DNA from: Alterileibacterium massiliense | GTDB taxonomy: Bacteria > Bacillota > Clostridia > Peptostreptococcales > Anaerovoracaceae | Assembly (NCBI RefSeq): GCF_900104645.1 | Contig: NZ_FNWE01000002.1 | Span: 511,289-575,288, forward strand | DNA: 64,000 bases | Reading direction: 5' to 3' | In this document: piece by piece, positions 1 to 64,000 of the stretch | How the letters are laid out: the number at the start of each line of letters is the position of its first letter | How positions within the stretch are numbered: position 1 is the stretch's first letter | The notes under the pieces: model-generated | Database searches by the model: none | Told to the model about the DNA's origin: nothing | Seen by the model: the letters and a program-made list of their open reading frames with translations, nothing else | Program-made: the position numbers and the translations under genes

Positions 1-129
1 GGTAAAAGAGAGCCATCTTCGATTCCCGAGATAATAATGAGCAAGGACAGGTCTAAGGCGGGGATGACCGCTCCTCCACAGGGATTATATCTTAAAGAAA
101 TATACTTCGGAGGTAAGCTAAATGTATAA
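1..129 (+). CDS. truA: tRNA pseudouridine synthase A, C-terminal end (partial)
   Basis: Frame 1 is open from the window edge to a TAA at 127-129. The roughly 42 residues include the string [16 protein letters not shown], which closely resembles the conserved C-terminus of TruA (pattern DR..AG.TAP..GLYL). TruA makes pseudouridine at positions 38-40 of tRNA anticodon arms. The catalytic part lies upstream of the window. The stop overlaps the start of scpA by 8 nt, so the two are probably co-transcribed. The assignment rests on this short tail only. Confidence 0.75.
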
Positions 130-865
130 GGTGAAGATTGATTCCTTTGAGGGACCATTTGATTTGCTAATTTATCTTCTTCAAACTGCCAAGATGGATA
201 TATATAATATCCGGATTTCTGAGATTACAAATCAATATATTAGATACTTAGATGAGATGGAAGAACTCGATATTGAGGTTGGAACTGAGTTTATTTTACT
301 CGCAGCTATCTTAATTAAATTGAAGGCGAGAATGCTTCTTCCTCGCGAGTCATACGATGATGAGATTAGCACAGAGGAAGACCCTGAAAGGGAGCTTGTT
401 AGCAGGCTCTCTGAATATATGAAGGTCAAAAGGATTGCGGAGTTTTTACAAGAGGGTGAAAAAGCAGGGCTTGGAATATTTGAAAAAGCGGGAGAAGATA
501 TTTCAATTTACCTTGACAATCCAGAGGAAGTTTTAAAGACGAGCGAGGAAAAGTTTATAGAGGCATTTTTTGCTTTTCTTGAGAGGAAGAGAAGGCTTGC
601 TGATGTCAAAAAAAGATATGTAAAAGTTCATAGAGAAAGAGCCTCGGTTGAGGAAAGAATTAGTTATATGATAAAAGCTATTGACGAAAATTCAAAGAAG
701 AACGGCTTTGTAATCTTCAAGGATCTCATACCGGCCGGCTCAGATAAATATGATATGGCGCTTTCCTTCGTTTCCCTCCTTGAGATGGTTAGGACGCAGG
801 ACATTGATGTCAATCAGGACGAATTATATGGAGATATTCAGATAAAAAGAAAGAGAAATAAATAA
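122..865 (+). CDS. scpA: Segregation and condensation protein A
   Basis: ScpA is the kleisin subunit of the SMC-ScpAB condensin that organises and segregates the chromosome; it bridges the SMC heads and binds ScpB. The 247-residue protein has the family's N-terminal signature [12 protein letters not shown] (residues 9-20), an acidic helical middle and a C-terminal winged-helix region, and has the usual length. A GGAGG-type site (tcggaggtaagcta) precedes the ATG at 122. The gene overlaps scpB in a TAATG junction, so the two subunits are translationally coupled. Confidence 0.95.
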
Positions 866-1473
866 TGAAAATCTATGGGGAAAAAACTATGAAATCCGCT
901 CTAGAAGCGATGATGTTTGTATCTGGAGATTTGCTTTCTGCAAAAGACGCTTCAGAAGTTCTTGGGATCGGCAAAAATGAAGCGATTGAACTTTTTCATG
1001 AATTAAAAAAAGAATATGATGAAGATGAAAGAGGAATTAGAATAAGAGAGGTAAATAATTCTTTTCAATTTGTTACCGATGAGAGTCAAGAAGTATATAT
1101 TAGAAAGCTGTGCACGCCTGTTAAGGTAAAGCGATTGTCGCAGGCAGCCCTTGAGGTACTAGCAATAGTCGCTTACAAACAGCCTGTTACAAGAGGTGAG
1201 ATAGATTCAATAAGAGGAATCAAATGCGAGCGTGTTTTAGATGGATTGATTAGCAAGGGACTTATAAATATAACAGGTAGGTCTGACGGAGTTGGAAGAC
1301 CTTTGCTATATGGCACAACAGATGAGTTTTTGAAAAAGTTCGGGCTGGAAACACTTTCAGATCTCCCAGATTTTGATGATTATAGCGAGGATATACAGAT
1401 TAGGGATAGAGAGGATTCGTATGCACAGCTAAATATGAATTTTTATGAGGAAAATGTAGATGAGGATAAATAA
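865..1473 (+). CDS. scpB: Segregation and condensation protein B
   Basis: ScpB is the winged-helix partner that dimerises and binds ScpA in the SMC condensin. At 202 residues it matches the family, with LEAMMFVSGDLLS near the N-terminus and the conserved ALEVLAIVAYKQPVTRGEID segment in the middle. The ATG at 865 overlaps the scpA stop. A second in-frame ATG at 889 has a better-placed GGGGA upstream and could be the true start, giving a protein 8 residues shorter. The 3' end overlaps the next gene by 14 nt. Confidence 0.95.
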   Translation: MKIYGEKTMKSALEAMMFVSGDLLSAKDASEVLGIGKNEAIELFHELKKEYDEDERGIRIREVNNSFQFVTDESQEVYIRKLCTPVKVKRLSQAALEVLAIVAYKQPVTRGEIDSIRGIKCERVLDGLISKGLINITGRSDGVGRPLLYGTTDEFLKKFGLETLSDLPDFDDYSEDIQIRDREDSYAQLNMNFYEENVDEDK

Positions 1474-2167
1474 GTATATCGCTAAATCAGGAATTACAAG
1501 CAGAAGAAAAGCTGATGAACTTGTTGAAAATGGCAGGGTAAAGGTTAATGGAGAAATCATTAAAAAGCTGGGGTATGATGTACAAGAAGATGATTTAGTA
1601 GAGGTAGATGAAGAGAAAATATCTCTACAAAAAAAATATATATATTTGATAATGAATAAGCCCACGGGTTTTGTTACGACGATGAGCGATGAGTATGAGA
1701 GACCAACCGTTATGGACTTAATTCCAGATGTAGAAGAACGGGTTTATCCTGTAGGACGACTTGATATGAATACATCTGGACTTTTAATTTTTACAAATGA
1801 CGGGGAGCTTGCAAACAATCTAACACACCCGAGTACCCATGTAAATAAAAAATATAAGCTTTTATGCAATGGAATTTTAAATAGAAACGAAGTAAAAATT
1901 TTGGAAAAAGGCGTGAATATCGATGGATATAAAACATCGCCATGTGATATAAAGATAATCAAGCATTTCAAAGCATCCACGATGGCAGAAATAATTATTC
2001 ACGAGGGTAAAAAAAGACAGATAAGGAGAATGTTTGAAACGATAGGTCACCCTGTGCAAAAACTTGAAAGGATTGCCATTGGTGATATTAAGATTGGGCA
2101 TATGAAGCAAGGTTTAGTGAGAAAGCTCTCGGACGAGGAAGTGAGAAAACTTAAGGAAAATGCTTGA
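1460..2167 (+). CDS. rluB: Pseudouridine synthase, RluB/RsuA family
   Basis: This enzyme isomerises a uridine of rRNA to pseudouridine, most likely in 23S rRNA given its place next to scpAB, as in many Firmicutes. It has an N-terminal S4 RNA-binding domain (residues 1-60, starting MRINKYIAKSGITSRRKADE) and the RsuA-family catalytic motif GRLDMNTSGLLIFTNDGEL near residue 98, with the catalytic Asp in GRLD. The later segment EGKKRQIRRMFETIGHPV is also conserved. The ATG lies inside the end of scpB. The exact target base cannot be read from the sequence. Confidence 0.93.
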   Translation: MRINKYIAKSGITSRRKADELVENGRVKVNGEIIKKLGYDVQEDDLVEVDEEKISLQKKYIYLIMNKPTGFVTTMSDEYERPTVMDLIPDVEERVYPVGRLDMNTSGLLIFTNDGELANNLTHPSTHVNKKYKLLCNGILNRNEVKILEKGVNIDGYKTSPCDIKIIKHFKASTMAEIIIHEGKKRQIRRMFETIGHPVQKLERIAIGDIKIGHMKQGLVRKLSDEEVRKLKENA

Positions 2168-2169
2168 AG

Positions 2170-2331
2170 CAATCGATTAAACAAAAAAACAATAAAAACT
2201 CGATTAAAAAAATAGTAAAAAAATAAAGAAATAGTAAAAATTTGATTAAAAAATTGATTTAACAAATAAATAAATAGCAAAAAAATGATTAAAGAAATCG
2301 ATTTGTCAAATAAAAACAAATGATTTTGATG
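2170..2331 (+). repeat. AT-rich microrepeat spacer
   Basis: After rluB, about 160 bp consist almost only of variants of short words such as gattaaaaaa, aaatagtaaaa and aacaaataaa repeated with slippage. No coding frame or ribosome binding site is seen. Similar A-rich spacers occur at 6526-6660, 14001-14105 and 55845-55925. They look like slippage-derived filler; no function is visible. Confidence 0.5.
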
Positions 2332-2362
2332 TGACTGCATGGATTTGCAGTCATTTTTTATT
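2332..2362 (+). terminator. Rho-independent terminator of the scpAB-rluB operon
   Basis: A perfect 8-bp stem TGACTGCA/TGCAGTCA with a 6-nt loop is followed by TTTTTTATTT. It ends the scpA-scpB-rluB unit and insulates the pilus locus. A second short hairpin (AGCCTT/AAGGCT, 2436-2450, followed by a T-rich stretch) lies in the same gap. The rest of 2363-2579 holds no convincing promoter. Confidence 0.85.
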
Positions 2363-2579
2363 TGGTTGATATTTTTTGAATTTTCATATCAAGTATTTTC
2401 AAAATTGCAAAGCTTTAAATATCGCTGAAATACCAAGCCTTTTAAAGGCTAAATTTTGTTCTATTAAATAAAAATAAACTAAAAATGCCAGATATGTTAC
2501 CCAAAGCAGAAAAAATGTGTACGGAAATTTAGGAATATAACTGCTATATTTTTCTTGAAAGGAGGTCAAAGAAGGTCAT

Positions 2580-3563
2580 ATGAGAATAAAACTTGTTATG
2601 AAAGACATGGAGTATTCCAAGGCACTGATAAAAGCTCTTAGGCAATATAAGCAAAATATATTTGTCGAAATCGGTGAGTTTAAAGGGTATAAAAAGGACT
2701 GCCTTATTGTCACAGATTATAGCCCTAGAAATTTTAGCAGGAGCATTTTGAACTCATATAAAGGCGGAATTGTATTTTTACTAGATAAAGAAGTTCCTGA
2801 AAGATTAAAAGCAAGGGAGAGAGGACCTTATTTCATATTTAAATATGCAGGAGCTTGCAAAATAATTTATGAACTTAATCTCGCATATAGTCTTTGGAGT
2901 GGAGATAAAAGCTTTAAGAGAAAGGAGTATGACTTAATAAGCATATTTTCGGATTTTGGAGATGAAAGGAGCGAATATACAAGCAATATGCTAGGAAGGC
3001 AATTGGCATATAGATATGGAGTAAAGGTTCTTATTTTACCAATGAGTTTTTTAAATAATTATTCAAATAGTATGGTGACATCAAGAAATGACTTCTTAAG
3101 GCTTGTTTATTATATAGAAGAAAGGAGAGTTTTCTCAAGAGAAGTATATTTTGAAAAAGACAATTATGATGTTGAATTTCTGAGATTACCTAGAGGAATA
3201 AATTATTTGGCAAACCTAGATGAGAAAGTAGCTAATAGATTGCTGGAATTTTTGGGCAATAATTATTTTGATTATATTATTTTGGATTTTGCCACAGCAT
3301 ATACAGAACTTGCAATAGACTTGATAAATGAATCGAAATACAAAATTTATGTGGAAAGCGGAAAAAACAAATTGAATATAGATGGTCTTTTAAATGATAA
3401 AGCAAATGAAATAATCAAAATAAATTGGGATACTGGAAAGGATAGTATTGCAATAAAATCAGAAGACCTCGCCATAAAAATTTTTGATGAAAAAAATGAT
3501 AAAAGAATTGACGGAAAAATTAATGAAAGAGTTGACGAAAGAATTGACGAAAGAGTTGCCTAG
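2580..3563 (+). CDS. TadZ/CpaE-like pilus assembly protein (degenerate MinD/ParA-type fold)
   Basis: First gene of the Tad cluster, directly before tadA, where TadZ/CpaE localisation proteins usually sit. The 327 residues suggest a receiver-like N-terminal half and a MinD/ParA-like second half. Around residue 123 the expected Walker A loop is replaced by FSDFGDERSEYTSNMLGRQL: the following TSNMLGRQLA resembles the helix after a ParA P-loop, but no Gly-Lys-Thr is present, so ATP hydrolysis is unlikely. The C-terminus ends in near-repeats of DERIDERV, encoded by 12-nt tandem repeats. A strong GAAAGGAGG site precedes the ATG. The call is by position and weak similarity. Confidence 0.6.
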   Translation: MRIKLVMKDMEYSKALIKALRQYKQNIFVEIGEFKGYKKDCLIVTDYSPRNFSRSILNSYKGGIVFLLDKEVPERLKARERGPYFIFKYAGACKIIYELNLAYSLWSGDKSFKRKEYDLISIFSDFGDERSEYTSNMLGRQLAYRYGVKVLILPMSFLNNYSNSMVTSRNDFLRLVYYIEERRVFSREVYFEKDNYDVEFLRLPRGINYLANLDEKVANRLLEFLGNNYFDYIILDFATAYTELAIDLINESKYKIYVESGKNKLNIDGLLNDKANEIIKINWDTGKDSIAIKSEDLAIKIFDEKNDKRIDGKINERVDERIDERVA

Positions 3564-4778
3564 ATGATAAGAGAGCTGACAATAAAATATGGGAATATCA
3601 TTGATAAGCTAGCATGCGAGATAAAAAAGGACTTAAGCGAATCAGGATATGGTAGGGACGATAAGGATTTGCTTTTAGTGGTTGAAGATAAATTTTTTAG
3701 CTCCTCTCAAATTTCTAATATAGATTTTGATGAAGTTAAGCCCTTAATAAATTGCATTTTTAAAAGGGTGAGAGACAGATATGGGATACTGACAGAACTT
3801 CTTAGGAATGAAGACATCAATGAAATAATGGTAAATGGGTATAAGGAAATCTATGTAGAAAAGAAAAAGAAAATACTAAAAATAGATGATTCGTTTACTT
3901 CTGAGATAGAACTTGAAAACTTAATAAGAATGTTCGCATCTTCAGTGCATCGTGAAATAAATGAGGCAAATCCAATTGTAGATGCAAGGCTTGAAAATGG
4001 ATATAGGGTTAATGGAGTATTAAAAGTTATAGCATTAAATGGGCCAATACTTACGATAAGAAAGTTCAACAAGGAAGCGATTACCATGGATAAGCTCATC
4101 GAATTAAAAAGCTTAACAAGAGAATGTAGCGACTTTCTATCTGAGTTTGTCAAATGCGGGTATAACATTTTTATAAGCGGAGGAACATCGTCGGGCAAGA
4201 CCACCTTTTTAAATGCACTAAGTGAATCGATTTTACCAGATGAGAGGGTAATAATAATCGAGGATTCGGCGGAGCTTAAGATAGAACATATTAAAAATAT
4301 TGTTCACATGGAATGTAGAGGAGCAAATTCGATAGGTAGAGGTGAGGTGAACATGGCAAGTTTAATAAGAACTAGCCTAAGAATGAGGCCGGATAGAATA
4401 ATAGTCGGCGAAGTAAGGGGCAAAGAGGTCGTGGATATGATTCAAGCAATGAACACAGGTCACTCTGGGAGTATGTCAACGGGTCATGGTAATTCCGTTA
4501 AAGGTATGCTTGGCAGGCTCGAAACGATGTATCTTATGGATTCACAGATACCTATGAAATCAATCAAAGGTCAAATATCAAATGCTGTAGAAATCTATGT
4601 GCACCTTATGAGGGATAAAAATGGGAATAGAAAGGTGGTGGAAATAGCGGAAATGATTGGTATTAAAGATGATGACTATGAACTAAACTATCTTTTTGTC
4701 AGAAATGGGGAAGATGAGCTTGTTCGTACTAAAAATAAATTAATAAATAATGAAAAGCTCATTAGGGGGTCAAGCTGA
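3564..4778 (+). CDS. tadA: Tad/Flp pilus assembly ATPase (CpaF/TadA family)
   Basis: A secretion-type hexameric ATPase that powers assembly of Flp-type pili at the inner face of the membrane. The 404 residues show an N-terminal domain and the VirB11/TadA core: Walker A GGTSSGKTT near residue 205, the Asp-box and Walker B region with RMRPDRIIVGEVRGKE near residue 273, and the His-box MNTGHSGSMSTGHGNS. The ATG follows the stop of the TadZ-like gene directly, and the stop overlaps the next ATG, so the genes are tightly coupled. Confidence 0.93.
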   Translation: MIRELTIKYGNIIDKLACEIKKDLSESGYGRDDKDLLLVVEDKFFSSSQISNIDFDEVKPLINCIFKRVRDRYGILTELLRNEDINEIMVNGYKEIYVEKKKKILKIDDSFTSEIELENLIRMFASSVHREINEANPIVDARLENGYRVNGVLKVIALNGPILTIRKFNKEAITMDKLIELKSLTRECSDFLSEFVKCGYNIFISGGTSSGKTTFLNALSESILPDERVIIIEDSAELKIEHIKNIVHMECRGANSIGRGEVNMASLIRTSLRMRPDRIIVGEVRGKEVVDMIQAMNTGHSGSMSTGHGNSVKGMLGRLETMYLMDSQIPMKSIKGQISNAVEIYVHLMRDKNGNRKVVEIAEMIGIKDDDYELNYLFVRNGEDELVRTKNKLINNEKLIRGSS

Positions 4779-5521
4779 TGTATGAATATGATGTGTTTAA
4801 GTTTTCTAAAAGGCAAGATTACTTGCTAGATGTAACGATTTTGATAATAGGAATTGCCATATCATTTTTCTTCTACCGTAGCATTATCTTCGGCATTATA
4901 ATTCTTCCATTTGTTAAAAGGATTAAAGAATGGGTAGGAGAAATCCTGGTAGACAAGAGGCGTAGAGAGCTTATATTGCAATTCAAAGATTTTCTCTTTG
5001 TTGCATCTACGGCTTTAGGCTCAGGATATTCCATGAGAGAGGTGGTAAGAGAGTCTATACCTAGGATAGCATCGGTATATGGACGAGAAGCAGTTCTTGT
5101 AAAAGAGCTTCAAATTATGGATAAGAGGATGAACGAAGGTGGCGAGAGCGATTTAGATGTTTTAAGCGAGTTTGCTAAGAGGACAGGGCAGGAGGACATA
5201 ATTGATTTTGTTACAATATATTCAATATGCAAATCAACGGGGGCAAGTCTTATCATTGCACTTAACCAAGCGACTTCAATTATCATGGATAAGATGACGA
5301 TAGATAAGGAGATAAGGGAGATGTCAAGAACAAAAAAGAATGAGGGATTAGTTATATTTGCAATGCCCTTTTTAATAATAATATTCCTGAACATTTTTTC
5401 ACCGGATTATATTTTGCCTCTTTATGCTACATGGATTGGGAGAATCATTATGACAGCGGTTGCACTTTCCAATATTTTAATTTATTCAGTCATAAGAAAA
5501 ATCACTAGGATAGAAATTTAA
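4778..5521 (+). CDS. tadB: Tad pilus inner-membrane platform protein, TadB-like
   Basis: TadB and TadC form the membrane platform on which the TadA ATPase acts. This 247-residue protein has hydrophobic segments at about residues 18-45 and 190-240 around a cytoplasmic type II secretion F (T2SSF) domain; ELILQFKDFLFVASTALGSG and LIIALNQATSIIMDKM are typical of that domain. The start overlaps the tadA stop by one base and the stop overlaps tadC. Family placement is clear; TadB rather than TadC is assigned by order. Confidence 0.88.
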   Translation: MYEYDVFKFSKRQDYLLDVTILIIGIAISFFFYRSIIFGIIILPFVKRIKEWVGEILVDKRRRELILQFKDFLFVASTALGSGYSMREVVRESIPRIASVYGREAVLVKELQIMDKRMNEGGESDLDVLSEFAKRTGQEDIIDFVTIYSICKSTGASLIIALNQATSIIMDKMTIDKEIREMSRTKKNEGLVIFAMPFLIIIFLNIFSPDYILPLYATWIGRIIMTAVALSNILIYSVIRKITRIEI

Positions 5522-6525
5522 TGAAATTAAAAGAGATATATTTTTTGTTAATAAATTCAAAGGATTTATGGAAGAAAATCAGCACAATTTCCATTTCATT
5601 TGTTCTTCTACTGTCCATTGCCTTGATAAAAGATGCTTTTAAAGAGCCAGACATTTTTGTTAATAAAAAAGGCGAAGCAGTTGCAATTCAAAGAAAAAAT
5701 CTAGATAAGATTTATGAATATCCCCTTAGGATTGAGATAGAAAGAAAAGGCAAAATCAAATCTGAAAATGTCAATATTTCTACAAAATTAATTAAAAAGA
5801 AGAATAAGAAAAGACTAGGTGATAAAGATAGAAAAGAAGATGAGATAAAAAAAGATATTGAGATAAACAAAATTATTTCAGAAATAGAAAATTCAAAGAG
5901 CAAAAAAATAATTTTGCCAAAGGAACTTGATTCTGGAGAGAAGATTAGCTGGTATTCGAGGAAAAGGCATGATAGCAATATCTATGTAATCCCAATAATC
6001 TATATTTTCATCTTAATTTTTCTAATATTAGAACCTATAAAAAAGAAAAAAGATGAGTCATCAGAATTAAGAAAAGAGATAGTAAGAGGACTTCCTCGTT
6101 TTACAAATCAGATGCTTTTGATGTTAAATTCCGGAATGATTTTGAGCGACGCCATCAACAAAATATGTGAAACTTATGAGCTCATTCCTAAAGAGAGCAG
6201 AACCTTTTTTGAAAAAGCTTTATTAAAAACTAGAGAAAAGAATACAGATTCAAGAGTTAGCACAGCAATGATGATGAACGAATTTGCGTCCGAATATAGA
6301 ATTAAAGAGCTTATAAGACTTTCGAGCATAATTTCAGAAAATGAGAAGAGAGGAAGCGACATAATAAAAAAATTATCAGATGAAAGCCACTTTTTATGGG
6401 AAGAAAGAAAAATTATAGCAAAGGAAAAAGGAAAAATGATAGATACAAAGATGGCAATGCCACTCGGTTTACTTCTTATTTTACTAATCGTTATAACCAT
6501 GGCACCGGCACTTATTTCAATTTAA
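5521..6525 (+). CDS. tadC: Tad pilus inner-membrane platform protein, TadC-like
   Basis: Second platform protein, 334 residues. It has an N-terminal membrane segment (about 20-37), a long Lys/Glu-rich region (about 40-145) not usual for TadC, another membrane segment (about 155-172), a T2SSF domain with LPRFTNQMLLMLNSGMILSD, and a C-terminal membrane segment with the typical ending MPLGLLLILLIVITMAPALI. It directly follows tadB. The charged insertion probably lies outside the cell if the first segment crosses the membrane; that orientation is inferred. Confidence 0.86.
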   Translation: MKLKEIYFLLINSKDLWKKISTISISFVLLLSIALIKDAFKEPDIFVNKKGEAVAIQRKNLDKIYEYPLRIEIERKGKIKSENVNISTKLIKKKNKKRLGDKDRKEDEIKKDIEINKIISEIENSKSKKIILPKELDSGEKISWYSRKRHDSNIYVIPIIYIFILIFLILEPIKKKKDESSELRKEIVRGLPRFTNQMLLMLNSGMILSDAINKICETYELIPKESRTFFEKALLKTREKNTDSRVSTAMMMNEFASEYRIKELIRLSSIISENEKRGSDIIKKLSDESHFLWEERKIIAKEKGKMIDTKMAMPLGLLLILLIVITMAPALISI

Positions 6526-6663
6526 TTTAAAATAAAAATAGTAAAAAATAATAAAAAAGAATAAAAAAATAATAATAAGAAAAAAATATAAGATAATAAC
6601 AAGAAAGCAAAAATAAAATAAAAAAATAATAAAGATATAAAAGCGAAAAAGGGAGGTTTAATT

Positions 6664-6816
6664 ATGTTTAAGTTTATTAGAAATAAAAGGGGAATGGAGA
6701 TGGTTCAAGTAGCCATTTTGGTAGCAATTGCTGTAGCACTTGGAATAATTTTTAAAACTGAGATTACATCATTTGTAAATAAGACTTTTTCGAGCTTAAA
6801 TTCAGGAAATTTTTGA
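6664..6816 (+). CDS. Flp-like small prepilin
   Basis: A 50-residue gene with a GGGAGG site 8 nt before its ATG. The product begins MFKFIRNKRGMEMVQVAILV: a short basic leader ending in Gly, followed by one long hydrophobic helix, the layout of a class III (Flp/Tad) prepilin cut after Gly. The usual Glu at +5 of the mature protein is Gln here. Position between tadC and two TadE-like genes supports it as the main pilin. It is preceded by about 135 bp of A-rich microrepeats without other genes. The C-terminal 20 residues are polar. Confidence 0.75.
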   Translation: MFKFIRNKRGMEMVQVAILVAIAVALGIIFKTEITSFVNKTFSSLNSGNF

Positions 6817-6822
6817 TAATTG

Positions 6823-7173
6823 ATGATTATAGATATGATTAAGCAGATGAGAATTTTAAGGGATAAAAGGGGGCATGAGATGGTTGAGGCATCTATGACG
6901 CTACCGATAATAATACTCACAACAGTTCTCCTTGTAAGAATTTTTACATTCTACCTTGAAATATTAGATACTCAAGTTAAAACTCATGAAGATGCTTTAA
7001 ATAAAAACAATTCATATGAAAGATTGACATTTACTTCATATAAGAAAAATGACTCGGTTAAGATGATGAAATTTGGAATTTTAAAATTTGACTTAGAAAA
7101 AAAGATAAATACAAAATTATATTTGTATAACGAGGATAAGATAATTAGAGCAGGTGAGCTACTTGAAAAATAA
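6823..7173 (+). CDS. TadE-like minor pseudopilin
   Basis: About 116 residues. After a basic leader the string DKRGHEMVEASMTLPIIIL gives a class III cleavage Gly, Glu at +5 and a hydrophobic helix with the TLP motif of TadE. It is probably a minor pilus subunit or initiator anchored in the membrane. The start is uncertain: ATG at 6823 is taken, with a TTG just before and ATGs at 6835 and 6847 also possible; no strong ribosome binding site is seen, so coupling to the prepilin gene is likely. Its 3' end overlaps the next gene by 20 nt. Confidence 0.72.
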   Translation: MIIDMIKQMRILRDKRGHEMVEASMTLPIIILTTVLLVRIFTFYLEILDTQVKTHEDALNKNNSYERLTFTSYKKNDSVKMMKFGILKFDLEKKINTKLYLYNEDKIIRAGELLEK

Positions 7174-8455
7174 TAAAAAAGGTTCTAGCACAATTCTTTT
7201 GTCAATGATTTTTGTAGCCTTTGTTTTTATGATTATATCTTCAATCGCTATCTCAAGAAGAATGGTTTTAAAAAGTCAAGTCAAATCATTCGGCAAGGTT
7301 TGGTCGAAGGCAGTTTTATCTGAATATGATATTCATCTATTTCAAGATTATGGCTTGCTCGCTTTTAAAGGTAATGACGGAGAAATCTCAGATAAGATAA
7401 ATAGATATGTCGATTTTTCATTCGATGGAAGAATGAAATCATCGCTTGAAAAATCTGGGGTATGTCTTTTTGGATACGAAATGAGAGATCCTAAGAATTT
7501 TAAAAACTCAATGAAGAATGGAATAAAGGAAAAAGCCATTAGTTCAATAATTAAAGATGAGCATAGAATCGGTAGGGAAGAAAAAGACATCTCAAGCGAA
7601 GATATAAGAAAGATAAAAAATCCTGTAGTTTTAGAAACATTGCCATCTAAGGGGAGCGGAGGAGCACCTGATATATCTGGCATTGTAAATATTCTAAAAC
7701 AAAATAATAAAATTGAAAAGGTTAAGAATGAGGGAGTAAATACTGCGGTAGAGGTTGCTTTTATTTACAAATATTTTGACAGTTATCTAAAAATAGCAGA
7801 TGAAAAGAAATCATTTTTTAGGAATGAATGGGAATACATAGTATCCGGAAAGCCAAATGATGAAGAAAATTACAAAATATGCAGGAGGAAAATATTTTTA
7901 ATAAGAAATGCTTTAAACCTAATATATCTTAAAAGCGATAGCGAAAAGATGGCACTTATTTCGGCAGCCGCTGAGCTAATCACACCAGGCCCTCTATCGG
8001 CAGGAACGAAGATTTTACTTATGGAAGTGTGGGCAGCTGCTGAAGCTGAATATGATGTGGACACTTTGGTAAAGGGAGGAAAGATTCCGATATTAAAGAC
8101 GACAGATACATGGGAAACTGATTTAGGAGCAATTCTTGATGGAGATAAACTAAGAAAGAGTTTAAGCAAAGATGAGATTGAAAATTTAAATAAAAATAAA
8201 AAATCTCTTATAGAAAAAGAAGCAGGGAAAGGAGGTAAAAATGAAGGCAGTGGATATGGATATGAAGATTATCTTTTTGTCCTTATGCTTTCTCTTAATC
8301 AAAACACAAGAGTATTAAGGACGATGGATATAATTCAGATAAATATGAAGTATAGGTATTATGAAGATTTTAATTTTGAAGAATATTATACGGGGCTAGG
8401 CTTTTCTATCAAGATGAATGGACATGAATATGAAATTAAAGATAGATATAAATAA
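7154..8455 (+). CDS. TadG-like pseudopilin, DUF5702-type
   Basis: A 433-residue protein starting at GTG 7154 inside the end of the previous gene. It opens with KKGSSTILLSMIFVAFVFMI, a class III-like leader and helix, followed by the segment SEYDIHLFQDYGLLAF that recalls DUF5702 proteins of clostridial Tad loci. The rest is a large, probably extracellular, charged domain without a recognised catalytic site. Its position makes it a large minor pseudopilin of the TadG type. Overlaps with genes on both sides indicate one operon. Confidence 0.7.
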   Translation: MSYLKNNKKGSSTILLSMIFVAFVFMIISSIAISRRMVLKSQVKSFGKVWSKAVLSEYDIHLFQDYGLLAFKGNDGEISDKINRYVDFSFDGRMKSSLEKSGVCLFGYEMRDPKNFKNSMKNGIKEKAISSIIKDEHRIGREEKDISSEDIRKIKNPVVLETLPSKGSGGAPDISGIVNILKQNNKIEKVKNEGVNTAVEVAFIYKYFDSYLKIADEKKSFFRNEWEYIVSGKPNDEENYKICRRKIFLIRNALNLIYLKSDSEKMALISAAAELITPGPLSAGTKILLMEVWAAAEAEYDVDTLVKGGKIPILKTTDTWETDLGAILDGDKLRKSLSKDEIENLNKNKKSLIEKEAGKGGKNEGSGYGYEDYLFVLMLSLNQNTRVLRTMDIIQINMKYRYYEDFNFEEYYTGLGFSIKMNGHEYEIKDRYK

Positions 8456-9203
8456 AATAGGCATAAATAAAAAAGGAAGTTATGTGCTTGAATCCGTAAT
8501 TACCATGCCAATTTTTATAATCGCAATCGTTGTTATGACATCGATAATTTTGCTCTATATAGCGATAGAAAATGCAAGCTTTATAATGGCTAATGAGCTT
8601 AGATTTGGAGCAATAAAAGCACATTTTATAGATGATAAATATGAGCTGGCATACAGCATAAAAAGGGATATAGAAAATCAAAATAAGCAAATAGACAAAT
8701 TTTCGATAGAAGAATATGGATATAGGGTAAATAAGTTTAAAAATGATAATATTATTTTCTTCAAGGCGGATTTAAGATTTGATATTAAAAATCCGATAAA
8801 TATAAACTCGAGAGCAAAATATAATCTGGGTCTTGCTACGAGAGCATATGTTGGTAAAGAGGGAGAAATTGAACCCTTAGATGAAGCTGGATTTATGGAA
8901 AATGATGAGGCGGTTTACATATTTCCTAAATCAGGGGTTAAATATCATAATAAGAATTGCACATATATGAAAACTGCTGTGACTGCAGTGTCATTAAATA
9001 AAAATATCAAGCATAAATATGGAACTTGTCCTTTGTGCATGAGCAAGAATGCAAACCTTGGAAGCCTTGTATATATATTCCCTCAATATGGAGATAATTA
9101 TCATCTTTCAGGCTGCGGTGTTATGAGCAGGCATTATATTACAATAAGCAAAAAGACAGCTAAGAAAAGGGGCTATCTTCCATGCTCAAAATGCGGAGGA
9201 TAA
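8418..9203 (+). CDS. TadE-like pseudopilin with two C-terminal Cys/His modules
   Basis: 261 residues. The N-terminus carries NKKGSYVLESVITMPIFIIA, a class III-type signal with Glu and a TMP motif. After a TadE-like domain the C-terminal 90 residues hold two copies of a module starting VYIFPxxGxxYHxxxC. The first ends in a CPLC pair and the second in a CSKC pair, so each copy has YH, one Cys and a CxxC, enough to bind a metal ion. Related modules occur in other clostridial TadE proteins, as far as I recall. Last pilin-type gene of the operon; it overlaps the previous gene by 38 nt. Confidence 0.75.
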   Translation: MDMNMKLKIDINKIGINKKGSYVLESVITMPIFIIAIVVMTSIILLYIAIENASFIMANELRFGAIKAHFIDDKYELAYSIKRDIENQNKQIDKFSIEEYGYRVNKFKNDNIIFFKADLRFDIKNPININSRAKYNLGLATRAYVGKEGEIEPLDEAGFMENDEAVYIFPKSGVKYHNKNCTYMKTAVTAVSLNKNIKHKYGTCPLCMSKNANLGSLVYIFPQYGDNYHLSGCGVMSRHYITISKKTAKKRGYLPCSKCGG

Positions 9204-9326
9204 TTAAGATAATAGGGGTTAAAATAAGAGGACAAGCAACTAAAATAACAAGAATAAAAGTCAAAAAACTGGAGAATTTTGGGAATATTATTGGTGAATA
9301 TTACTAAAGAATAAAAAGAGAAAAAT

Positions 9327-9875
9327 ATGAGAAGCATTTTAGAATATAAAATTAATGGCTTTGATATGCCCAATTATTTAACTGAAATACTTATATGTGG
9401 ATATACGGATACATTTTTGCCGATGAGCATTTTTAAAGAAGGAAGGACATATATTTTTTCATATGATTTATGTAATCTTGAAAAGATAAATGCAAAGGTG
9501 ATGAATTATAATCAAAAGCTAAATCTTATTAAATCCATTATAGAAATATCAGAGAAAAATAATAATTATTTAATACCGGATTCAGGATATGAAGTGAATT
9601 TAAATACAATATATTTTAATCATAACAATCCTGAAAAACCTAAAATAAGATTATTATACTATCCCGACTTAAAAAATACGCCAATCTGGGAAAAGATAAA
9701 GAAGTTAGCTATAGAAATATTTGAGGAAGAAAGCATAGGCAAAGAGAGCATAAACAGAGAAAGCGTGAATAAAGATGAGTTATTAAATGGTCTTTTTTCT
9801 GTAATAGAGTCAAGAAATGCAAATAAAGTAAATAGATATATTGATAAGAAGCTTATCTGGCTTGAGAAGAAATAG
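9327..9875 (+). CDS. DUF6382-like protein without FHA domain
   Basis: 182 residues with no membrane segment. The first 165 residues resemble the DUF6382 region that in other Firmicutes precedes a phosphothreonine-binding FHA domain and sits in Tad loci. Here the protein stops with a charged tail (ESIGKESINRES...), so the FHA half is absent. There is no strong ribosome binding site; the upstream 120 bp are A-rich. The likely role is cytoplasmic regulation of the pilus machine, an inference from context. The enolase promoter overlaps its 3' end. Confidence 0.55.
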   Translation: MRSILEYKINGFDMPNYLTEILICGYTDTFLPMSIFKEGRTYIFSYDLCNLEKINAKVMNYNQKLNLIKSIIEISEKNNNYLIPDSGYEVNLNTIYFNHNNPEKPKIRLLYYPDLKNTPIWEKIKKLAIEIFEEESIGKESINRESVNKDELLNGLFSVIESRNANKVNRYIDKKLIWLEKK

Positions 9876-9890
9876 AGCTTATAGTATAAT
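9862..9890 (+). promoter_or_regulatory. SigA-type promoter of eno
   Basis: TTGAGA (9862-9867), a 17-nt spacer and a consensus TATAAT (9885-9890) lie 42 nt before the enolase start. The -35 box is inside the end of the preceding gene. This separates eno transcription from the pilus operon. Confidence 0.75.
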
Positions 9891-9932
9891 TATCTAGCAT
9901 AAATTATTTATAAAAACAAAGGAGATGTGTTG

Positions 9933-11216
9933 ATGTCTACTAAGATTATAAGAGTTCTTGGAAGAGAAATTCTTGACTCGAGAGGTAATCCTACAGTTGA
10001 AGCTGAAGTTGAACTTGAAGATGGCACTATTGCATATGGAGATACACCAAGTGGTGCATCTACAGGAATCTATGAAGCTCTAGAACTTCGTGATGGAGAT
10101 AAAGCAAGATATGGAGGGAAAGGAGTTACTAAAGCGGTTAACTATGTTAATAATGAGATAAGCGAATTAATCGTAGGTAAAGAAGCTTCTGATGTGTTCG
10201 AGCTTGAAAGACTGATGCTTGATGCAGATGGTACAGGAGATAAAAGCAAATTCGGAGCAAATGCAATTCTTGCCGTATCTATTGCCTGTGCAAAAGCCGC
10301 ATCAAAGTCTTTAGGTATTCCGCTATTTAAATTTTTCGGCGGCATAAATGGTTGCTCATTACCTGTTCCAATGATGAATATTTTAAATGGAGGCGAACAC
10401 GCTTCAAATACAGTTGATGTTCAAGAATTTATGATAATGCCTATTGGAGCACCTAGTTTTAAAGAGGGCCTTAGATGGTGTGCTGAAGTATATCATCAAT
10501 TAGGTAAGGACCTAAAGAAAGAGGGATATACAATTTCTGTAGGAGATGAAGGCGGATATGCACCTAATCTTAAAGATGAGTTTGAAGTCCTTGATTATAT
10601 GATGAAATCAATTAAAAATGCCGGATATACGCCAGGAGATGATTTCGTATTTGCTATCGATGCTGCGGCAAGTGGTTGGAAGACGGATAAGGTAGGAGAA
10701 TATAAAATGCCTAAATCCGGTAGAACTTTTACAAGAGAGCAATTAGTAGATAATTGGCAGCATTTCGTAGATAAATATCCTGTCGCTTCTATAGAGGACG
10801 GAATGGATGAAGAGGACTGGGATGGCTGGAAGCTCATGACAGAGAGACTTGGAGATAAAATACAGATAGTCGGAGATGATCTTTTTGTAACAAATCCAAA
10901 GAGATTTGCAAAGGGAATAGAGCTTGGCTGTGCAAATGCTATCTTAATAAAACTTAACCAGATAGGAACTATAAGTGAAACAATGGAAACAATAGAATTG
11001 GCTAAGAAAAATGGATATAATACCATTGTTTCGCATAGATCCGGAGAGACCGAAGATACAACGATAGCTGATTTGGTTGTTGCTCTTAACGCATATCAGA
11101 TAAAGACAGGTGCACCTGCAAGAACTGATAGAGTTGCTAAATATAACCAGCTACTTAGAATTGAAGGTATGCTGGGCAAGAGTGCTAAGTATCCTGGCAA
11201 GGAGATATTTAAGTAG
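9933..11216 (+). CDS. eno: Enolase (phosphopyruvate hydratase)
   Basis: Converts 2-phosphoglycerate to phosphoenolpyruvate in glycolysis, in the cytoplasm, with two Mg ions. About 427 residues, the normal length. Family landmarks are [20 protein letters not shown] at the N-terminus, [21 protein letters not shown], the metal ligands in [13 protein letters not shown] and VGDDLFVTN, and the C-terminal [22 protein letters not shown] at 9918-9924 sets the start at ATG 9933 rather than the in-frame GTG at 9927. The stop overlaps the GTG start of ispH-rpsA. Confidence 0.98.
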
Positions 11217-13327
11217 TGAAGATAAAAAGAGCAAAACATTCGGGATTTTGTTTTGGCGTGCAAAATGCCATTGACAAAACGGAAGAAGCAATTAGAAATA
11301 ATGACCGCAGGACAATATATACCTGCGGTCAATTAATACATAATAAAGGTGTTACGGATTCTCTTCATGATAGAGGTGTTGACATTATTGATGATATAAG
11401 TCAGGCTAAAAATGATGACATTGTAATCGTTAGATCTCATGGAGAACCCAAAGAATTTTATGACAAAGCAAAAAAGCTTGGGGTGCATCTAATAGACGCA
11501 ACCTGCGTTTTTGTATCTAAAATTCATGATATTGTATATGAGGCATATAAGTCTAATAGAACAATAGTTATAGTTGGTAGCAAAGAGCATCAGGAAGTTA
11601 AAGCTACGAATGGCTGGTGTAATTACTCAGCACATATAATTGAGGGCGTCTCAGATGCTAATAATCTACTAAAAAATATTGAGTTTAAAGACGGAGATAT
11701 TCCACTGATAGTATGTCAGACCACGATTAGGCGTGAGCTTTTAGATGAAATCCTCAATATATTCAAAAAAAATGAAATTGAATTTGAGGTGAAAAACACG
11801 ATTTGCAATGCAACAAGATTTCGTCAGGAAAGCTGCAAAAATTTAGCAGAGCAAGTTGATGCAATGATAGTAATTGGCGATCAAAATAGCTCAAATTCGA
11901 GAAAATTGTTTGAAATCGCAGAAAAAAACTGCAAAAATGCTTATTTCGTTCAAGGTATTTCGGATTTAGCCTTGCAAGACTTTGGAAATTATAATAATAT
12001 AGGTATAACTGCGGGTGCCTCTACACCCGAAGTAACAATTAAGGAGGTTATTTCTAGGATGAACGAAGAAATCAACAAGATCGAAGAGCAAGAAGAAGAA
12101 ATGTCAATGGCGGATTTTATGGAGGAGATTGATAAATCTCTCAGACTTCCGAGGACAGGTGATATCATTACAGGAACCATACATGAGGTTAGAGATGATG
12201 TTATTATCGTGAACATGGGAGTTAAGAAAGATGGAATCCTACCAAAGAGTGAGGTTGCACTGGAAGAAGGTCAGGAACTAAAGGATCTTTTCCACGAGGG
12301 AGATGAAATCGAAGCCAAGGTAATGAAGTCAGATGACGGCGATGGGGGAATCCTACTTTCAAAGAAGAAGCTCGAGATGAACGAGAATTGGAAAGAACTC
12401 AACGAAGCACTTGAAAACAAAACAAACATCAATGTTAAGCTTGTTAGGGCGGTAAATAGGGGAGTAATTGCGGAATATAAAGAGGTATCCGGATTTATAC
12501 CAATGTCACTTCTGTCCGACAGATATGTAGAGAAGGCAGATGAGTTCATCGGCAAGAATGTTGATGTCAAGGTCATCAAGATTGATAATAGACGCAACAG
12601 AGCTGTATTCTCTAGAAAACAGGTTCTACTAGATGAAAAGCGTAAGCAGGTAGCAGAAATCTGGGAAAATCTAAATATTGGAGATGTGGTAGAAGGTAAG
12701 GTAATGAGATTTACCGATTATGGTGCCTTTGTCGATATTGGAGGAGTTGACGGATTGCTTCACATAAGTGAGATTTCATGGGGCAAGCTAAAACACCCTC
12801 AAGAGGTACTAAGCCTTGGAGATATAATCAATGTAAAAATTCTTGACCTAAATGAGCAGAAAGGCAAGATTAGCTTAGGACTCAAGCAGACAACACCTGA
12901 ACCATGGTCACTTGTAGGAACAAAATACAATGTCGGTGATATTGTAGAGGGTAAGGTAGTTCAGATAAAAGAGTATGGAGCATTTGTTGAGCTAGAAGCA
13001 GGTCTTGACGGACTTGTTCATATCAGCGAAATTGCTAATAAGAGAGTTGAGAATGTCGCAGATGAGATGACAATAGGCAAGGTAATTAAAGCTAAAATCA
13101 TGGACATTGACTCAGAAAGAAAGAGAATCAGTCTTAGCATGAAGGCATTGCTCGGCGAAGAAGATGAGGAATCAGCAGACGAAGATAAGCCTGAAATTCA
13201 GCAAACAGAATCAGAGGTAGCAAAAGCATCAGAAGCTAAAGAAGTAGAGGAACCAAAAGCAAATGAGGAGCCTCACGAAGAAGAAGTAGCTGAAGAGCCA
13301 AAGGAAGCTGAAAAGACTGAAGAATAA
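11216..13327 (+). CDS. ispH-rpsA: Fused 4-hydroxy-3-methylbut-2-enyl diphosphate reductase / ribosomal protein S1
   Basis: 703 residues. Residues 1-285 are IspH (LytB), the last enzyme of the MEP isoprenoid pathway; the three iron-sulfur cysteines are C12 (GFCFGV), C97 (DATCVFV) and C197 (TICNATRFRQ). From about residue 310 four S1 RNA-binding domains follow; the last two read DVVEGKVMRFTDYGAFVDIG and DIVEGKVVQIKEYGAFVELE. A Glu-rich tail of about 50 residues ends the protein. This fusion is known from many Clostridia. Translation starts at a GTG overlapping the eno stop, so it depends on eno transcription. Confidence 0.96.
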   Translation: MKIKRAKHSGFCFGVQNAIDKTEEAIRNNDRRTIYTCGQLIHNKGVTDSLHDRGVDIIDDISQAKNDDIVIVRSHGEPKEFYDKAKKLGVHLIDATCVFVSKIHDIVYEAYKSNRTIVIVGSKEHQEVKATNGWCNYSAHIIEGVSDANNLLKNIEFKDGDIPLIVCQTTIRRELLDEILNIFKKNEIEFEVKNTICNATRFRQESCKNLAEQVDAMIVIGDQNSSNSRKLFEIAEKNCKNAYFVQGISDLALQDFGNYNNIGITAGASTPEVTIKEVISRMNEEINKIEEQEEEMSMADFMEEIDKSLRLPRTGDIITGTIHEVRDDVIIVNMGVKKDGILPKSEVALEEGQELKDLFHEGDEIEAKVMKSDDGDGGILLSKKKLEMNENWKELNEALENKTNINVKLVRAVNRGVIAEYKEVSGFIPMSLLSDRYVEKADEFIGKNVDVKVIKIDNRRNRAVFSRKQVLLDEKRKQVAEIWENLNIGDVVEGKVMRFTDYGAFVDIGGVDGLLHISEISWGKLKHPQEVLSLGDIINVKILDLNEQKGKISLGLKQTTPEPWSLVGTKYNVGDIVEGKVVQIKEYGAFVELEAGLDGLVHISEIANKRVENVADEMTIGKVIKAKIMDIDSERKRISLSMKALLGEEDEESADEDKPEIQQTESEVAKASEAKEVEEPKANEEPHEEEVAEEPKEAEKTEE

Positions 13328-13344
13328 ATCTAATTTAAGATTTG

Positions 13345-13377
13345 AGCGACCATGTTAAATGGTCGCTTTATTTTTTC
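13345..13377 (+). terminator. Terminator after ispH-rpsA
   Basis: A 9-bp stem AGCGACCAT/ATGGTCGCT with a 5-nt loop is followed by TTTATTTTTT. It ends the eno-ispH-rpsA unit. Confidence 0.9.
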
Positions 13378-13388
13378 ATATATAAAAA

Positions 13389-14000
13389 TTGGAGGTAAAT
13401 AAAATAGATATTATTTTAGCTTCATCTTCACCTCGCAGATTAAAAATTCTAAAAGAAAATGGAATTAATCCAGTAGTAATACCGACAGATTCTGATGAGA
13501 GCATTCCAGATGACGCATCTTGTGCAAGTGAGATTGCACAAATTTTATCAATGAGAAAGGCTAAGAAATGCAGAAACCTTTTAAAAGCTAAAGAAGCATT
13601 AATCATTGCTGCAGATACTATAGTCGTTTGCAAAGATTTAACCCGTTTTGAAAAATTTGGAATTTTAGGAAAACCCAAATCAAAAGAAGAAGCAAGATTT
13701 ATGATTCGAAATCTTCAGGGAAAATCTCATAAGGTAATTACAGGCTGTGCGGTAATCAGATGTGATTTTTTAGGTGACAAAGAGATAAGCTTTTATGAAG
13801 AAACAGAAGTCCATTGTAAGCCTATGACTGGTAAAGAGATAGAAGAATATATTTTAACAGATGAACCATATGACAAGGCGGGCGGATATGGAATTCAGGG
13901 AATATTTGGGAATTATATAGATCATATCGATGGTGATTATAATAATGTCGTAGGACTGCCAATAGATAGGCTTATTGAAGAAATAAAAGAAATCTTATAA
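13389..14000 (+). CDS. maf: Maf family nucleotide pyrophosphatase
   Basis: Maf proteins hydrolyse non-canonical or pyrimidine nucleoside triphosphates to monophosphates (dTTP/UTP type in many bacteria) and affect septum formation. The family signature ILASSSPRR, the ADTIVV segment and EPYDKAGGYGIQG are all present; length is near 200. The start is odd. The only conventional start codon in frame is the TTG at 13389, which overlaps the GGAGG at 13391-13395, so that site cannot serve it. The best-placed codon is ATA at 13404, giving MDIILASSSPRR as in relatives. Confidence 0.9.
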   Translation: MEVNKIDIILASSSPRRLKILKENGINPVVIPTDSDESIPDDASCASEIAQILSMRKAKKCRNLLKAKEALIIAADTIVVCKDLTRFEKFGILGKPKSKEEARFMIRNLQGKSHKVITGCAVIRCDFLGDKEISFYEETEVHCKPMTGKEIEEYILTDEPYDKAGGYGIQGIFGNYIDHIDGDYNNVVGLPIDRLIEEIKEIL

Positions 14001-14134
14001 GCTAAAACATGGAAACCAAAGCATAGAAAAAATATATGAATTAAAGAATAAGAACCAAAGTCCACAAAATTAAAGAATATAAAAAAGTAAAAAAAGAACT
14101 GATTGATAGTTAGGTTATTAAATTGGGGGTAAAA

Positions 14135-14968
14135 ATGATCAAGGTCATAGGAATTGATCTCGACGGAACAACAATTAAAAAAGACGGAAGCATAGGAGAG
14201 CTTACAAAAGAAGCGATAAAAGAGGCAATTGATAGCGGTATAGAGGTGTGCGTTTGCACAGGACGCTCGTTAAATGCTATTCCAGAAGTAATCAGGGAGT
14301 TAAAAGAAGTTAAATATGTAGCTACTTCCAACGGTGCAAGGATTACAAATATTAATACGAACGAAACAGTCTACGAAAATTACCTTAATCCGTCAGCGGT
14401 AGATTACATCTTGGACTTGTCAATTAAAGAAAATTTGATGCTTGAAGTGTTCATGGACAATCAAGCTTATATAGATGAAAGATTATATAAAGAAATAGAA
14501 AAAAATGGTAGCAAATATAGGAGCAGAAGATATGTCCTAATATCGAGAAAGCCAATAAAGGACATCATTACCTTTGCTAGAAGAAATAAGGAAAAAATAG
14601 AAAATATTAATATTTTCTTTACAGATTTAAAAAGACTTGAAGAAATAAAACCATTAGTAAATAAAACAAAAAAAGCTACAATAACACAATCATTTCCAAA
14701 TAATATAGAGGTAGGCGGAGAAAATACGAGCAAAAAGACAGCTCTCAGCTTCCTCATAGATAAACTTGGAGCAAGGCAAGAGGAATTAATGTGCCTAGGC
14801 GACGCACTTAATGACATGGCTATGATTAAATTTGCAGGGATAGGTATAGCTATGGGAAATGCTTGGGACGAACTTAAAGAAGTGGCAGACTATGTTACAG
14901 ATGATAATAACAATGATGGAGTAGGAAAAGCCATTTATAAATTTGCTTTAAATAATAAAAAAGATTGA
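14135..14968 (+). CDS. Cof-type HAD-superfamily phosphatase
   Basis: 277-residue haloacid-dehalogenase phosphatase with motif I GIDLDGT (nucleophile Asp at residue 8, acid Asp at 10), motif II CTGRS and the C-terminal motif CLGDALNDMAM with the metal-binding Asp residues. The alpha/beta cap between them places it in the Cof/YkrA type that dephosphorylates sugar phosphates or cofactors such as FMN or PLP; the true substrate is not visible. A TGGGGGT site sets the start at ATG 14135 instead of the TTG at 14123. The 120 bp before it are A-rich spacer. Confidence 0.9.
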   Translation: MIKVIGIDLDGTTIKKDGSIGELTKEAIKEAIDSGIEVCVCTGRSLNAIPEVIRELKEVKYVATSNGARITNINTNETVYENYLNPSAVDYILDLSIKENLMLEVFMDNQAYIDERLYKEIEKNGSKYRSRRYVLISRKPIKDIITFARRNKEKIENINIFFTDLKRLEEIKPLVNKTKKATITQSFPNNIEVGGENTSKKTALSFLIDKLGARQEELMCLGDALNDMAMIKFAGIGIAMGNAWDELKEVADYVTDDNNNDGVGKAIYKFALNNKKD

Positions 14969-15063
14969 AAATCCCATAAATATTTTCCGCAAAATATTTC
15001 CCACAGAAAATTCTAAAATAAAAAATTTTTAAACTCTTATAATACTTTAAATATGAATTTAGA

Positions 15064-15097
15064 AACATTCGATATTTTAATCGAATGTTTTTTATTT
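15064..15097 (+). terminator. Terminator after the HAD phosphatase gene
   Basis: A perfect 10-bp stem AACATTCGAT/ATCGAATGTT with a 6-nt loop is followed by TTTTTTATTT. The 300-bp gap 14969-15268 holds this terminator, a candidate promoter at 15186 and otherwise no visible coding or repeat content. Confidence 0.85.
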
Positions 15098-15185
15098 AGA
15101 AAAATTAATCAATATTCGTATGGGATTCTTATGAGAAATAAAAAGCCTTTTTCCTGCGAAAAAAGTCACATTATAGCTTTAATTA

Positions 15186-15213
15186 TTGATTAAAAATTTT
15201 CTAAGAATATTAT
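15186..15213 (+). promoter_or_regulatory. Possible promoter of yraN-comM-dprA
   Basis: TTGATT (15186-15191), 16 nt, TATTAT (15208-15213) about 55 nt before the yraN start. Each box has one or two mismatches in an AT-rich region, so it could arise by chance. Confidence 0.4.
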
Positions 15214-15268
15214 TTTTATATCCAAGTATAAAGATGAGAAAAAAATCAAAGATTTAAGAGGTAAGAAG

Positions 15269-15601
15269 ATGAATGAAAAAGGCAGGCTCGGAAATAGAGG
15301 AGAAAATTTAGCTTTAGAATATTTAAAGAATAGAGGATATGAAATTTTAAGTAATAATTACCGTTGCCATTTTGGAGAGGTTGACATTATAGCTAGAAAA
15401 GGTAATGAAATAATATTTGCGGAGGTTAAGACCAGAAGTGGAAATTCATATGGTTATCCTGAGGAAGCGGTAGACAAGAACAAAATTAAACATATAAGGA
15501 AGGTAGCCGAGGCATATATCGCTGACAATAAATTGAGTGAGATGAGTATAAGATTTGATGTAATATCTATTGAGCTAAAGCATATCGAGAACTGCTTTTA
15601 A
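15269..15601 (+). CDS. yraN: YraN family (UPF0102) putative endonuclease
   Basis: 110 residues with the family's GRLGNRGENLALEYLKNRGY start and the nuclease-like core GEVDIIARKGNEIIFAEVKTR, in which Glu, Asp and the ExK pair form a PD-(D/E)xK site. Activity of the family is inferred from Holliday-junction-resolvase-like folds. GAGGT precedes the ATG. It lies 11 bp before comM, and the yraN-comM-dprA order is common in bacteria, pointing to DNA processing during uptake or recombination. Confidence 0.9.
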   Translation: MNEKGRLGNRGENLALEYLKNRGYEILSNNYRCHFGEVDIIARKGNEIIFAEVKTRSGNSYGYPEEAVDKNKIKHIRKVAEAYIADNKLSEMSIRFDVISIELKHIENCF

Positions 15602-15612
15602 GGGTGAGCTAA

Positions 15613-17139
15613 ATGATTTGCAGAATTGAGACAGCAATTTACGAGGGGATTTTGGGTAAAAGAATATGGATTGAATCTGATATAAGCAATGGACTTCCTT
15701 CATTTAATATAGTTGGCCTTGCCGGCACTTCAGTAAAAGAAAGTCATGAAAGAGTCAAATCGGCGATAATAAATTCAGGTTTTCCATATCCAAGAGGCAG
15801 AATAACTATAAATTTATTTCCAGCAAATATTAATAAAAGAGGAAGCCACATGGATCTTCCTATTGCAATTTCCTTGCTCTCAGCCGAGGGAGCTATTGAT
15901 ATAAAAAATCTAAAAGATTTTGCAATTTTCGGAGAATTGTCACTCGACGGAACAGTGCTCCCTATATGCGGAATACTTCCAATGATATATGGATTATCAA
16001 AAAATTCGGTAAAAAAGATTATCATACCGAGCGAAAATATTGAAGAAGCCATGCTAAAAGATGACATAGAGATCATTCCTGTATCTTCGCTAAAAGAATG
16101 TATAGATTACCTAAATGGCAAACCAACTGCTAAGAGTTTATATAAAAAAATTATTAAAGATGAGGACAGCATTGAAACTATTGGGACACTTGACTTTAAA
16201 GATGTTAATGGTCAAATTGCTGCAAAGCGTTCAGCTTGCATTGCTGCTTCTGGCGGACACGGATTAATCATGATAGGACCACCGGGCTGTGGAAAGACTA
16301 TGATTGCAAAGCGTATTCCAAGCATTATGCCAAAGATGAATATCGATGAAATTATTGAAACGACTATGATATATTCCGTAGCAGGCAAACTAAATGAGGA
16401 TAAAAAGGTAATAAAGGAAAGACCTTTTAGAATGCCTTATCAAGGAATAACAACAGCAGGCCTTATCGGTGGAGGCTTATTTCCCGTGCCGGGAGAAATA
16501 TCGTTAGCTCATAATGGAGTTTTATTTTTAGATGAATTTTGTGAATTTGATAGAAAAGTTATAGAGAAGATTCGTAAACCTATAGAAGACCATGAGGTGA
16601 TTTTAAATAGGAGAGGGAGGACATATTCTTTTCCTGCGAAATCAACTCTGATTATGGCGACAAATCCATGTCCATGTGGGTACCGAGGAGATAGTAAACA
16701 CAGGTGTAAATGCAGTACTTCTGAGATAGAAAGGTATAAGAAAAAATTAAGCGGTCCCATTTTGGATAGAATTGATTTACAAATATATATGGAAAGAGTT
16801 GAATTTAACGAGCTAACTGGTAGAGAAAAACAGTCCATGGGATCTTTTGAAATGAAAGAGATAGTTCTTCGAGCTAGAGAGTTCGCAAAGAAGAGGAATC
16901 AAAATACGAATAATGCTTCGCTAAAAAATGAAGAAATCCTTAAATATTGCGATTTTGGCAAGGAAGAATATGAGTTTATTAAAAAAGCATATGAGTCATT
17001 TTCGCTAAGCCCAAGGTCATTGATGAAAATTCTAAAGGTAGCTAGGACGATTGCCGATATTGAGGAAAGTAAAAAAGTAAAAATTGAACATATTTCGGAA
17101 GCACTTAATTATAGGATAACAAGCAAGGCATTTGCTTAA
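15613..17139 (+). CDS. comM: ComM/YifB family Mg-chelatase-like AAA+ ATPase
   Basis: A 508-residue hexameric AAA+ helicase that in naturally competent bacteria extends branch migration of incoming DNA. N-terminal Lon-protease-like domain (NGLPSFNIVGLAGTSVKESH), Walker A GPPGCGKT near residue 222, Walker B GVLFLDEF near residue 302, a Cys cluster CPCGYRGDSKHRCKCS near residue 355, and the C-terminal chelatase-type domain. It sits between yraN and dprA with gaps of only about 11 bp, so one operon is expected. Confidence 0.95.
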   Translation: MICRIETAIYEGILGKRIWIESDISNGLPSFNIVGLAGTSVKESHERVKSAIINSGFPYPRGRITINLFPANINKRGSHMDLPIAISLLSAEGAIDIKNLKDFAIFGELSLDGTVLPICGILPMIYGLSKNSVKKIIIPSENIEEAMLKDDIEIIPVSSLKECIDYLNGKPTAKSLYKKIIKDEDSIETIGTLDFKDVNGQIAAKRSACIAASGGHGLIMIGPPGCGKTMIAKRIPSIMPKMNIDEIIETTMIYSVAGKLNEDKKVIKERPFRMPYQGITTAGLIGGGLFPVPGEISLAHNGVLFLDEFCEFDRKVIEKIRKPIEDHEVILNRRGRTYSFPAKSTLIMATNPCPCGYRGDSKHRCKCSTSEIERYKKKLSGPILDRIDLQIYMERVEFNELTGREKQSMGSFEMKEIVLRAREFAKKRNQNTNNASLKNEEILKYCDFGKEEYEFIKKAYESFSLSPRSLMKILKVARTIADIEESKKVKIEHISEALNYRITSKAFA

Positions 17140-17150
17140 AGGTAAAATAT

Positions 17151-18014
17151 ATGAATAATTATAAATATGAGGTCATTGATTGCGATAGTGAAGCATATCC
17201 AAATAAACTTAAGGAAATAGAAAATCCGCCTAAAAAACTTTACCTCGCGGGTGATATTTCTCTGCTTTATACTGAATCAGTTGCTATTGTAGGCTCAAGA
17301 AAGTTTACCGCATATGGTAGAGAAATATCTCAGATAATAGCTAAGGAGCTTGCAACATCTTCGATTACTGTTGTATCAGGAATGGCACTTGGAATTGACA
17401 CATTTGCTCATGAGGCGAGTTTAAAAGCAAATGGTAAAACAATTGCAGTACTTGGAACGGGAATTAACATGGTCTATCCTGCATCAAACAGAGGTCTTAT
17501 GGAAGAGATATATAATAAGGGACTAATTATTAGTGAATATGAACCTGACTTTAGCGGAAGCAAGTTCACATTTCCACTGCGAAATAGGATAATAAGCGGA
17601 ATTTCTTCAAAAGTAGTCATTGTTGAAGCTGGAGCTAAAAGCGGGGCGTTAATAACAGCAAATTATGCAATAGAGCAGGGTAAAGATGTTTATTCTGTAC
17701 CTGGTAATATTAATAGTTATGCAAGCATTGGAACAAACGAATTAATTAATGACGGAGCTATTCCACTTATAAACATAGGAGATTTAATTAGCAATCTAGG
17801 AATAGAATATGTTGAAAATGACATTAGATTAAAAGATTTGAGCGAAGAAGAGACGAGAATAGCAAAAGTGGTAAAAGAAGCGGGAGAAATTACAGCAGAT
17901 GAGATATATAGAAAAACAGGATATGAGATGAGCAAAATTAATTCAATAACAACAATATTAGAGATAAAAGGTATACTGCGAAGCTATGGGGGTAAAATAT
18001 ATTATGAAATATAA
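17151..18014 (+). CDS. dprA: DNA processing protein DprA
   Basis: DprA binds incoming single-stranded DNA and loads RecA during transformation. The 287 residues hold the Rossmann-like core with VGSRKFTAYG, SGMALGIDTFAHEA, GTGINMVYPASN and the ending EQGKDVYSVPGNINSYASIG, then a C-terminal winged-helix-like region with TADEIYRKTGYEMSKINSI. AAAGG before the ATG. Last gene of the yraN-comM-dprA group; no terminator is seen before the PadR promoter. Confidence 0.95.
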   Translation: MNNYKYEVIDCDSEAYPNKLKEIENPPKKLYLAGDISLLYTESVAIVGSRKFTAYGREISQIIAKELATSSITVVSGMALGIDTFAHEASLKANGKTIAVLGTGINMVYPASNRGLMEEIYNKGLIISEYEPDFSGSKFTFPLRNRIISGISSKVVIVEAGAKSGALITANYAIEQGKDVYSVPGNINSYASIGTNELINDGAIPLINIGDLISNLGIEYVENDIRLKDLSEEETRIAKVVKEAGEITADEIYRKTGYEMSKINSITTILEIKGILRSYGGKIYYEI

Positions 18015-18044
18015 GACAATTCCCTAAACTATCATATATACCTA

Positions 18045-18078
18045 TTGACAAATATATACTATGTGGTACAATGTATAT
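18045..18078 (+). promoter_or_regulatory. padR promoter with overlapping inverted repeat
   Basis: TTGACA (18045-18050), 16 nt and TACAAT (18067-18072) form a promoter. A perfect 7-bp inverted repeat TATATAC (18053-18059)/GTATATA (18073-18079) with 13 nt between encloses the -10 box. PadR-type repressors often bind such dyads in their own promoter; autoregulation is inferred. Confidence 0.6.
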
Positions 18079-18186
18079 AGATAAACATAGGCAATAATCT
18101 AAAATCAATAATATTAAACTAGAATAATGCAATGAATAATAAAAAAGAAAATATAACAACAAAAAGAAATGCAAATGGTAATAAAA

Positions 18187-18516
18187 ATGAATGAAGAATG
18201 GATTTCACAAATTAAAAGGGGCACTTTAGAATATGCAATCATATTAATTCTTAGCAAAGGCGATAGATATGGATATGAATTAATTCAAATGCTCGAAGAA
18301 TTTCCCATGTTAAAAACGAAGGAAAGCACAATTTATCCTCTCCTAAGAAGGCTCATGAAAAAAGGGTATCTTGAGTCTTACTGGAAAAACATGGAAGAGG
18401 GAACACCACCTAGAAAGTATTATAAGATAACAGAAAATGGAATTTTATATGCTAAAGAGCTTGATAAAGACTGGTCAAATTTAATAAATAGCATTTCCGA
18501 AATTAAGAGGGGTTAG
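18187..18516 (+). CDS. PadR family transcriptional regulator
   Basis: About 109 residues with the PadR winged-helix: ISQIKRGTLEYAIILILS, DRYGYELIQML, KESTIYPLLRRLMKKGYLES and RKYYKITENG, short enough for the subfamily with a small dimerisation tail. The start at 18187 fits the family; two more in-frame ATGs lie 9 and 18 nt upstream and no clear ribosome binding site decides. It is followed 5 bp later by a HAAS-domain membrane protein, the standard partner of this subfamily, so it probably represses its own two-gene operon. Confidence 0.9.
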   Translation: MNEEWISQIKRGTLEYAIILILSKGDRYGYELIQMLEEFPMLKTKESTIYPLLRRLMKKGYLESYWKNMEEGTPPRKYYKITENGILYAKELDKDWSNLINSISEIKRG

Positions 18517-18521
18517 CAATA

Positions 18522-19133
18522 ATGAAAATAAGAAATTATGAAAATTTAAATAAAGAGGAAAATATAAATTTAAATAAGGAATTGGAAAAGTATCTGTCGC
18601 AGGTAGATCGCTACTTAAAATATATGCCTATTTCAGAAAAGACAGATATTTTAAGTGAGTTAAAGAGTTCATTTTATGAGCGAGTACAAATGGGGCAGAG
18701 TGAAGAAATGGTAATAGCAGAAATGGAATCGCCAAAAGCCCTTGCTATGAGCTATATTGGAGATTCCATTGTTAAGAATAAAGGCTTTTCATTCAAAAGG
18801 TTCATGTCGATGTTTGGATTTTATTCTGCTGCATCCATTGCTTGGGTATCAATAATACCTACCCTCGCAATTCTTACAGTTTCCTTTTTCTTTTCATCTG
18901 GCGTAAGCATAATTGCCGGAATTATGGGGGCATTAAAGGGAATTATACATATTTCGACAATTGAGAATTTGAAATTCGTATTTTTCGCATATGAGCTAAA
19001 AGGATTTCCTGCGTTGATTGCCGGATTAGCAATGGCTATAGTATTTGCTTTGCTTGGCATTCTTTGCTGGAAAGCTACAGTTTACATAATACATATTCTT
19101 AATTCCCAAAAGTGGAAACTAAAGCATAATTAA
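18522..19133 (+). CDS. HAAS/DUF1700-like membrane protein
   Basis: 203 residues. The N-terminal 85 residues carry the HAAS signature (LEKYLSQVDRYLKYMPISEK, then MESPKALAMSYI). Several membrane segments follow at about 95-120, 125-145 and 165-195. Such proteins are paired with PadR regulators and are thought to transmit a membrane signal or act in envelope stress; the mechanism is not known. GAGGGG precedes the ATG. The gene is convergent with putP with only 7 bp between, and no terminator is visible there. Confidence 0.75.
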   Translation: MKIRNYENLNKEENINLNKELEKYLSQVDRYLKYMPISEKTDILSELKSSFYERVQMGQSEEMVIAEMESPKALAMSYIGDSIVKNKGFSFKRFMSMFGFYSAASIAWVSIIPTLAILTVSFFFSSGVSIIAGIMGALKGIIHISTIENLKFVFFAYELKGFPALIAGLAMAIVFALLGILCWKATVYIIHILNSQKWKLKHN

Positions 19134-19140
19134 ATAAGAA

Positions 19141-20652
19141 TTATTCATCAAAATTTTCAGAAGTTGCGAGGTCAAATATATCGGTAACGGAAGAATCAGG
19201 CTCAGGAGTAATGAGTGTTACCACTATTGAAACCAGTGTTCCGAATATAAAGCCCGGTATGAGTTCATATATTCCAGTGCTTTTGAAAAATAATAGCCAT
19301 AAAATATCGGCAGCAGCTCCGGCAACAACTCCGCTGCAAGCAGCAAGGTAATTAAACCTTCTCCAGAAAAGAGATAAGAGAATTACAGGACCAAAGGCAG
19401 AGCCAAATATTCCCCATGCGTTTTCAACCATATCCATTATAGCCTGTGCACCAGAGCCCTTTGATGAAGCGATGATATATGCAACCACTGATATTAGTAT
19501 GACTGCAAGGCGTCCTACCCATAGGACTTCCTTGGCACCTGCATCTTTTCTTATTAAAGGTTTATATATATCAGAAGCAAAAGAGCTTGAAGCAACAAGA
19601 AGCTGTGAATCCGCGGTTGAAACGGAGGCTGCCATTATCGCAGCAAGCAAGAATCCAGCTATGGCAGGAGGAAAAAATTTCCTAGCCATTACTATAAAGA
19701 CTGTCTTTTGCAATCCATTACTTAGAAGTTCTTCGGCAACAATCATTCTTCCGAAATATGCAATCAGGCAAGCTCCCATAATTGATAAAACGACCCATAC
19801 GATTGCTACGACAGAAGCTTTTTTGACCATGGAAGGCTTTTCAATCGACATAAATCTAACCAAAATATGAGGCATACCGAAGTATCCAAGACCCCAGCCA
19901 AGTCCCGATAAAATATCTTTCCATGAGGCAGAAAAAAGCCCTGAGCCAAAGTCACAAGTTACAATATCTCCTGCAGCATCTTTATATGTATAAACATTTT
20001 GAAGCACAGATGTGTCTAACTTTTGAGTGCAAACGACGATGATAGGAATTGCGAGAAGTGCAATCATCATAAGTATTCCTTGGAAAAAATCAGTCCAGCA
20101 TACAGCCTTAAACCCGCCTAGGAAGGTATATCCTATTATTATAAGTGCAAATATGATCATTGATAATTTTTCGCTCATAGATGGAAAGAGCAGTGTAAAT
20201 ACCGAAGTTCCCGCAACGAAGGCAGATGCGACATATACTGTGAATGCTACAAGGAAGATAATTGCACAAATGATCTGAAGGGTTTTACGCTCTGATGCGA
20301 AGCGATTGGTTAAATATTGAGGAAGCGTAATTGAATCGCCGGCAGCCTTGCTAAAGAGCCTCAGCCTTTTTGCACAAAATATCCAGTTGCAAGCTGTACC
20401 TAGGGCAAGACCGATACCAATCCATATTTGACCAAAACCAAATGCAAGTATTGAACCAGGGAGTCCCATGAGTAGCCATGCTGACATATCAGAAGCCTGT
20501 GCTGACATTGCCGTTACCCAGTATCCCATGCTCCTGCCACCGAGGAAGTAATCTTCCTGATCCTTATTACTTCCATTGAAAAAGAATATAAGGCTCACGA
20601 AGAATAGAAGTATAAAATATCCAATAAATACAATTGTTTCAGAATTAAACAT
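19141..20652 (-). CDS. putP: Sodium/proline symporter
   Basis: A 503-residue solute:sodium symporter with about 13 membrane segments. Typical PutP strings are YFLGGRSMGYWVTAMSAQAS, DMSAWLLMGLPG near the N-terminus (sodium and proline site region), GYTFLGGFKAVCWTDFFQG and AIMAASVSTADSQLLVASSS. It imports proline driven by sodium, for nutrition or osmoprotection. AAAGGAG lies 7 nt before the ATG on the minus strand. Transcribed away from the tetR gene, with which it shares two similar operator-like elements. Confidence 0.95.
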   Translation of the reverse strand: MFNSETIVFIGYFILLFFVSLIFFFNGSNKDQEDYFLGGRSMGYWVTAMSAQASDMSAWLLMGLPGSILAFGFGQIWIGIGLALGTACNWIFCAKRLRLFSKAAGDSITLPQYLTNRFASERKTLQIICAIIFLVAFTVYVASAFVAGTSVFTLLFPSMSEKLSMIIFALIIIGYTFLGGFKAVCWTDFFQGILMMIALLAIPIIVVCTQKLDTSVLQNVYTYKDAAGDIVTCDFGSGLFSASWKDILSGLGWGLGYFGMPHILVRFMSIEKPSMVKKASVVAIVWVVLSIMGACLIAYFGRMIVAEELLSNGLQKTVFIVMARKFFPPAIAGFLLAAIMAASVSTADSQLLVASSSFASDIYKPLIRKDAGAKEVLWVGRLAVILISVVAYIIASSKGSGAQAIMDMVENAWGIFGSAFGPVILLSLFWRRFNYLAACSGVVAGAAADILWLLFFKSTGIYELIPGFIFGTLVSIVVTLITPEPDSSVTDIFDLATSENFDE

Positions 20653-20714
20653 ATCAAAAGCTCCTTTTATAAACTATGCGTATGATAACATGAAAATATA
20701 TCATATAAAATACT

Positions 20715-20737
20715 GACTAAAGTATATATTTTAGCTT
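20715..20737. promoter_or_regulatory. Operator-like element 1 (putP side)
   Basis: A 23-bp element that matches the one at 20835-20857 in 19 of 23 positions. It lies about 63 bp upstream of the putP start, where a repressor could block its transcription. Binding by the adjacent TetR protein is inferred. Confidence 0.5.
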
Positions 20738-20823
20738 TAAAAATTTTAAAAAAATCATTTTAAAAAACCAAAACAATCAATAAAAGCCTTGAAAATTAAA
20801 CAAAAATTTATTAAAATCAAAAA

Positions 20824-20862
20824 TATAAGTTATCGACCTAAGTTTATACTTTAACTTATAAT
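20824..20862 (+). promoter_or_regulatory. tetR promoter with operator-like element 2
   Basis: A possible -35 TCGACC (20833-20838) and a consensus -10 TATAAT (20857-20862) with 18 nt between. A perfect 9-bp inverted repeat TATAAGTTA/TAACTTATA spans 20824-20860, with an inner palindrome AAGTTTATACTT (20841-20852). Overlap with the promoter suggests autorepression by TetR. Confidence 0.55.
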
Positions 20863-20895
20863 AAATAGATAAATAATGACTTACAGGAATTATCA

Positions 20896-21486
20896 ATGAA
20901 GAAAAATAATAACCAAATTAAGAGCAATATAGTATCTTCCGCTTGGGAACTCTTCTACAGGTTCGGATATGATAACACTACAATTGATGACATTGTTCAT
21001 CATGCCCATGTGTCCAAGGGTTCATTTTATTACTATTTTTCTACCAAGGCAGATTTGCTGGAATCTCTTTCATATCTTTTTGACAGGAAATATGAGGAAC
21101 TCATGGAAAATATGCCGAAGGGACTTTCGCCAATAGAAGAACTTCTCCTTTTAAATAAGGAGCTACTTATAATGATTGAAAACACAGTGCCTGTCAGCCT
21201 GCTTTCTCAGCTTTTTGTATCACAGCTAGCATCCAGCGGAGAAAAACACCTGCTCAATCCGGATCGTTCGTATTTCAAGGTTATCAGGCAGATAATAATG
21301 GATGGAAAAGAGCAGGGAATATTCATAGATGAACTGACGGTAAATGATATAACAAGGTCTTATGCAATGTTTGAAAGGGCAATTTTATACGATTGGTGTC
21401 TTTTTAATGGAAATTATTCTCTTTATCAATATTCAAGAGAACAGCTCAAAGTTTTTTTAAATGGAATGACGAAAAAAGGTTTCTAA
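20896..21486 (+). CDS. TetR/AcrR family transcriptional regulator
   Basis: 196 residues with an N-terminal TetR helix-turn-helix (residues about 12-58): ELFYRFGYDNTTIDDIVHHA followed by VSKGSFYYYFSTKADLLESL. The C-terminal ligand domain is not diagnostic. There is no strong ribosome binding site (ttacaggaattatcaatg). Divergent from putP with a 243-bp regulatory gap; the paired operators suggest that it controls putP and itself. The ligand is unknown. Confidence 0.9.
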   Translation: MKKNNNQIKSNIVSSAWELFYRFGYDNTTIDDIVHHAHVSKGSFYYYFSTKADLLESLSYLFDRKYEELMENMPKGLSPIEELLLLNKELLIMIENTVPVSLLSQLFVSQLASSGEKHLLNPDRSYFKVIRQIIMDGKEQGIFIDELTVNDITRSYAMFERAILYDWCLFNGNYSLYQYSREQLKVFLNGMTKKGF

Positions 21487-21717
21487 TAATTTCTAAATGA
21501 TTTAAACATACATTTTTTATTATATGCCAATGGTGAAAATCCTATTTTTTATTCTTTGCCAGAAGAACATAGGTAATCTGATGTGGATTTTATTTTGGAA
21601 GAAATGTATAACATCAAAAGTTTACAGGAGTCAATGGAACATGCTGATGAATGAAAAAACAAAATCAGAACCATGAAACAAATTCTGATTGATGTGGTAA
21701 TAAATGAGTGAAATAAA

Positions 21718-22242
21718 ATGATTTACGAACCCGAAAATCTAAAAAATATAAGAGCAATATATGAAAAAAGAGATAAATGGCTTATCCGATTAGCCTTTAT
21801 ATTTTGGGCGGTACTGCTATTTATTTATGTGAACATAGTAAATCCCTATGTAAAATCAACAATTGGTTTTTTAGGCATTGTCTTTGGTGGTATTTTCGTT
21901 ACTTCTATTGTTTATTTCTTTACCGTATCCTTTATTTTAATGCGTAGAGGACATCAGTTTAGAAAAATGAATAATGATATTGTAAAAGAATATCAAGAAA
22001 ACAAAAACGGAGAACTCTTTTTAGAAAAACTTCTTGCAATGGATATGAAGCCTAAAGATATGAAAGATGAAATGACATGGTATCTTAATATTGCAACTGC
22101 ATTTAATGTATTAGGCAAACGAAATGAATGTATTGCTTTGTTTAAACAACTAGAAGAAGTTGCAACAGAAAAAGAAAAAGAATATATTCAAAATAGCATC
22201 AAATTTGTGCAAGAAAAATCAGAAAAAGACGATACTAATTAA
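21718..22242 (+). CDS. Membrane protein of unknown function
   Basis: 174 residues, not recognised. Residues about 23-43 and 50-75 are hydrophobic (two membrane helices close together), followed by RRGHQFRKMNND and a soluble helical C-terminal half that could be a single tetratricopeptide-like hairpin (YLNIATAFNVLGKRNECIAL). There is no good ribosome binding site before ATG 21718. Upstream (21487-21717) lie only short open frames and an 8-bp inverted repeat AATCAGAA/TTCTGATT (21663-21690). It is followed by a terminator, so it is a single-gene unit. Confidence 0.6.
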   Translation: MIYEPENLKNIRAIYEKRDKWLIRLAFIFWAVLLFIYVNIVNPYVKSTIGFLGIVFGGIFVTSIVYFFTVSFILMRRGHQFRKMNNDIVKEYQENKNGELFLEKLLAMDMKPKDMKDEMTWYLNIATAFNVLGKRNECIALFKQLEEVATEKEKEYIQNSIKFVQEKSEKDDTN

Positions 22243-22270
22243 GTGTTACAATAAAATTAAGAAAGACGGG

Positions 22271-22310
22271 AGATGGTCAGATATTTTGTACTATATCCCA
22301 TCTTATTTTT
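22271..22310 (+). terminator. Terminator after the unknown membrane protein gene
   Basis: Outer stem AGATGG/CCATCT and inner stem GATAT/ATATC form one interrupted hairpin followed by TTATTTTT. Confidence 0.7.
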
Positions 22311-22334
22311 AGCGTCATATCAAAGCTCGTTCAA

Positions 22335-22355
22335 TCGTGGTAAATTCGTGGTAAA
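22335..22355 (+). repeat. Tight direct repeat TCGTGGTAAA
   Basis: Two exact copies of TCGTGGTAAA at 22335-22344 and 22346-22355, period 11 bp, about 130 bp upstream of the HerA-like gene. The spacing of one helical turn would suit a protein-binding site; an attachment-site relic is another option. No integrase is near. Confidence 0.5.
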
Positions 22356-22488
22356 ATAAATAGTTTTCTATACTTTAAAATGCTTAAAAATATAGTATTT
22401 ATGCGAATAATTGAAAATCAGGTATATAATTTCTTTCTAATTTCTAATAATTTTTAAAAATGTTTAAAGAATTTCAAGGAGGATAAAG

Positions 22489-24021
22489 ATGCTTAAAGAT
22501 GGCAAGGTGTGGATTGGTAACAACGATAAGGGAGAAAATATTTCAATAATTCCTAAGATGGCACAAAGACACGGGCTAATCTGTGGAGCAACAGGAACGG
22601 GTAAAACGGTTACTATCAAGGTTATGGCGGAAAGCTTCAGCGAAATGGGAGTGCCTGTATTTATCGCTGATGTGAAAGGTGATGTTTCGGGGCTTGCTTC
22701 TATGGGAACGATGAATGAAAATATTAAATCTAGGATTGAGGAGTTTGACCTAGAAAATAATGGTTATGAGATGAATGGAAGTCCGGTTGTCCTATGGGAT
22801 ATATTTGGTAAAAATGGTATCCAGCTTAGGACTACAATATCGGAGATGGGACCTCTGCTTCTTTCAAGAGTCTTAGATTTAAATGAGCTACAGAGCGATA
22901 TTTTATCAATTGTCTTTAAGATAGCTGACGACAATAAATTGCTTTTAATAGATACAAAGGATTTGAAATCAATGCTCGCCTATGTTGATAAAAATGCAGA
23001 TAAATTTATTGCTGACTATGGCAAGATAAGCAGTGCTTCAATCGGAGTTATAACTAGAGCAGTTGTTTCGCTTGAAGTTGCTGGCGGAGATATTTTCTTC
23101 GGAGAACCGGCACTCAATATAACGGATTTACTTGCTCTTGATGGGGGCAGGGGAATAATAAATATTTTGGATAGCTCAAGCATAATAAATAATAAACAGC
23201 TCTACTCGGCATTCATGCTATGGCTATTATCTGAGCTATTTGAAACGCTCCCTGAAGTTGGTGATGTAGATAAACCAAAGATGATATTTTTCTTTGATGA
23301 GGCACATCTTCTTTTTTCAGGTGCGTCGCAGGTTCTGATAGAAAAAGTTGAACAGCTCGTTAAGATGATTAGGTCAAAAGGCGTTGGTGTATATTTTTGC
23401 ACTCAGAATCCTAGTGATATGACGGACGGAGTGCTTGCCCAGCTTTCAAATAGGATTGAGCACGGACTTAGGGCATATACGCCTAAGGAGCAAAAATCAG
23501 TAAGGGCGGCAGCAGATTCATTTAGGGAAAATCCTGAATTTGATGTTTATGATACAATTTTAAATCTTGGCACTGGAGAAGCTGTAATATCTTTTCTTCA
23601 AGAAGACGGAATTCCTTCAGCTGCAGAAAAGGTTAAAATCCTGCCACCTAGATGCTCATTTGATGCAATTTCTGCTGAAAAAAGGGATTCAATTATAAAA
23701 GGCTCCGTTTTATATAGTAAATATGCAAATGCCATTGACCCTGAGTCAGCTTATGAATTTCTTAAAAGGCAGGGAGAAACTGATTTGGCAAGAATTGAAA
23801 AGGAAAAATTGGATAAGGAAAAAATTAAAGCAGATAAGGCGAGCGAAAAAGCCAGAAAGAGGACGGCAGGTAAGATTGGCAACTCAGTCGCTGGTACAGT
23901 CGGAAGAGAGGTTGGAAGAACCATAGGTGGCACGATGTTCGGTAGATTTGGAAGAACTCTTGGTGGCAATCTTGGTGCAAGTCTTGGCAGAGGAATCTTA
24001 GATACCTTTTTAAAAAAATAA
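22489..24021 (+). CDS. HerA-like ATPase, DUF853/YjgR family
   Basis: 510 residues of the HerA/FtsK-like superfamily. Walker A GATGTGKT (33-40), an FIADVKGDVSGLASMG strand typical of the YjgR group, Walker B KMIFFFDEAHLLF near residue 262, and VYFCTQNPSDMTD with the sensor region. The C-terminal 60 residues are Lys-rich, then Gly/Arg-rich (GRTIGGTMFGRFGRTLGG). Members are presumed DNA-translocating ATPases of unknown role. AAGGAGG stands 6 nt before the ATG. No NurA or Sir2 partner is adjacent, so a defence role is not supported here. Confidence 0.9.
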   Translation: MLKDGKVWIGNNDKGENISIIPKMAQRHGLICGATGTGKTVTIKVMAESFSEMGVPVFIADVKGDVSGLASMGTMNENIKSRIEEFDLENNGYEMNGSPVVLWDIFGKNGIQLRTTISEMGPLLLSRVLDLNELQSDILSIVFKIADDNKLLLIDTKDLKSMLAYVDKNADKFIADYGKISSASIGVITRAVVSLEVAGGDIFFGEPALNITDLLALDGGRGIINILDSSSIINNKQLYSAFMLWLLSELFETLPEVGDVDKPKMIFFFDEAHLLFSGASQVLIEKVEQLVKMIRSKGVGVYFCTQNPSDMTDGVLAQLSNRIEHGLRAYTPKEQKSVRAAADSFRENPEFDVYDTILNLGTGEAVISFLQEDGIPSAAEKVKILPPRCSFDAISAEKRDSIIKGSVLYSKYANAIDPESAYEFLKRQGETDLARIEKEKLDKEKIKADKASEKARKRTAGKIGNSVAGTVGREVGRTIGGTMFGRFGRTLGGNLGASLGRGILDTFLKK

Positions 24022-24182
24022 AATTTATAAAATAAATGATAATAAAGAAATAAAAAGTTAAAATATAAAAACAATAATTATTTAAAATCGAAAATCAAAA
24101 ATAAACAATAAAATAAAGGTAAAAATCAAAAGATTATAAGTTCTTTTAATATAAATTAAGAGTAGGAAAGGAAATATTAGAG

Positions 24183-24662
24183 ATGAAAAAATTTGTTATT
24201 GAGATGGAAAATGGGAATAAGATGGCTGGAGAACTATATGAAGATATTGCTCCGGTAACAGTAGCTAACTTTGAGGAGCTTGCAAATGACGGCTTTTATG
24301 ACGGGCTTATATTCCATAGAGTTATACCGGGATTTATGATTCAAGGTGGCGATCCTCTCGGAAATGGCACAGGCGGACCGGGATATGCAATTAAAGGTGA
24401 ATTTAAGAGCAATGGGTTTGATAATAATCTAAAGCATGAAAGAGGAGTTTTATCAATGGCTAGATCTATGAATCCTAATTCTGCAGGCTCGCAATTTTTT
24501 ATAATGACCGATGATGCACCTCACCTAGACGGAATGTATGCCTCTTTTGGCAAGGTTACAAGCGGAATGGAAGAAGCGGACAGAATTGTATCAGTTGATA
24601 GGGATATGATGGATAAGCCTAGGGAAGATCAGGTGATAAAGCAGGTCAGGGTTACGGAATAG
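24183..24662 (+). CDS. Cyclophilin-type peptidyl-prolyl cis-trans isomerase
   Basis: 159 residues, a single cyclophilin domain without signal peptide, so cytoplasmic. It catalyses cis-trans isomerisation of prolyl bonds during folding. Visible landmarks are FHRVIPGFMIQGGDPLGNGT with the catalytic Arg, GVLSMARSMNPNSAGSQFFI and LDGMYASFGKVTSGME. Upstream spacer 24022-24182 is A-rich without a clear promoter; AAAGGA lies about 11 nt before the ATG. Confidence 0.95.
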   Translation: MKKFVIEMENGNKMAGELYEDIAPVTVANFEELANDGFYDGLIFHRVIPGFMIQGGDPLGNGTGGPGYAIKGEFKSNGFDNNLKHERGVLSMARSMNPNSAGSQFFIMTDDAPHLDGMYASFGKVTSGMEEADRIVSVDRDMMDKPREDQVIKQVRVTE

Positions 24663-24748
24663 AGAAAGACTTTATTTATAGCGGTGGATAGCGGTGGCAA
24701 GGTTTTAAAATAGCAAAGAAAAACCAGACAAGCGAGGATTAAACATCG

Positions 24749-24776
24749 TTGACAATTGTGCACAATTTAATATAAT
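24749..24776 (+). promoter_or_regulatory. Rubrerythrin promoter containing a 14-bp palindrome
   Basis: Consensus TTGACA (24749-24754), 16 nt and TATAAT (24771-24776). The spacer begins with the perfect palindrome AATTGTGCACAATT (24754-24767), an ideal repressor site. Its form resembles operators of MarR/OhrR-type redox repressors; which regulator binds is unknown. Confidence 0.75.
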
Positions 24777-24858
24777 GAATATCTAGAAGTAAGCATCTAG
24801 ATTGAATAATGTTGAATTAATATAAGGTTTATCAGCAATTGCTGAAAAGGAGGTAAAA

Positions 24859-25404
24859 ATGGCTAAATGGGTATGTCAAGTATGCGGATATGTTCACGAG
24901 GGCGATTCTGCTCCTGAATCTTGTCCACAGTGCAAAGCTCCAGCTTCAAAATTTTCTAAGCAGGAAGAAGGCGAAATGCAGTGGGCAGCAGAGCATGTTC
25001 TCGGCGTAGCAGAGGGTTCAAGTGAGGATATAATGGAAGACCTCAGAATGAATTTTAATGGAGAATGTACAGAAGTAGGAATGTATCTTGCAATGTCAAG
25101 AGTTGCTTTTAGAGAAGGCTATCCTGAGATAGGAATGTACTATAGACAGGCTGCTTTTGAAGAGGCTGATCACGCATCAAGATTTGCTGAGCTTCTGGGC
25201 GAAGTTTTGACAGATAGCACAAAGAAAAATCTTGAGCTAAGAGTTGATGCTGAGAATGGTGCTACAGCAGGAAAGTTCGACCTAGCTAAGAGAGCTAAGG
25301 CTGCAGGACTTGACGCAATTCATGACACAGTTCATGAGATGGCAAGAGATGAGGCTAGACATGGCAAGGCATTTGCAGGACTTCTAAAGAGATATTTCGG
25401 CTAA
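24859..25404 (+). CDS. rbr: Rubrerythrin with N-terminal rubredoxin domain
   Basis: 181 residues. Residues 1-35 form a rubredoxin-like iron site with two CxxC pairs ([10 protein letters not shown] and CPQCKAP). The remainder is a di-iron four-helix domain with [32 protein letters not shown] and [16 protein letters not shown], whose Glu and His residues bind the two irons. This domain order is the reverse of classic rubrerythrin. It reduces hydrogen peroxide in anaerobes, in the cytoplasm. AAGGAGG before the ATG. Single gene under its own operator-bearing promoter. Confidence 0.95.
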
Positions 25405-25436
25405 AAGATTATCTAAAAATATAGATACAAGAAATT

Positions 25437-25468
25437 TTTTAATAAATGTGAAATTTAATTTTGACATT
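25437..25468 (+). repeat. 32-bp exact direct repeat, copy 1
   Basis: The 32 bases at 25437-25468 recur without a mismatch at 29477-29508. The element contains AAATGTGAAATTTAA and ends TTTTGACATT, which is an imperfect dyad and includes a TTGACA box. The pair encloses the broken SHIRT gene, ydbC and the adhesin gene. Confidence 0.85.
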
Positions 25469-25624
25469 TAGAAGTTTAGAAGAGTAGTATTTTTACTGAT
25501 TGAAATTTCTAAATGAACATGTTATATTTTCGGTACATAATGAAGGTGTCCTTCTACCATTAAAGTAGGAGTATTAAAGTAGGTGTCTCACTACCTATAT
25601 CCCAAAGGTGAAACATTAAAGCGG

Positions 25625-25655
25625 ACAGAGAGGGTAAAACCTCTCTGTTTTTTTA
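25625..25655 (+). terminator. Terminator just before the SHIRT gene remnant
   Basis: A 9-bp stem ACAGAGAGG/CCTCTCTGT with a 6-nt loop followed by seven T. No intact gene feeds into it. A 14-bp tandem duplication (attaaagtaggagt/attaaagtaggtgt, 25559-25586) lies before it. It abuts the open frame of the remnant, so this is the break point of the original gene. Confidence 0.85.
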
Positions 25656-26498
25656 GGAGAATGGACATTTGTACCAAACAAGCACAATGTAACATATGAG
25701 TACAAGAGCGGAACTGCAGGAATGGACATACCTGACGCACTAAAGGATAAAGCACCAAGCAAAGTAACAGGCAAGGTGAAAGGTGACAAGGTAACATCAC
25801 CAGTGCCAACAGGAAAAGACGCAGAATTTAGAGATGAAGCTGGTAAGGGAACATGGAAGTTCAAGAGCTACGACAAGAGCGAAGTAACGATAGATAACAA
25901 GGACGAACATGTAGTTGGAACATGGGTATTTGAAAAAGACCCAGCACCAAAGACCTACAAGGTAACGCATAAGTTTGAGAGTGAAGATCCAAATGTAGAG
26001 CTACCGGATGCTGTAAAGAAATTACAACCAAGCGACGAGACAGGAAAGGCAGACGGAAGCAAGGTAACTCCAACATAGCCAAATACAAAGAAAGTAGAAA
26101 CAAATGAAGGAACTATTTATACCGATGCTAAGGAAGATGCTATAACGGTAGAAAATAAAGATGAGCAGTCAATGCTTAAGATAGGCAATTTAGTAATCTC
26201 ATCTGACAAAGGCAAGATGGCGGATTCAGTGCTTAATAAAAATGTAATAAAGGTCAGAAAACTTGGTGACGAAATGATTTCATATAAGTTTGAACCTGAG
26301 GCTAATGATTTCAAGCTTACTTTTGTAAAAGACGGGTATCAGATAGTAAAGAAGAAGTTTGATAAGGATAAAGACGATGCTAGGCAAAACGAAAAACTTC
26401 GCCCATCGACAGGAGATAGTACTGATATAACCATAGGTTTATTGATTATTCTTTTGTCAATACCTTTTATTTCAAAATTAAAAAGAAAAGAGAGATAA
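25656..26498 (+). pseudogene. SHIRT-repeat cell-wall-anchored surface protein, 5'-truncated and with internal stop
   Basis: One reading frame runs from the terminator to 26498, broken by a TAG at 26076-26078. The first part encodes the end of one and most of two SHIRT-like adhesin repeats (GEWTFVPNKHNVTYEYKSG; TYKVTHKFESEDPNVELPDA), which normally form rod-like stalks. After the stop the same frame continues PNTKKVETNEGT and ends in RPSTGDS, a hydrophobic helix and KRKER, a sortase signal of the P-x-T-G-D type. No signal peptide, start codon with ribosome binding site or N-terminal domain is present. It is either a decayed gene or a silent donor cassette. Confidence 0.8.
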
Positions 26499-26524
26499 AA
26501 ACATATTAAAATTTAAGATATTCG

Positions 26525-26566
26525 ATAAAAACAGCTGAGACAATATTTCGGCTGTTTTTATTTTTC
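26525..26566 (+). terminator. Terminator after the SHIRT gene remnant
   Basis: A long stem AAAAACAGCTGA/TCGGCTGTTTTT (one G-T pair) with a short loop, followed by ATTTTTC. The remaining 26567-26793 is AT-rich, with no gene or clear promoter. Confidence 0.8.
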
Positions 26567-26793
26567 AGTATTTAATCTTATTTTAAAAACTTAAATTGCT
26601 ATATAGAGGACTATTTTCGTTTGAAAAGCTTTGCGATTAATACTAAAATTTAGATAGATAAAAACAGATAAAAATAAATAGAATAAAGGTTGAAAATTTA
26701 AATACCAATTAAATACCAATTTATAATACTTATTTAAGGAAGGCATATTTGAAAATTACAAACAAATTAATAAAAACGAAAGGAGATTAATCG

Positions 26794-27093
26794 ATGGCTA
26801 ATCAAAAAATTAAGAGGACGAATAGGTTCGGAGGGGTGACTTATAATATTGTAAAGCATATAGGCGTTGTTGCTAAATACAAGAGTGGCTGGTCTAAAGA
26901 GCTTAATATTGTCGAATGGAATGACGGACCGCCTAAATATGATTTGAGGGACTGGGATAGTGAGCATGAGAATATGGGCAAAGGGCTCACCTTTGTAAAG
27001 TCAGAAGCAAGAGAGCTCGCGAGGCTCTTAGAGGAAAGCTTTGACCTTGAAGATATTGATAAAATACCTGAAAAAATTGACAAGATGAAATAG
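26794..27093 (+). CDS. YdbC family PC4-like single-stranded DNA-binding protein
   Basis: 99 residues resembling the lactococcal YdbC family, a bacterial relative of the eukaryotic coactivator PC4 that binds single-stranded DNA. Characteristic strings are VKHIGVVAKYKSGWSKELN, VEWNDGPPKYDLRDWD and MGKGLTFVKSEARELARLLE. An N-terminal basic stretch (QKIKRTNRFGG) would help DNA contact. GAAAGGAG before the ATG. It stands alone between terminator and adhesin gene; its role is probably in replication, repair or transcription. Confidence 0.85.
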   Translation: MANQKIKRTNRFGGVTYNIVKHIGVVAKYKSGWSKELNIVEWNDGPPKYDLRDWDSEHENMGKGLTFVKSEARELARLLEESFDLEDIDKIPEKIDKMK

Positions 27094-27221
27094 GAATAAT
27101 GACCGCTATATATTAATTTGCCAGAATTTCATTAATCATAATTTTAAATGCTTAAATTTTTGTTTCTGCCTTTACTAAAACTTATATATCAAAAGATTTT
27201 CAGTTAATTATATAAAAAAGC

Positions 27222-27245
27222 TTGATATATATATATATATATAAT
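27222..27245 (+). promoter_or_regulatory. Candidate (TA)n slipped-strand promoter of the adhesin gene
   Basis: TTGATA (27222-27227) and TATAAT (27240-27245) are separated only by TA dinucleotides; the tract 27226-27243 holds nine TA units and ends in the -10 box. The spacer is now 12 bp, too short; adding two or three TA units would give 16 or 18 bp. The -10 box is 54 bp before the adhesin ATG. A length-variable promoter is inferred. A weaker alternative (TTGCTA, 17 nt, TAAATT) lies between it and the gene. Confidence 0.5.
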
Positions 27246-27299
27246 GGAATAAGGAAAATATTGCTACTGATAAACAAGATATATAAATTATAGGAAGGA

Positions 27300-29261
27300 A
27301 TGAGAAAAGTGAATGGTAAATTAATTGGCAAATTAAATGTATTTGCACTTATAATCACAATCTGCCTAGCAATTCTTTTTAGCGGATTTACTGATTTCAA
27401 TCAAGTTCATGCTGATGAAACTCAGGATGTGGAAGTAACAAATCTTGTAGGTAGAATTGGTGGAGGTGAAAGTGTAGGTTTATCTTTTAATTTAAAGATA
27501 AATCGTAGAGTAAAGCAAGGTGAGGAGATAGTTTTAAACCTTGGATATGATAAAGTTGATAAAAATGACGCTTTATATTTTAATCGAAGTTCATATGGTG
27601 AAATTAGCATAAAGAAGAATGATGGCTCAAAAGATATAATAGGTACAGTTATGGCATATGGTCATTCTAATGTTATTAAGTTTATTTTTAATAAAAAGGC
27701 GGAAAATTATGATGTGATAGATATTGATTTATCTTTTCCTCATGTTATTTACGATATAACTGCGTTTTCAGGAACAACTTCAAATCTAACACTAAAATTA
27801 CCATTTTATTTAACTATGGATGGCAAAAATATTACAAAAAAAGAGGCATTTGTAACCAGAGTCTATGAACCATATACGAAAATTACTCAGCTTAGCAATG
27901 GATTTATTAGCCGAGATTTAGAATCATTTTTTTATAGTGTTTATGTTGGACATAATGCCAAAAGCGGTGATATTATAGTTGAGTATCCAAATGAGCTCGT
28001 AGCCAATATTGATGGTATTAATCTTATGAACTGCAATTGTTTTACTATAAAAAAGCCAGATATAAATAATACTCTGATTAAAGCAAGAAAACTTACAAAA
28101 GTAGATGATAATTCATTATCAATTAAAAAAATAGATGGCAATAAAGTTGTAATACATTTTGATAAAGACAAATATAAATCAGAAGATATTGAAGGTATTA
28201 CAAATATAGTGTTTAAATATAAAGATGGATTTTCATATCAAGATGATCCCGCAAGAATTATTAAAATAGATTATACTGGTATTGGCGGAGTTATCAAAGA
28301 AGAAATAATAAAAAAAGCAGTAATTAATACCGGAGGAACAGGCACTATACTTGATGTTAGCAAGTATCAGCCTGAGGCAAGCCCTATTACAGTTCACAAG
28401 GGAGATGAGCTTAGCAACAAGATGATTACAGACCATGTAATTATCAAAGATAAAGACGGAAAGACTGTTAAAGCTGAGGACATCAATGCTACCAAGACAA
28501 GAGTAGATAATAATAAGATTGATACAAATACTGTCGGTAATTACAAGGCGACTGTGAATGTTGAATACAAAGACGGAAGCACAGAAAATGTTACAGTTCC
28601 TATTAAGGTAATTGACAATGTAATACCTAATCTTCCTGATGAAAATGGTAAAAATCCAGAAAAGCCTGATGGATATGTGACGGTAACGATGAATGCAGGT
28701 CAGCATGGTATGCTTGCAAAAGGCGAAGCAAAGGAATATTTTGTAAATCCTGAGAAGGTTGTCACAATACCTGCAAAGGACGCAATTGGTAAGCTAGGTT
28801 ATAAGTTCAGCAAATGGGATAGTCCGCTTAAAGCACAATTTAAGAATGACAAAACCATAAATGCGAAATATAAACAGCTTCCAGATGTAATACCTAATGT
28901 TCCTGACCATAATGGTAAAAAGCCTGAAAAGCCTGACGGTTATGTAACCGTAGTTGTTGACCCTGGTAATAATGGTAAGCTTGATCCAAGAGATGCAGGT
29001 GAATATTTTGTAAATCCAACAAAAGAAGTAACAATTCCTATTCATAATGCAGTTCCAAATGATGGATACAAGTTTAATAAATGGAGTCCAAGCAAGACTG
29101 GGCATTTCGACCATGATATGACTATCAAAGCTAAATATCTTGCAAAAGGTAATGCTAATAAGCCACAAACAGGAGATAATGGAATTGAAATTCCACTAGC
29201 TGTACTTATTTCAACTATAGGCATGGCATTTGTAGCAGTTAAAACTAAGAAGCATATTTAG
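27300..29261 (+). CDS. Cell-wall-anchored adhesin-like surface protein (P-Q-T-G-D sorting signal)
   Basis: 653 residues. Signal peptide 1-38 with likely cleavage VHA/DE. Residues about 41-340 look like beta-rich adhesin domains with no certain family. Residues about 350-435 form a Rib/Ig-like repeat (KGDELSNKMITDHVIIKDKD). Two InlB B-like repeats follow (about 440-525 and 529-615), each beginning VIPNxPDxNGKxPEKPDGYV. The C-terminus has KPQTGDNG, a hydrophobic helix and KTKKHI, for sortase linkage to peptidoglycan. AGGAAGGA overlaps the start region. A terminator follows, so it is a single gene. The ligand is unknown. Confidence 0.88.
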   Translation: MRKVNGKLIGKLNVFALIITICLAILFSGFTDFNQVHADETQDVEVTNLVGRIGGGESVGLSFNLKINRRVKQGEEIVLNLGYDKVDKNDALYFNRSSYGEISIKKNDGSKDIIGTVMAYGHSNVIKFIFNKKAENYDVIDIDLSFPHVIYDITAFSGTTSNLTLKLPFYLTMDGKNITKKEAFVTRVYEPYTKITQLSNGFISRDLESFFYSVYVGHNAKSGDIIVEYPNELVANIDGINLMNCNCFTIKKPDINNTLIKARKLTKVDDNSLSIKKIDGNKVVIHFDKDKYKSEDIEGITNIVFKYKDGFSYQDDPARIIKIDYTGIGGVIKEEIIKKAVINTGGTGTILDVSKYQPEASPITVHKGDELSNKMITDHVIIKDKDGKTVKAEDINATKTRVDNNKIDTNTVGNYKATVNVEYKDGSTENVTVPIKVIDNVIPNLPDENGKNPEKPDGYVTVTMNAGQHGMLAKGEAKEYFVNPEKVVTIPAKDAIGKLGYKFSKWDSPLKAQFKNDKTINAKYKQLPDVIPNVPDHNGKKPEKPDGYVTVVVDPGNNGKLDPRDAGEYFVNPTKEVTIPIHNAVPNDGYKFNKWSPSKTGHFDHDMTIKAKYLAKGNANKPQTGDNGIEIPLAVLISTIGMAFVAVKTKKHI

Positions 29262-29390
29262 CAGGCAAAATTTTCCCTATCTGATTATCAAAATAATTAT
29301 TAACACTAATATTTATTTGATGATTAGTTAAGATACTAAATCTGAAAGAAATTAACATAATATATCAAAATATCAGATATTAAGACTAAG

Positions 29391-29446
29391 CGATGATGAG
29401 AGGGCTTTAAGTAAATTAGCAAAGCCACCTCGTCATCGTTTTATTA
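29391..29446 (+). terminator. Terminator after the adhesin gene
   Basis: Stem CGATGATGAG/CTCGTCATCG (one G-T pair) continued by GGGCTTT/AAAGCC, followed by TTTTATTATTT. Strong hairpin. Confidence 0.85.
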
Positions 29447-29476
29447 TTTAGCATTTAAAAAATAAAAGTGCTCCTA

Positions 29477-29508
29477 TTTTAATAAATGTGAAATTTAATT
29501 TTGACATT
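29477..29508 (+). repeat. 32-bp exact direct repeat, copy 2
   Basis: Identical to 25437-25468. Here it is itself flanked by aataaaagtgctcct (29461-29475) and aataaaaagtgctcct (29511-29526), like an insertion between duplicated target bases. Confidence 0.85.
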
Positions 29509-29800
29509 AAAATAAAAAGTGCTCCTGCATATTATTAAAATTTGGGGAACAAAAAATATATTATGCCACGAAAATTATTCCTTGTGTTTGCGATTAACCC
29601 TTGACTATGATTGATTTATATATGAATAAAAAGTGTGGGGAAACATATAAATTATTCGCAGACAAGAAGCATGAGATATGAATATAGAAAAAGATAAGAT
29701 AATTGATGAAAAAAATCTACTCGTCTTATTAATTTAAATTTTCAAATAAAAAGAGCTTCATGTATATTATTGAAAATTGGGGAACAAAATGGCATAATAT
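29507..29800 (+). repeat. Imperfect 55-bp repeat pair upstream of the Fic gene
   Basis: The segment 29507-29563 (aaaataaaaagtgctcctgc, then atattattaaaatttgggga, then acaaaa) recurs with about 80 percent identity at 29741-29800. Between them (29564-29740) there is no gene. Both copies contain the 9-mer TTGGGGAAC (29542-29550, 29777-29785), which occurs again inverted at 29811 and directly at 30781 after the gene. Confidence 0.7.
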
Positions 29801-29819
29801 TAAATAAAAAGTTCCCCAA
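29770..29819 (+). promoter_or_regulatory. Fic gene promoter within a 9-bp inverted repeat
   Basis: TTGAAA (29770-29775), 17 nt and CATAAT (29793-29798) form a plausible promoter. The perfect inverted repeat TTGGGGAAC (29777-29785)/GTTCCCCAA (29811-29819) encloses the -10 box. It could act as an operator or as an RNA hairpin ahead of the ribosome binding site. Confidence 0.5.
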
Positions 29820-29832
29820 GGGAGAGAAAGCA

Positions 29833-30771
29833 ATGACTATAAAATATAACGAAATACAAGAATTACTCAGAAGGCGTGCTGATCTTCATACAAGATTGAA
29901 TTTGATGCCTTATGATGGCACACCAGAAATTAAAGAGCGTGGCGATCGAAAATATTTATATATAAGAAAACGAGTTGCTGGCAAATTGACATCAACATAT
30001 GTTGGCGTGTATACCGAAGAACTCTATAATTTACTGCTTCGTAATGCTAGAGAAATACGAGAAATAAGGAAGAAACTAAGACATATAGAAAAGCAACTAG
30101 CTGATAGTGGATACTCTGAAGATGAATTATCTATTGAGGTTATAATTAATATTGCATTTGCGAGAGCAAATATGAAGATGAATATTTATGATCAGGCTGT
30201 ACTAGAGGGAGTAGCAACATCTTTTCCTCAAACAGAAGAAATCATAGATAATGGAAAAGTTACCGGCATGACAGCAACCGATGTACAAAAAATTTTAAAT
30301 CTTAAACACGCATGGGAGTTTATATTAGATAGAGATGTAATTGCGAGCAAATCAGACTATTATATGCTTAGTCATATTGCGAGTCTTGTTAATGAGGGCT
30401 TTTTCGCTGAAGGAGGTCGTATACGCGGAGTTCCTGTTACTATTGGAGGCTCATCTTATGTACCTCCATTGCCAATTGAAATAGATGTTAAAGATAAAAT
30501 AAAAGAGATTACTGAAGAAGCTGACGAAGTAATTAATATTGCAATCAAATTATGCCTATATTGTATGAAGACACAGATTTTCCTTGATGGGAATAAGAGG
30601 GCATCTGTTATTTTTGCTAACCACTATTTAATATCCCATGGAGGTGGTTTTTTGGTTATTCCAAAAAAAGAAGTTCCAGAATTTAAAAAGCTACTTGTAA
30701 AGTATTATGAGGGAAATGACATAGCTATTATTTCTAATTTTATGAAAAACAATTGTTGGAAAACTATCTAA
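29833..30771 (+). CDS. Fic family protein lacking the catalytic histidine
   Basis: 312 residues; GGGAGAG sets the start at ATG 29833. Residues about 125-300 have the Fic fold: an AVLEG segment like the inhibitory helix of class II Fic proteins, the ILNLKHAWEFIL helix, and the core motif TQIFLDGNKRAS (247-258). In Fic enzymes the core reads HxFxDGN; here Gln248 replaces the His that deprotonates the target hydroxyl, so normal AMP transfer is doubtful. The N-terminal 90 residues are helical and charged. No antitoxin-like gene is adjacent. Repeats on both sides suggest a mobile or regulated cassette. Confidence 0.85.
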   Translation: MTIKYNEIQELLRRRADLHTRLNLMPYDGTPEIKERGDRKYLYIRKRVAGKLTSTYVGVYTEELYNLLLRNAREIREIRKKLRHIEKQLADSGYSEDELSIEVIINIAFARANMKMNIYDQAVLEGVATSFPQTEEIIDNGKVTGMTATDVQKILNLKHAWEFILDRDVIASKSDYYMLSHIASLVNEGFFAEGGRIRGVPVTIGGSSYVPPLPIEIDVKDKIKEITEEADEVINIAIKLCLYCMKTQIFLDGNKRASVIFANHYLISHGGGFLVIPKKEVPEFKKLLVKYYEGNDIAIISNFMKNNCWKTI

Positions 30772-30779
30772 TTATAAAC

Positions 30780-30826
30780 TTTGGGGAACTTTAATTATAA
30801 GAATCTATAATTTTATTCCCCAAATA
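30780..30826 (+). terminator. Long hairpin after the Fic gene
   Basis: TTTGGGGAA (30780-30788) pairs with TTCCCCAAA (30816-30824), and the AT-rich interior (TTTAATTATA/TATAATTTTA) extends the stem around a short loop. There is no long T-run, so it may serve as RNA end, repeat boundary or both. The remaining gap to 31007 holds no other gene. Confidence 0.55.
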
Positions 30827-31007
30827 TAAATGCTAATACAAGGCAACTCTCTAACAGCAGGTGTTTTATATATAGCAGAATCAAAGATGAATACGGCGTA
30901 TCAAGGCAATGATTAAAGACTTGGAATTTCAGCGTGCTTGACCCTTATTTATCACTGTGATAAACTTCATAACTAAGTTTATATAAACGAATTTGGAGGC
31001 ATCAATA

Positions 31008-32666
31008 ATGATGGTGAAGATAAAAAGAGACCCTAGCGGTACATATGAAAATATTGAGATAGATAAAGGCATAAAGATAGAAGAACTCTATTTAAAATAT
31101 AGGGATAAATTTAAAAATGATGTGGTTATCGCCATGGCTAACAACCATATCGTGCCACTTGACTATGTGGTTCAAGACGGCGAAACAATAGAATTTTTGG
31201 ATATTACAAATAATGAAGCATATCTATCATATCAGAGCAGTTTGACCTTATTGCTACTCAAGGCGTCTTCCGATCTGCTTGGCGATAAGCCTGGCATGAG
31301 GGTTAGAGCGTCTATTAATGACGGACTTTATATAACCTATGATGAAAAGGTAGATGAAGAGCAAGTTGCCAAGATATACCAGAGGATGAAGAAGCTAGTA
31401 GAAGATGATATTCCAATAATTAGTCGCGAGTTTACTAAAGAAGAGGGGAAAAAGCTTCTCGAGGAAGAAGGGCTTGATGATAAATCAAGACTACTTAACA
31501 AGCTTGCAAATGATGAAACAATCAAAATATATTCCTTAGATGGATATAGCGAATTTTTCTATAACTACCTTGTTCCATCAACTTCATATCTTAACAATTT
31601 TGAACTTATGAGATATAGAGATGGAATATTGCTAAGGTATCCGCACCCATCAGACCCACATTCAATACCAAGATTTGAAGATGACTACATTGTCTACAAT
31701 GCTTTTGTTGAACAAGCAGAGTGGAAAAGCTTACTTGGCATAAATTACATGGCGGACTTAAACGATGCAACCTTGGATAAAGAGATAAGTCGCACCATTA
31801 TTCAGCTTAGCGAAGCCTTGCACGACAAGAAGATAGTTCAGATAGCAAATAGAATTACAGAAGAAAAGAAGAGGATGATTCTCATTCTCGGACCATCTTC
31901 ATCAGGAAAGACCACTTTTGCAAGAAGACTTCTTATTCAGCTTATGGTTAATGGTCTTAGACCTCTATATATAGGCACCGATGATTATTTCGTTGAGAGG
32001 GAAGACACGCCAAGAGATGAGAATGGTGAATATGATTTTGAGTCGATAGATGCTGTAGATATAGAGCTTTTCAACAACAATATGAACGATTTGCTTTTGG
32101 GCAAAGAAGTTGATATGCCTATATTTGATTTTATTACAGGGCATAAGAAGTTTGGAAAGAGAATGACGAGACTTGAAAGCGGTCAACCGATAATCGTCGA
32201 AGGAATACACGCATTTAACCACGCATTGACAGGCGAGATTGATGACTCTGAGAAATTCAAAATATACATAAGTCCTCTTACCCAGCTTAATTTGGATGCA
32301 CATAATAGAATTCCAGCAACGGACACTAGAATTTTCAGAAGAATTATTAGAGACGCAAGGACAAGAGATCATACAGCAGAGGAGACACTCAAAAGGTGGT
32401 CTAAGGTCCATGAGGCAGAAAGTGTAAACATATTCCCATACACTCATGAGGCAGATATTTTCTTTAATTCAGTACACTTATATGAAATGGCAGTTATAAA
32501 AAAATATGCAGAGCCTCTTTTGAAGAAAGTCAAGGAGGATTCTCCTGAGTATTCGGCTGCATCAAGGCTTTTGAGAGAGCTTAGATATGTATCGAAGATG
32601 ACAGAAGATAATTATATAAATAATGATTCTATATTGAGAGAGTTCATAGGAGGCGGAACTATTTGA
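31008..32666 (+). CDS. Nucleoside (uridine-type) kinase with N-terminal TGS-like domain
   Basis: About 552 residues. N-terminal TGS/ubiquitin-like domain (1-65), a threonyl-tRNA-synthetase-like middle part, and a C-terminal P-loop kinase of the uridine kinase/phosphoribulokinase family: Walker A GPSSSGKT (295-302), then PLYIGTDDYFVEREDTP and IIVEGIHAFN. The family phosphorylates nucleosides, probably uridine or cytidine, in salvage. GGAGG at 30995-30999 sets the start at ATG 31008; the TTG at 30993 overlaps it. The stop overlaps the next ATG, coupling it to mtaB. Confidence 0.9.
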   Translation: MMVKIKRDPSGTYENIEIDKGIKIEELYLKYRDKFKNDVVIAMANNHIVPLDYVVQDGETIEFLDITNNEAYLSYQSSLTLLLLKASSDLLGDKPGMRVRASINDGLYITYDEKVDEEQVAKIYQRMKKLVEDDIPIISREFTKEEGKKLLEEEGLDDKSRLLNKLANDETIKIYSLDGYSEFFYNYLVPSTSYLNNFELMRYRDGILLRYPHPSDPHSIPRFEDDYIVYNAFVEQAEWKSLLGINYMADLNDATLDKEISRTIIQLSEALHDKKIVQIANRITEEKKRMILILGPSSSGKTTFARRLLIQLMVNGLRPLYIGTDDYFVEREDTPRDENGEYDFESIDAVDIELFNNNMNDLLLGKEVDMPIFDFITGHKKFGKRMTRLESGQPIIVEGIHAFNHALTGEIDDSEKFKIYISPLTQLNLDAHNRIPATDTRIFRRIIRDARTRDHTAEETLKRWSKVHEAESVNIFPYTHEADIFFNSVHLYEMAVIKKYAEPLLKKVKEDSPEYSAASRLLRELRYVSKMTEDNYINNDSILREFIGGGTI

Positions 32667-34009
32667 TGAAAAGCATGGGCAAGTTAAAAGTGTCTATTCA
32701 TACCCTTGGCTGCAAGGTAAATCAGTATGAATCCGAACTTATCTCAGAACAATTTGCATCGCATGGAGATGAAATCGCAGGCGAAAATGAATTTGCAGAT
32801 GTTTATATTATAAATACCTGCACCGTAACGGGAATAGCTGACAGAAAATCTAGGCAGATTATAAGAAGAAAGAAGAAAATTAATAAAGATGCACTCATCG
32901 TCGTGACAGGTTGCTATGCACAGGTTGCGTCAGAAGAAGTGGAAAAAATTGATGATGTCGATATTGTAATCGGAAATAATTTAAAATCTACAATTTATGA
33001 AACCGTGCATAGGCTGATAGACATCAAATCTCATGAAAAAATAGTTAGCGTACTGCCTTTAGAAGATTTAAATTGCTACGAGGACATGGGAATTAGCCTA
33101 GGCATAGCCTCAGGTAGAACTAGAGCGTATATTAAGATACAGGAGGGGTGCAACAGATTTTGCTCATATTGCATGATTCCATTTGCGAGAGGAAGGATAA
33201 GGAGCAGGTCTTTAGATGACATTATTTTAGAGGTACATTCGCTTCTTAAAAATGGTGCTAAAGAAATTGTTTTAACGGGTATAAATACAGCACTTTATGG
33301 ATTTGATTTTGAAAAAAATGGCAGGTATCCGCTTTCTGAGCTAATAGAGAAGATAGATGAAATTGAGGGCGATTTCAGAATAAGGCTTAGCTCACTTGAG
33401 CCTACGGTGGTTAATAAAGATGATGTAATGAGCCTTATAGGATATGACAAGCTCGCAAGGCATCTCCACCTTTCAGCTCAGAGCGGAAGTACAAATATCC
33501 TTAAAAAGATGAATAGAACCTATGATAGAAATGGGTATTTGAAAATCGTTAAGGCAATAAGAGATTATGACCCATTATACGGCATAAGTACAGACATAAT
33601 AGTGGGATTTCCTTATGAAAGCGAAAAAGACTTCGAGGATTCACTTATGCTTCTATCTGAGGCTGAGTTTTGCAGGGTTCACGCTTTTAAATACTCCCCA
33701 AGGAAGGGGACGAAGGCAGCCTCATTTAAGAATAGAGTTGATAGCGATATAAAAAATAGAAGAATTGATAAGCTGATAAGCGAGGCATCAAAGGTATCTC
33801 TAAATTTTATAAATAAAAATAAGATGACAGTTGAGAGAGTTCTCACCGAGGAAAGGACTGGAGATTATGTCACTGGATATACTGGAAATTATATCAAGGC
33901 ATATATTCTTGACAGGGATAGAAATATTAAAACAGGCGAGTTTTATAATGTTAGAATTATCGAACCCTATGAGGACGGGTGCTTAGCTCAAGTAGAAATG
34001 ATAGAATAG
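32666..34009 (+). CDS. mtaB: tRNA t6A37 methylthiotransferase MtaB
   Basis: Radical-SAM enzyme that adds a methylthio group to N6-threonylcarbamoyladenosine at position 37 of tRNAs. N-terminal UPF0004 domain with cluster cysteines in TLGCKVNQYES (C16), INTCTVT and VTGCYAQ; the radical-SAM cluster CNRFCSYC; and a C-terminal TRAM domain. GCKVNQYE distinguishes MtaB from MiaB. The ATG overlaps the stop of the kinase gene (ATGA); a TTG three bases earlier is less likely. About 447 residues. Confidence 0.95.
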   Translation: MKSMGKLKVSIHTLGCKVNQYESELISEQFASHGDEIAGENEFADVYIINTCTVTGIADRKSRQIIRRKKKINKDALIVVTGCYAQVASEEVEKIDDVDIVIGNNLKSTIYETVHRLIDIKSHEKIVSVLPLEDLNCYEDMGISLGIASGRTRAYIKIQEGCNRFCSYCMIPFARGRIRSRSLDDIILEVHSLLKNGAKEIVLTGINTALYGFDFEKNGRYPLSELIEKIDEIEGDFRIRLSSLEPTVVNKDDVMSLIGYDKLARHLHLSAQSGSTNILKKMNRTYDRNGYLKIVKAIRDYDPLYGISTDIIVGFPYESEKDFEDSLMLLSEAEFCRVHAFKYSPRKGTKAASFKNRVDSDIKNRRIDKLISEASKVSLNFINKNKMTVERVLTEERTGDYVTGYTGNYIKAYILDRDRNIKTGEFYNVRIIEPYEDGCLAQVEMIE

Positions 34010-34033
34010 CCTTGATGGATACAAGATATTATT

Positions 34034-34080
34034 AATTGCTTTAGATGATAGATTGGTTTAGATTATAAATTGGTTTAGAT
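34034..34080 (+). repeat. Threefold short repeat before the HIT gene
   Basis: ATTGSTTTAGAT occurs at 34034, 34052 and 34069 (the first with one change) with a period of 17-18 bp. It lies in the 88-bp gap between mtaB and the HIT gene. No function is seen. Confidence 0.55.
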
Positions 34081-34097
34081 ATAGAAAGGAGAATTCG

Positions 34098-34439
34098 ATG
34101 AGTGACTGCATTTTTTGCAAAATTGCAAATGGTGAAATTCCGTCAGAGATCGTTTATCAAGACGAACTTATCACTGTATTCAAAGATGCTTCGCCTATGG
34201 CACCGGTTCATGTTCTTATGGTCCCAAAAGTCCACATTTCTTCAATGGACGAGCTAACAGAAGAAGATAGCTCACTTATCTCTCATATGATGCTTAAGAT
34301 TAAGCATATTGCAAAAATCCTTGAACTGGACAATGGATATAGAGTGGTAATAAATTGCGGGGAAGATGGACAGCAAACTGTAAAGCACCTACATATTCAT
34401 ATCCTCGGAAAGAGGAAGATGATATGGCCACCGGGCTAG
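34098..34439 (+). CDS. HIT family hydrolase (Hint-like)
   Basis: 113 residues, the small histidine-triad nucleotide-binding protein family that hydrolyses AMP-linked compounds such as adenosine phosphoramidates. N-terminal CIFCKIANGEIPS, then PMAPVHVLMVPKVHISSM and the triad HLHIHIL near the C-terminus. AAAGGAG before the ATG. The cytoplasmic protein is often encoded near tRNA-modification genes; the link here is positional only. Confidence 0.95.
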   Translation: MSDCIFCKIANGEIPSEIVYQDELITVFKDASPMAPVHVLMVPKVHISSMDELTEEDSSLISHMMLKIKHIAKILELDNGYRVVINCGEDGQQTVKHLHIHILGKRKMIWPPG

Positions 34440-34461
34440 AAGATAGGTATTTTCATCAAAA

Positions 34462-34552
34462 GCGTATGAGTTAAAATCGTATGAATTAAACGCATATAAA
34501 TAAACAGCGTATTAGTAAAAACCATATGAATTAACAGCATACAATTTAAACG
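34462..34552 (+). repeat. Six degenerate 15-16-bp tandem units
   Basis: Units resembling gcgtatgaattaaac start at about 34462, 34478, 34492, 34507, 34523 and 34538. They fill most of the 166-bp gap before the amidohydrolase gene. Confidence 0.6.
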
Positions 34553-34605
34553 CACCTATTAAAATTATAATCATAAAAAACTCTATTCAGTAGAGGAGAT
34601 TTGCG

Positions 34606-35904
34606 ATGTTATTTAAAAATATTTCTATTCTGGATGAAAATTTTCAAATTAGAAATAATATCTATCTTAAAACAGAAGATGAAATTATAACCTATATTGG
34701 GGAGAAATGTCCTAATCAAAATCAAGATAAAGATAAAGAAGAGGAAAGCATTGACGGTAAGGGTCTGCTTTTGATGCCCGGATTTTATAATTCCCATGCA
34801 CATTCTCCGATGTCGCTACTTCGTGGATATGGAGAGGGCTTAGAACTTCATGAGTGGCTAAATAAGAAGATTTTTCCATTTGAAAAAACCTTGAATAGGG
34901 AAGATGTATACTGGGGCTCTCTCCTATCAATGGCAGAATCTATGAGCTATGGAATTGTTTCCACAACCGATATGTACTTCCTCACAGATGGTCTAGCGAA
35001 GGCAGTGCTTGATAGCGGAATGAAAGCAAATATATCAAGGTCAGTTTCAAATATGTCTCAAGCAAATCCTCATGATGATATTACATTCAAGGAGATGGTA
35101 TATACAAATGAGAGCTTCCAAGGAATAGGTTCAGGCAGGATAATAGTCGATGCCTCACTTCATGCGGAATATACAAATGATGAACCCACTATCAAAGCTG
35201 TCGCAGATTATGCAATTGAAAACAATCTGAGAACACATATACATCTTGCAGAAACAGAGAGAGAAGTAATCGAGTGCAGGAGGAGATATGGCGGAATAAG
35301 TCCGGTAGAATTGCTTCTAAGGAATGGCGTTTTCGATGTTAAGGTGACGGCGGCTCACTGCGTATGGTTAGATGACAGGGATAGAGAGATTCTTAGAGAT
35401 AAAAAGGTAACAGTAGCAAGTTGCCCTGTGAGCAATTTGAAGCTGGCAAGCGGAATATGCGATGTTAATAAACTGTTTGATGAGGGAATCAGAGTCACAA
35501 TTGGAACGGACGGAGCTTCAAGCAATAATAGCTTAAACTTTTTTGAAGAGATGAAGATTTTTGCCTTGCTTGGTAAGTATAAGAGCAAGAATCCGGCTAG
35601 AATGAAAGCTGAAGAAGTGATTAAGAGTGCGACTATCGATGGGGCGATTGCACAGGGCAGGGAAGCCTGCGGAAGCCTTAAAGTGGGAAATAGGGCGGAC
35701 ATCATAGCGATTGACATAGAGTCGCCGAGCATGAATCCTAGGGACAATCTCATCAACAACATAGTATATTCATCATCAGGTCGAGATGTGAGAATGACTA
35801 TGGTTGATGGAAAAATTTTATATAAAGATGGCGAGTTCATCACTCTTGATATTGAAAAGATTAAATACGAGGTTGGCAAGAGATCGGCATTTCAAAAGAT
35901 GTAG
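34606..35904 (+). CDS. Amidohydrolase, S-adenosylhomocysteine/5'-methylthioadenosine deaminase type
   Basis: 432-residue cytoplasmic metal-dependent deaminase of the TRZ/ATZ (MtaD) group. Metal ligands appear as NSHAHSPM, HIHLAETE, TAAHCVW and the Asp in GTDGASSNNSLNFFEEMK; LRGYGEGLELHEWLNKKIFP is typical of adenosine-derivative deaminases. It probably deaminates SAH, MTA or adenosine to the inosine compound, but the exact substrate needs testing. GAGGAG stands 7-8 nt before the ATG. Confidence 0.87.
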   Translation: MLFKNISILDENFQIRNNIYLKTEDEIITYIGEKCPNQNQDKDKEEESIDGKGLLLMPGFYNSHAHSPMSLLRGYGEGLELHEWLNKKIFPFEKTLNREDVYWGSLLSMAESMSYGIVSTTDMYFLTDGLAKAVLDSGMKANISRSVSNMSQANPHDDITFKEMVYTNESFQGIGSGRIIVDASLHAEYTNDEPTIKAVADYAIENNLRTHIHLAETEREVIECRRRYGGISPVELLLRNGVFDVKVTAAHCVWLDDRDREILRDKKVTVASCPVSNLKLASGICDVNKLFDEGIRVTIGTDGASSNNSLNFFEEMKIFALLGKYKSKNPARMKAEEVIKSATIDGAIAQGREACGSLKVGNRADIIAIDIESPSMNPRDNLINNIVYSSSGRDVRMTMVDGKILYKDGEFITLDIEKIKYEVGKRSAFQKM

Positions 35905-36055
35905 TTTGAATTCTATTTTATACCTTGAATTAATTTCAAAAGATGTAGCTCGTGGCTTGTTTTATTGTGGACTTATAAAATTAAATTGTTATTAAATCTG
36001 TCTTAATAAAGCAAAAATACTATTAGCTAAATTTAAAATTTTTTTGAAGAGTAAA

Positions 36056-36622
36056 ATGCGATTAGTTAAATTTTTAAAATCATCAATAAATACAGGCAAA
36101 ATAAAGATTAGTAAGACTATTAGGAGTATAAAAAGTATAAATAGTATAAAAATAATAAATAACATAAGGAATATAAGAAAAAAGAATAATAATAATAAAA
36201 ACAATAAAAATAATACAAATAATAAAAAAACTAATCCGCTATATCTGGTTAAGTTCGGCGGAAATCACAATGTCGAGGAATTTTTGCATGGTTATTGCAA
36301 TCTTTACCTCGTTTATTTTTTGAAAAAAATGCCGGAATGGCGAGGCGAGGTAATGATTAGGAAGTCAAATAAGATGATAATTCATGCCTACGCTACTAGG
36401 ATAGATGAAGATGGTATTAAGAATTATGCAGATGCGAGGGGAATCATAAAGGACGAAGATGAGTTTTTTAAACCATATTCATTTAGGGATCGCGAAATTA
36501 TCGTGCGTGATATTACAGCAAAGGAGATTGCAGAAGCGGTTAAAAGAATAAAAAAAGAGGAGCTTTATGTGGCAATTAGTGAGTTATTCGACTTTGTATA
36601 TGGAGATAATACTAAGCAATAA
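36056..36622 (+). CDS. Unknown protein with an Asn/Lys-rich N-terminus
   Basis: About 188 residues, not recognised. Residues 1-60 are of low complexity: repeated KSI/NNI strings and then KKNNNNKNNKNNTNNKK, from an A-rich DNA tract. The folded part starts at NPLYLVKFGGNHNVEEFLHG and ends with a helical segment (AKEIAEAVKRIKKEELYVAI). No membrane segment, signal peptide or known motif. The ATG at 36056 is chosen; a TTG at 36044 is possible and neither has a good ribosome binding site. The real protein could be shorter at the front. Confidence 0.55.
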   Translation: MRLVKFLKSSINTGKIKISKTIRSIKSINSIKIINNIRNIRKKNNNNKNNKNNTNNKKTNPLYLVKFGGNHNVEEFLHGYCNLYLVYFLKKMPEWRGEVMIRKSNKMIIHAYATRIDEDGIKNYADARGIIKDEDEFFKPYSFRDREIIVRDITAKEIAEAVKRIKKEELYVAISELFDFVYGDNTKQ

Positions 36623-36737
36623 TAGCGAACTAGAAACGCCAGAAAGAGTGTTAAGGTTCAACCTCTATAGAGCTTGAAAAATAGAGAATAGAATATTAGA
36701 AATATCAAATAATTGTTAAATTTTTTTAAAAAACTAC

Positions 36738-36766
36738 TTGCGATTTATAATAAGGCATAGTATAAT
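36738..36766 (+). promoter_or_regulatory. Promoter of the S10-spc-alpha superoperon
   Basis: TTGCGA (36738-36743), 17 nt, consensus TATAAT (36761-36766), 202 nt upstream of rpsJ. It is the last good promoter before the ribosomal cluster. Confidence 0.75.
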
Positions 36767-36773
36767 TACAAGG

Positions 36774-36960
36774 CTTGTTTAAGGCGAAGAAGTGGGAGAT
36801 TGCCGTGCTATCGGGGAACTTTCACTGAGAATTGTCCTCACAAGATGAGGGCGAAGGGTTCGCTTTATATTTTGTATTGTGCAAGGAATGAGGAAACGCA
36901 CGAATAAGTGTAAATAAGGCGAAATCCTGTACAAGCATAGCGAAAACAGTACAAACGGAG
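36774..36960 (+). promoter_or_regulatory. Structured 5' leader of the S10 operon
   Basis: About 190 nt of higher G+C without a gene. It contains hairpins CCTCA/TGAGG (36835-36849 region) and GCGAA/TTCGC (36851-36863) followed by TTTATATTTT, which resembles an attenuator. A leader of this kind could be the site of L4- or S10-type feedback control; that is inferred. Confidence 0.5.
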
Positions 36961-36967
36961 GTTAGAA

Positions 36968-37279
36968 ATGAGTGAATTACAAAAGATCAGAATCAGACTG
37001 AAGGCTTACGACCACGCACTGCTCGACAAGAGTGCTGCAAAGATTGTAGAAGCTGCAAAAAAAACAGGAGCGGAGGTATCTGGACCAATTCCACTACCGA
37101 CTGAGAAAGAAGTGGTAACGATAATCAGAGCCGTTCACAAGTATAAGGACAGCAGAGAGCAATTTGAGCAGAGAACACACAAAAGACTAATCGACATTAC
37201 AAATGCGACAACAAAGACAACAGACGCATTGACTAGGCTCGATATGCCTGCAGGAATTGATATTGAAATCAAGCTCTAA
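36968..37279 (+). CDS. rpsJ: 30S ribosomal protein S10
   Basis: 103 residues with the S10 hallmarks [20 protein letters not shown] and the loop [12 protein letters not shown] protein of the 30S head that also acts as NusE in antitermination. First gene of the superoperon, with CGGAGG before the ATG. Its length is the usual one. Confidence 0.98.
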
Positions 37280-37287
37280 CTCATTTA

Positions 37288-37335
37288 GTAAGATCGCACG
37301 AGAGGGTTAGTCCAAACCGGAGCGATCCGCTGTAA
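37288..37335 (+). promoter_or_regulatory. Structured spacer between rpsJ and rplC
   Basis: GATCGC (37292-37297) pairs with GCGATC (37322-37327), with an inner GGTT/AACC pair. It is one of few long spacers in the cluster and could be an mRNA processing or control element. Confidence 0.4.
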
Positions 37336-37353
37336 ACAAAGTAGGAGGAAATT

Positions 37354-37989
37354 ATGAAAACACTAATTGGAAAGAAAATCGGCATGACACAGATTTTCAC
37401 AGAAGATGGAAATGTCGTACCGGTGACTGTAATTGAGGCTGGCCCTGAGGTAGTTGTTCAGGTTAAGACCGAAGAGACTGACGGATATAACGCAGTTCAG
37501 GTTGGATATGAAGACCAGAAGCCTCACAGAGTTAATAAGCCTATGACAGGACATTTTGAAAAGGGAAATGTCGCACCTAAGAAATACTTGACTGAATTTA
37601 GAGTCGAAGATGGTGAAACATATGAAGTAGGACAGGAAATCACAGTTGCTGATTTTGAAGAGGGTTCAAAGCTCGATGTAACAGGAACATCAAAGGGTAA
37701 GGGAACTCAAGGTAATATTAAGAGGCATGGCCACAGAAGAGGACCTATGACTCACGGCTCTAAGCACAAGAGGCTTGCTGGTGCACTTGCCGCTGGTACA
37801 TATCCATCAAGGGTATTCAAGGGCAATAAGGCACCTGGAAGAATGGGTAGAGATAAGATTACCGTTCAGAATGTAGTTCTTGTAAAAGTTATAGAAGACC
37901 GCAATATCATGCTCGTTAAGGGAGCAATTCCGGGCAAAAAAGGTGGAATTGTCAAGGTAAGATATGCGATCAAAGGTCAGGATAAGTAG
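37354..37989 (+). CDS. rplC: 50S ribosomal protein L3
   Basis: 211 residues; [20 protein letters not shown] at the start and the long loop [18 protein letters not shown] that reaches toward the peptidyl-transferase centre. An early assembly protein of 23S rRNA domain VI. GTAGGAGG before the ATG. Confidence 0.98.
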
Positions 37990-38013
37990 TAAAGGCAGAA
38001 AGGAGGAACTAAA

Positions 38014-38637
38014 ATGGCAAAGGTAACAATGCTGGACATGTCAGGCAAGGCAGTTGGCGATATTGAGCTTGCAGATGAAATTTTCGCTATAGAGCCAAAT
38101 GAACACGCCGTACATGACACAATAAAGAATTACTTGGCAAACCAGAGACAGGGAACCCAATCTGCCAAGAACAGAGGAGAAGTTAGAGGCGGAGGTCGTA
38201 AGCCATTCAGACAGAAAGGAACAGGCAGACATAGACAGGGAAGCTCAACAGACCCTTCACAGATTGGCGGAGGAGTGGTATTTGCACCAAAGCCTAGGGA
38301 CTACAGATATTCAATCCCTAAGAAGGTAAAAAGACTCGCTCTAAAGTCTGCACTGTCAAGTAAGCTTAAAGAGGACGAGTTAATCGTAATTGACAGCATA
38401 AAGTTTGAAGCACCTAAGACCAAGGACATGATTAAGATGCTAGATGCTGTAAAAGCAGAGAAGAAAGCTCTTATCGTTACAAGCGAAAAAGATGAAAATA
38501 TCATAAGGTCTGCATCTAATATCAAAGGCGTAAGAACAGCACTTGTAAGCACAATGAATGTATATGAGATAGTTAACCATTACAGCCTCATCCTCACAAA
38601 GGATGCTGCAAAGAAGATTGAGGAGGTATATGCATAA
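38014..38637 (+). CDS. rplD: 50S ribosomal protein L4
   Basis: 207 residues; the exit-tunnel loop [20 protein letters not shown] is intact. In several bacteria L4 also represses its own S10 operon, which fits the structured leader upstream. AAAGGAGG before the ATG; its stop overlaps the rplW start. Confidence 0.98.
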
Positions 38638-38927
38638 TGAAGACGGGTTACGATGTAATTGAAAGGCCTATCATTACCGAGTTAAGCATGGACCTTGCTG
38701 AAGACAAGAAGTACTTATTTAAGGTCAATGCTAACTGCAATAAGACGGAAGTAAGAAAGGCAGTTGAAGAAATCTTCGGCGTAGATGTTAAAAAAGTAAA
38801 CATCATGAATGTTAATGGTAAAAAGAAGAGAATGGGCAGAACTCAGGGAATGACATCTTCATATAAGAAGGCAATTGTTACTCTCACGGAGGACAGCAAA
38901 GAGATTGAACTCTTCCAGGGGCTCTAA
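38637..38927 (+). CDS. rplW: 50S ribosomal protein L23
   Basis: 96 residues; [20 protein letters not shown] at the start and [19 protein letters not shown] in the middle. It sits at the tunnel exit and is the docking site for trigger factor and SRP. The ATG overlaps the rplD stop. Confidence 0.98.
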
Positions 38928-38948
38928 TAAAAGGAGGAATGTAGGAAA

Positions 38949-39782
38949 ATGGGAATTAAAAAATACAAACCGACTACCCCGGGCTTAAGAGGCATGACCG
39001 TTTCAACTTTTGAAGAAATAACGGCAGATAAGCCCGAAAAGTCCCTTACAGTAACTCTAAAAAAGCATTCAGGTAGAAATGCAAGAGGAAAGATTACAGT
39101 AAGACACAGAGGTGGAGGCACAAGACCGAAATATAGAATCATAGATTTCAAGAGAAATAAGGACAATATTCCGGCAACAGTAAAGACAATCGAGTATGAT
39201 CCTAACAGGTCGGCAAATATTGCACTTTTATATTATGCAGACGGAGAAAAGAGATATATCATCGCTCCTGATGGACTGGGAGTAGGAGATGTAATCGTCT
39301 CAGGTGCAGATTCAGACATCAAGGTAGGAAATGCACTTCCAATTGCTAATATACCGTTAGGTACAATTATTCACAACATTGAACTCAAGCCAGGTAAAGG
39401 TGCTCAGCTTGTAAGGGCAGCAGGTAACGGTGCTCAGCTCATGGCAAAAGAGGGAGATTACGCACAGGTAAGGCTTCCATCCGGAGAAGTTAGAATGGTA
39501 AGGTCTAACTGCAGAGCTACAATCGGAGAAGTAGGAAATGAGGAGCATGGAAATATCCATATAGGTAAGGCGGGAAGAAAAAGACATATGGGTATCAGAC
39601 CTACAGTTAGAGGTTCTGTTATGAACCCTAATGATCACCCACACGGCGGTGGTGAAGGTAGAACTCCTATCGGTAGAAAGAGTCCTGTTACACCTTGGGG
39701 TAAGCCTGCACTTGGATATAAGACAAGAAAGAAGAAGAAATCTTCAGATAAATATATTGTTAGAAGAAGAGATGGAAAGTAG
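38949..39782 (+). CDS. rplB: 50S ribosomal protein L2
   Basis: 277 residues, standard length. Landmarks are the N-terminal [15 protein letters not shown] and the C-terminal [20 protein letters not shown] with the conserved His needed for peptidyl-transferase integrity. AAAGGAGG before the ATG. Confidence 0.98.
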
Positions 39783-39796
39783 GAAAGGAGTAGACA

Positions 39797-40072
39797 ATGT
39801 CAAGATCGCTTAAAAAAGGACCATTTGTCGATGCGAAACTTCTTAAGAGAATCGAAGCGATGAATGAGGCGAATGAAAAACAAGTTATTAAGTCGTGGTC
39901 AAGAGCATCTACGATTTTCCCTCAGATGGTTGGACACACGATTGCAGTTCACGATGGACGCAAACATGTACCAGTATATATAACAGAAGATATGGTAGGA
40001 CATAAGCTCGGCGAATTTGCACCTACCAGAACATTCAAAGGTCATTCCGGTGACAAGGTAGTTAAAAAGTAG
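39797..40072 (+). CDS. rpsS: 30S ribosomal protein S19
   Basis: 91 residues; [20 protein letters not shown] and [20 protein letters not shown] are diagnostic. It forms the 30S head together with S13. AAAGGAG before the ATG. Confidence 0.98.
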
Positions 40073-40093
40073 GAAAGGAGAAGGTAAAGAGAT

Positions 40094-40489
40094 ATGGAAG
40101 CAAAAGCAATTGCTAAATATGTCAGGATGTCTCCAAGCAAACTAAAGCCTGTTGCTGATTTGGTAAGAGGAAAAGACCTAAATGAGGCATTGACAATATT
40201 GAAATTTACTCCCGGAAAGGGAGCTGAGCTCATTGAAAAGGTTGTTATGTCTGCGGCTGCAAATGCAGAAAACAACTTTGATATGAACCCCGACGATTTA
40301 TATGTCGCTGAGGTATTTGCTAATCAGGGACCAACGATGAAACGCTATAGAGCAGGAGCTCAGGGCAGAGCATCGATGATATTCAAGAGAAGTAGCCACA
40401 TCGGTGTAACTCTCAAAGAGAGAACTGAAATGACAGCTAAAGCGGCAAAAGAAGTAGAAGGAGGTTCACCAGATGGGTCAGAAAGTTAA
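40094..40489 (+). CDS. rplV: 50S ribosomal protein L22
   Basis: 131 residues; [20 protein letters not shown] and the tunnel-loop region [17 protein letters not shown] followed by [10 protein letters not shown]. It lines the exit tunnel with L4. The last 17 nt overlap rpsC, whose ribosome binding site lies inside this gene; the C-terminus is about 15 residues longer than usual. Confidence 0.98.
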
Positions 40490-41333
40490 TCCACATGGCT
40501 TAAGAGTTGGTATCAATAAGGACTGGAATGCAAAATGGTATGCCAACAAAAAGGATTTTGCAAACTTCCTTGCAGAAGATAACCAGATTAGAAATTATAT
40601 CAAAAAGAAATTATATGCAGCAGGAGTTGCAAATATACTTATCGAAAGACCAGCGGCAACACAGATAAAGGTAACTATGCTTGCAGCAAGGCCCGGTATG
40701 GTTGTTGGAAGGTCAGGAGAAGGTATAGACGAGCTAAAGAAAAATCTTGAGAAGATGACTGGCAAAAAAGTTGAAATCTCAATTGAAGAAGTAAGAAGAT
40801 TTGAACTCGATGCACAGCTAACTGCTGAAAGCGTTGCACAGGCACTTGAGAGAAGAGTTTCATTTAGAAGAGCGATGAAACAGGCAATCCAAAAGACCAT
40901 GAAGGCAGATGCTAAGGGTATAAAGATTCTTTGCTCAGGTAGACTTGGCGGAGCGGAAATTGCTAGAAGCGAAAAATATAGCGAAGGTAATGTACCTCTA
41001 CATACGCTGAGAGCTGACATTGACTACGGTTTTGCAGAAGCTGACACAACATACGGAAAAATTGGAGTTAAAGTCTGGATAAATCACGGCGAAATCCTAG
41101 ATAAGGGATTAAAGAGCCCTGTAGCAACAGAAAAGACAAACGACAGAAAAGACCGTAAGGGCAGAAGAAATGACAGAAGAGATCGCAAGAGGTCATTTAA
41201 CAAGAGAAATGACAGGCGTGAAGCAAGACCGGAAGCAAAACCGGCAACAACAAGAGTGAGAAAGACACCTAAGGAAGAGCCAAAGCCTGAAGTGGCACCG
41301 GCGAAAAAACCTGAGGTTGAAACGGAAGCGTAG
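40473..41333 (+). CDS. rpsC: 30S ribosomal protein S3 with long basic tail
   Basis: 286 residues, compared with about 210-230 in most bacteria. The body is normal: [20 protein letters not shown], the KH domain with [17 protein letters not shown], and GADI-like C-domain strings. Beyond about residue 215 lies a low-complexity tail of about 70 residues, first Arg/Lys/Asp-rich ([19 protein letters not shown]), then Pro/Glu/Lys-rich. S3 lines the mRNA entry site, so the tail would protrude there. Confidence 0.97.
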
Positions 41334-41351
41334 AGAAAGGAGAGACTTGCC

Positions 41352-41786
41352 ATGTTAATGCCAAAGCGCGTTAAACGCAGAAGAGTCCACAGAGGCAGAA
41401 TGAAAGGTGTTGCAACTAAGGGTAACACCGTTACATATGGAGAATATGGGCTCATGGCTGAGGAGTGTGCATGGATCGATTCAAAGCAGATCGAAGCAGC
41501 GAGAATTGCCATGACTAGGTCCATAAAAAGAGGCGGAAATGTATATATAAAGATTTTCCCACATAAACCTGTCACTAAGAAGCCGGCAGAAGTTCGTATG
41601 GGATCCGGTAAAGGTGCACCTGAATACTGGGTAGCAGTTGTAAAACCGGGCAGAGTTATGTTTGAGATTTCAGGAGTTAGCGAAGAGAAGGCAAAGGAAG
41701 CTTTAAAACTTGCTTCATATAAATTGCCTATCAAGTGCAAATTCGTCGTCAAAGGACACGAGCAGAAAAAGGATGGTGACGAATAA
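41352..41786 (+). CDS. rplP: 50S ribosomal protein L16
   Basis: 144 residues; [19 protein letters not shown] and [20 protein letters not shown] are diagnostic. It contacts A-site tRNA. AAAGGAGAG before the ATG; the stop overlaps rpmC. Confidence 0.98.
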
Positions 41787-41992
41787 TGGATTTGAATAAG
41801 ATAAGAAAAATGACAGATCAGGAGAGAACTGCAGAGCTCGCAAGAATGAAACAGGAACTCTTCAATCTAAGATTTCAACATGTTACAGGACAGCTTGAGA
41901 ATCCAGTAAAGATGAGAGAAGTTCGCAGAGATATTGCGAGAGTTAAGACTATCATCAGAGAGAATGAACAAGCAAAAGAGAAGAACGCATAA
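41786..41992 (+). CDS. rpmC: 50S ribosomal protein L29
   Basis: 68 residues, two long helices; [20 protein letters not shown] and [13 protein letters not shown] are typical. A tunnel-exit protein. Translationally coupled to rplP by start/stop overlap. Confidence 0.97.
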
Positions 41993-42012
41993 TAGAAAGG
42001 AGGATGTAAACT

Positions 42013-42270
42013 ATGGAAGAAAGAAATAGACGCAAGACCAGAGTTGGTATCGTTACAAGTGATAAGATGGATAAGACTGCAGTAGTAGCAACTCGTGAGC
42101 ATGTAAGACATTCTCTTTATGGCAAAGCAATCAAGAGGACTAAGAAGTTCAAAATTCATGATGCAAATAATGAGTGTGGCATAGGTGATAAGGTTAGAAT
42201 TATGGAAACAAGACCTCTTTCAAAGGATAAGAGATGGAGACTTGTTGAAATCATAGAAAAGGCTAAGTAA
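42013..42270 (+). CDS. rpsQ: 30S ribosomal protein S17
   Basis: 85 residues; [20 protein letters not shown] and [20 protein letters not shown] are diagnostic of the OB-fold S17, which binds the 5' domain of 16S rRNA. AAAGGAGG before the ATG. Confidence 0.98.
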
Positions 42271-42283
42271 GGAGGCGGCAAAA

Positions 42284-42658
42284 ATGATACAGACAGAAAG
42301 CAGATTAAGGGTTGCCGACAACTCCGGAGCAAAAGAACTCCTATGTATCAGCGTATTAGGAGGAACCGGACGCAAATATGCCAATATCGGAGATGTGATT
42401 GTTTGTGCGGTTAAAGATGCAACACCGGGCGGAGTTGTTAAGAAGGGCGATGTTGTTAAGGCTGTAGTTGTTAGAAGCAAGAGAGGTATGAGAAGAACTG
42501 ACGGAAGCTATGTAAAGTTCGATCAGAATGCTGCAGTTATTATCAAAGATAAAAATGACAAGACACCAGTCGGTACTCGTATTTTTGGACCGGTTGCCAG
42601 AGAGCTAAGAGATACAGGATATATGAAGATAGTTTCTCTTGCACCGGAAGTTCTATAG
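42284..42658 (+). CDS. rplN: 50S ribosomal protein L14
   Basis: 124 residues; [20 protein letters not shown] is the classic N-terminus and [19 protein letters not shown] the C-terminal part. It forms an intersubunit bridge and the binding site of RsfS. AGGAGG before the ATG. Confidence 0.98.
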
Positions 42659-42671
42659 GAGGTTAGCTATT

Positions 42672-42977
42672 ATGAAGATTAAAAAAGATGATACGGTAGT
42701 AGTTATCTCCGGTAAGGATAAGGGTAAGACCGGCAAAGTAAAGAAAGTACTACCGAAGAAGAACAAGGTTGTGGTTGAGGGAGTTAATATGCAGACAAAG
42801 CACGCAAAGGCTACCCAGAAATCACCGGCTGAAATCAAACATATCGAAGGACCAATCGATGCGTCAAATGTAATGTACTATGATGCTAAAGAGAAGAAGG
42901 GTTCAAGAATTGGATATAAGTTTGAAAACGGTAAGAAAGTAAGAGTGTCAAAGAAGTCTGGCACCGTAATAGACTAG
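42672..42977 (+). CDS. rplX: 50S ribosomal protein L24
   Basis: 101 residues with a KOW motif [20 protein letters not shown] and [11 protein letters not shown]. The start is ATG 42672, after AGGAGG at the rplN stop; an upstream in-frame codon would add 11 non-conserved residues. Assembly initiator of the 50S subunit. Confidence 0.97.
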
Positions 42978-42993
42978 GAAAGGAGGAGAAACA

Positions 42994-43536
42994 TTGGAAA
43001 TCAGATTAAGAAACAAGTATAAGACCGATGTGGTTAAAGCTCTGACAGAAAAGTTCGGATATAAGAATCCTATGCAGGTTCCAAAGCTAGAAAAGATCAC
43101 AATCAACATGGGCCTTGGAGAAGCAAAGGAAAATGCAAAGATTTTGGACAGTGCCGTTAAGGAAATCGCAAAGATAACTGGTCAAAGACCTGTTGTTACA
43201 AAGGCTAGAAAGTCTATTGCTAATTTCAAGGTTAGACAGGGTATGCCAGTTGGAGCTAAAGTTACGCTCAGAGGCGATAATATGTACAACTTTGCAGACA
43301 AGCTTTTCAACCTTTCCCTTCCTAGAGTAAGAGACTTCAAGGGAGTAAGTAGGAACTCATTCGACGGCAGAGGTAATTATTCGATGGGAATTAGAGAACA
43401 GCTAATTTTCCCTGAGATAGTATATGATGAAGTAGAGACAGTAAAAGGAATGAATATTGTTTTTACAACTACAGCTAATACTGACGAAGAAGCTATGGCT
43501 TTACTTGAGCTTCTAGGTATGCCGTTCGCTAAATAG
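42994..43536 (+). CDS. rplE: 50S ribosomal protein L5
   Basis: 180 residues, beginning at TTG 42994 behind GGAAAGGAGGAG. Landmarks are [35 protein letters not shown] and [16 protein letters not shown]. It binds 5S rRNA. The TTG start is the only one placed well for the ribosome binding site. Confidence 0.97.
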
Positions 43537-43557
43537 CAAGAAGGAGAAGGAGGAAAA

Positions 43558-43743
43558 ATGGCTAAGACTTCACTAAAGGTTAAGCAGCAGAGAAAACCAA
43601 AGTATAAGACAAGAGCTTACACGAGATGCAAGATTTGTGGAAGACCTCACTCTGTCTTGAAGAAATACGGAATTTGTCGTGTATGCTTCAGAGAGCTTGC
43701 TTATAAAGGAGAGATCCCCGGCGTAAAAAAATCAAGCTGGTAG
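43558..43743 (+). CDS. rpsN: 30S ribosomal protein S14, zinc-binding type Z
   Basis: 61 residues with two CxxC pairs ([20 protein letters not shown]) that bind zinc, and [18 protein letters not shown] at the end. Short zinc-containing form; a zinc-free paralogue, if any, is not in this window. Confidence 0.98.
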
Positions 43744-43803
43744 GATTTGTTTGCGAAGGCCTGTCGCCTAGTTAATGGTGCGGGAACCACGCGAGGAAAG
43801 GAG
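43744..43803 (+). promoter_or_regulatory. Structured G+C-rich spacer between rpsN and rpsH
   Basis: 71 nt of unusual length for this cluster, with complementary words (GGTGCGGGAACCACGC, CCTGTCGCC/GCGAGG). It may be an mRNA control site of the spc section; no protein site is proven. Confidence 0.35.
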
Positions 43804-43814
43804 AAATTACTGTT

Positions 43815-44213
43815 ATGGCAATGACAGACCCAATAGCAGATATGCTAACAAGAATTAGAAATGCAAATACGGCTGGTCATAGCTCAGTTGAAATTCCGGC
43901 ATCTAAGATGAAAAAATCTATTGCTGAAATTTTGAAGAATGAGGGTTTTATTACCGATTATAAGGTTGTAAATGATAATGCTCAGGGAACAATTAAAATT
44001 GATCTCAAATATGGTTATGACAAAGAACGCACAATTATCGGAATAAAGAAAATATCTAAGCCAGGTCTTAGAGTATATGCTAAGGCAGATCAGGTGCCAA
44101 AGGTACTGGGCGGCTTAGGGATAGCTATAATATCAACATCTAAGGGTGTTATCACCGACAAACAAGCTAGAAAAGAAAGAGTCGGTGGAGAAGTTATTTG
44201 CTACGTTTGGTAG
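43815..44213 (+). CDS. rpsH: 30S ribosomal protein S8
   Basis: 132 residues; [20 protein letters not shown] and [20 protein letters not shown] are diagnostic. It binds helix 21 of 16S rRNA and in some bacteria represses the spc operon. AAAGGAG before the ATG. Confidence 0.98.
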
Positions 44214-44223
44214 GGGGTGTATT

Positions 44224-44766
44224 ATGAGTAGAATAGGACTAAAACCTGTTGATATACCTGCCGGCGTAGAGGTATCAACAGATGCTAATATTATTAAAAT
44301 AAAGGGACCTAAGGGAGAAGCTAATTGCAAGATAGCAGATAATCTCAAGGTAGAGCTTAATGAAAATTCCCTTTCAGTAATTAGACCAAGTGACAACAGA
44401 AAAGACAAGGAGCAACACGGTCTTGCAAGAGCTTTGATTCATAATATGGTAGTTGGAGTTACCGAGGGTTATGAAAAGAAAATGACTGTAAATGGTGTTG
44501 GATACTCTGCAACAAAGCAGGGCAACAAACTTGTCTTAAAGCTTGGGCTTTCACATCCTGTTGAGATGGTAGATCCTGACGGAATAACCACAGAATGTCC
44601 TGACGCAAATACAATTATAGTCAAGGGTATTGATAAGGAGCTCGTAGGAAATTACGCAGCTAATATAAGAAAGTGGAGAAAGCCTGAACCATATAAGGGT
44701 AAGGGAATAATCTACGACGGAGAAGTTATTCATAAGAAGGAAGGAAAGAGCGGAGCAACCGCATAA
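44224..44766 (+). CDS. rplF: 50S ribosomal protein L6
   Basis: 180 residues from ATG 44224 (MSRIGLKPVDIPAGVEV). KKMTVNGVGYSATKQGNKLV and RKWRKPEPYKGKGIIYDGEV are diagnostic. The frame is open further upstream into rpsH, but conservation and the GGGGG before 44224 place the start here. Confidence 0.98.
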   Translation: MSRIGLKPVDIPAGVEVSTDANIIKIKGPKGEANCKIADNLKVELNENSLSVIRPSDNRKDKEQHGLARALIHNMVVGVTEGYEKKMTVNGVGYSATKQGNKLVLKLGLSHPVEMVDPDGITTECPDANTIIVKGIDKELVGNYAANIRKWRKPEPYKGKGIIYDGEVIHKKEGKSGATA

Positions 44767-44782
44767 GAAGGGAGGATAAGAT

Positions 44783-45148
44783 ATGGCAAAAGCAAGTAGA
44801 AATGACAGACGCCTAATGAGGCACAAAAGAGTAAGAAAAGATGTATCTGGTACTCCCGACAAGCCAAGGCTCAGCGTTTATAGGTCCAATAACAATATTT
44901 CAGCTCAGATTATTGATGATGTGAACGGGAATACACTTGTCTCAGCTTCTACACTTGATAAGGAAATCAAGGGAGATTTCACAAAGACAGGCAATAAAGA
45001 GGCTGCAAAGAAAGTTGGATTAGAACTTGGCAAAAGAGCAATTGCAAAGGGTATCGAAGAAGTAGCATTTGACAGAGGTGGCTATATTTACCACGGCAGA
45101 GTCAAAGAGCTTGCAGAAGGTGCTCGTGAAGCAGGATTGAAATTCTAA
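44783..45148 (+). CDS. rplR: 50S ribosomal protein L18
   Basis: 121 residues; [20 protein letters not shown] and [20 protein letters not shown] are diagnostic. A 5S rRNA-binding protein with L5. GGGAGG before the ATG. Confidence 0.98.
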
Positions 45149-45163
45149 AAGGGAGGAAAAGGA

Positions 45164-45667
45164 ATGCGTACTAGAATAGATGCATCCAAGCTGGAGCTTA
45201 CTGAGACAATAGTAAACATTAGGCGTGTTGCAAAGACTGTAAAAGGTGGTCGTAACATGAGGTTCAGTGTAACTGTTGTAGTAGGTGATGGGGCTGGTCA
45301 TGTTGGTATCGGTCTTGGAAAATCTCAGGAAATTCCTGAAGCAGTAAGAAAAGCAACAGAAGATGCTAAGAAGAAATTAATATATGTCCCAACGGTAGGC
45401 ACTACGGTTCCTCACCAGATTACGGGAGTATTTGGAGCAGGCAGAGTTCTAATTATGCCAGCAGCACCTGGTACAGGAGTTATTGCAGGTTCATCTGTAA
45501 GAACGGTACTTGAGGCAGCAGGAGTAAAAGATGTAAGAGCTAAGTCTTTAGGTTCAAGTAACACAGGTAATATGGCTTTAGCTACACTTGTAGGGCTAAA
45601 GAATCTAACCACACTTGAAGAAGTAGCTAAGCGTCGTGGAAAAACGCCTGAAGAGATATTAGGATAA
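45164..45667 (+). CDS. rpsE: 30S ribosomal protein S5
   Basis: 167 residues; [38 protein letters not shown] and [18 protein letters not shown] are diagnostic. It contributes to decoding accuracy. GGGAGG before the ATG. Confidence 0.98.
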
Positions 45668-45678
45668 GGAGGAAGAAC

Positions 45679-45861
45679 ATGGATAAGAAGCTAAGAATTA
45701 CACTAGTTCGCAGCACTATTGGTTCTTCACCTAAGCAGAAGAAGACTGTTGAAGCACTCGGTTTGCGTAAGCTACACCATTCAGTAGAGCTTATGGATTC
45801 ACCAGCAACTCGTGGAGCAATTACGAAGGTTTCGCATCTTCTTAAAGTAGAAGAACTATAA
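45679..45861 (+). CDS. rpmD: 50S ribosomal protein L30
   Basis: 60 residues; [19 protein letters not shown] and [20 protein letters not shown] are diagnostic. AAGGAGG before the ATG. Small 50S surface protein. Confidence 0.97.
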
Positions 45862-45875
45862 GGAGGTGCATAGAG

Positions 45876-46316
45876 ATGAGACTTCATGAATTGAAGGCGG
45901 CTGAGAATTCAACAAAGAATCGTAAAAGAAGAGGTCGTGGAACTGGAACCGGACAGGGTAAGACATCCGGAAGAGGTATGAACGGTCAGAATTCAAGAAG
46001 TGGCGGTGGCGTCAGACTTGGATTTGAGGGCGGACAGATGCCATTATATAGGCGTATTCCTAAGAGGGGTTTTACAAATCGCTTTGCAAAGGAATATGCT
46101 GAGATAAATGTTAGCGTGCTTAATAAGTTTGAAGATGGATCGGTTGTTGATTTTAACTCCCTAAAAGAAGCAGGAATAATCAAAAAGGCAAAGGACGGAG
46201 TTAAGGTTCTAGGCAATGGAGAAATAGAAAAGAAATTAACTGTAAAAGCCGCAAAATTTACTAAGAGTGCCGCTATAAAGATTGAGAAAGCAGGCGGAAA
46301 GGTAGAGGTTATTTAA
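45876..46316 (+). CDS. rplO: 50S ribosomal protein L15
   Basis: 146 residues; [20 protein letters not shown] and [17 protein letters not shown] are diagnostic Gly/Arg-rich strings. AAGGAGG before the ATG. secY starts four bases after its stop. Confidence 0.98.
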
Positions 46317-46319
46317 GCT

Positions 46320-47603
46320 ATGTATTTGCTGAAAACGCTCTCTAAGGCATGGAAGATTGAGGAAACAAGAAGCAAGATAATATTCACACTTTTGATGCTC
46401 CTCATATATAGGATTGGCTCAAATATTCCTGTTCCAGGGATTGATAGAGCTTATCTTGCACAAATGTTCAGTGGAGAGACAGGACTTTTCGATCTATTTG
46501 ATCTATTTTCCGGTGGTGCATTCAGCAATTTCACAATATTCGCATTGAGTATTACACCTTATATTACAGCATCGATCATTGTTCAGCTTCTTACGGTTGC
46601 CTTTCCATATTTTGAGAGGTTAGCCAAAGAAGGGGCAGAGGGCCGTAAAAAGATGGCTCAAATCACAAGGTATATGTCCGTTGTACTTGCCTTGATTCAA
46701 GCAATAGGTTTGACTATCGGGTTGTTCAGAAAGGCGATTATCAATCCGAATGCCTTTACAATGATTACAATTATTGTAATATTGACAGCTGGATCTACCT
46801 TCCTAATGTGGCTAGGTGAAGAGATAAATGATAAGGGTGTTGGCAATGGTATTTCACTCTTAATATTTGGAGGAATTGTAGCTAGAATTCCTACTATGAT
46901 AAGAGGATTATCTGTTAAAATTAAGGGTGGAGAATTAAGCATTATAGCGATAATCGCAATCGTCATTATATCTATATTGATAGTTATGGTGGTTATTGAG
47001 ATGCAACAGGGTGTCAGAAAAATTCCTGTTCAATATGCTAAGAGAGTAGTTGGACGAAAGATGTATGGTGGACAATCTACTCATATACCGATGAAAGTAA
47101 ATCAGGCAGGAGTAATTCCAATTATATTTGCTCTTTCCCTTTTACAATTTCCGCTGACAATCACATATTTCTTCCCAGGAACTAAGTTTACAGATTTTGT
47201 AACAAAATATCTATCGCCATCAGGTAATCCTGGAGTATGGGTTTACGCAGTATTAAATGTGATGCTCATCATGATGTTTACATACTTCTATACGATTATA
47301 ACTTTTAATCCAAAAGAGGTTGCGGACCAGATGAGAGCCAATGGTGGATTTATACCGGGAATTAGACCGGGAATGGCAACAATAGAATATTTATCAAGAA
47401 TTATGTCAAGGCTTTGTCTAGCTGGTGGAATTTTCCTAGCAGCAGTAGCGACATTGCCTACTATAATAAATCAGTTCACTCCGCTTAATAACCTTGCATT
47501 TGGAGGAACATCTCTCCTGATCATGGTTGGAGTTGCACTTGATACAGTTCAGCAGCTGGAGAATCAGATGCTAATGAGAAATTATCAAGGATTTCTCAAG
47601 TAA
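46320..47603 (+). CDS. secY: Protein translocase subunit SecY
   Basis: 427 residues with ten membrane segments; the central pore of the Sec translocon. Landmarks are RIGSNIPVPGIDRAYL, the plug and GVGNGISLLIFGGIVARIP, QGVRKIPVQYAKRVVGRKMY and the last cytoplasmic loop. It has no strong ribosome binding site of its own (gaggttatttaagctatg) and is probably coupled to rplO. Confidence 0.97.
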   Translation: MYLLKTLSKAWKIEETRSKIIFTLLMLLIYRIGSNIPVPGIDRAYLAQMFSGETGLFDLFDLFSGGAFSNFTIFALSITPYITASIIVQLLTVAFPYFERLAKEGAEGRKKMAQITRYMSVVLALIQAIGLTIGLFRKAIINPNAFTMITIIVILTAGSTFLMWLGEEINDKGVGNGISLLIFGGIVARIPTMIRGLSVKIKGGELSIIAIIAIVIISILIVMVVIEMQQGVRKIPVQYAKRVVGRKMYGGQSTHIPMKVNQAGVIPIIFALSLLQFPLTITYFFPGTKFTDFVTKYLSPSGNPGVWVYAVLNVMLIMMFTYFYTIITFNPKEVADQMRANGGFIPGIRPGMATIEYLSRIMSRLCLAGGIFLAAVATLPTIINQFTPLNNLAFGGTSLLIMVGVALDTVQQLENQMLMRNYQGFLK

Positions 47604-47633
47604 AATATTGTACAGGAAAGAGAGGAGAAAAAA

Positions 47634-48287
47634 ATGTTAAGAGCTATTTTGCTCGGACCTCCGGGCGCAGGCAAGGGTACACAGGCAGCTAAGCTTGTAG
47701 AGAAGTACAATGTTCCACATATTTCAACAGGTGACATCTTTAGAAAAAATATTAAAGAAGGCACTGAACTCGGGAATAAAGCTAAGGAATATATGAACGC
47801 AGGCAAACTCGTTCCGGATGAACTCGTAGTTGAGCTTGTTACATCAAGACTTAGTGAAGATGATTGCAAGAAGCAGGGCTTCCTTCTCGACGGATTTCCA
47901 AGAACAGTATTTCAGGCAGAAAAACTTGATGAATTCCTCAAGGAAAACGATGAGCAGATAGATATAGTTATTGACTTTAAGGTTGCTCACGATGTGCTTG
48001 TCGAAAGAATGACCGGAAGAAGAGTCTGCAAGAATTGTGGAGCAAGCTTCCACATCAAGAATATTCCACCAAAGAAAGATGGAATTTGCGACAGATGTGG
48101 CAATGAACTCGTGCAGAGAGCAGATGATAATCTTGATACTGTTACAAATAGGCTTAATGTATATGATAAGGAAACTGCACCTCTATTTAACTATTATGAG
48201 AAGAGCGGAAAGCTTGAATCATTTGATGGAGAGAAACAGCTTGACAGCCTATTTGAAGAAATCTGTAAGGCAATTGGAGATAGGTAA
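47634..48287 (+). CDS. adk: Adenylate kinase with zinc-type lid
   Basis: 217 residues; converts ATP and AMP to two ADP. P-loop GPPGAGKGT (8-16), NMP-binding DGFPRT, and a long LID domain containing CKNCG and CDRCG, four cysteines that bind structural zinc as in other Gram-positive forms. GAGAGGAG before the ATG. The stop overlaps map by one base. Confidence 0.98.
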   Translation: MLRAILLGPPGAGKGTQAAKLVEKYNVPHISTGDIFRKNIKEGTELGNKAKEYMNAGKLVPDELVVELVTSRLSEDDCKKQGFLLDGFPRTVFQAEKLDEFLKENDEQIDIVIDFKVAHDVLVERMTGRRVCKNCGASFHIKNIPPKKDGICDRCGNELVQRADDNLDTVTNRLNVYDKETAPLFNYYEKSGKLESFDGEKQLDSLFEEICKAIGDR

Positions 48288-49039
48288 TGATTATAATCAA
48301 GTCTGATCGTGAAATTGCATTAATGCGTGAGGCTGGAAAAGTTACAGGAGAAATTCTTAGGGAATTAAGTGATTTTATAAAGCCAAATATTACTACCTAC
48401 GATATTAATGCTTTTGTTGAGGACAAGATTGCCCATTATAAGATGATACCGACCTTTAAAGGATATGGAGGTTTTCCTGCGGGAGCCTGCGTATCTATAA
48501 ATGAAGAGATAGTTCACGGTATTCCGTCTAAGAAGCGTATACTGCGAGAGGGAGATATAGTCAGCGTAGATACCGGTGCTACATACAGAGGGTATGTTAG
48601 CGATGCTGCAAGAACCTATCCTGTAGGTAGTATTGGAGAGAAAGAAAAAAAGCTTATAGATGTTACAAGGCAAAGCTTTTTTGAAGGAGTAAAATATGCC
48701 CGCACAGGCTATAGACTTCATGATATAGGAGAGGCAGTTCAAAAATATGCTGAATCCAATGGCATGGGAGTTATAAGAGAGTATTTAGGGCATGGTTTAG
48801 GTAAGGATTTACATGAAGATCCACCTGTTCCTAACTATAAGGACCCCGGAATGAAGGCGGGGCCACATCTCAAGCGGAATATGGTTATAGCCATAGAGCC
48901 AATGCTTTCTCTAGGTTCATATGGTACTAGGACACTGGATAACGAGTGGACTGTAATTACAGATGACAGAAGTCTATCGGCACATTATGAGAACACGGTT
49001 GTCATTAATGATGGAGAACCGGAATTATTAACTCTTTAA
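48287..49039 (+). CDS. map: Type I methionine aminopeptidase
   Basis: 250 residues; removes N-terminal Met from nascent proteins. Metal ligands are visible in VSVDTGATYRGYVSDAART, EYLGHGLGKDLHEDPPVPNY, VIAIEPMLSLG and the final HYENTVVI. secY-adk-map is the usual order. Confidence 0.97.
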   Translation: MIIIKSDREIALMREAGKVTGEILRELSDFIKPNITTYDINAFVEDKIAHYKMIPTFKGYGGFPAGACVSINEEIVHGIPSKKRILREGDIVSVDTGATYRGYVSDAARTYPVGSIGEKEKKLIDVTRQSFFEGVKYARTGYRLHDIGEAVQKYAESNGMGVIREYLGHGLGKDLHEDPPVPNYKDPGMKAGPHLKRNMVIAIEPMLSLGSYGTRTLDNEWTVITDDRSLSAHYENTVVINDGEPELLTL

Positions 49040-49053
49040 GGGGAGTATGATAT

Positions 49054-49272
49054 ATGGCTAAAAAAAATGTTATAGAGGTAGAGGGCAGAGTAGTAGATGC
49101 AATGCCTAACGCAATGTTCAAAGTTGAGTTAGAAAATGGATTTGAGGTGCTCGCCCATATATCTGGTAAAATTAGAATGAACTACATAAGGATTCTTCCA
49201 GGAGATAAGGTTAAGGTGGAATTGTCACCATATGACCTCACCCGTGGAAGAATTACATGGAGAGAAAAGTAG
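49054..49272 (+). CDS. infA: Translation initiation factor IF-1
   Basis: 72 residues, a single S1/OB fold: [40 protein letters not shown] and [12 protein letters not shown]. It blocks the A site during initiation. GGGGAG before the ATG. Confidence 0.97.
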
Positions 49273-49282
49273 GGAGGCAAGA

Positions 49283-49396
49283 ATGAAAGTAAGATCTTCA
49301 GTTAAGCCTATCTGTGAGAAGTGCAAAATTATCAAAAGACATGGCAAGGTCATGGTTATCTGTGAAAATCCAAAGCACAAGCAGAGGCAAGGTTAG
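49283..49396 (+). CDS. rpmJ: 50S ribosomal protein L36
   Basis: 37 residues, [20 protein letters not shown] followed by [17 protein letters not shown]. Three Cys and one His form the zinc site of the C-plus type. GGGAGG is 8 nt before the ATG. This very short gene follows infA as in most Firmicutes. Confidence 0.97.
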
Positions 49397-49399
49397 TTA

Positions 49400-49497
49400 A
49401 AAAAGCACCACTATGCTGGGATTTTGGTGCTAAATTATAAACAAAATGTTACACCTGTCTATATCACCCCCAGAAAGGTGACGGAAGATAGGAAAGG
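49400..49497 (+). promoter_or_regulatory. Structured leader before rpsM (alpha-operon leader-like)
   Basis: AGCACCA/TGGTGCT form a perfect 7-bp stem (about 49408-49435). Further on, TCACC/GGTGA sits inside a longer CCTGTCT/AGATAGG pairing (about 49455-49493). In other bacteria the mRNA just before rpsM is the S4 repression site, so a similar role is likely; this is inferred from position and structure. Confidence 0.5.
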
Positions 49498-49505
49498 AGG
49501 AAGAG

Positions 49506-49871
49506 ATGGCAAGAATTGCCGGAGTTGATCTACCTAATGATAAGAGAGTTGAAATCGCTCTAACATATATCTACGGGATAGGTCTGACAACATCTAAGAA
49601 AATCCTTAATGCAACAGGAGTAAATCCTGATGTAAGAGTTAAGGATCTAACAGAGGAAGACACTCGTAAAATAGCTTCATTTATCAATGATGAGCTAATG
49701 GTTGAGGGAGATCTCAGAAGAGAAACATCACTCAATATAAAAAGGCTTATGGAAATAGGAAGCTATAGAGGAATAAGGCATAGAAGAGGTCTTCCTGTAA
49801 GAGGACAGAAAACTAAGACTAATGCGAGAACAAGAAAAGGTCCAAAGCGTCTTGCAGGAAAGAAGAAATAA
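49506..49871 (+). CDS. rpsM: 30S ribosomal protein S13
   Basis: 121 residues; [20 protein letters not shown] and [20 protein letters not shown] are diagnostic. Head protein contacting P-site tRNA. AAAGGAGG before the ATG. Confidence 0.98.
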
Positions 49872-49893
49872 GGGGAAAAGGAGGTAGAGAAAT

Positions 49894-50289
49894 ATGGCTA
49901 CTGTTAAAAAAACAGTTAGAAAGAAAAAAAGAGAACGCAAGAATATTGAAAAAGGCCAGGCTCACATCCAGTCCACCTTTAATAACACCTTGGTTACTCT
50001 AACAGATATGGATGGAAACGCACTATCATGGTCTAGTGCGGGCTCAAATGGCTTCAGAGGTTCAAGAAAATCTACACCTTTTGCAGCATCAAGTGCTGCA
50101 GAAGTTGCAGCTAAGGCTGCGATGGAGCACGGTCTAAAGAGTGTGGAAGTATATGTTAAGGGACCGGGTTCAGGTAGAGAAGCTGCTATAAGAGCACTTC
50201 AGACTGCCGGACTCAATGTAACTATGATTAAGGATATAACACCAATTCCACATAATGGATGTAGACCACCAAAGAAGAGAAGAGTCTAA
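49894..50289 (+). CDS. rpsK: 30S ribosomal protein S11
   Basis: 131 residues; [38 protein letters not shown] and [17 protein letters not shown] are diagnostic. It forms the mRNA exit region. AAAGGAGG before the ATG. Confidence 0.98.
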
Positions 50290-50311
50290 TAGAGGGGAGG
50301 AGTAACGATAC

Positions 50312-50899
50312 ATGGCAAGAAATAGAGAACCAGTACTGAAGAGAGCAAAGGCACTTGGAATTGAGCCTCAGTACATGGGAATTAACAAGAAAAGCAAAAG
50401 ACAGCCAAAGCAGATTAGAAGAAAGAAGAGTGAATACGGAATTCAGCTAACAGAAAAGCAAAAGGTTAAATTCATGTATGGGCTTCAGGAAAAGCAGTTC
50501 AGAAACCTTTTTGTAAAAGCTTCAAAGAAGCCAGGTGAGGCCGGTACTAACTTCCTTATTGCACTAGAGAGCAGACTCGACAATGTTGTATTCAGAATGG
50601 GATTTGCGGCAACAAGAAGAGAAGCCAGGCAGATGGTTAATCATGGACATTTTCTTATTAATGGAAAGAAAGCTAATATCCCTTCAATGGAAGTTAAGGC
50701 TGGAGATGTAATCTCTGTAAAGGAAAAATCAAAATCAATCCAGAAGTTCAAAGAACTAAAGGAGATGGTTATTACAACACCGGAGTGGATTAGCATAGAC
50801 ACAGAAAAGTTAGAAGGCAGAATTCTAAAGGCACCTACCCGTGAGGATATAGATTTACCAATTGAGGAGCACAATATCGTAGAGTTCTACTCAAGATAG
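50312..50899 (+). CDS. rpsD: 30S ribosomal protein S4
   Basis: 195 residues with an S4 domain: LESRLDNVVFRMGFAATRRE and ARQMVNHGHFLINGKKANIP. Shorter N-terminus than E. coli S4 and no zinc cysteines. Primary assembly protein, and the likely repressor of this operon section. Confidence 0.98.
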   Translation: MARNREPVLKRAKALGIEPQYMGINKKSKRQPKQIRRKKSEYGIQLTEKQKVKFMYGLQEKQFRNLFVKASKKPGEAGTNFLIALESRLDNVVFRMGFAATRREARQMVNHGHFLINGKKANIPSMEVKAGDVISVKEKSKSIQKFKELKEMVITTPEWISIDTEKLEGRILKAPTREDIDLPIEEHNIVEFYSR

Positions 50900-50957
50900 T
50901 AGAGTTACATAATTTGTTTTTTCAATATAATATGGTAAATCGGAATGGGAGGAATAT

Positions 50958-51911
50958 ATGATCGAGATAGAAAAACCTACGATCACTAATGAGATTAGCG
51001 AAGATGGTACCTATGGGAAATTTATTGTAGAACCTCTCGAGAGAGGATATGGAACGACAATAGGTAATTGCATGAGGAGAATTCTTCTCAGTTCTCTTCC
51101 AGGTGCAGCGATAACATCGGTAAAAATTGATGGTATCTTGCATGAATTTTCGACAATTCCTGGAGTGAAAGAAGATGTTACCGAAATCATTCTAAATCTA
51201 AAAAGGCTTGCAGTAAAAATTGATGACCCTGCTATGGAAGATAAGAGGGCTATCATAAATGCTGTCGGTCCTAAAGAGGTAACGGCTGCGGACATAGTAA
51301 TTGATAATGAAACCCAGATATTTAATCCAGATCTTCACATTGCAACTCTTTCAGAGAATGCAACCTTGGTTATGGAAATGAATATAGCAACGGGACGAGG
51401 ATATGTAACCGCAGAAGAAAATAAAACTGAAAGCACACCTATTTCAGTTATTCCGGTAGATTCAATATTTACTCCAGTAAAAAGAGCTAATTTTAGCGTT
51501 GAGAATACGAGAGTAGGTCAGACAACTGACTATGATAAGCTAATACTGGAGCTATGGACAGATGGCTCAATAACTCCTGATGAGGGAGTATCAATCGGTG
51601 CTAAGATTATGCAGGAGCATTTGAACCTCTTTATAGGTCTTGGCAAGGACATGGACAATATGGAGTTCATGATCGAGCGTGATGTAGATCGTAAAGAAAA
51701 AGCACTCGAGATGACGATTGAGGAACTTGAGCTGAGCGTTCGTTCATTTAACTGTCTAAAGAGAGCAAATATAAATACCGTTGACGAGCTTATTAAGAAA
51801 AGCGAAGCAGAGATGATGAAAGTTAGAAATCTAGGTATGAAATCTCTTGTTGAAGTTAAAAATAAGTTGAGCGAGCTTGGACTTGAACTAAGATCCAATG
51901 ACGATAACTAG
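50958..51911 (+). CDS. rpoA: DNA-directed RNA polymerase subunit alpha
   Basis: 317 residues. N-terminal dimerisation domain with [20 protein letters not shown] and [21 protein letters not shown]-terminal DNA/activator-binding domain with [26 protein letters not shown] before the ATG. In the spacer 50900-50957 a TATAAT-like box is present without a clear -35. Confidence 0.98.
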
Positions 51912-51928
51912 AAGAAAGGAGAATGTGG

Positions 51929-52270
51929 ATGAACGGCTACAAAAAGCTTGGTAGAAATTCAGCTCATAGAAAATCAATGCTGAGAAATCTTGTAACTGAT
52001 CTCCTTAGAGAAGGTAGGATTACTACAACTCAGATGAGAGCAAAGGAGACAGGCCGTAAAGCAGAGAAGCTTATAACTCTTGCAAAAAAGGGCGACCTAC
52101 ATTCGAGAAGACAGGTTCTTGAATATGTTTATGACGAAGATGTTGTAACAAAGCTTTTCGATGAAATTGCTCCAGGTTATGAGGATAGAAACGGCGGATA
52201 TACAAGAATTCTTAAGCTTGGACCTCGCGATGGAGATAATGCAGAGGTAGTATATTTAGAGCTTGTGTAA
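51929..52270 (+). CDS. rplQ: 50S ribosomal protein L17
   Basis: 113 residues; [20 protein letters not shown] and [20 protein letters not shown] are diagnostic. AAAGGAG (51915-51921) suits the ATG at 51929; an ATG at 51923 is too close. Last gene of the superoperon. Confidence 0.97.
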
Positions 52271-52311
52271 TATATACTTGTATAATATATAATTTTATAT
52301 TTCATCAATCT

Positions 52312-52344
52312 ATTCGGGGGTAACAGATATTGCTATCCCCGAAT
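52312..52344 (+). terminator. Hairpin after rplQ
   Basis: ATTCGGGG (52312-52319) pairs with CCCCGAAT (52337-52344). No T-run follows; the -35 box of the next promoter does. It may be the 3' end of the superoperon mRNA. Confidence 0.5.
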
Positions 52345-52345
52345 A

Positions 52346-52374
52346 TTGACACTATTATTCAATAATAATATAAT
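52346..52374 (+). promoter_or_regulatory. Full-consensus promoter of the SRP RNA gene
   Basis: TTGACA (52346-52351), exactly 17 nt, TATAAT (52369-52374). Transcription would start near 52381, the first base of the RNA. Confidence 0.9.
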
Positions 52375-52380
52375 GTTCAA

Positions 52381-52526
52381 GGTGCTCTTTTGGCGGCTTG
52401 CAGCCGTTTGGGGTCCTGTGCAACAGTAAGCCGTGAACCTTGTCAGGTCCGAGAGGAAGCAGCAATAAGCGGATCTGCTGTGTGCCACAGATTAGCCTCA
52501 TCTGTCTGCAAGTCACCAAAGGAGCA
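52381..52526 (+). ncRNA. ffs: Signal recognition particle RNA (small type)
   Basis: The core GTGAACCTTGTCAGGTCCGA and GAAGCAGCAATAAGCGG is the conserved helix 8 of bacterial SRP RNA that binds Ffh. The ends pair (TGCTCTTTTGG with CCAAAGGAGCA). About 146 nt in length, between the 4.5S form and the 270-nt Alu-bearing form; I do not see an Alu domain. The tetraloop is GAGA, a GNRA loop, where GGAA is usual. The RNA guides ribosomes making membrane proteins to the translocon. Confidence 0.9.
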
Positions 52527-52563
52527 TATTTAATATATAAACCATAGTCAAAAGGAGGAAGCC

Positions 52564-54417
52564 ATGCACCTTGCTCTATATAGATTAGAAAGACCTGAGA
52601 ATTTTGACCAAATAATAGGTCAGGAACATATAGTCAAAATTTTGAAAAATCAAATAAAGAAAGGGCAGGTAAGTCAGGCATATTTATTTACCGGAACAAG
52701 AGGCACAGGTAAAACTTCTACAGCCAGAATACTTGCAAAGGCTATAAATTGCACGGGAGAAGATATTCCATGTGGTAAGTGTACGAACTGTAAATCTATT
52801 AGAGATGGAGCTTTTATGGATGTAATAGAGCTTGACGCTGCCTCAAACAACGGAGTTGACGACCTAAGGGCTATAATTGACTCGGTTCAATATCCACCTG
52901 CAATGGGAAGGTATAAGGTATATATAATAGATGAAGTGCATATGTTGACGCCGGCAGCGGAAAATGCCTTTTTAAAGACACTTGAGGAGCCTCCTGAGTA
53001 TGCTATATTCATTCTTGCAACAACTGACCCAGAAAAGGTTAAATCGACAATCAAGTCGAGATGTATGACCTTGAATTTCAGGAGGGTTTCAGAAAAAGAC
53101 CTAGTCAAGGGAATGAAAAGGATATGCGAAAAATATGATGTTTCACCGAAAGAAGAAGCACTCAATACGATTGCAAGAAAGGCTGACGGCTCAGTTAGAG
53201 ATGCCCTCTCCATATTAGAGCAGTGCATAGAAACGGGAGAAAAGAATTTTACGGAGGAAGAGGTATATTATTATACTGAATCACTCGGTAGCGAATTTTA
53301 TCTTGAATTAACAGAAGCGGTAATAGATGGCGATATTTCATCTGCAATAGTCAAAATAAATGATATGCTTTTGGCAGGAAAAGATGCAAAAGAGATGCTT
53401 TCTGACTTTTTGACATATCTAAGGAATCTTTTGGTTGCAAAATGTACGAATAACGCTGAGGTTCTAATTGGAATTTCCTCTGAAAACATCGATAGGCTGA
53501 AAAATCAAGCGGATAAAATATCGACTGATGAAATTAAAAATTGGATAAAATATCTTTCAAAAAAGGTAAATCAAGCAAGGTATTCAAATATCCCTAGAAT
53601 TATTTTAGAAGTTGCCATAATAGATATGGTTGACAAAACAACGGAAGATATTGATGAAGATGAAAAAAAAGAAATCAGTGCAAGCAAGAAAAAATTAAAT
53701 ATAAAAAAAGACCTAGAAAATAAGATTAATACTAAAGAAAGAGTAGATGATAAAAAAACAAAAAATAGTAATAAAGTAAAAGACATAAATAAAACAAAGA
53801 TAATTAAAGATAAAGAAGCAAAAAAAGAAGTTAAAGAAGAAAATAGCAATAAAATAAAAGGAGAAGCAAATGGCAGCATAGAAAAGGAAAAAATAAAGTC
53901 TAACAAAGAAGAAATAGAAGATAAATCCAAGGAAGAATCAGAAACTTGTGAAATGGACTTTGACGAGATGTGGAATAAAGTCCTCGATGAAGTTGCAACG
54001 GGAGATATTGGTTTTAATGTGATAGTTGGTAGCAATAGTAAAATCACCGATTATAGGAATGGCGAAATAGTTCTAATGGTAAAACCTAGCAAGCTCTCTT
54101 TTGCTAAAACAAGCCAGAAAATGCTAGATGAGGCGGCTAAGAAGCTGTTTGGAAAAGATTCTTATTTTACACTAAAGTCAGGGGAAATTTCAGATAGTTC
54201 GTATGCTGGTATTAATTCTAATGATAAGAATACTGGGAGAAATACTAAAAAGCCACAAAATATATCTCCTAATGGAAAGAGTAGAAATAGCAGTGAAACT
54301 ACTGGTGAAAATATCGAAAAAACTGACAATATGAAGGATGACGATATAGATAAAACCTTAAACAATATAAGCGAGGCATTTGGGATTGAGCCGTCAAAGA
54401 TTGATATTCTTGGATAG
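52564..54417 (+). CDS. dnaX: DNA polymerase III subunit gamma/tau
   Basis: 617 residues. Clamp-loader ATPase: P-loop GTRGTGKT (44-51), zinc site CTGEDIPCGKCTNCKSI, Walker B YKVYIIDEVHML and sensor FILATTDPEKVKSTIKSRC. Domain III ends near residue 365; then come a Lys/Glu/Asn-rich linker (about 365-460) and a C-terminal tau-like domain. At codons 367-369 an A8G run (53663-53671) could allow a shorter gamma form. AAAGGAGG before the ATG. Order ffs-dnaX-ybaB-recR is common. Confidence 0.96.
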   Translation: MHLALYRLERPENFDQIIGQEHIVKILKNQIKKGQVSQAYLFTGTRGTGKTSTARILAKAINCTGEDIPCGKCTNCKSIRDGAFMDVIELDAASNNGVDDLRAIIDSVQYPPAMGRYKVYIIDEVHMLTPAAENAFLKTLEEPPEYAIFILATTDPEKVKSTIKSRCMTLNFRRVSEKDLVKGMKRICEKYDVSPKEEALNTIARKADGSVRDALSILEQCIETGEKNFTEEEVYYYTESLGSEFYLELTEAVIDGDISSAIVKINDMLLAGKDAKEMLSDFLTYLRNLLVAKCTNNAEVLIGISSENIDRLKNQADKISTDEIKNWIKYLSKKVNQARYSNIPRIILEVAIIDMVDKTTEDIDEDEKKEISASKKKLNIKKDLENKINTKERVDDKKTKNSNKVKDINKTKIIKDKEAKKEVKEENSNKIKGEANGSIEKEKIKSNKEEIEDKSKEESETCEMDFDEMWNKVLDEVATGDIGFNVIVGSNSKITDYRNGEIVLMVKPSKLSFAKTSQKMLDEAAKKLFGKDSYFTLKSGEISDSSYAGINSNDKNTGRNTKKPQNISPNGKSRNSSETTGENIEKTDNMKDDDIDKTLNNISEAFGIEPSKIDILG

Positions 54418-54515
54418 TTTAATCTTATTAAGTATAAAAAAGTTAAAATAATATTAGGCGAGGCAAATAATAAAAATAATATAATTGAAATAAAATTAGA
54501 ATTTAAGGAGGAAAA

Positions 54516-54866
54516 ATGGGAAAAGGAATGAGGGCTGGCAAGCGAAATAAGCCAAGTGCAGGAAATATGCAAAAACAGTTAAAACAGATGCAGGCTATGC
54601 AAAGAGAGATGGAGGAGGCTCAGGATAAGCTCGGTGAAAAAGAAGTCGAGGCAACCGCAGGCGGAGGAGCCGTATCAGCAAAAGTAAATGGAAATAAGGA
54701 GCTTGTATCACTTAAACTTGATAAAGATGTAATTGACCCAGAAGATAGCGAGATGCTTGAGGACTTAATCATAGCAGCTGTCAACGAAGCTATGAGGCAG
54801 GTTGATGAAATGGTTAACGATGAAATGGGAAAGATAACCGGAGGTTTTGGTATTCCCGGTCTATAA
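54516..54866 (+). CDS. ybaB: YbaB/EbfC family nucleoid-associated protein
   Basis: 116 residues; KQLKQMQAMQREMEEAQDKL and VEATAGGGAVSAKVNGNKEL are the family signature. A small DNA-binding dimer encoded between dnaX and recR in most bacteria. AAGGAGG before the ATG. Confidence 0.95.
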   Translation: MGKGMRAGKRNKPSAGNMQKQLKQMQAMQREMEEAQDKLGEKEVEATAGGGAVSAKVNGNKELVSLKLDKDVIDPEDSEMLEDLIIAAVNEAMRQVDEMVNDEMGKITGGFGIPGL

Positions 54867-54908
54867 AGCATAAATTATAAATTAATAATAAAGATAATAG
54901 AGGAAAAG

Positions 54909-55511
54909 ATGAGAGAATATCCAAAGACACTAAAAATAATGATTAATGAACTGTCAAAACTTCCGGGCATTGGTAAAAAAAGTGCGGAAAGACTTGCTTT
55001 TCATATACTCTCACTTACCGATAGAGAGGCTGAAAATCTTGCTGGTTCAATAATCGAGGCAAAGAAAAAATTGAACTATTGCTCTATCTGTGGCAATATA
55101 ACCGATAAAAATCCCTGCCTTATTTGCTCTGATGAAACTAGGGATAAAAAGGTAATTTGCGTTGTTGAATCTCCTCAAGATGTCGCAGCAATAGAAAAGA
55201 TAAGAGAATATGACGGTTTATATCATGTTTTACACGGTTCAATTTCTCCGGCTGGTGGGATTGGACCATCGGATATTAATCTAAAATCTTTGGTTGAAAG
55301 ACTGAGAGATAATCCGGATATTGAAGAGGTCATAGTAGCTACAAATCCTAACATTGAGGGAGAGGCAACGGCAATGTATATAGCCCGCTTGTTAAAACCG
55401 GCAGGAATCAAGGTAACTAGAATTGCTCATGGCATACCTGTTGGGGGAGACCTTGAATATGCTGATGAAGTCACTCTCCTTAAAGCTGTGGAAGGCAGAC
55501 GAGAGATATAA
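54909..55511 (+). CDS. recR: Recombination protein RecR
   Basis: 200 residues. Helix-hairpin-helix [17 protein letters not shown], zinc finger [18 protein letters not shown], Toprim domain with [15 protein letters not shown], and the Walker-B-like end. It acts with RecO in loading RecA at gaps. Only a weak site (agaggaaaag) precedes the ATG. Last gene before a terminator. Confidence 0.97.
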
Positions 55512-55538
55512 GGACTTAATATTTTTTAAAAAATTTTG

Positions 55539-55571
55539 GCAAAAGATAAAATGTCTTTTGCTTTTTTATTT
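55539..55571 (+). terminator. Terminator after recR
   Basis: Stem GCAAAAGA/TCTTTTGC with a 7-nt loop, followed by TTTTTTATTT. The 433-bp gap 55512-55944 holds this, a promoter at 55716 and an A-rich 200-nt untranslated leader with no recognisable riboswitch. Confidence 0.85.
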
Positions 55572-55715
55572 CAGCAATTTTAAGCTTTATAACTTTGCAA
55601 AGTTTTTTGTTGTATTTCTTTGCTTTAAGCTATCTTTATAATTTAACGAGAAGCTATTGTACATTTGCCAGCTTTAATTTATCTTTAAAATTTGCTAAAT
55701 TTTTAAGATTTAAGG

Positions 55716-55744
55716 TTGACAGCATAATAGATAGGTGTTATAAT
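55716..55744 (+). promoter_or_regulatory. Promoter of the amino-acid ABC transporter operon
   Basis: TTGACA (55716-55721), 17 nt, TATAAT (55739-55744): full consensus, about 200 nt before the first gene. The long leader could carry control not recognised here. Confidence 0.88.
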
Positions 55745-55944
55745 TACAACATCACATTAACACTTTAACGCACTAAATCAAGAAAGCAAAGACTTTTACA
55801 AAAGTTTACAACCAATCACGAAGAAAGAGAAAATTAACAAAATGAAAACTTAGAAATAAAAACTAAAACTAAGAAATCGAAAAATAAGAAATAAGTAATT
55901 AAAAATTAAAATCAAAAATAAGGAAAATATTCGGAGGAGAAGAA

Positions 55945-56766
55945 ATGAATAGGAAATCAATTAGAAACAAAATTTTCATGGGAATAAGCTTATGTCTATT
56001 AATTTCTATAAGCATTATATTAACAGGCTGTGGTCAAGATAAATCTAAGTCAGACTGGGAGTATATTAAGGACAAGGGTACTTTGGTAGTAGGTCTTGAT
56101 GACACCTTTGCTCCTATGGGATTTAGAGATGAAAATGATGAGATAGTTGGCTTTGATATTGACCTAGCCAAGGCAGTTGGAGAAGAGCTTGGTATAAAGG
56201 TTGAATTTAAACCAATTGATTGGGATGCTAAAGATGGAGAATTAAAATCAAAGAAGATTGATTGCGTATGGAATGGTATGTCTTGGACTAAGGATAGAGA
56301 TAAAAGCATGAGCTTATCATATAAATATATGAATAATAAGATAATAGTAATGTCAGCAGATAATAATATCAATATTAAAGACTCTTCAGAGCTTTCTAAT
56401 TACAAGATAAGCACGCAAGCGGATTCATCTGCACTTGACGGTCTAAAGGCTGATAAGAATTATGACAAATTCAAAGATAATATCAAGGAATATAAGGATT
56501 ATGCAGCAGCTTATCTTGATATGAAAGCCGGAAGAGTGGATGTTATGGTTATTGACAAGGTTATGGGCGAGTACACTTATCCAGAGCTTAAGACTTCCGA
56601 TTACATATTTATGGACGATTTTTATGCAATTGGATTTAGAAAAGGCGATAAAGAGCTGACAGCTAAGGTTAATGAGGCTCTCAAAATGATTATGGACAAT
56701 GGCAAGGGAAAAGAAATATCACAGAAGTGGTTTAAAAATGATGATTCCTTTATAGTTAAGGAGTAA
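55945..56766 (+). CDS. Amino-acid ABC transporter, substrate-binding lipoprotein
   Basis: 273 residues. Lipoprotein signal with lipobox LTGC (lipidated Cys29), then a family 3 solute-binding domain: GTLVVGLDDTFAPMGFRDEN, VGFDIDLAKAVGEELGIKVE and the hinge region around DYAAAYLDMKAGRVDVMVID. It captures polar amino acids outside the membrane and delivers them to the permease encoded next. CGGAGGAG before the ATG. Substrate not predictable; cystine or glutamine types are related. Confidence 0.93.
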   Translation: MNRKSIRNKIFMGISLCLLISISIILTGCGQDKSKSDWEYIKDKGTLVVGLDDTFAPMGFRDENDEIVGFDIDLAKAVGEELGIKVEFKPIDWDAKDGELKSKKIDCVWNGMSWTKDRDKSMSLSYKYMNNKIIVMSADNNINIKDSSELSNYKISTQADSSALDGLKADKNYDKFKDNIKEYKDYAAAYLDMKAGRVDVMVIDKVMGEYTYPELKTSDYIFMDDFYAIGFRKGDKELTAKVNEALKMIMDNGKGKEISQKWFKNDDSFIVKE

Positions 56767-56769
56767 ATT

Positions 56770-57423
56770 ATGAACTATTTTTCAATTATACTGCCGTCTC
56801 TCCTTAGAGGGACGGTTATATCAATATCACTTTTTGCACTGACTTTGATTCTATCCTTGCCTCTTGGAATACCTATTGCTCTTGGAGAAAATAGCCGTAT
56901 CCCATTGATAAGGTGGATTTGCAAGGCGTATGTTTACATCTTTAGAGGCACTCCATTGATGTTACAGCTATTTTTCTTCTATTTCTTTTTTCCTATCTAT
57001 CTCAACATTAGATGGGAAGCATTTCCAACGGCGGTATTCACCTTTGTACTAAATTATGCTGCATATTTTGCAGAAATTTACCGGGGTGGAATAAAGAGCA
57101 TAGAAGTAGGGCAGTATGAAGCAGCTAAGTCATTAGGGCTTTCAAAAGTTCAGACATTTAAGGACATTGTATTACCGCAGATGACGAGGATAGTTCTTCC
57201 TCCTGTTTCAAATGAGGTCATAACCTTGGTAAAGGATACAGCTCTAGCCTCTGTTATAGCTTTGGCAGATTTGATGAAAGTTGCACAGGGAATAGTAAAT
57301 AGAGATGGAACACTTTATGCATATTTGATAGCGGCAGGCATATATCTAATATTTACATTTATAGCAACCCTTATTCTAAATAATATGGAGAAAAGATATT
57401 CCAGATATGAGGAGGTTATGTAA
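56770..57423 (+). CDS. Amino-acid ABC transporter, permease
   Basis: 217 residues with about five membrane helices of the His/Glu/Gln/Arg permease family. The EAA loop that contacts the ATPase reads [40 protein letters not shown] is typical of the N-terminal half. Starts 3 bp after the binding-protein gene and overlaps the ATPase gene by one base. Confidence 0.95.
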
Positions 57424-58247
57424 TGGCAAATAAAATCCTCGAGATGAAGAATATATATAAAACATTTGAAAATTGCGAAGCACTTAATGATGTCTCTCTT
57501 TATGTAGAAAAAGGTGAAACTGTTGCGATAATTGGAGCTTCAGGCTCAGGGAAAAGCACCTTGCTTAGGTCAGTTAATGGACTGGTGAGAATTACAAAGG
57601 GAGAGATAGTTCTTGATGGAGAAGTAATTGCAAGTAGCAATGAGGATACCGAATTTAAAGGAATTAAAGGCGGAGCTATTAAACAAAAAAATGGAAGTAC
57701 AGAGGCGAAATATCTGCCTGATAATTTATTTAAAGAAGCTATATGCGAAACAGGAATGGTATTTCAGCATTTTAATCTATTCCCGCATATGACCTGCCTA
57801 GAAAATATCACATATGCACCGATTAAGGTTAAGAAGATACCAAAAGAAAAAGCAATAGAGAGAGGTTTATCCTTGCTTGAGATGGTAGGACTTAAAAATA
57901 AAAGAGAAGAATATCCAGCTAAGCTTTCCGGCGGTCAAAAACAGCGAATAGCAATTGCGAGAGCTCTCGCGATGGAGCCTGATATTATGCTCTTTGATGA
58001 GCCAACATCGGCACTTGACCCTGAAATTACAGGAGAAGTTCTTTCTGTAATGAAAAAACTAGCAGACCGAGATACAACCATGATTGTTGTAACGCACGAG
58101 ATGGGGTTTGCTAAAGAAGTAGCAGACAGGGTAATTTACATGGATAGCGGAAGGATAATAGAAGAAGGTAGTCCAGAGGAGATATTCTATAATCCAAAGA
58201 CAGATAGACTTAAGGCATTTCTGTCCGCAATGATTAAGACGAATTGA
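57423..58247 (+). CDS. Amino-acid ABC transporter, ATPase
   Basis: 274 residues, longer than the usual 240. Walker [11 protein letters not shown]-loop [13 protein letters not shown], signature LSGGQKQR, Walker [13 protein letters not shown] and switch His in [12 protein letters not shown]. The extra residues lie between Walker A and the Q-loop (about 65-105, [19 protein letters not shown]), an insertion that would sit on the surface. Completes the binding protein-permease-ATPase operon. Confidence 0.95.
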
Positions 58248-58252
58248 TGAAC

Positions 58253-59146
58253 TTATAAATTCTTTACACCAGAGACTACATATTCAATAAATTTTTTATA
58301 TATACCGTTATACTGTTTATCCTTAGGATATACAATATAGTTGCTGAATTTAATCGGAGACTCAATTACGATAGCTTTAATTTTGCTATTCTGTGTTGAT
58401 ATAGCGGAAGATTCCGTTGCGATGGTTACACCGTAGTTATTTGCTATCATTTCATTTAATAATTCAATATCATTGGTAGTTTCAAATATTACATTGAAAT
58501 TTGCTCCGAGCTCTTTATAAACCTTTCTTACATCATTATAAATACTTGAACTTGAGTCAGCCATCAAAAGAGGAAGCTCAGAAAGCTCCTCAGCTTTGAT
58601 GGTTTTTTTATTTGCTAATCGATTGTCCTTATTGACTAATAAACATAGCTTTTCCTCAGAAAGAAATACATATTCATATTTACTAGACTTTTCTTCAGGT
58701 CTTATTTTGACTATTGCAAAGTCTAGCTCACCACTTTCAAGACCATAATAAGCGTCATAATTATCAGCCACTTTAATTGACATAAGCAAATTGGCATTTA
58801 TATTAAAAAAATCTGTAATAACTGAAGTAATTCCAACTTTATTGGCAAATGGGAAAACAGCAATCTTAATTATTTCCTTGTCTATATTGGTATTCTTATT
58901 AAAAGAAATCATTAGATTGTCAATTTCATCAACAATTTTTTGTGCATTAATGCAGAACTTTTTACCATCTTCAGTTAGCTTAACTCCGTGCTGATCTCTT
59001 ACAAATAGTTTTGTATCTAATTCTTGCTCAAGAGAATTTATTTGCTGTGAAATATTTGACTGTGTGATGAAAAGATTGTTTGCAGCCTTTGAAAAATTTT
59101 TCTCTTTTGCGATTTCAAGGGCATAATATATTTGCCTAAGTTCCAT
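58253..59146 (-). CDS. LysR family transcriptional regulator
   Basis: About 297 residues. N-terminal winged helix-turn-helix MELRQIYYALEIAKEKNFSK with AANNLFITQSNISQQINSLE, then the two-lobed ligand-binding domain. AAAGGAG fixes the start at ATG 59146 (minus strand). It is divergent from the M20 amidohydrolase gene with a 180-bp shared control region, the usual LysR layout, so it likely controls that gene and the carrier. The inducer is unknown. Confidence 0.93.
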   Translation of the reverse strand: MELRQIYYALEIAKEKNFSKAANNLFITQSNISQQINSLEQELDTKLFVRDQHGVKLTEDGKKFCINAQKIVDEIDNLMISFNKNTNIDKEIIKIAVFPFANKVGITSVITDFFNINANLLMSIKVADNYDAYYGLESGELDFAIVKIRPEEKSSKYEYVFLSEEKLCLLVNKDNRLANKKTIKAEELSELPLLMADSSSSIYNDVRKVYKELGANFNVIFETTNDIELLNEMIANNYGVTIATESSAISTQNSKIKAIVIESPIKFSNYIVYPKDKQYNGIYKKFIEYVVSGVKNL

Positions 59147-59327
59147 TAATACTCCTTTCATCAACTAATTCTAATAACTCACCAGATTTTTTGATATTAG
59201 TCAAAGTACTGATAATCATAATAACAAATAATTTCCCAAAGAAAAAGCCTTTATTTATAATCATTTTATAAGATAGATAAGGGTTAACTCGAGTTTCCTT
59301 TTGCTGTGTTACAGAAAGGAGATAATA

Positions 59328-60515
59328 ATGAATAAAGTTCTAAATGAAGCAATTTCAATATTTGATGATGTTGTTGAAATTAGGCGTGACATACATAGTC
59401 ACCCTGAGCAGGGAAATAAAGAATTTAGAACTTCAGCAATAATCAAAGAAAAACTTAATGAATATGGTGTTGATGAAATCCTTAGTCCGACTGAAACCGG
59501 AGTAATAGGAGTTATAAAAGGTAAAAAAGGAGAGGGTAAAACAGTTGGTTTAAGATGTGACATGGACGCATTACCTGTTGAAGAAGAAACAAATCTACCT
59601 TTTAAAAGTCAAGTCAAAGGAGAAATGCACGCCTGCGGTCATGATATGCATGTGGCAATGATGCTTGGTAATGCAAGAATTCTATGTAAAATGAGGGATA
59701 ATTTCACTGGAACTGTAAAGCTTATTTTTGAACCAAGTGAAGAAATACAGCCAGGAGGAGCTAGAAAGATTATTGATAGTGGCATGGTTGACGATGTAGA
59801 TGCATTTTTTGGACTTCATGTAAATCCAACAAAAAATGATGTAGGGAAAATATGCTTAAGAAAAGGCTCTACCGCGACATCAGCTGATGAGGTTTATATA
59901 AAAGTACATGGTAAATCCGGTCATGGTTCAACTCCACACAAGGCGAATGACGCGATTTTAGCCGCTTGTCAGCTAAATGTACTGCTTGGACAAATACAGT
60001 CAAGGAATATAGATCCTCTTGAAACCTGCATATTAACAGTAAATGTTATTGAAGGAGGAATAAAATCCAATGTAATTGCAGATACTTGTAATTTAATTGC
60101 AACGATAAGAGCTTATACGCAAGAAACAAGAGAGATTGCAATACAAAAAATTCATGACATATGCAGAGGAGTTGAAAAAATTTCGGGTTGTAAAGTCGAA
60201 GAAGATATTAGACTTGGATACGATGCGATGATTAATGACTCAAGGCTTGTTGAAATTATTTCAGATTATTACAAAAAAGAGCTTGGAGGAGATTTTTATA
60301 AAAAAATGGAAGAACCATTTGGCGGTAGCGAAGACTTTAGCTTTTTTTCTACCAAGACTGGAAAACCTGCAGTACTTATGTTCTTATCAGCAGGTCATGT
60401 CAAAGGTATGCCTGTATCAACACTCCATAGCCCTAATTGCACATTCGATGAAGAAGCAATGAAATATGGTATGGCAGCAATGACTAATGCTGCATTAGCT
60501 ATTTTAGAAAAGTGA
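59328..60515 (+). CDS. M20 family amidohydrolase (hippurate hydrolase/N-acyl-amino-acid type)
   Basis: About 395 residues. Metal-dependent amidase: VEIRRDIHSHPEQGNKEFRT, GLRCDMDALPVEEETNLPF, MHACGHDMHVAMMLGNARIL, EPSEEIQPGGARKIIDSG and the closing HSPNC motif give the di-metal ligands; the inner domain with HGKSGHGSTPHKANDAILA dimerises. The enzyme removes acyl groups from amino acids or cleaves small amides; the substrate is unknown. AAAGGAG places the start at ATG 59328. The carrier gene follows by 39 bp, suggesting uptake and cleavage of one compound. Confidence 0.92.
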   Translation: MNKVLNEAISIFDDVVEIRRDIHSHPEQGNKEFRTSAIIKEKLNEYGVDEILSPTETGVIGVIKGKKGEGKTVGLRCDMDALPVEEETNLPFKSQVKGEMHACGHDMHVAMMLGNARILCKMRDNFTGTVKLIFEPSEEIQPGGARKIIDSGMVDDVDAFFGLHVNPTKNDVGKICLRKGSTATSADEVYIKVHGKSGHGSTPHKANDAILAACQLNVLLGQIQSRNIDPLETCILTVNVIEGGIKSNVIADTCNLIATIRAYTQETREIAIQKIHDICRGVEKISGCKVEEDIRLGYDAMINDSRLVEIISDYYKKELGGDFYKKMEEPFGGSEDFSFFSTKTGKPAVLMFLSAGHVKGMPVSTLHSPNCTFDEEAMKYGMAAMTNAALAILEK

Positions 60516-60554
60516 ATTAAAATATAGATTTAAAAAAATTAAGGGAGGTTTGTA

Positions 60555-61766
60555 ATGGTAATGTATAATGCTTTTTTGGCACTAATAGTTGTTGCTATTG
60601 CATATGTAATAGGTGAATGGATTTCAGAAATTACACACGCATGGGTACCTTCGATACTTGTAACATCAATAATATTTTTAATAGGTTATTGGACAATTTT
60701 TCCTAATTCAATAGCTGAGGATTCTGGCTTAATTGACTTCGCTGGAAAAATTGCAGTACTTATGTTCATAACACATATTGGAACGGTAATAAGTTTAAAA
60801 CAGCTTATTGAACAATGGAAAACGGTAGTAATTTGTTTGGTTGGACTTCTTGGAATGGTTGCTCTATGCTGGTTTATCTGTCCTCTGTTAATAGATAAAA
60901 CCTTGATGATTGCAGGACTTCCACCTCTTACGGGTGGTGTTGTCGCAGCTCTAACAATGCAAAGTGCAGCTAAAGAAGCAGGACTTGAAACGGCTGCAGT
61001 CTTCGCAATAGCTATGTATTCAGTGCAGGGACTTGCTGGTTATCCAATTACAGCAGTTTGTCTTCATAAAGAAGGCAGAAAATTACTTAAAGAATGGCGT
61101 TCTGGAGAATTAAATCTTAGCCAAGAAGAAATTGATAAGATGAAAAGCGTTGGATTAACTGCAATAGCAAATGATAATGATATAAAGAAATTGTTACCAC
61201 CAGTACCAGAAAAATTTAATACACCTGTATTTATTATTGCTAAAGTTGCTTTTAGCGTCTGGCTATCAACGATTGTTGGGCAGATTATTCCTCAGGTTCC
61301 TACGATAGTATGGTGCTTAATTATTTCAGTAATTCTTACCAAAATTGGCATATTGGATACGAGTTCATTGTCTAGGGCAAATACATATACAATTTTTATG
61401 TTCGCTGCAATGCTAAGTGTATTCGCAGGATTGAAAAATTGTACCCCTAGTATGCTTTTATCAATTATCATTCCTATGATAATAATGATAGTTATAGGTG
61501 TTCTTGGTATGGGAATAGCAGCTTTTGTTATATCTAAAATACTCAAGATGAGCTTTCCGCTTGCATTTGCAAATGGTCTTACCGCACTTTATGGATTCCC
61601 ATGTGATGCGATAATAACTGAAAGCACTTGTAACGCACTGACTGAAGATCCAGATGAAAGAGGATATTTGATGAGCAAGATGTTCCCATCGATGGTCGTT
61701 GGAGGATTTGTTACAGTAACAATTACTTCTGTATTATTTGCAGGATATTTTGCAACACTTTTATAG
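60555..61766 (+). CDS. Multi-spanning membrane carrier, probably for the amidohydrolase substrate
   Basis: 403 residues, about 10-11 hydrophobic segments, no signal peptide, no ATP-binding motif, so a secondary carrier. Strings such as LPPLTGGVVAALTMQSAAKE and the second-half LTALYGFPCDAIITEST suggest an inverted-repeat fold like sodium/glutamate or related carriers, but I cannot place it in a family with certainty. A GGAGG site precedes ATG 60555. Context (LysR, M20 hydrolase) suggests import of an acyl amino acid or dipeptide-like compound. Confidence 0.65.
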   Translation: MVMYNAFLALIVVAIAYVIGEWISEITHAWVPSILVTSIIFLIGYWTIFPNSIAEDSGLIDFAGKIAVLMFITHIGTVISLKQLIEQWKTVVICLVGLLGMVALCWFICPLLIDKTLMIAGLPPLTGGVVAALTMQSAAKEAGLETAAVFAIAMYSVQGLAGYPITAVCLHKEGRKLLKEWRSGELNLSQEEIDKMKSVGLTAIANDNDIKKLLPPVPEKFNTPVFIIAKVAFSVWLSTIVGQIIPQVPTIVWCLIISVILTKIGILDTSSLSRANTYTIFMFAAMLSVFAGLKNCTPSMLLSIIIPMIIMIVIGVLGMGIAAFVISKILKMSFPLAFANGLTALYGFPCDAIITESTCNALTEDPDERGYLMSKMFPSMVVGGFVTVTITSVLFAGYFATLL

Positions 61767-61790
61767 ATTAAATAGTATTACTATTCATTA

Positions 61791-61832
61791 AAAAGATAGT
61801 GTCAGACTAATTAGGACTGGCACTATCTTTTC
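61791..61832. terminator. Bidirectional terminator between carrier gene and pdxS
   Basis: AAAAGATAGTG/CACTATCTTTT with inner CAG/CTG pairing forms a long stem with A-rich and T-rich flanks, so it can end transcription from both convergent sides. Confidence 0.85.
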
Positions 61833-61860
61833 ATTTATATTAAATTCTAATCTTATTTAA

Positions 61861-62736
61861 TTAAATTCCACGCTCTTCCATTATAATCTTAATCTCTTCC
61901 GGATTGATGCCTACCATTGCTTCACCTAGGTCCTCAGAAAGCTCAGCAATAATCTTAGGTTTATCATAATTTTCTACAGCCTTAACTATAGCATTTGCAC
62001 GCTTAGCTGGATCACCTGACTTGAAGATACCTGAACCTACGAATACACCTTCAGCTCCAAGCTGTACCATTAGAGCAGCGTCAGCAGGAGTAGCAACTCC
62101 GCCTGCAGAGAAATTAACTACTGGAAGTTTGCCATTGTCATGAACATATTTAAGGAGTTCATAAGGAACCTGCAAATTTTTTGATGCTTCAAATAGCTCA
62201 TCTTCTCTTAAAGTTGTGACCTTTCTCATCTGAGAGTTAATCATTCTCATATGCCTAACCGCTTGAACAACATCACCTGTTCCTGCTTCGCCTTTTGTCC
62301 TTATCATTGCCGCACCTTCAGCAATTCTTCTAAGAGCTTCACCTAGATCTCTTGCACCGCATACAAAAGGAGCTTTAAAAGCACTCTTATCAATATGATG
62401 CACATCATCTGCAGGAGAGAGCACCTCAGACTCGTCAATGCAGTCGATGTTTATAGCTTCGAGAATCTGAGCTTCTACAAAGTGACCGATACGGCATTTT
62501 GCCATAACAGGAATACTTACAGCGTCCTGTATTCCCTTTATCATCTTAGGATCACTCATTCTTGATACACCACCGCACGCCCTTATATCAGCAGGGATTC
62601 TCTCTAGTGCCATAACAGCCTTAGCACCAGCTTCCTCAGCGATTTTAGCCTGCTCAGGAGTTGTTACATCCATGATAACACCACCCATAAGTGCCTTGCC
62701 GATGTCCTTATTGAATTTATGCTTATCTCTATTCAT
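61861..62736 (-). CDS. pdxS: Pyridoxal 5'-phosphate synthase subunit PdxS
   Basis: 291 residues. Synthase subunit that joins ribose 5-phosphate, glyceraldehyde 3-phosphate and ammonia into [23 protein letters not shown], the phosphate-site string [17 protein letters not shown] and [20 protein letters not shown] are the family's most conserved parts. GGAGGT precedes the ATG on the minus strand. The glutaminase partner gene pdxT is usually adjacent; here a terminator and a convergent carrier gene follow instead. Divergent from the MocR-type gene. Confidence 0.97.
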
Positions 62737-62788
62737 TGTAATTTATACCTCCTTACAAATTGAGTATTTACATTAATATAAATAAGAT

Positions 62789-62815
62789 GATATATTTAAA
62801 CTGGATATATTTAAA
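62789..62815. promoter_or_regulatory. Direct-repeat operator between pdxS and the MocR gene
   Basis: GATATATTTAAA occurs twice (62789-62800 and 62804-62815), period 15 bp, in the 122-bp divergent gap. MocR/PdxR regulators are known to bind direct repeats in such gaps; binding here is inferred. Confidence 0.55.
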
Positions 62816-62858
62816 TACCCAGAATAACATATATTTTTATGCCAGTTAGGAGGAGCTC

Positions 62859-64000
62859 GTGCTTACCTATAATTTTGAAAACATAGACTCGCCCTTATAT
62901 GAACATATTTATAAATGTATAAAGTCAGATATTGTGAATGGAATTATAAAACGAGGTGAAAAGCTGCCATCTAAGAGAGCCTTTGCAAAAAACAATGGTA
63001 TAAGCAGTATAACGGTAGAAAACGCATATAACCAGCTCATTAGCGAGGGGTATATCTATTCGCTTCCAAGAAAAGGATATTATGTATCCAACAATTTAAT
63101 AATAAGAGCATATAATAGACCTTCCGAAAATCAGAACATAAACATAGAATATGGCAATATTGATAATGATGATAGAGAAAATATTTACAATAAAAATTTG
63201 CTTTATAAAAATAATCTTTCAAATAATAGTATGCCTGCATCTGGATTTCCATTTTCAGTGTGGGCAAAATTGATGAGAGAAACGCTATCAGGAAATAGAG
63301 AAAATCTCATGAAGCCATCACCGACAGGAGGTATATTTGAATTAAGGGAAGCTATATCTGAGCATCTAAGGTCTTTTCGTGGAATGAGCGTTCACCCTAG
63401 CCAGATTATAATAGGTGCTGGAACGGAATATCTATATGGACTTCTTATTCAGCTTCTTGGAAGAGATAAAACATATTGCATAGAAAATCCTGTATATAAG
63501 AAGATTCCTATGATTTATGAAAAAAATAAGGTGGTTTATAAATATGCAAATATGGACGAAAAGGGGATAATTCCAGAGGAAATTAGAAATACTGAAGCAA
63601 ATATCGTCCATATAAGCACTGCCCACCATTTTCCAACTGGAATTACAATGCCTGCCTCTAGGCGGTATGAGATAATTTCATGGGCAAATGAAAAAGAAGG
63701 AAGATATATAATTGAAGATGATTATGATAGCGAATTTCGCTATAGCGGAAAACCAATCCCTCCGCTTTTTGCAATAGATGATAGCGAGAAATCAATATAT
63801 ATCAATACTTTTTCCAAATCGCTTGCATCTACAATGAGAATAAGTTATATGGTTTTACCTAGGCATCTTATAGACGAGTTCTATAGAGAGCTTTCATTTT
63901 ATTCATGCACAGTCTCGAATTTTGAACAATATACACTTGCAAAATTCATAGAGCGTGGATATTTTGATAAACACATAAGCAGAAGAAGAATTCATTATTC
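62859..64000 (+). CDS. MocR/PdxR-type GntR-aminotransferase regulator (partial, runs off window)
   Basis: Open frame from GTG 62859 (AGGAGG at 62848-62853) to the window end, 380 residues seen. N-terminal GntR winged helix with SPLYEHIYKCIKSDIVNGII and RGEKLPSKRAFAKNN; then a fold-type I aminotransferase-like domain with IEDDYDSEFRY and the PLP lysine motif NTFSKSLASTMRISYM. Such proteins sense PLP and regulate pdxS. Its place divergent from pdxS fits PdxR exactly. Only the C-terminal end is missing. Confidence 0.93.
   Translation, partial: MLTYNFENIDSPLYEHIYKCIKSDIVNGIIKRGEKLPSKRAFAKNNGISSITVENAYNQLISEGYIYSLPRKGYYVSNNLIIRAYNRPSENQNINIEYGNIDNDDRENIYNKNLLYKNNLSNNSMPASGFPFSVWAKLMRETLSGNRENLMKPSPTGGIFELREAISEHLRSFRGMSVHPSQIIIGAGTEYLYGLLIQLLGRDKTYCIENPVYKKIPMIYEKNKVVYKYANMDEKGIIPEEIRNTEANIVHISTAHHFPTGITMPASRRYEIISWANEKEGRYIIEDDYDSEFRYSGKPIPPLFAIDDSEKSIYINTFSKSLASTMRISYMVLPRHLIDEFYRELSFYSCTVSNFEQYTLAKFIERGYFDKHISRRRIHY

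Follow-up and report, generated by a model that had tools for sequence, protein, structure and literature searches.

The question raised by this locus is whether a pure run of TA dinucleotides upstream of a surface-protein gene of Alterileibacterium massiliense is the variable spacer of a phase-variable promoter. The run comprises nine units and lies at positions 27226 to 27243 on the forward strand of the window, the whole stretch of 64,000 nucleotides analysed here, as seen in the sequence and in a genome-wide pattern search; TRF called it at 27225-27243 with 9.5 AT units. It is the central part of TTGATATATATATATATATATAAT (27222-27245), that is, TTGA(TA)9AT. From consensus matches alone, two forward-strand hexamers could be recognised in this segment, a −35-like TTGATA (27222-27227), which agrees with TTGACA at five of six positions, and a −10-like TATAAT (27240-27245). 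Both overlap the run: the final TA of TTGATA is its first unit and the TATA of TATAAT corresponds to its final two. Between them remains a forward-strand spacer of 12 bp that consists of TA only (27228-27239), and for n units the spacer amounts to 2(n−3) bp. An initial sequence-only reading had described the two hexamers as joined by TA alone over a 12-bp spacer, in agreement with the sequence at 27222-27245; by the same formula it was also right that two or three added units would give 16-18 bp.

The promoter match is partly forced. A TA run followed by AT always yields TATAAT, so that the −10-like hexamer is automatic, and the independent parts of the match are the 5' TTGA and the 3' AT. TTGA is present at 0.7% of positions, and AT follows about 10% of TAs. 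A scan for promoters with spacers of 16-18 bp gave no convincing better candidate in the intergenic gap before the gene, and a preference for such spacers was only weakly visible when the promoters of this genome were scanned. RNA-level explanations gained no backing either: the tract matched no Rfam family, and the sequence immediately 5' of the run has no stable fold. A DNA match within the same genome, at the dnaA-rpmH gap (L026), was considered as a second promoter of this kind and rejected as an AT-rich chance similarity. Between the run and the ATG at 27300 lie 56 bases. A ribosome binding site, AGGAAGGA, was read from the sequence at 27292-27299 on the forward strand; its position is better suited to an in-frame GTG codon (27309) than to the ATG.

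The run is pure and longer than expected by chance. This site holds the only (TA)8 of the window, compared with 0.00 in shuffled windows, and a pattern search of the 1.45-Mb genome for runs of at least six units returned this tract alone. The shorter (TA)4 matched 168 times genome-wide, six of these matches lying within the tract itself. Markov models built from the window sequence (order 1 to 5) and scaled to this genome size predicted 0.0006-0.006 copies of (TA)9 per genome. The genome contains an intact mutS, and no rise in slippage through loss of MutS is therefore expected; with this gene present (mutS alone was checked), loss of mismatch repair was dropped as the cause of the tract.

Downstream, positions 27300-29261 of the forward strand encode a wall-anchored, adhesin-like surface protein of 653 residues. 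A signal peptide region, MRKVNGKLIGKLNVFALIITICLAILFSGFTDFNQVHAD, was read from the translation at 27300-27416. It is followed by an Ig-like region (27465-27749), a Rib domain (PF08428, 28353-28613; E 1e-11, 45.7 bits against a cut-off of 27) and a divergent InlB B-repeat (PF18998, 28947-29105; E 1e-8), which is preceded by a second, similar unit read from the translation. A match to TIGR02331 fell slightly under its cut-off. The C-terminal end (29160-29258), likewise read from the translation, carries a sorting signal composed of KPQTGD, a hydrophobic membrane stretch and a charged tail, all these features being on the forward strand, and a sortase gene is present in the same genome (G000:C2:98159). 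The Rib domain, the sorting signal and the sortase place the product among the Rib/alpha-like wall-anchored proteins, with sorting to the wall predicted. The earlier description of the product as a wall-anchored adhesin-like protein is thereby borne out by its signal peptide, Rib domain, InlB-type repeat, KPQTG signal and the sortase.

The N-terminal part is less clearly defined. The Ig-like region matched Pfam Big_8 over residues 56-150 with an E-value of 0.0005 and 20.7 bits, under the cut-off of 22.9. A single-sequence model of residues 38-200 gave a low-confidence fold (pLDDT 68) with ClfB, ACE, in its collagen-binding part, and Srr1 as the best PDB matches, at TM scores of at most 0.47; FnBPA was matched as well, ranked after a few unrelated chains. 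These weak matches hint that the region may be clumping-factor-like; an N2-N3 pair of Ig-like ligand-binding domains, as in the MSCRAMM adhesins (ClfA/ClfB/FnBP), is at most a candidate assignment. With Big_8 under its cut-off and model matches of this quality, adhesin is a reasonable label for the product that is unproved. Searches with the adhesin in genome_contigs and with its N-terminal region across 350 family genomes returned no relative, and the gene therefore looks like an accessory one. Searches for the region in plasmids and for the tract flank in viral contigs likewise returned nothing, so that neither an orthologue nor a second strain emerged. Among the neighbouring genes, one product has [Eubacterium] infirmum as the source of its nearest named relative, at 48% identity, which puts the organism with the small anaerobic clostridia of this type.

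Long TA runs were then sought in relatives. Ten of the 350 family genomes contained runs of at least eight units, at 16 distinct sites. One of these, in G079, abuts adapter sequence, presumably Nextera, and was dropped, leaving 15 sites. Seven of them, spread over three genera (one in the window, one in G256 and five in G322), are placed either ahead of a gene for an exported or wall protein or within its first codons, and the other eight lie at unrelated genes. The sister species G065 and G068 have a conserved run of 10 and 9 units, respectively (L055 and L056, tract at 1501), 60-80 bases before the gene of a small membrane protein, which is not a surface gene. A (TA)8 in G036 (L059:1501-1516) is located within the first codons of a 303-residue membrane protein (MTEFLLYIYIYSFIG); it is in frame as sequenced, and a change in unit number would shift the frame.

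In G322, which belongs to another genus of the same family, all five runs of at least eight units are at genes for exported proteins, some of which are paralogous, so that the five tracts are not all independent. One of them, TTGACA(TA)8AT, precedes an exported protein and reproduces the 12-bp spacer; another, a (TA)9, is found 223 bases before a giant protein with a Rib domain. The same genome carries two tandem, 80% identical paralogues of a cell-wall-binding protein (L051:6823-9864, on G322:C6) with choline-binding-type repeats and a transglutaminase-like domain. Their TA runs fall in the signal-peptide codons, where (TA)10 preserves the reading frame and (TA)6 breaks it, and the two genes are likely to be a translational phase-variation pair. 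G256 and G258, sister species of one genus, encode homologous LPXTG proteins (43% identity over 426 residues, E 4e-92) that are preceded at the equivalent site by (TA)16 in G256 (L100:6475-6506) and by (TA)7 in G258 (L102:3887-3900). Here the order is a palindrome, the TA run and TG[A/C]TAAAAT, the last resembling an extended −10 element. The palindromes, which lie upstream of the tracts, may be regulator sites and suggest that a regulator rather than a −35 element may be what matters at these two loci.

The promoter arrangement at the tract was further compared across the order. TTGANA, a TA stretch and TATAAT were found in succession at 11 sites in 394 genomes. Two of these, in the window and in G322, are pure TA runs, both with a 12-bp spacer; the remaining nine are interrupted, with spacers of 17 bp (seven sites, three of them near-identical), 18 bp and 22 bp. 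Given this clustering of the interrupted sites at 17 bp, the two pure runs are off the normal spacing. At the level of the phylum, 398 sampled genomes, G322 not among them, showed the long pure form in the window alone.

We consider it probable that the tract belongs to a promoter-spacer contingency locus of the kind known from the hif genes, driven by slippage and sequenced here in a low or off state. The (TA)9 tract would act as a length-variable spacer in a sigma-A-type promoter, in which replication slippage would add or remove TA units and thereby shift TTGATA relative to TATAAT in steps of 2 bp. Transcription of the adhesin-like gene would be strong only when the spacer is near 16-18 bp, and the sequenced state with nine units would be low or off, a prediction made from the 12-bp spacer alone. 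Direct observations are the tract with its uniqueness, the geometry of the promoter and the surface-protein product; judged from the genome sequences, two other genera likewise have TA runs of differing length at genes for surface proteins. From these we infer that slippage occurs in this species, that the promoter is used and that expression is affected, with the unit number presumably controlling transcription of the surface-protein gene. Such runs at surface genes of relatives, whose length differs from one sister species or paralogue to the other, support the contingency-locus reading. Phase variation at this promoter, as initially proposed, is thus plausible and partly supported, through the evidence from two other genera; the initial observation itself is now stronger, because the tract is unique in its genome and its kind recurs at surface genes of relatives. 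More tentatively, and with the balance somewhat against it, a TA contingency system could extend across several genera of the family, combining tuning of promoter spacers (G000, G322 and probably G256/G258) with frame switching in signal peptides (G322), in all cases at exported proteins, whether wall-anchored, cell-wall-binding or otherwise exported.

A different explanation would be a neutral microsatellite, with the adhesin expressed from another promoter or by read-through from the PC4-like gene upstream and with the unit number nearly irrelevant. The PC4-like gene (26794-27093) is co-directional on the forward strand. The sequence from its end to the tract showed no terminator-like structure in this orientation, which makes read-through into the adhesin gene possible. 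The intergenic region before the adhesin gene moreover has a GC content of only 22%, and about half of the long TA runs of the family are at unrelated genes. However, AT-rich gaps are common in this genome and none of them holds another run of six or more units. The exact placement between two hexamers, which is repeated in G322, also speaks against neutrality, as does the finding that seven of the 15 long family runs, from three genera, accompany genes for exported or wall proteins. Overall, we regard a neutral tract as unlikely.

The 12-bp spacing could also be functional as it stands, in a fixed promoter whose TA spacer is flexible or whose regulator compensates for the short distance, the length then being conserved since 12 bp works. 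The independent occurrence of this spacer in A. massiliense and in G322 would fit such a promoter, and activator-dependent promoters with non-optimal spacers exist, which counts in its favour. Against it stand the nine other sites of the same promoter type in the order, none of which is shorter than 17 bp, and the tract length that differs before the homologous gene pair of G256 and G258; in addition, nine uninterrupted TA units should be unstable. Taken together, this makes a fixed promoter quite improbable. That the unit number reflects a sequencing or assembly error, the real tract being of another or of fixed length, appears hardly credible: dinucleotide runs are error-prone, and the run of G079 was indeed joined to adapter sequence, but 18 bases are well inside a single read on any platform and the flanks of the present tract are normal gene and intergenic sequence on a contig of 1.07 Mb.

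The phase variation known in Clostridia is mostly due to DNA inversion. If the proposed spacer switch is true, it adds a simple-repeat slippage mechanism for a poorly studied group, and the tract marks surface proteins under variable selection. The TA unit number would be a cheap marker, readable directly from existing reads.

Comparable promoters have been described in other bacteria. The hifA/hifB promoter of the Haemophilus influenzae fimbriae switches with (TA)9-11, according to the passages on this system in PMC2651432 and PMC3899988, which refer to van Ham 1993. It resembles the present tract in having TA units between −35 and −10, in serving genes for an adhesive surface structure and in including a nine-unit state; switching by 2-bp spacer steps, as in hif, is proposed here as well. 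In contrast, the hif promoter is divergent and serves a pilin and a chaperone gene, both fimbrial, in a Gram-negative organism, and length variation is known for hif only, whereas the present tract has a single direction and a sortase-type wall protein in a clostridial lineage. The hif locus proper was not matched, the tract being flanked by the co-directional PC4-like gene on the left and the wall-anchored protein gene on the right.

The closest Gram-positive parallel is R28 (Spy1336) of Streptococcus pyogenes, a wall protein of the Rib family. Its transcript level depends on the length of a T-tract in the promoter, with almost no transcript in strains with 9 T and much with 10 or 11 T (PMC7098570). 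The same paper mentions an AGATT repeat for bca of group B streptococcus (PMC7098570). Like the present locus, both belong to Gram-positive bacteria and have a simple repeat upstream of a gene whose wall-anchored product is of the Rib/alpha family; in both, the repeat length is linked to expression. They differ from the TA dinucleotide in having a mononucleotide or pentanucleotide repeat, and R28 is adjoined by a divergent AraC-type regulator that has no counterpart beside the adhesin gene. The poly-G tract in the promoter spacer of porA in Neisseria meningitidis, cited in PMC3899988, also tunes transcription of a surface protein from between −35 and −10, but it is a homopolymer and the proteins are unrelated; similar promoter tracts are cited there for Mycoplasma hyorhinis and Bordetella. 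A literature search of open-licence papers found no clostridial or Gram-positive TA-repeat switch. Most likely, the locus is a slippage-driven on/off switch of an already known type, in a bacterial group for which the search turned up none.

Finally, further wall-protein sequences were noted in this genome. A wall protein of 2478 residues with an SPTTG signal (L053:1815-9251, on C1) has Rib/InlB-type repeat sequence in common with the adhesin, and no run of at least six TA units was found near its gene. Within the window, positions 25662-26498 hold the remnant of another wall-anchored gene with SHIRT repeats and an RPSTGD sorting signal. Its 5' end is devoid of a signal peptide and an in-frame TAG is present at 26076-26078; two surface-protein genes are thus nearly adjacent, one of them decayed. 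In the gap between the rubrerythrin gene and this remnant, a strong terminator-like hairpin is formed at 25626-25654 by CAGAGAGG, a loop and CCTCTCTG, with a T run.
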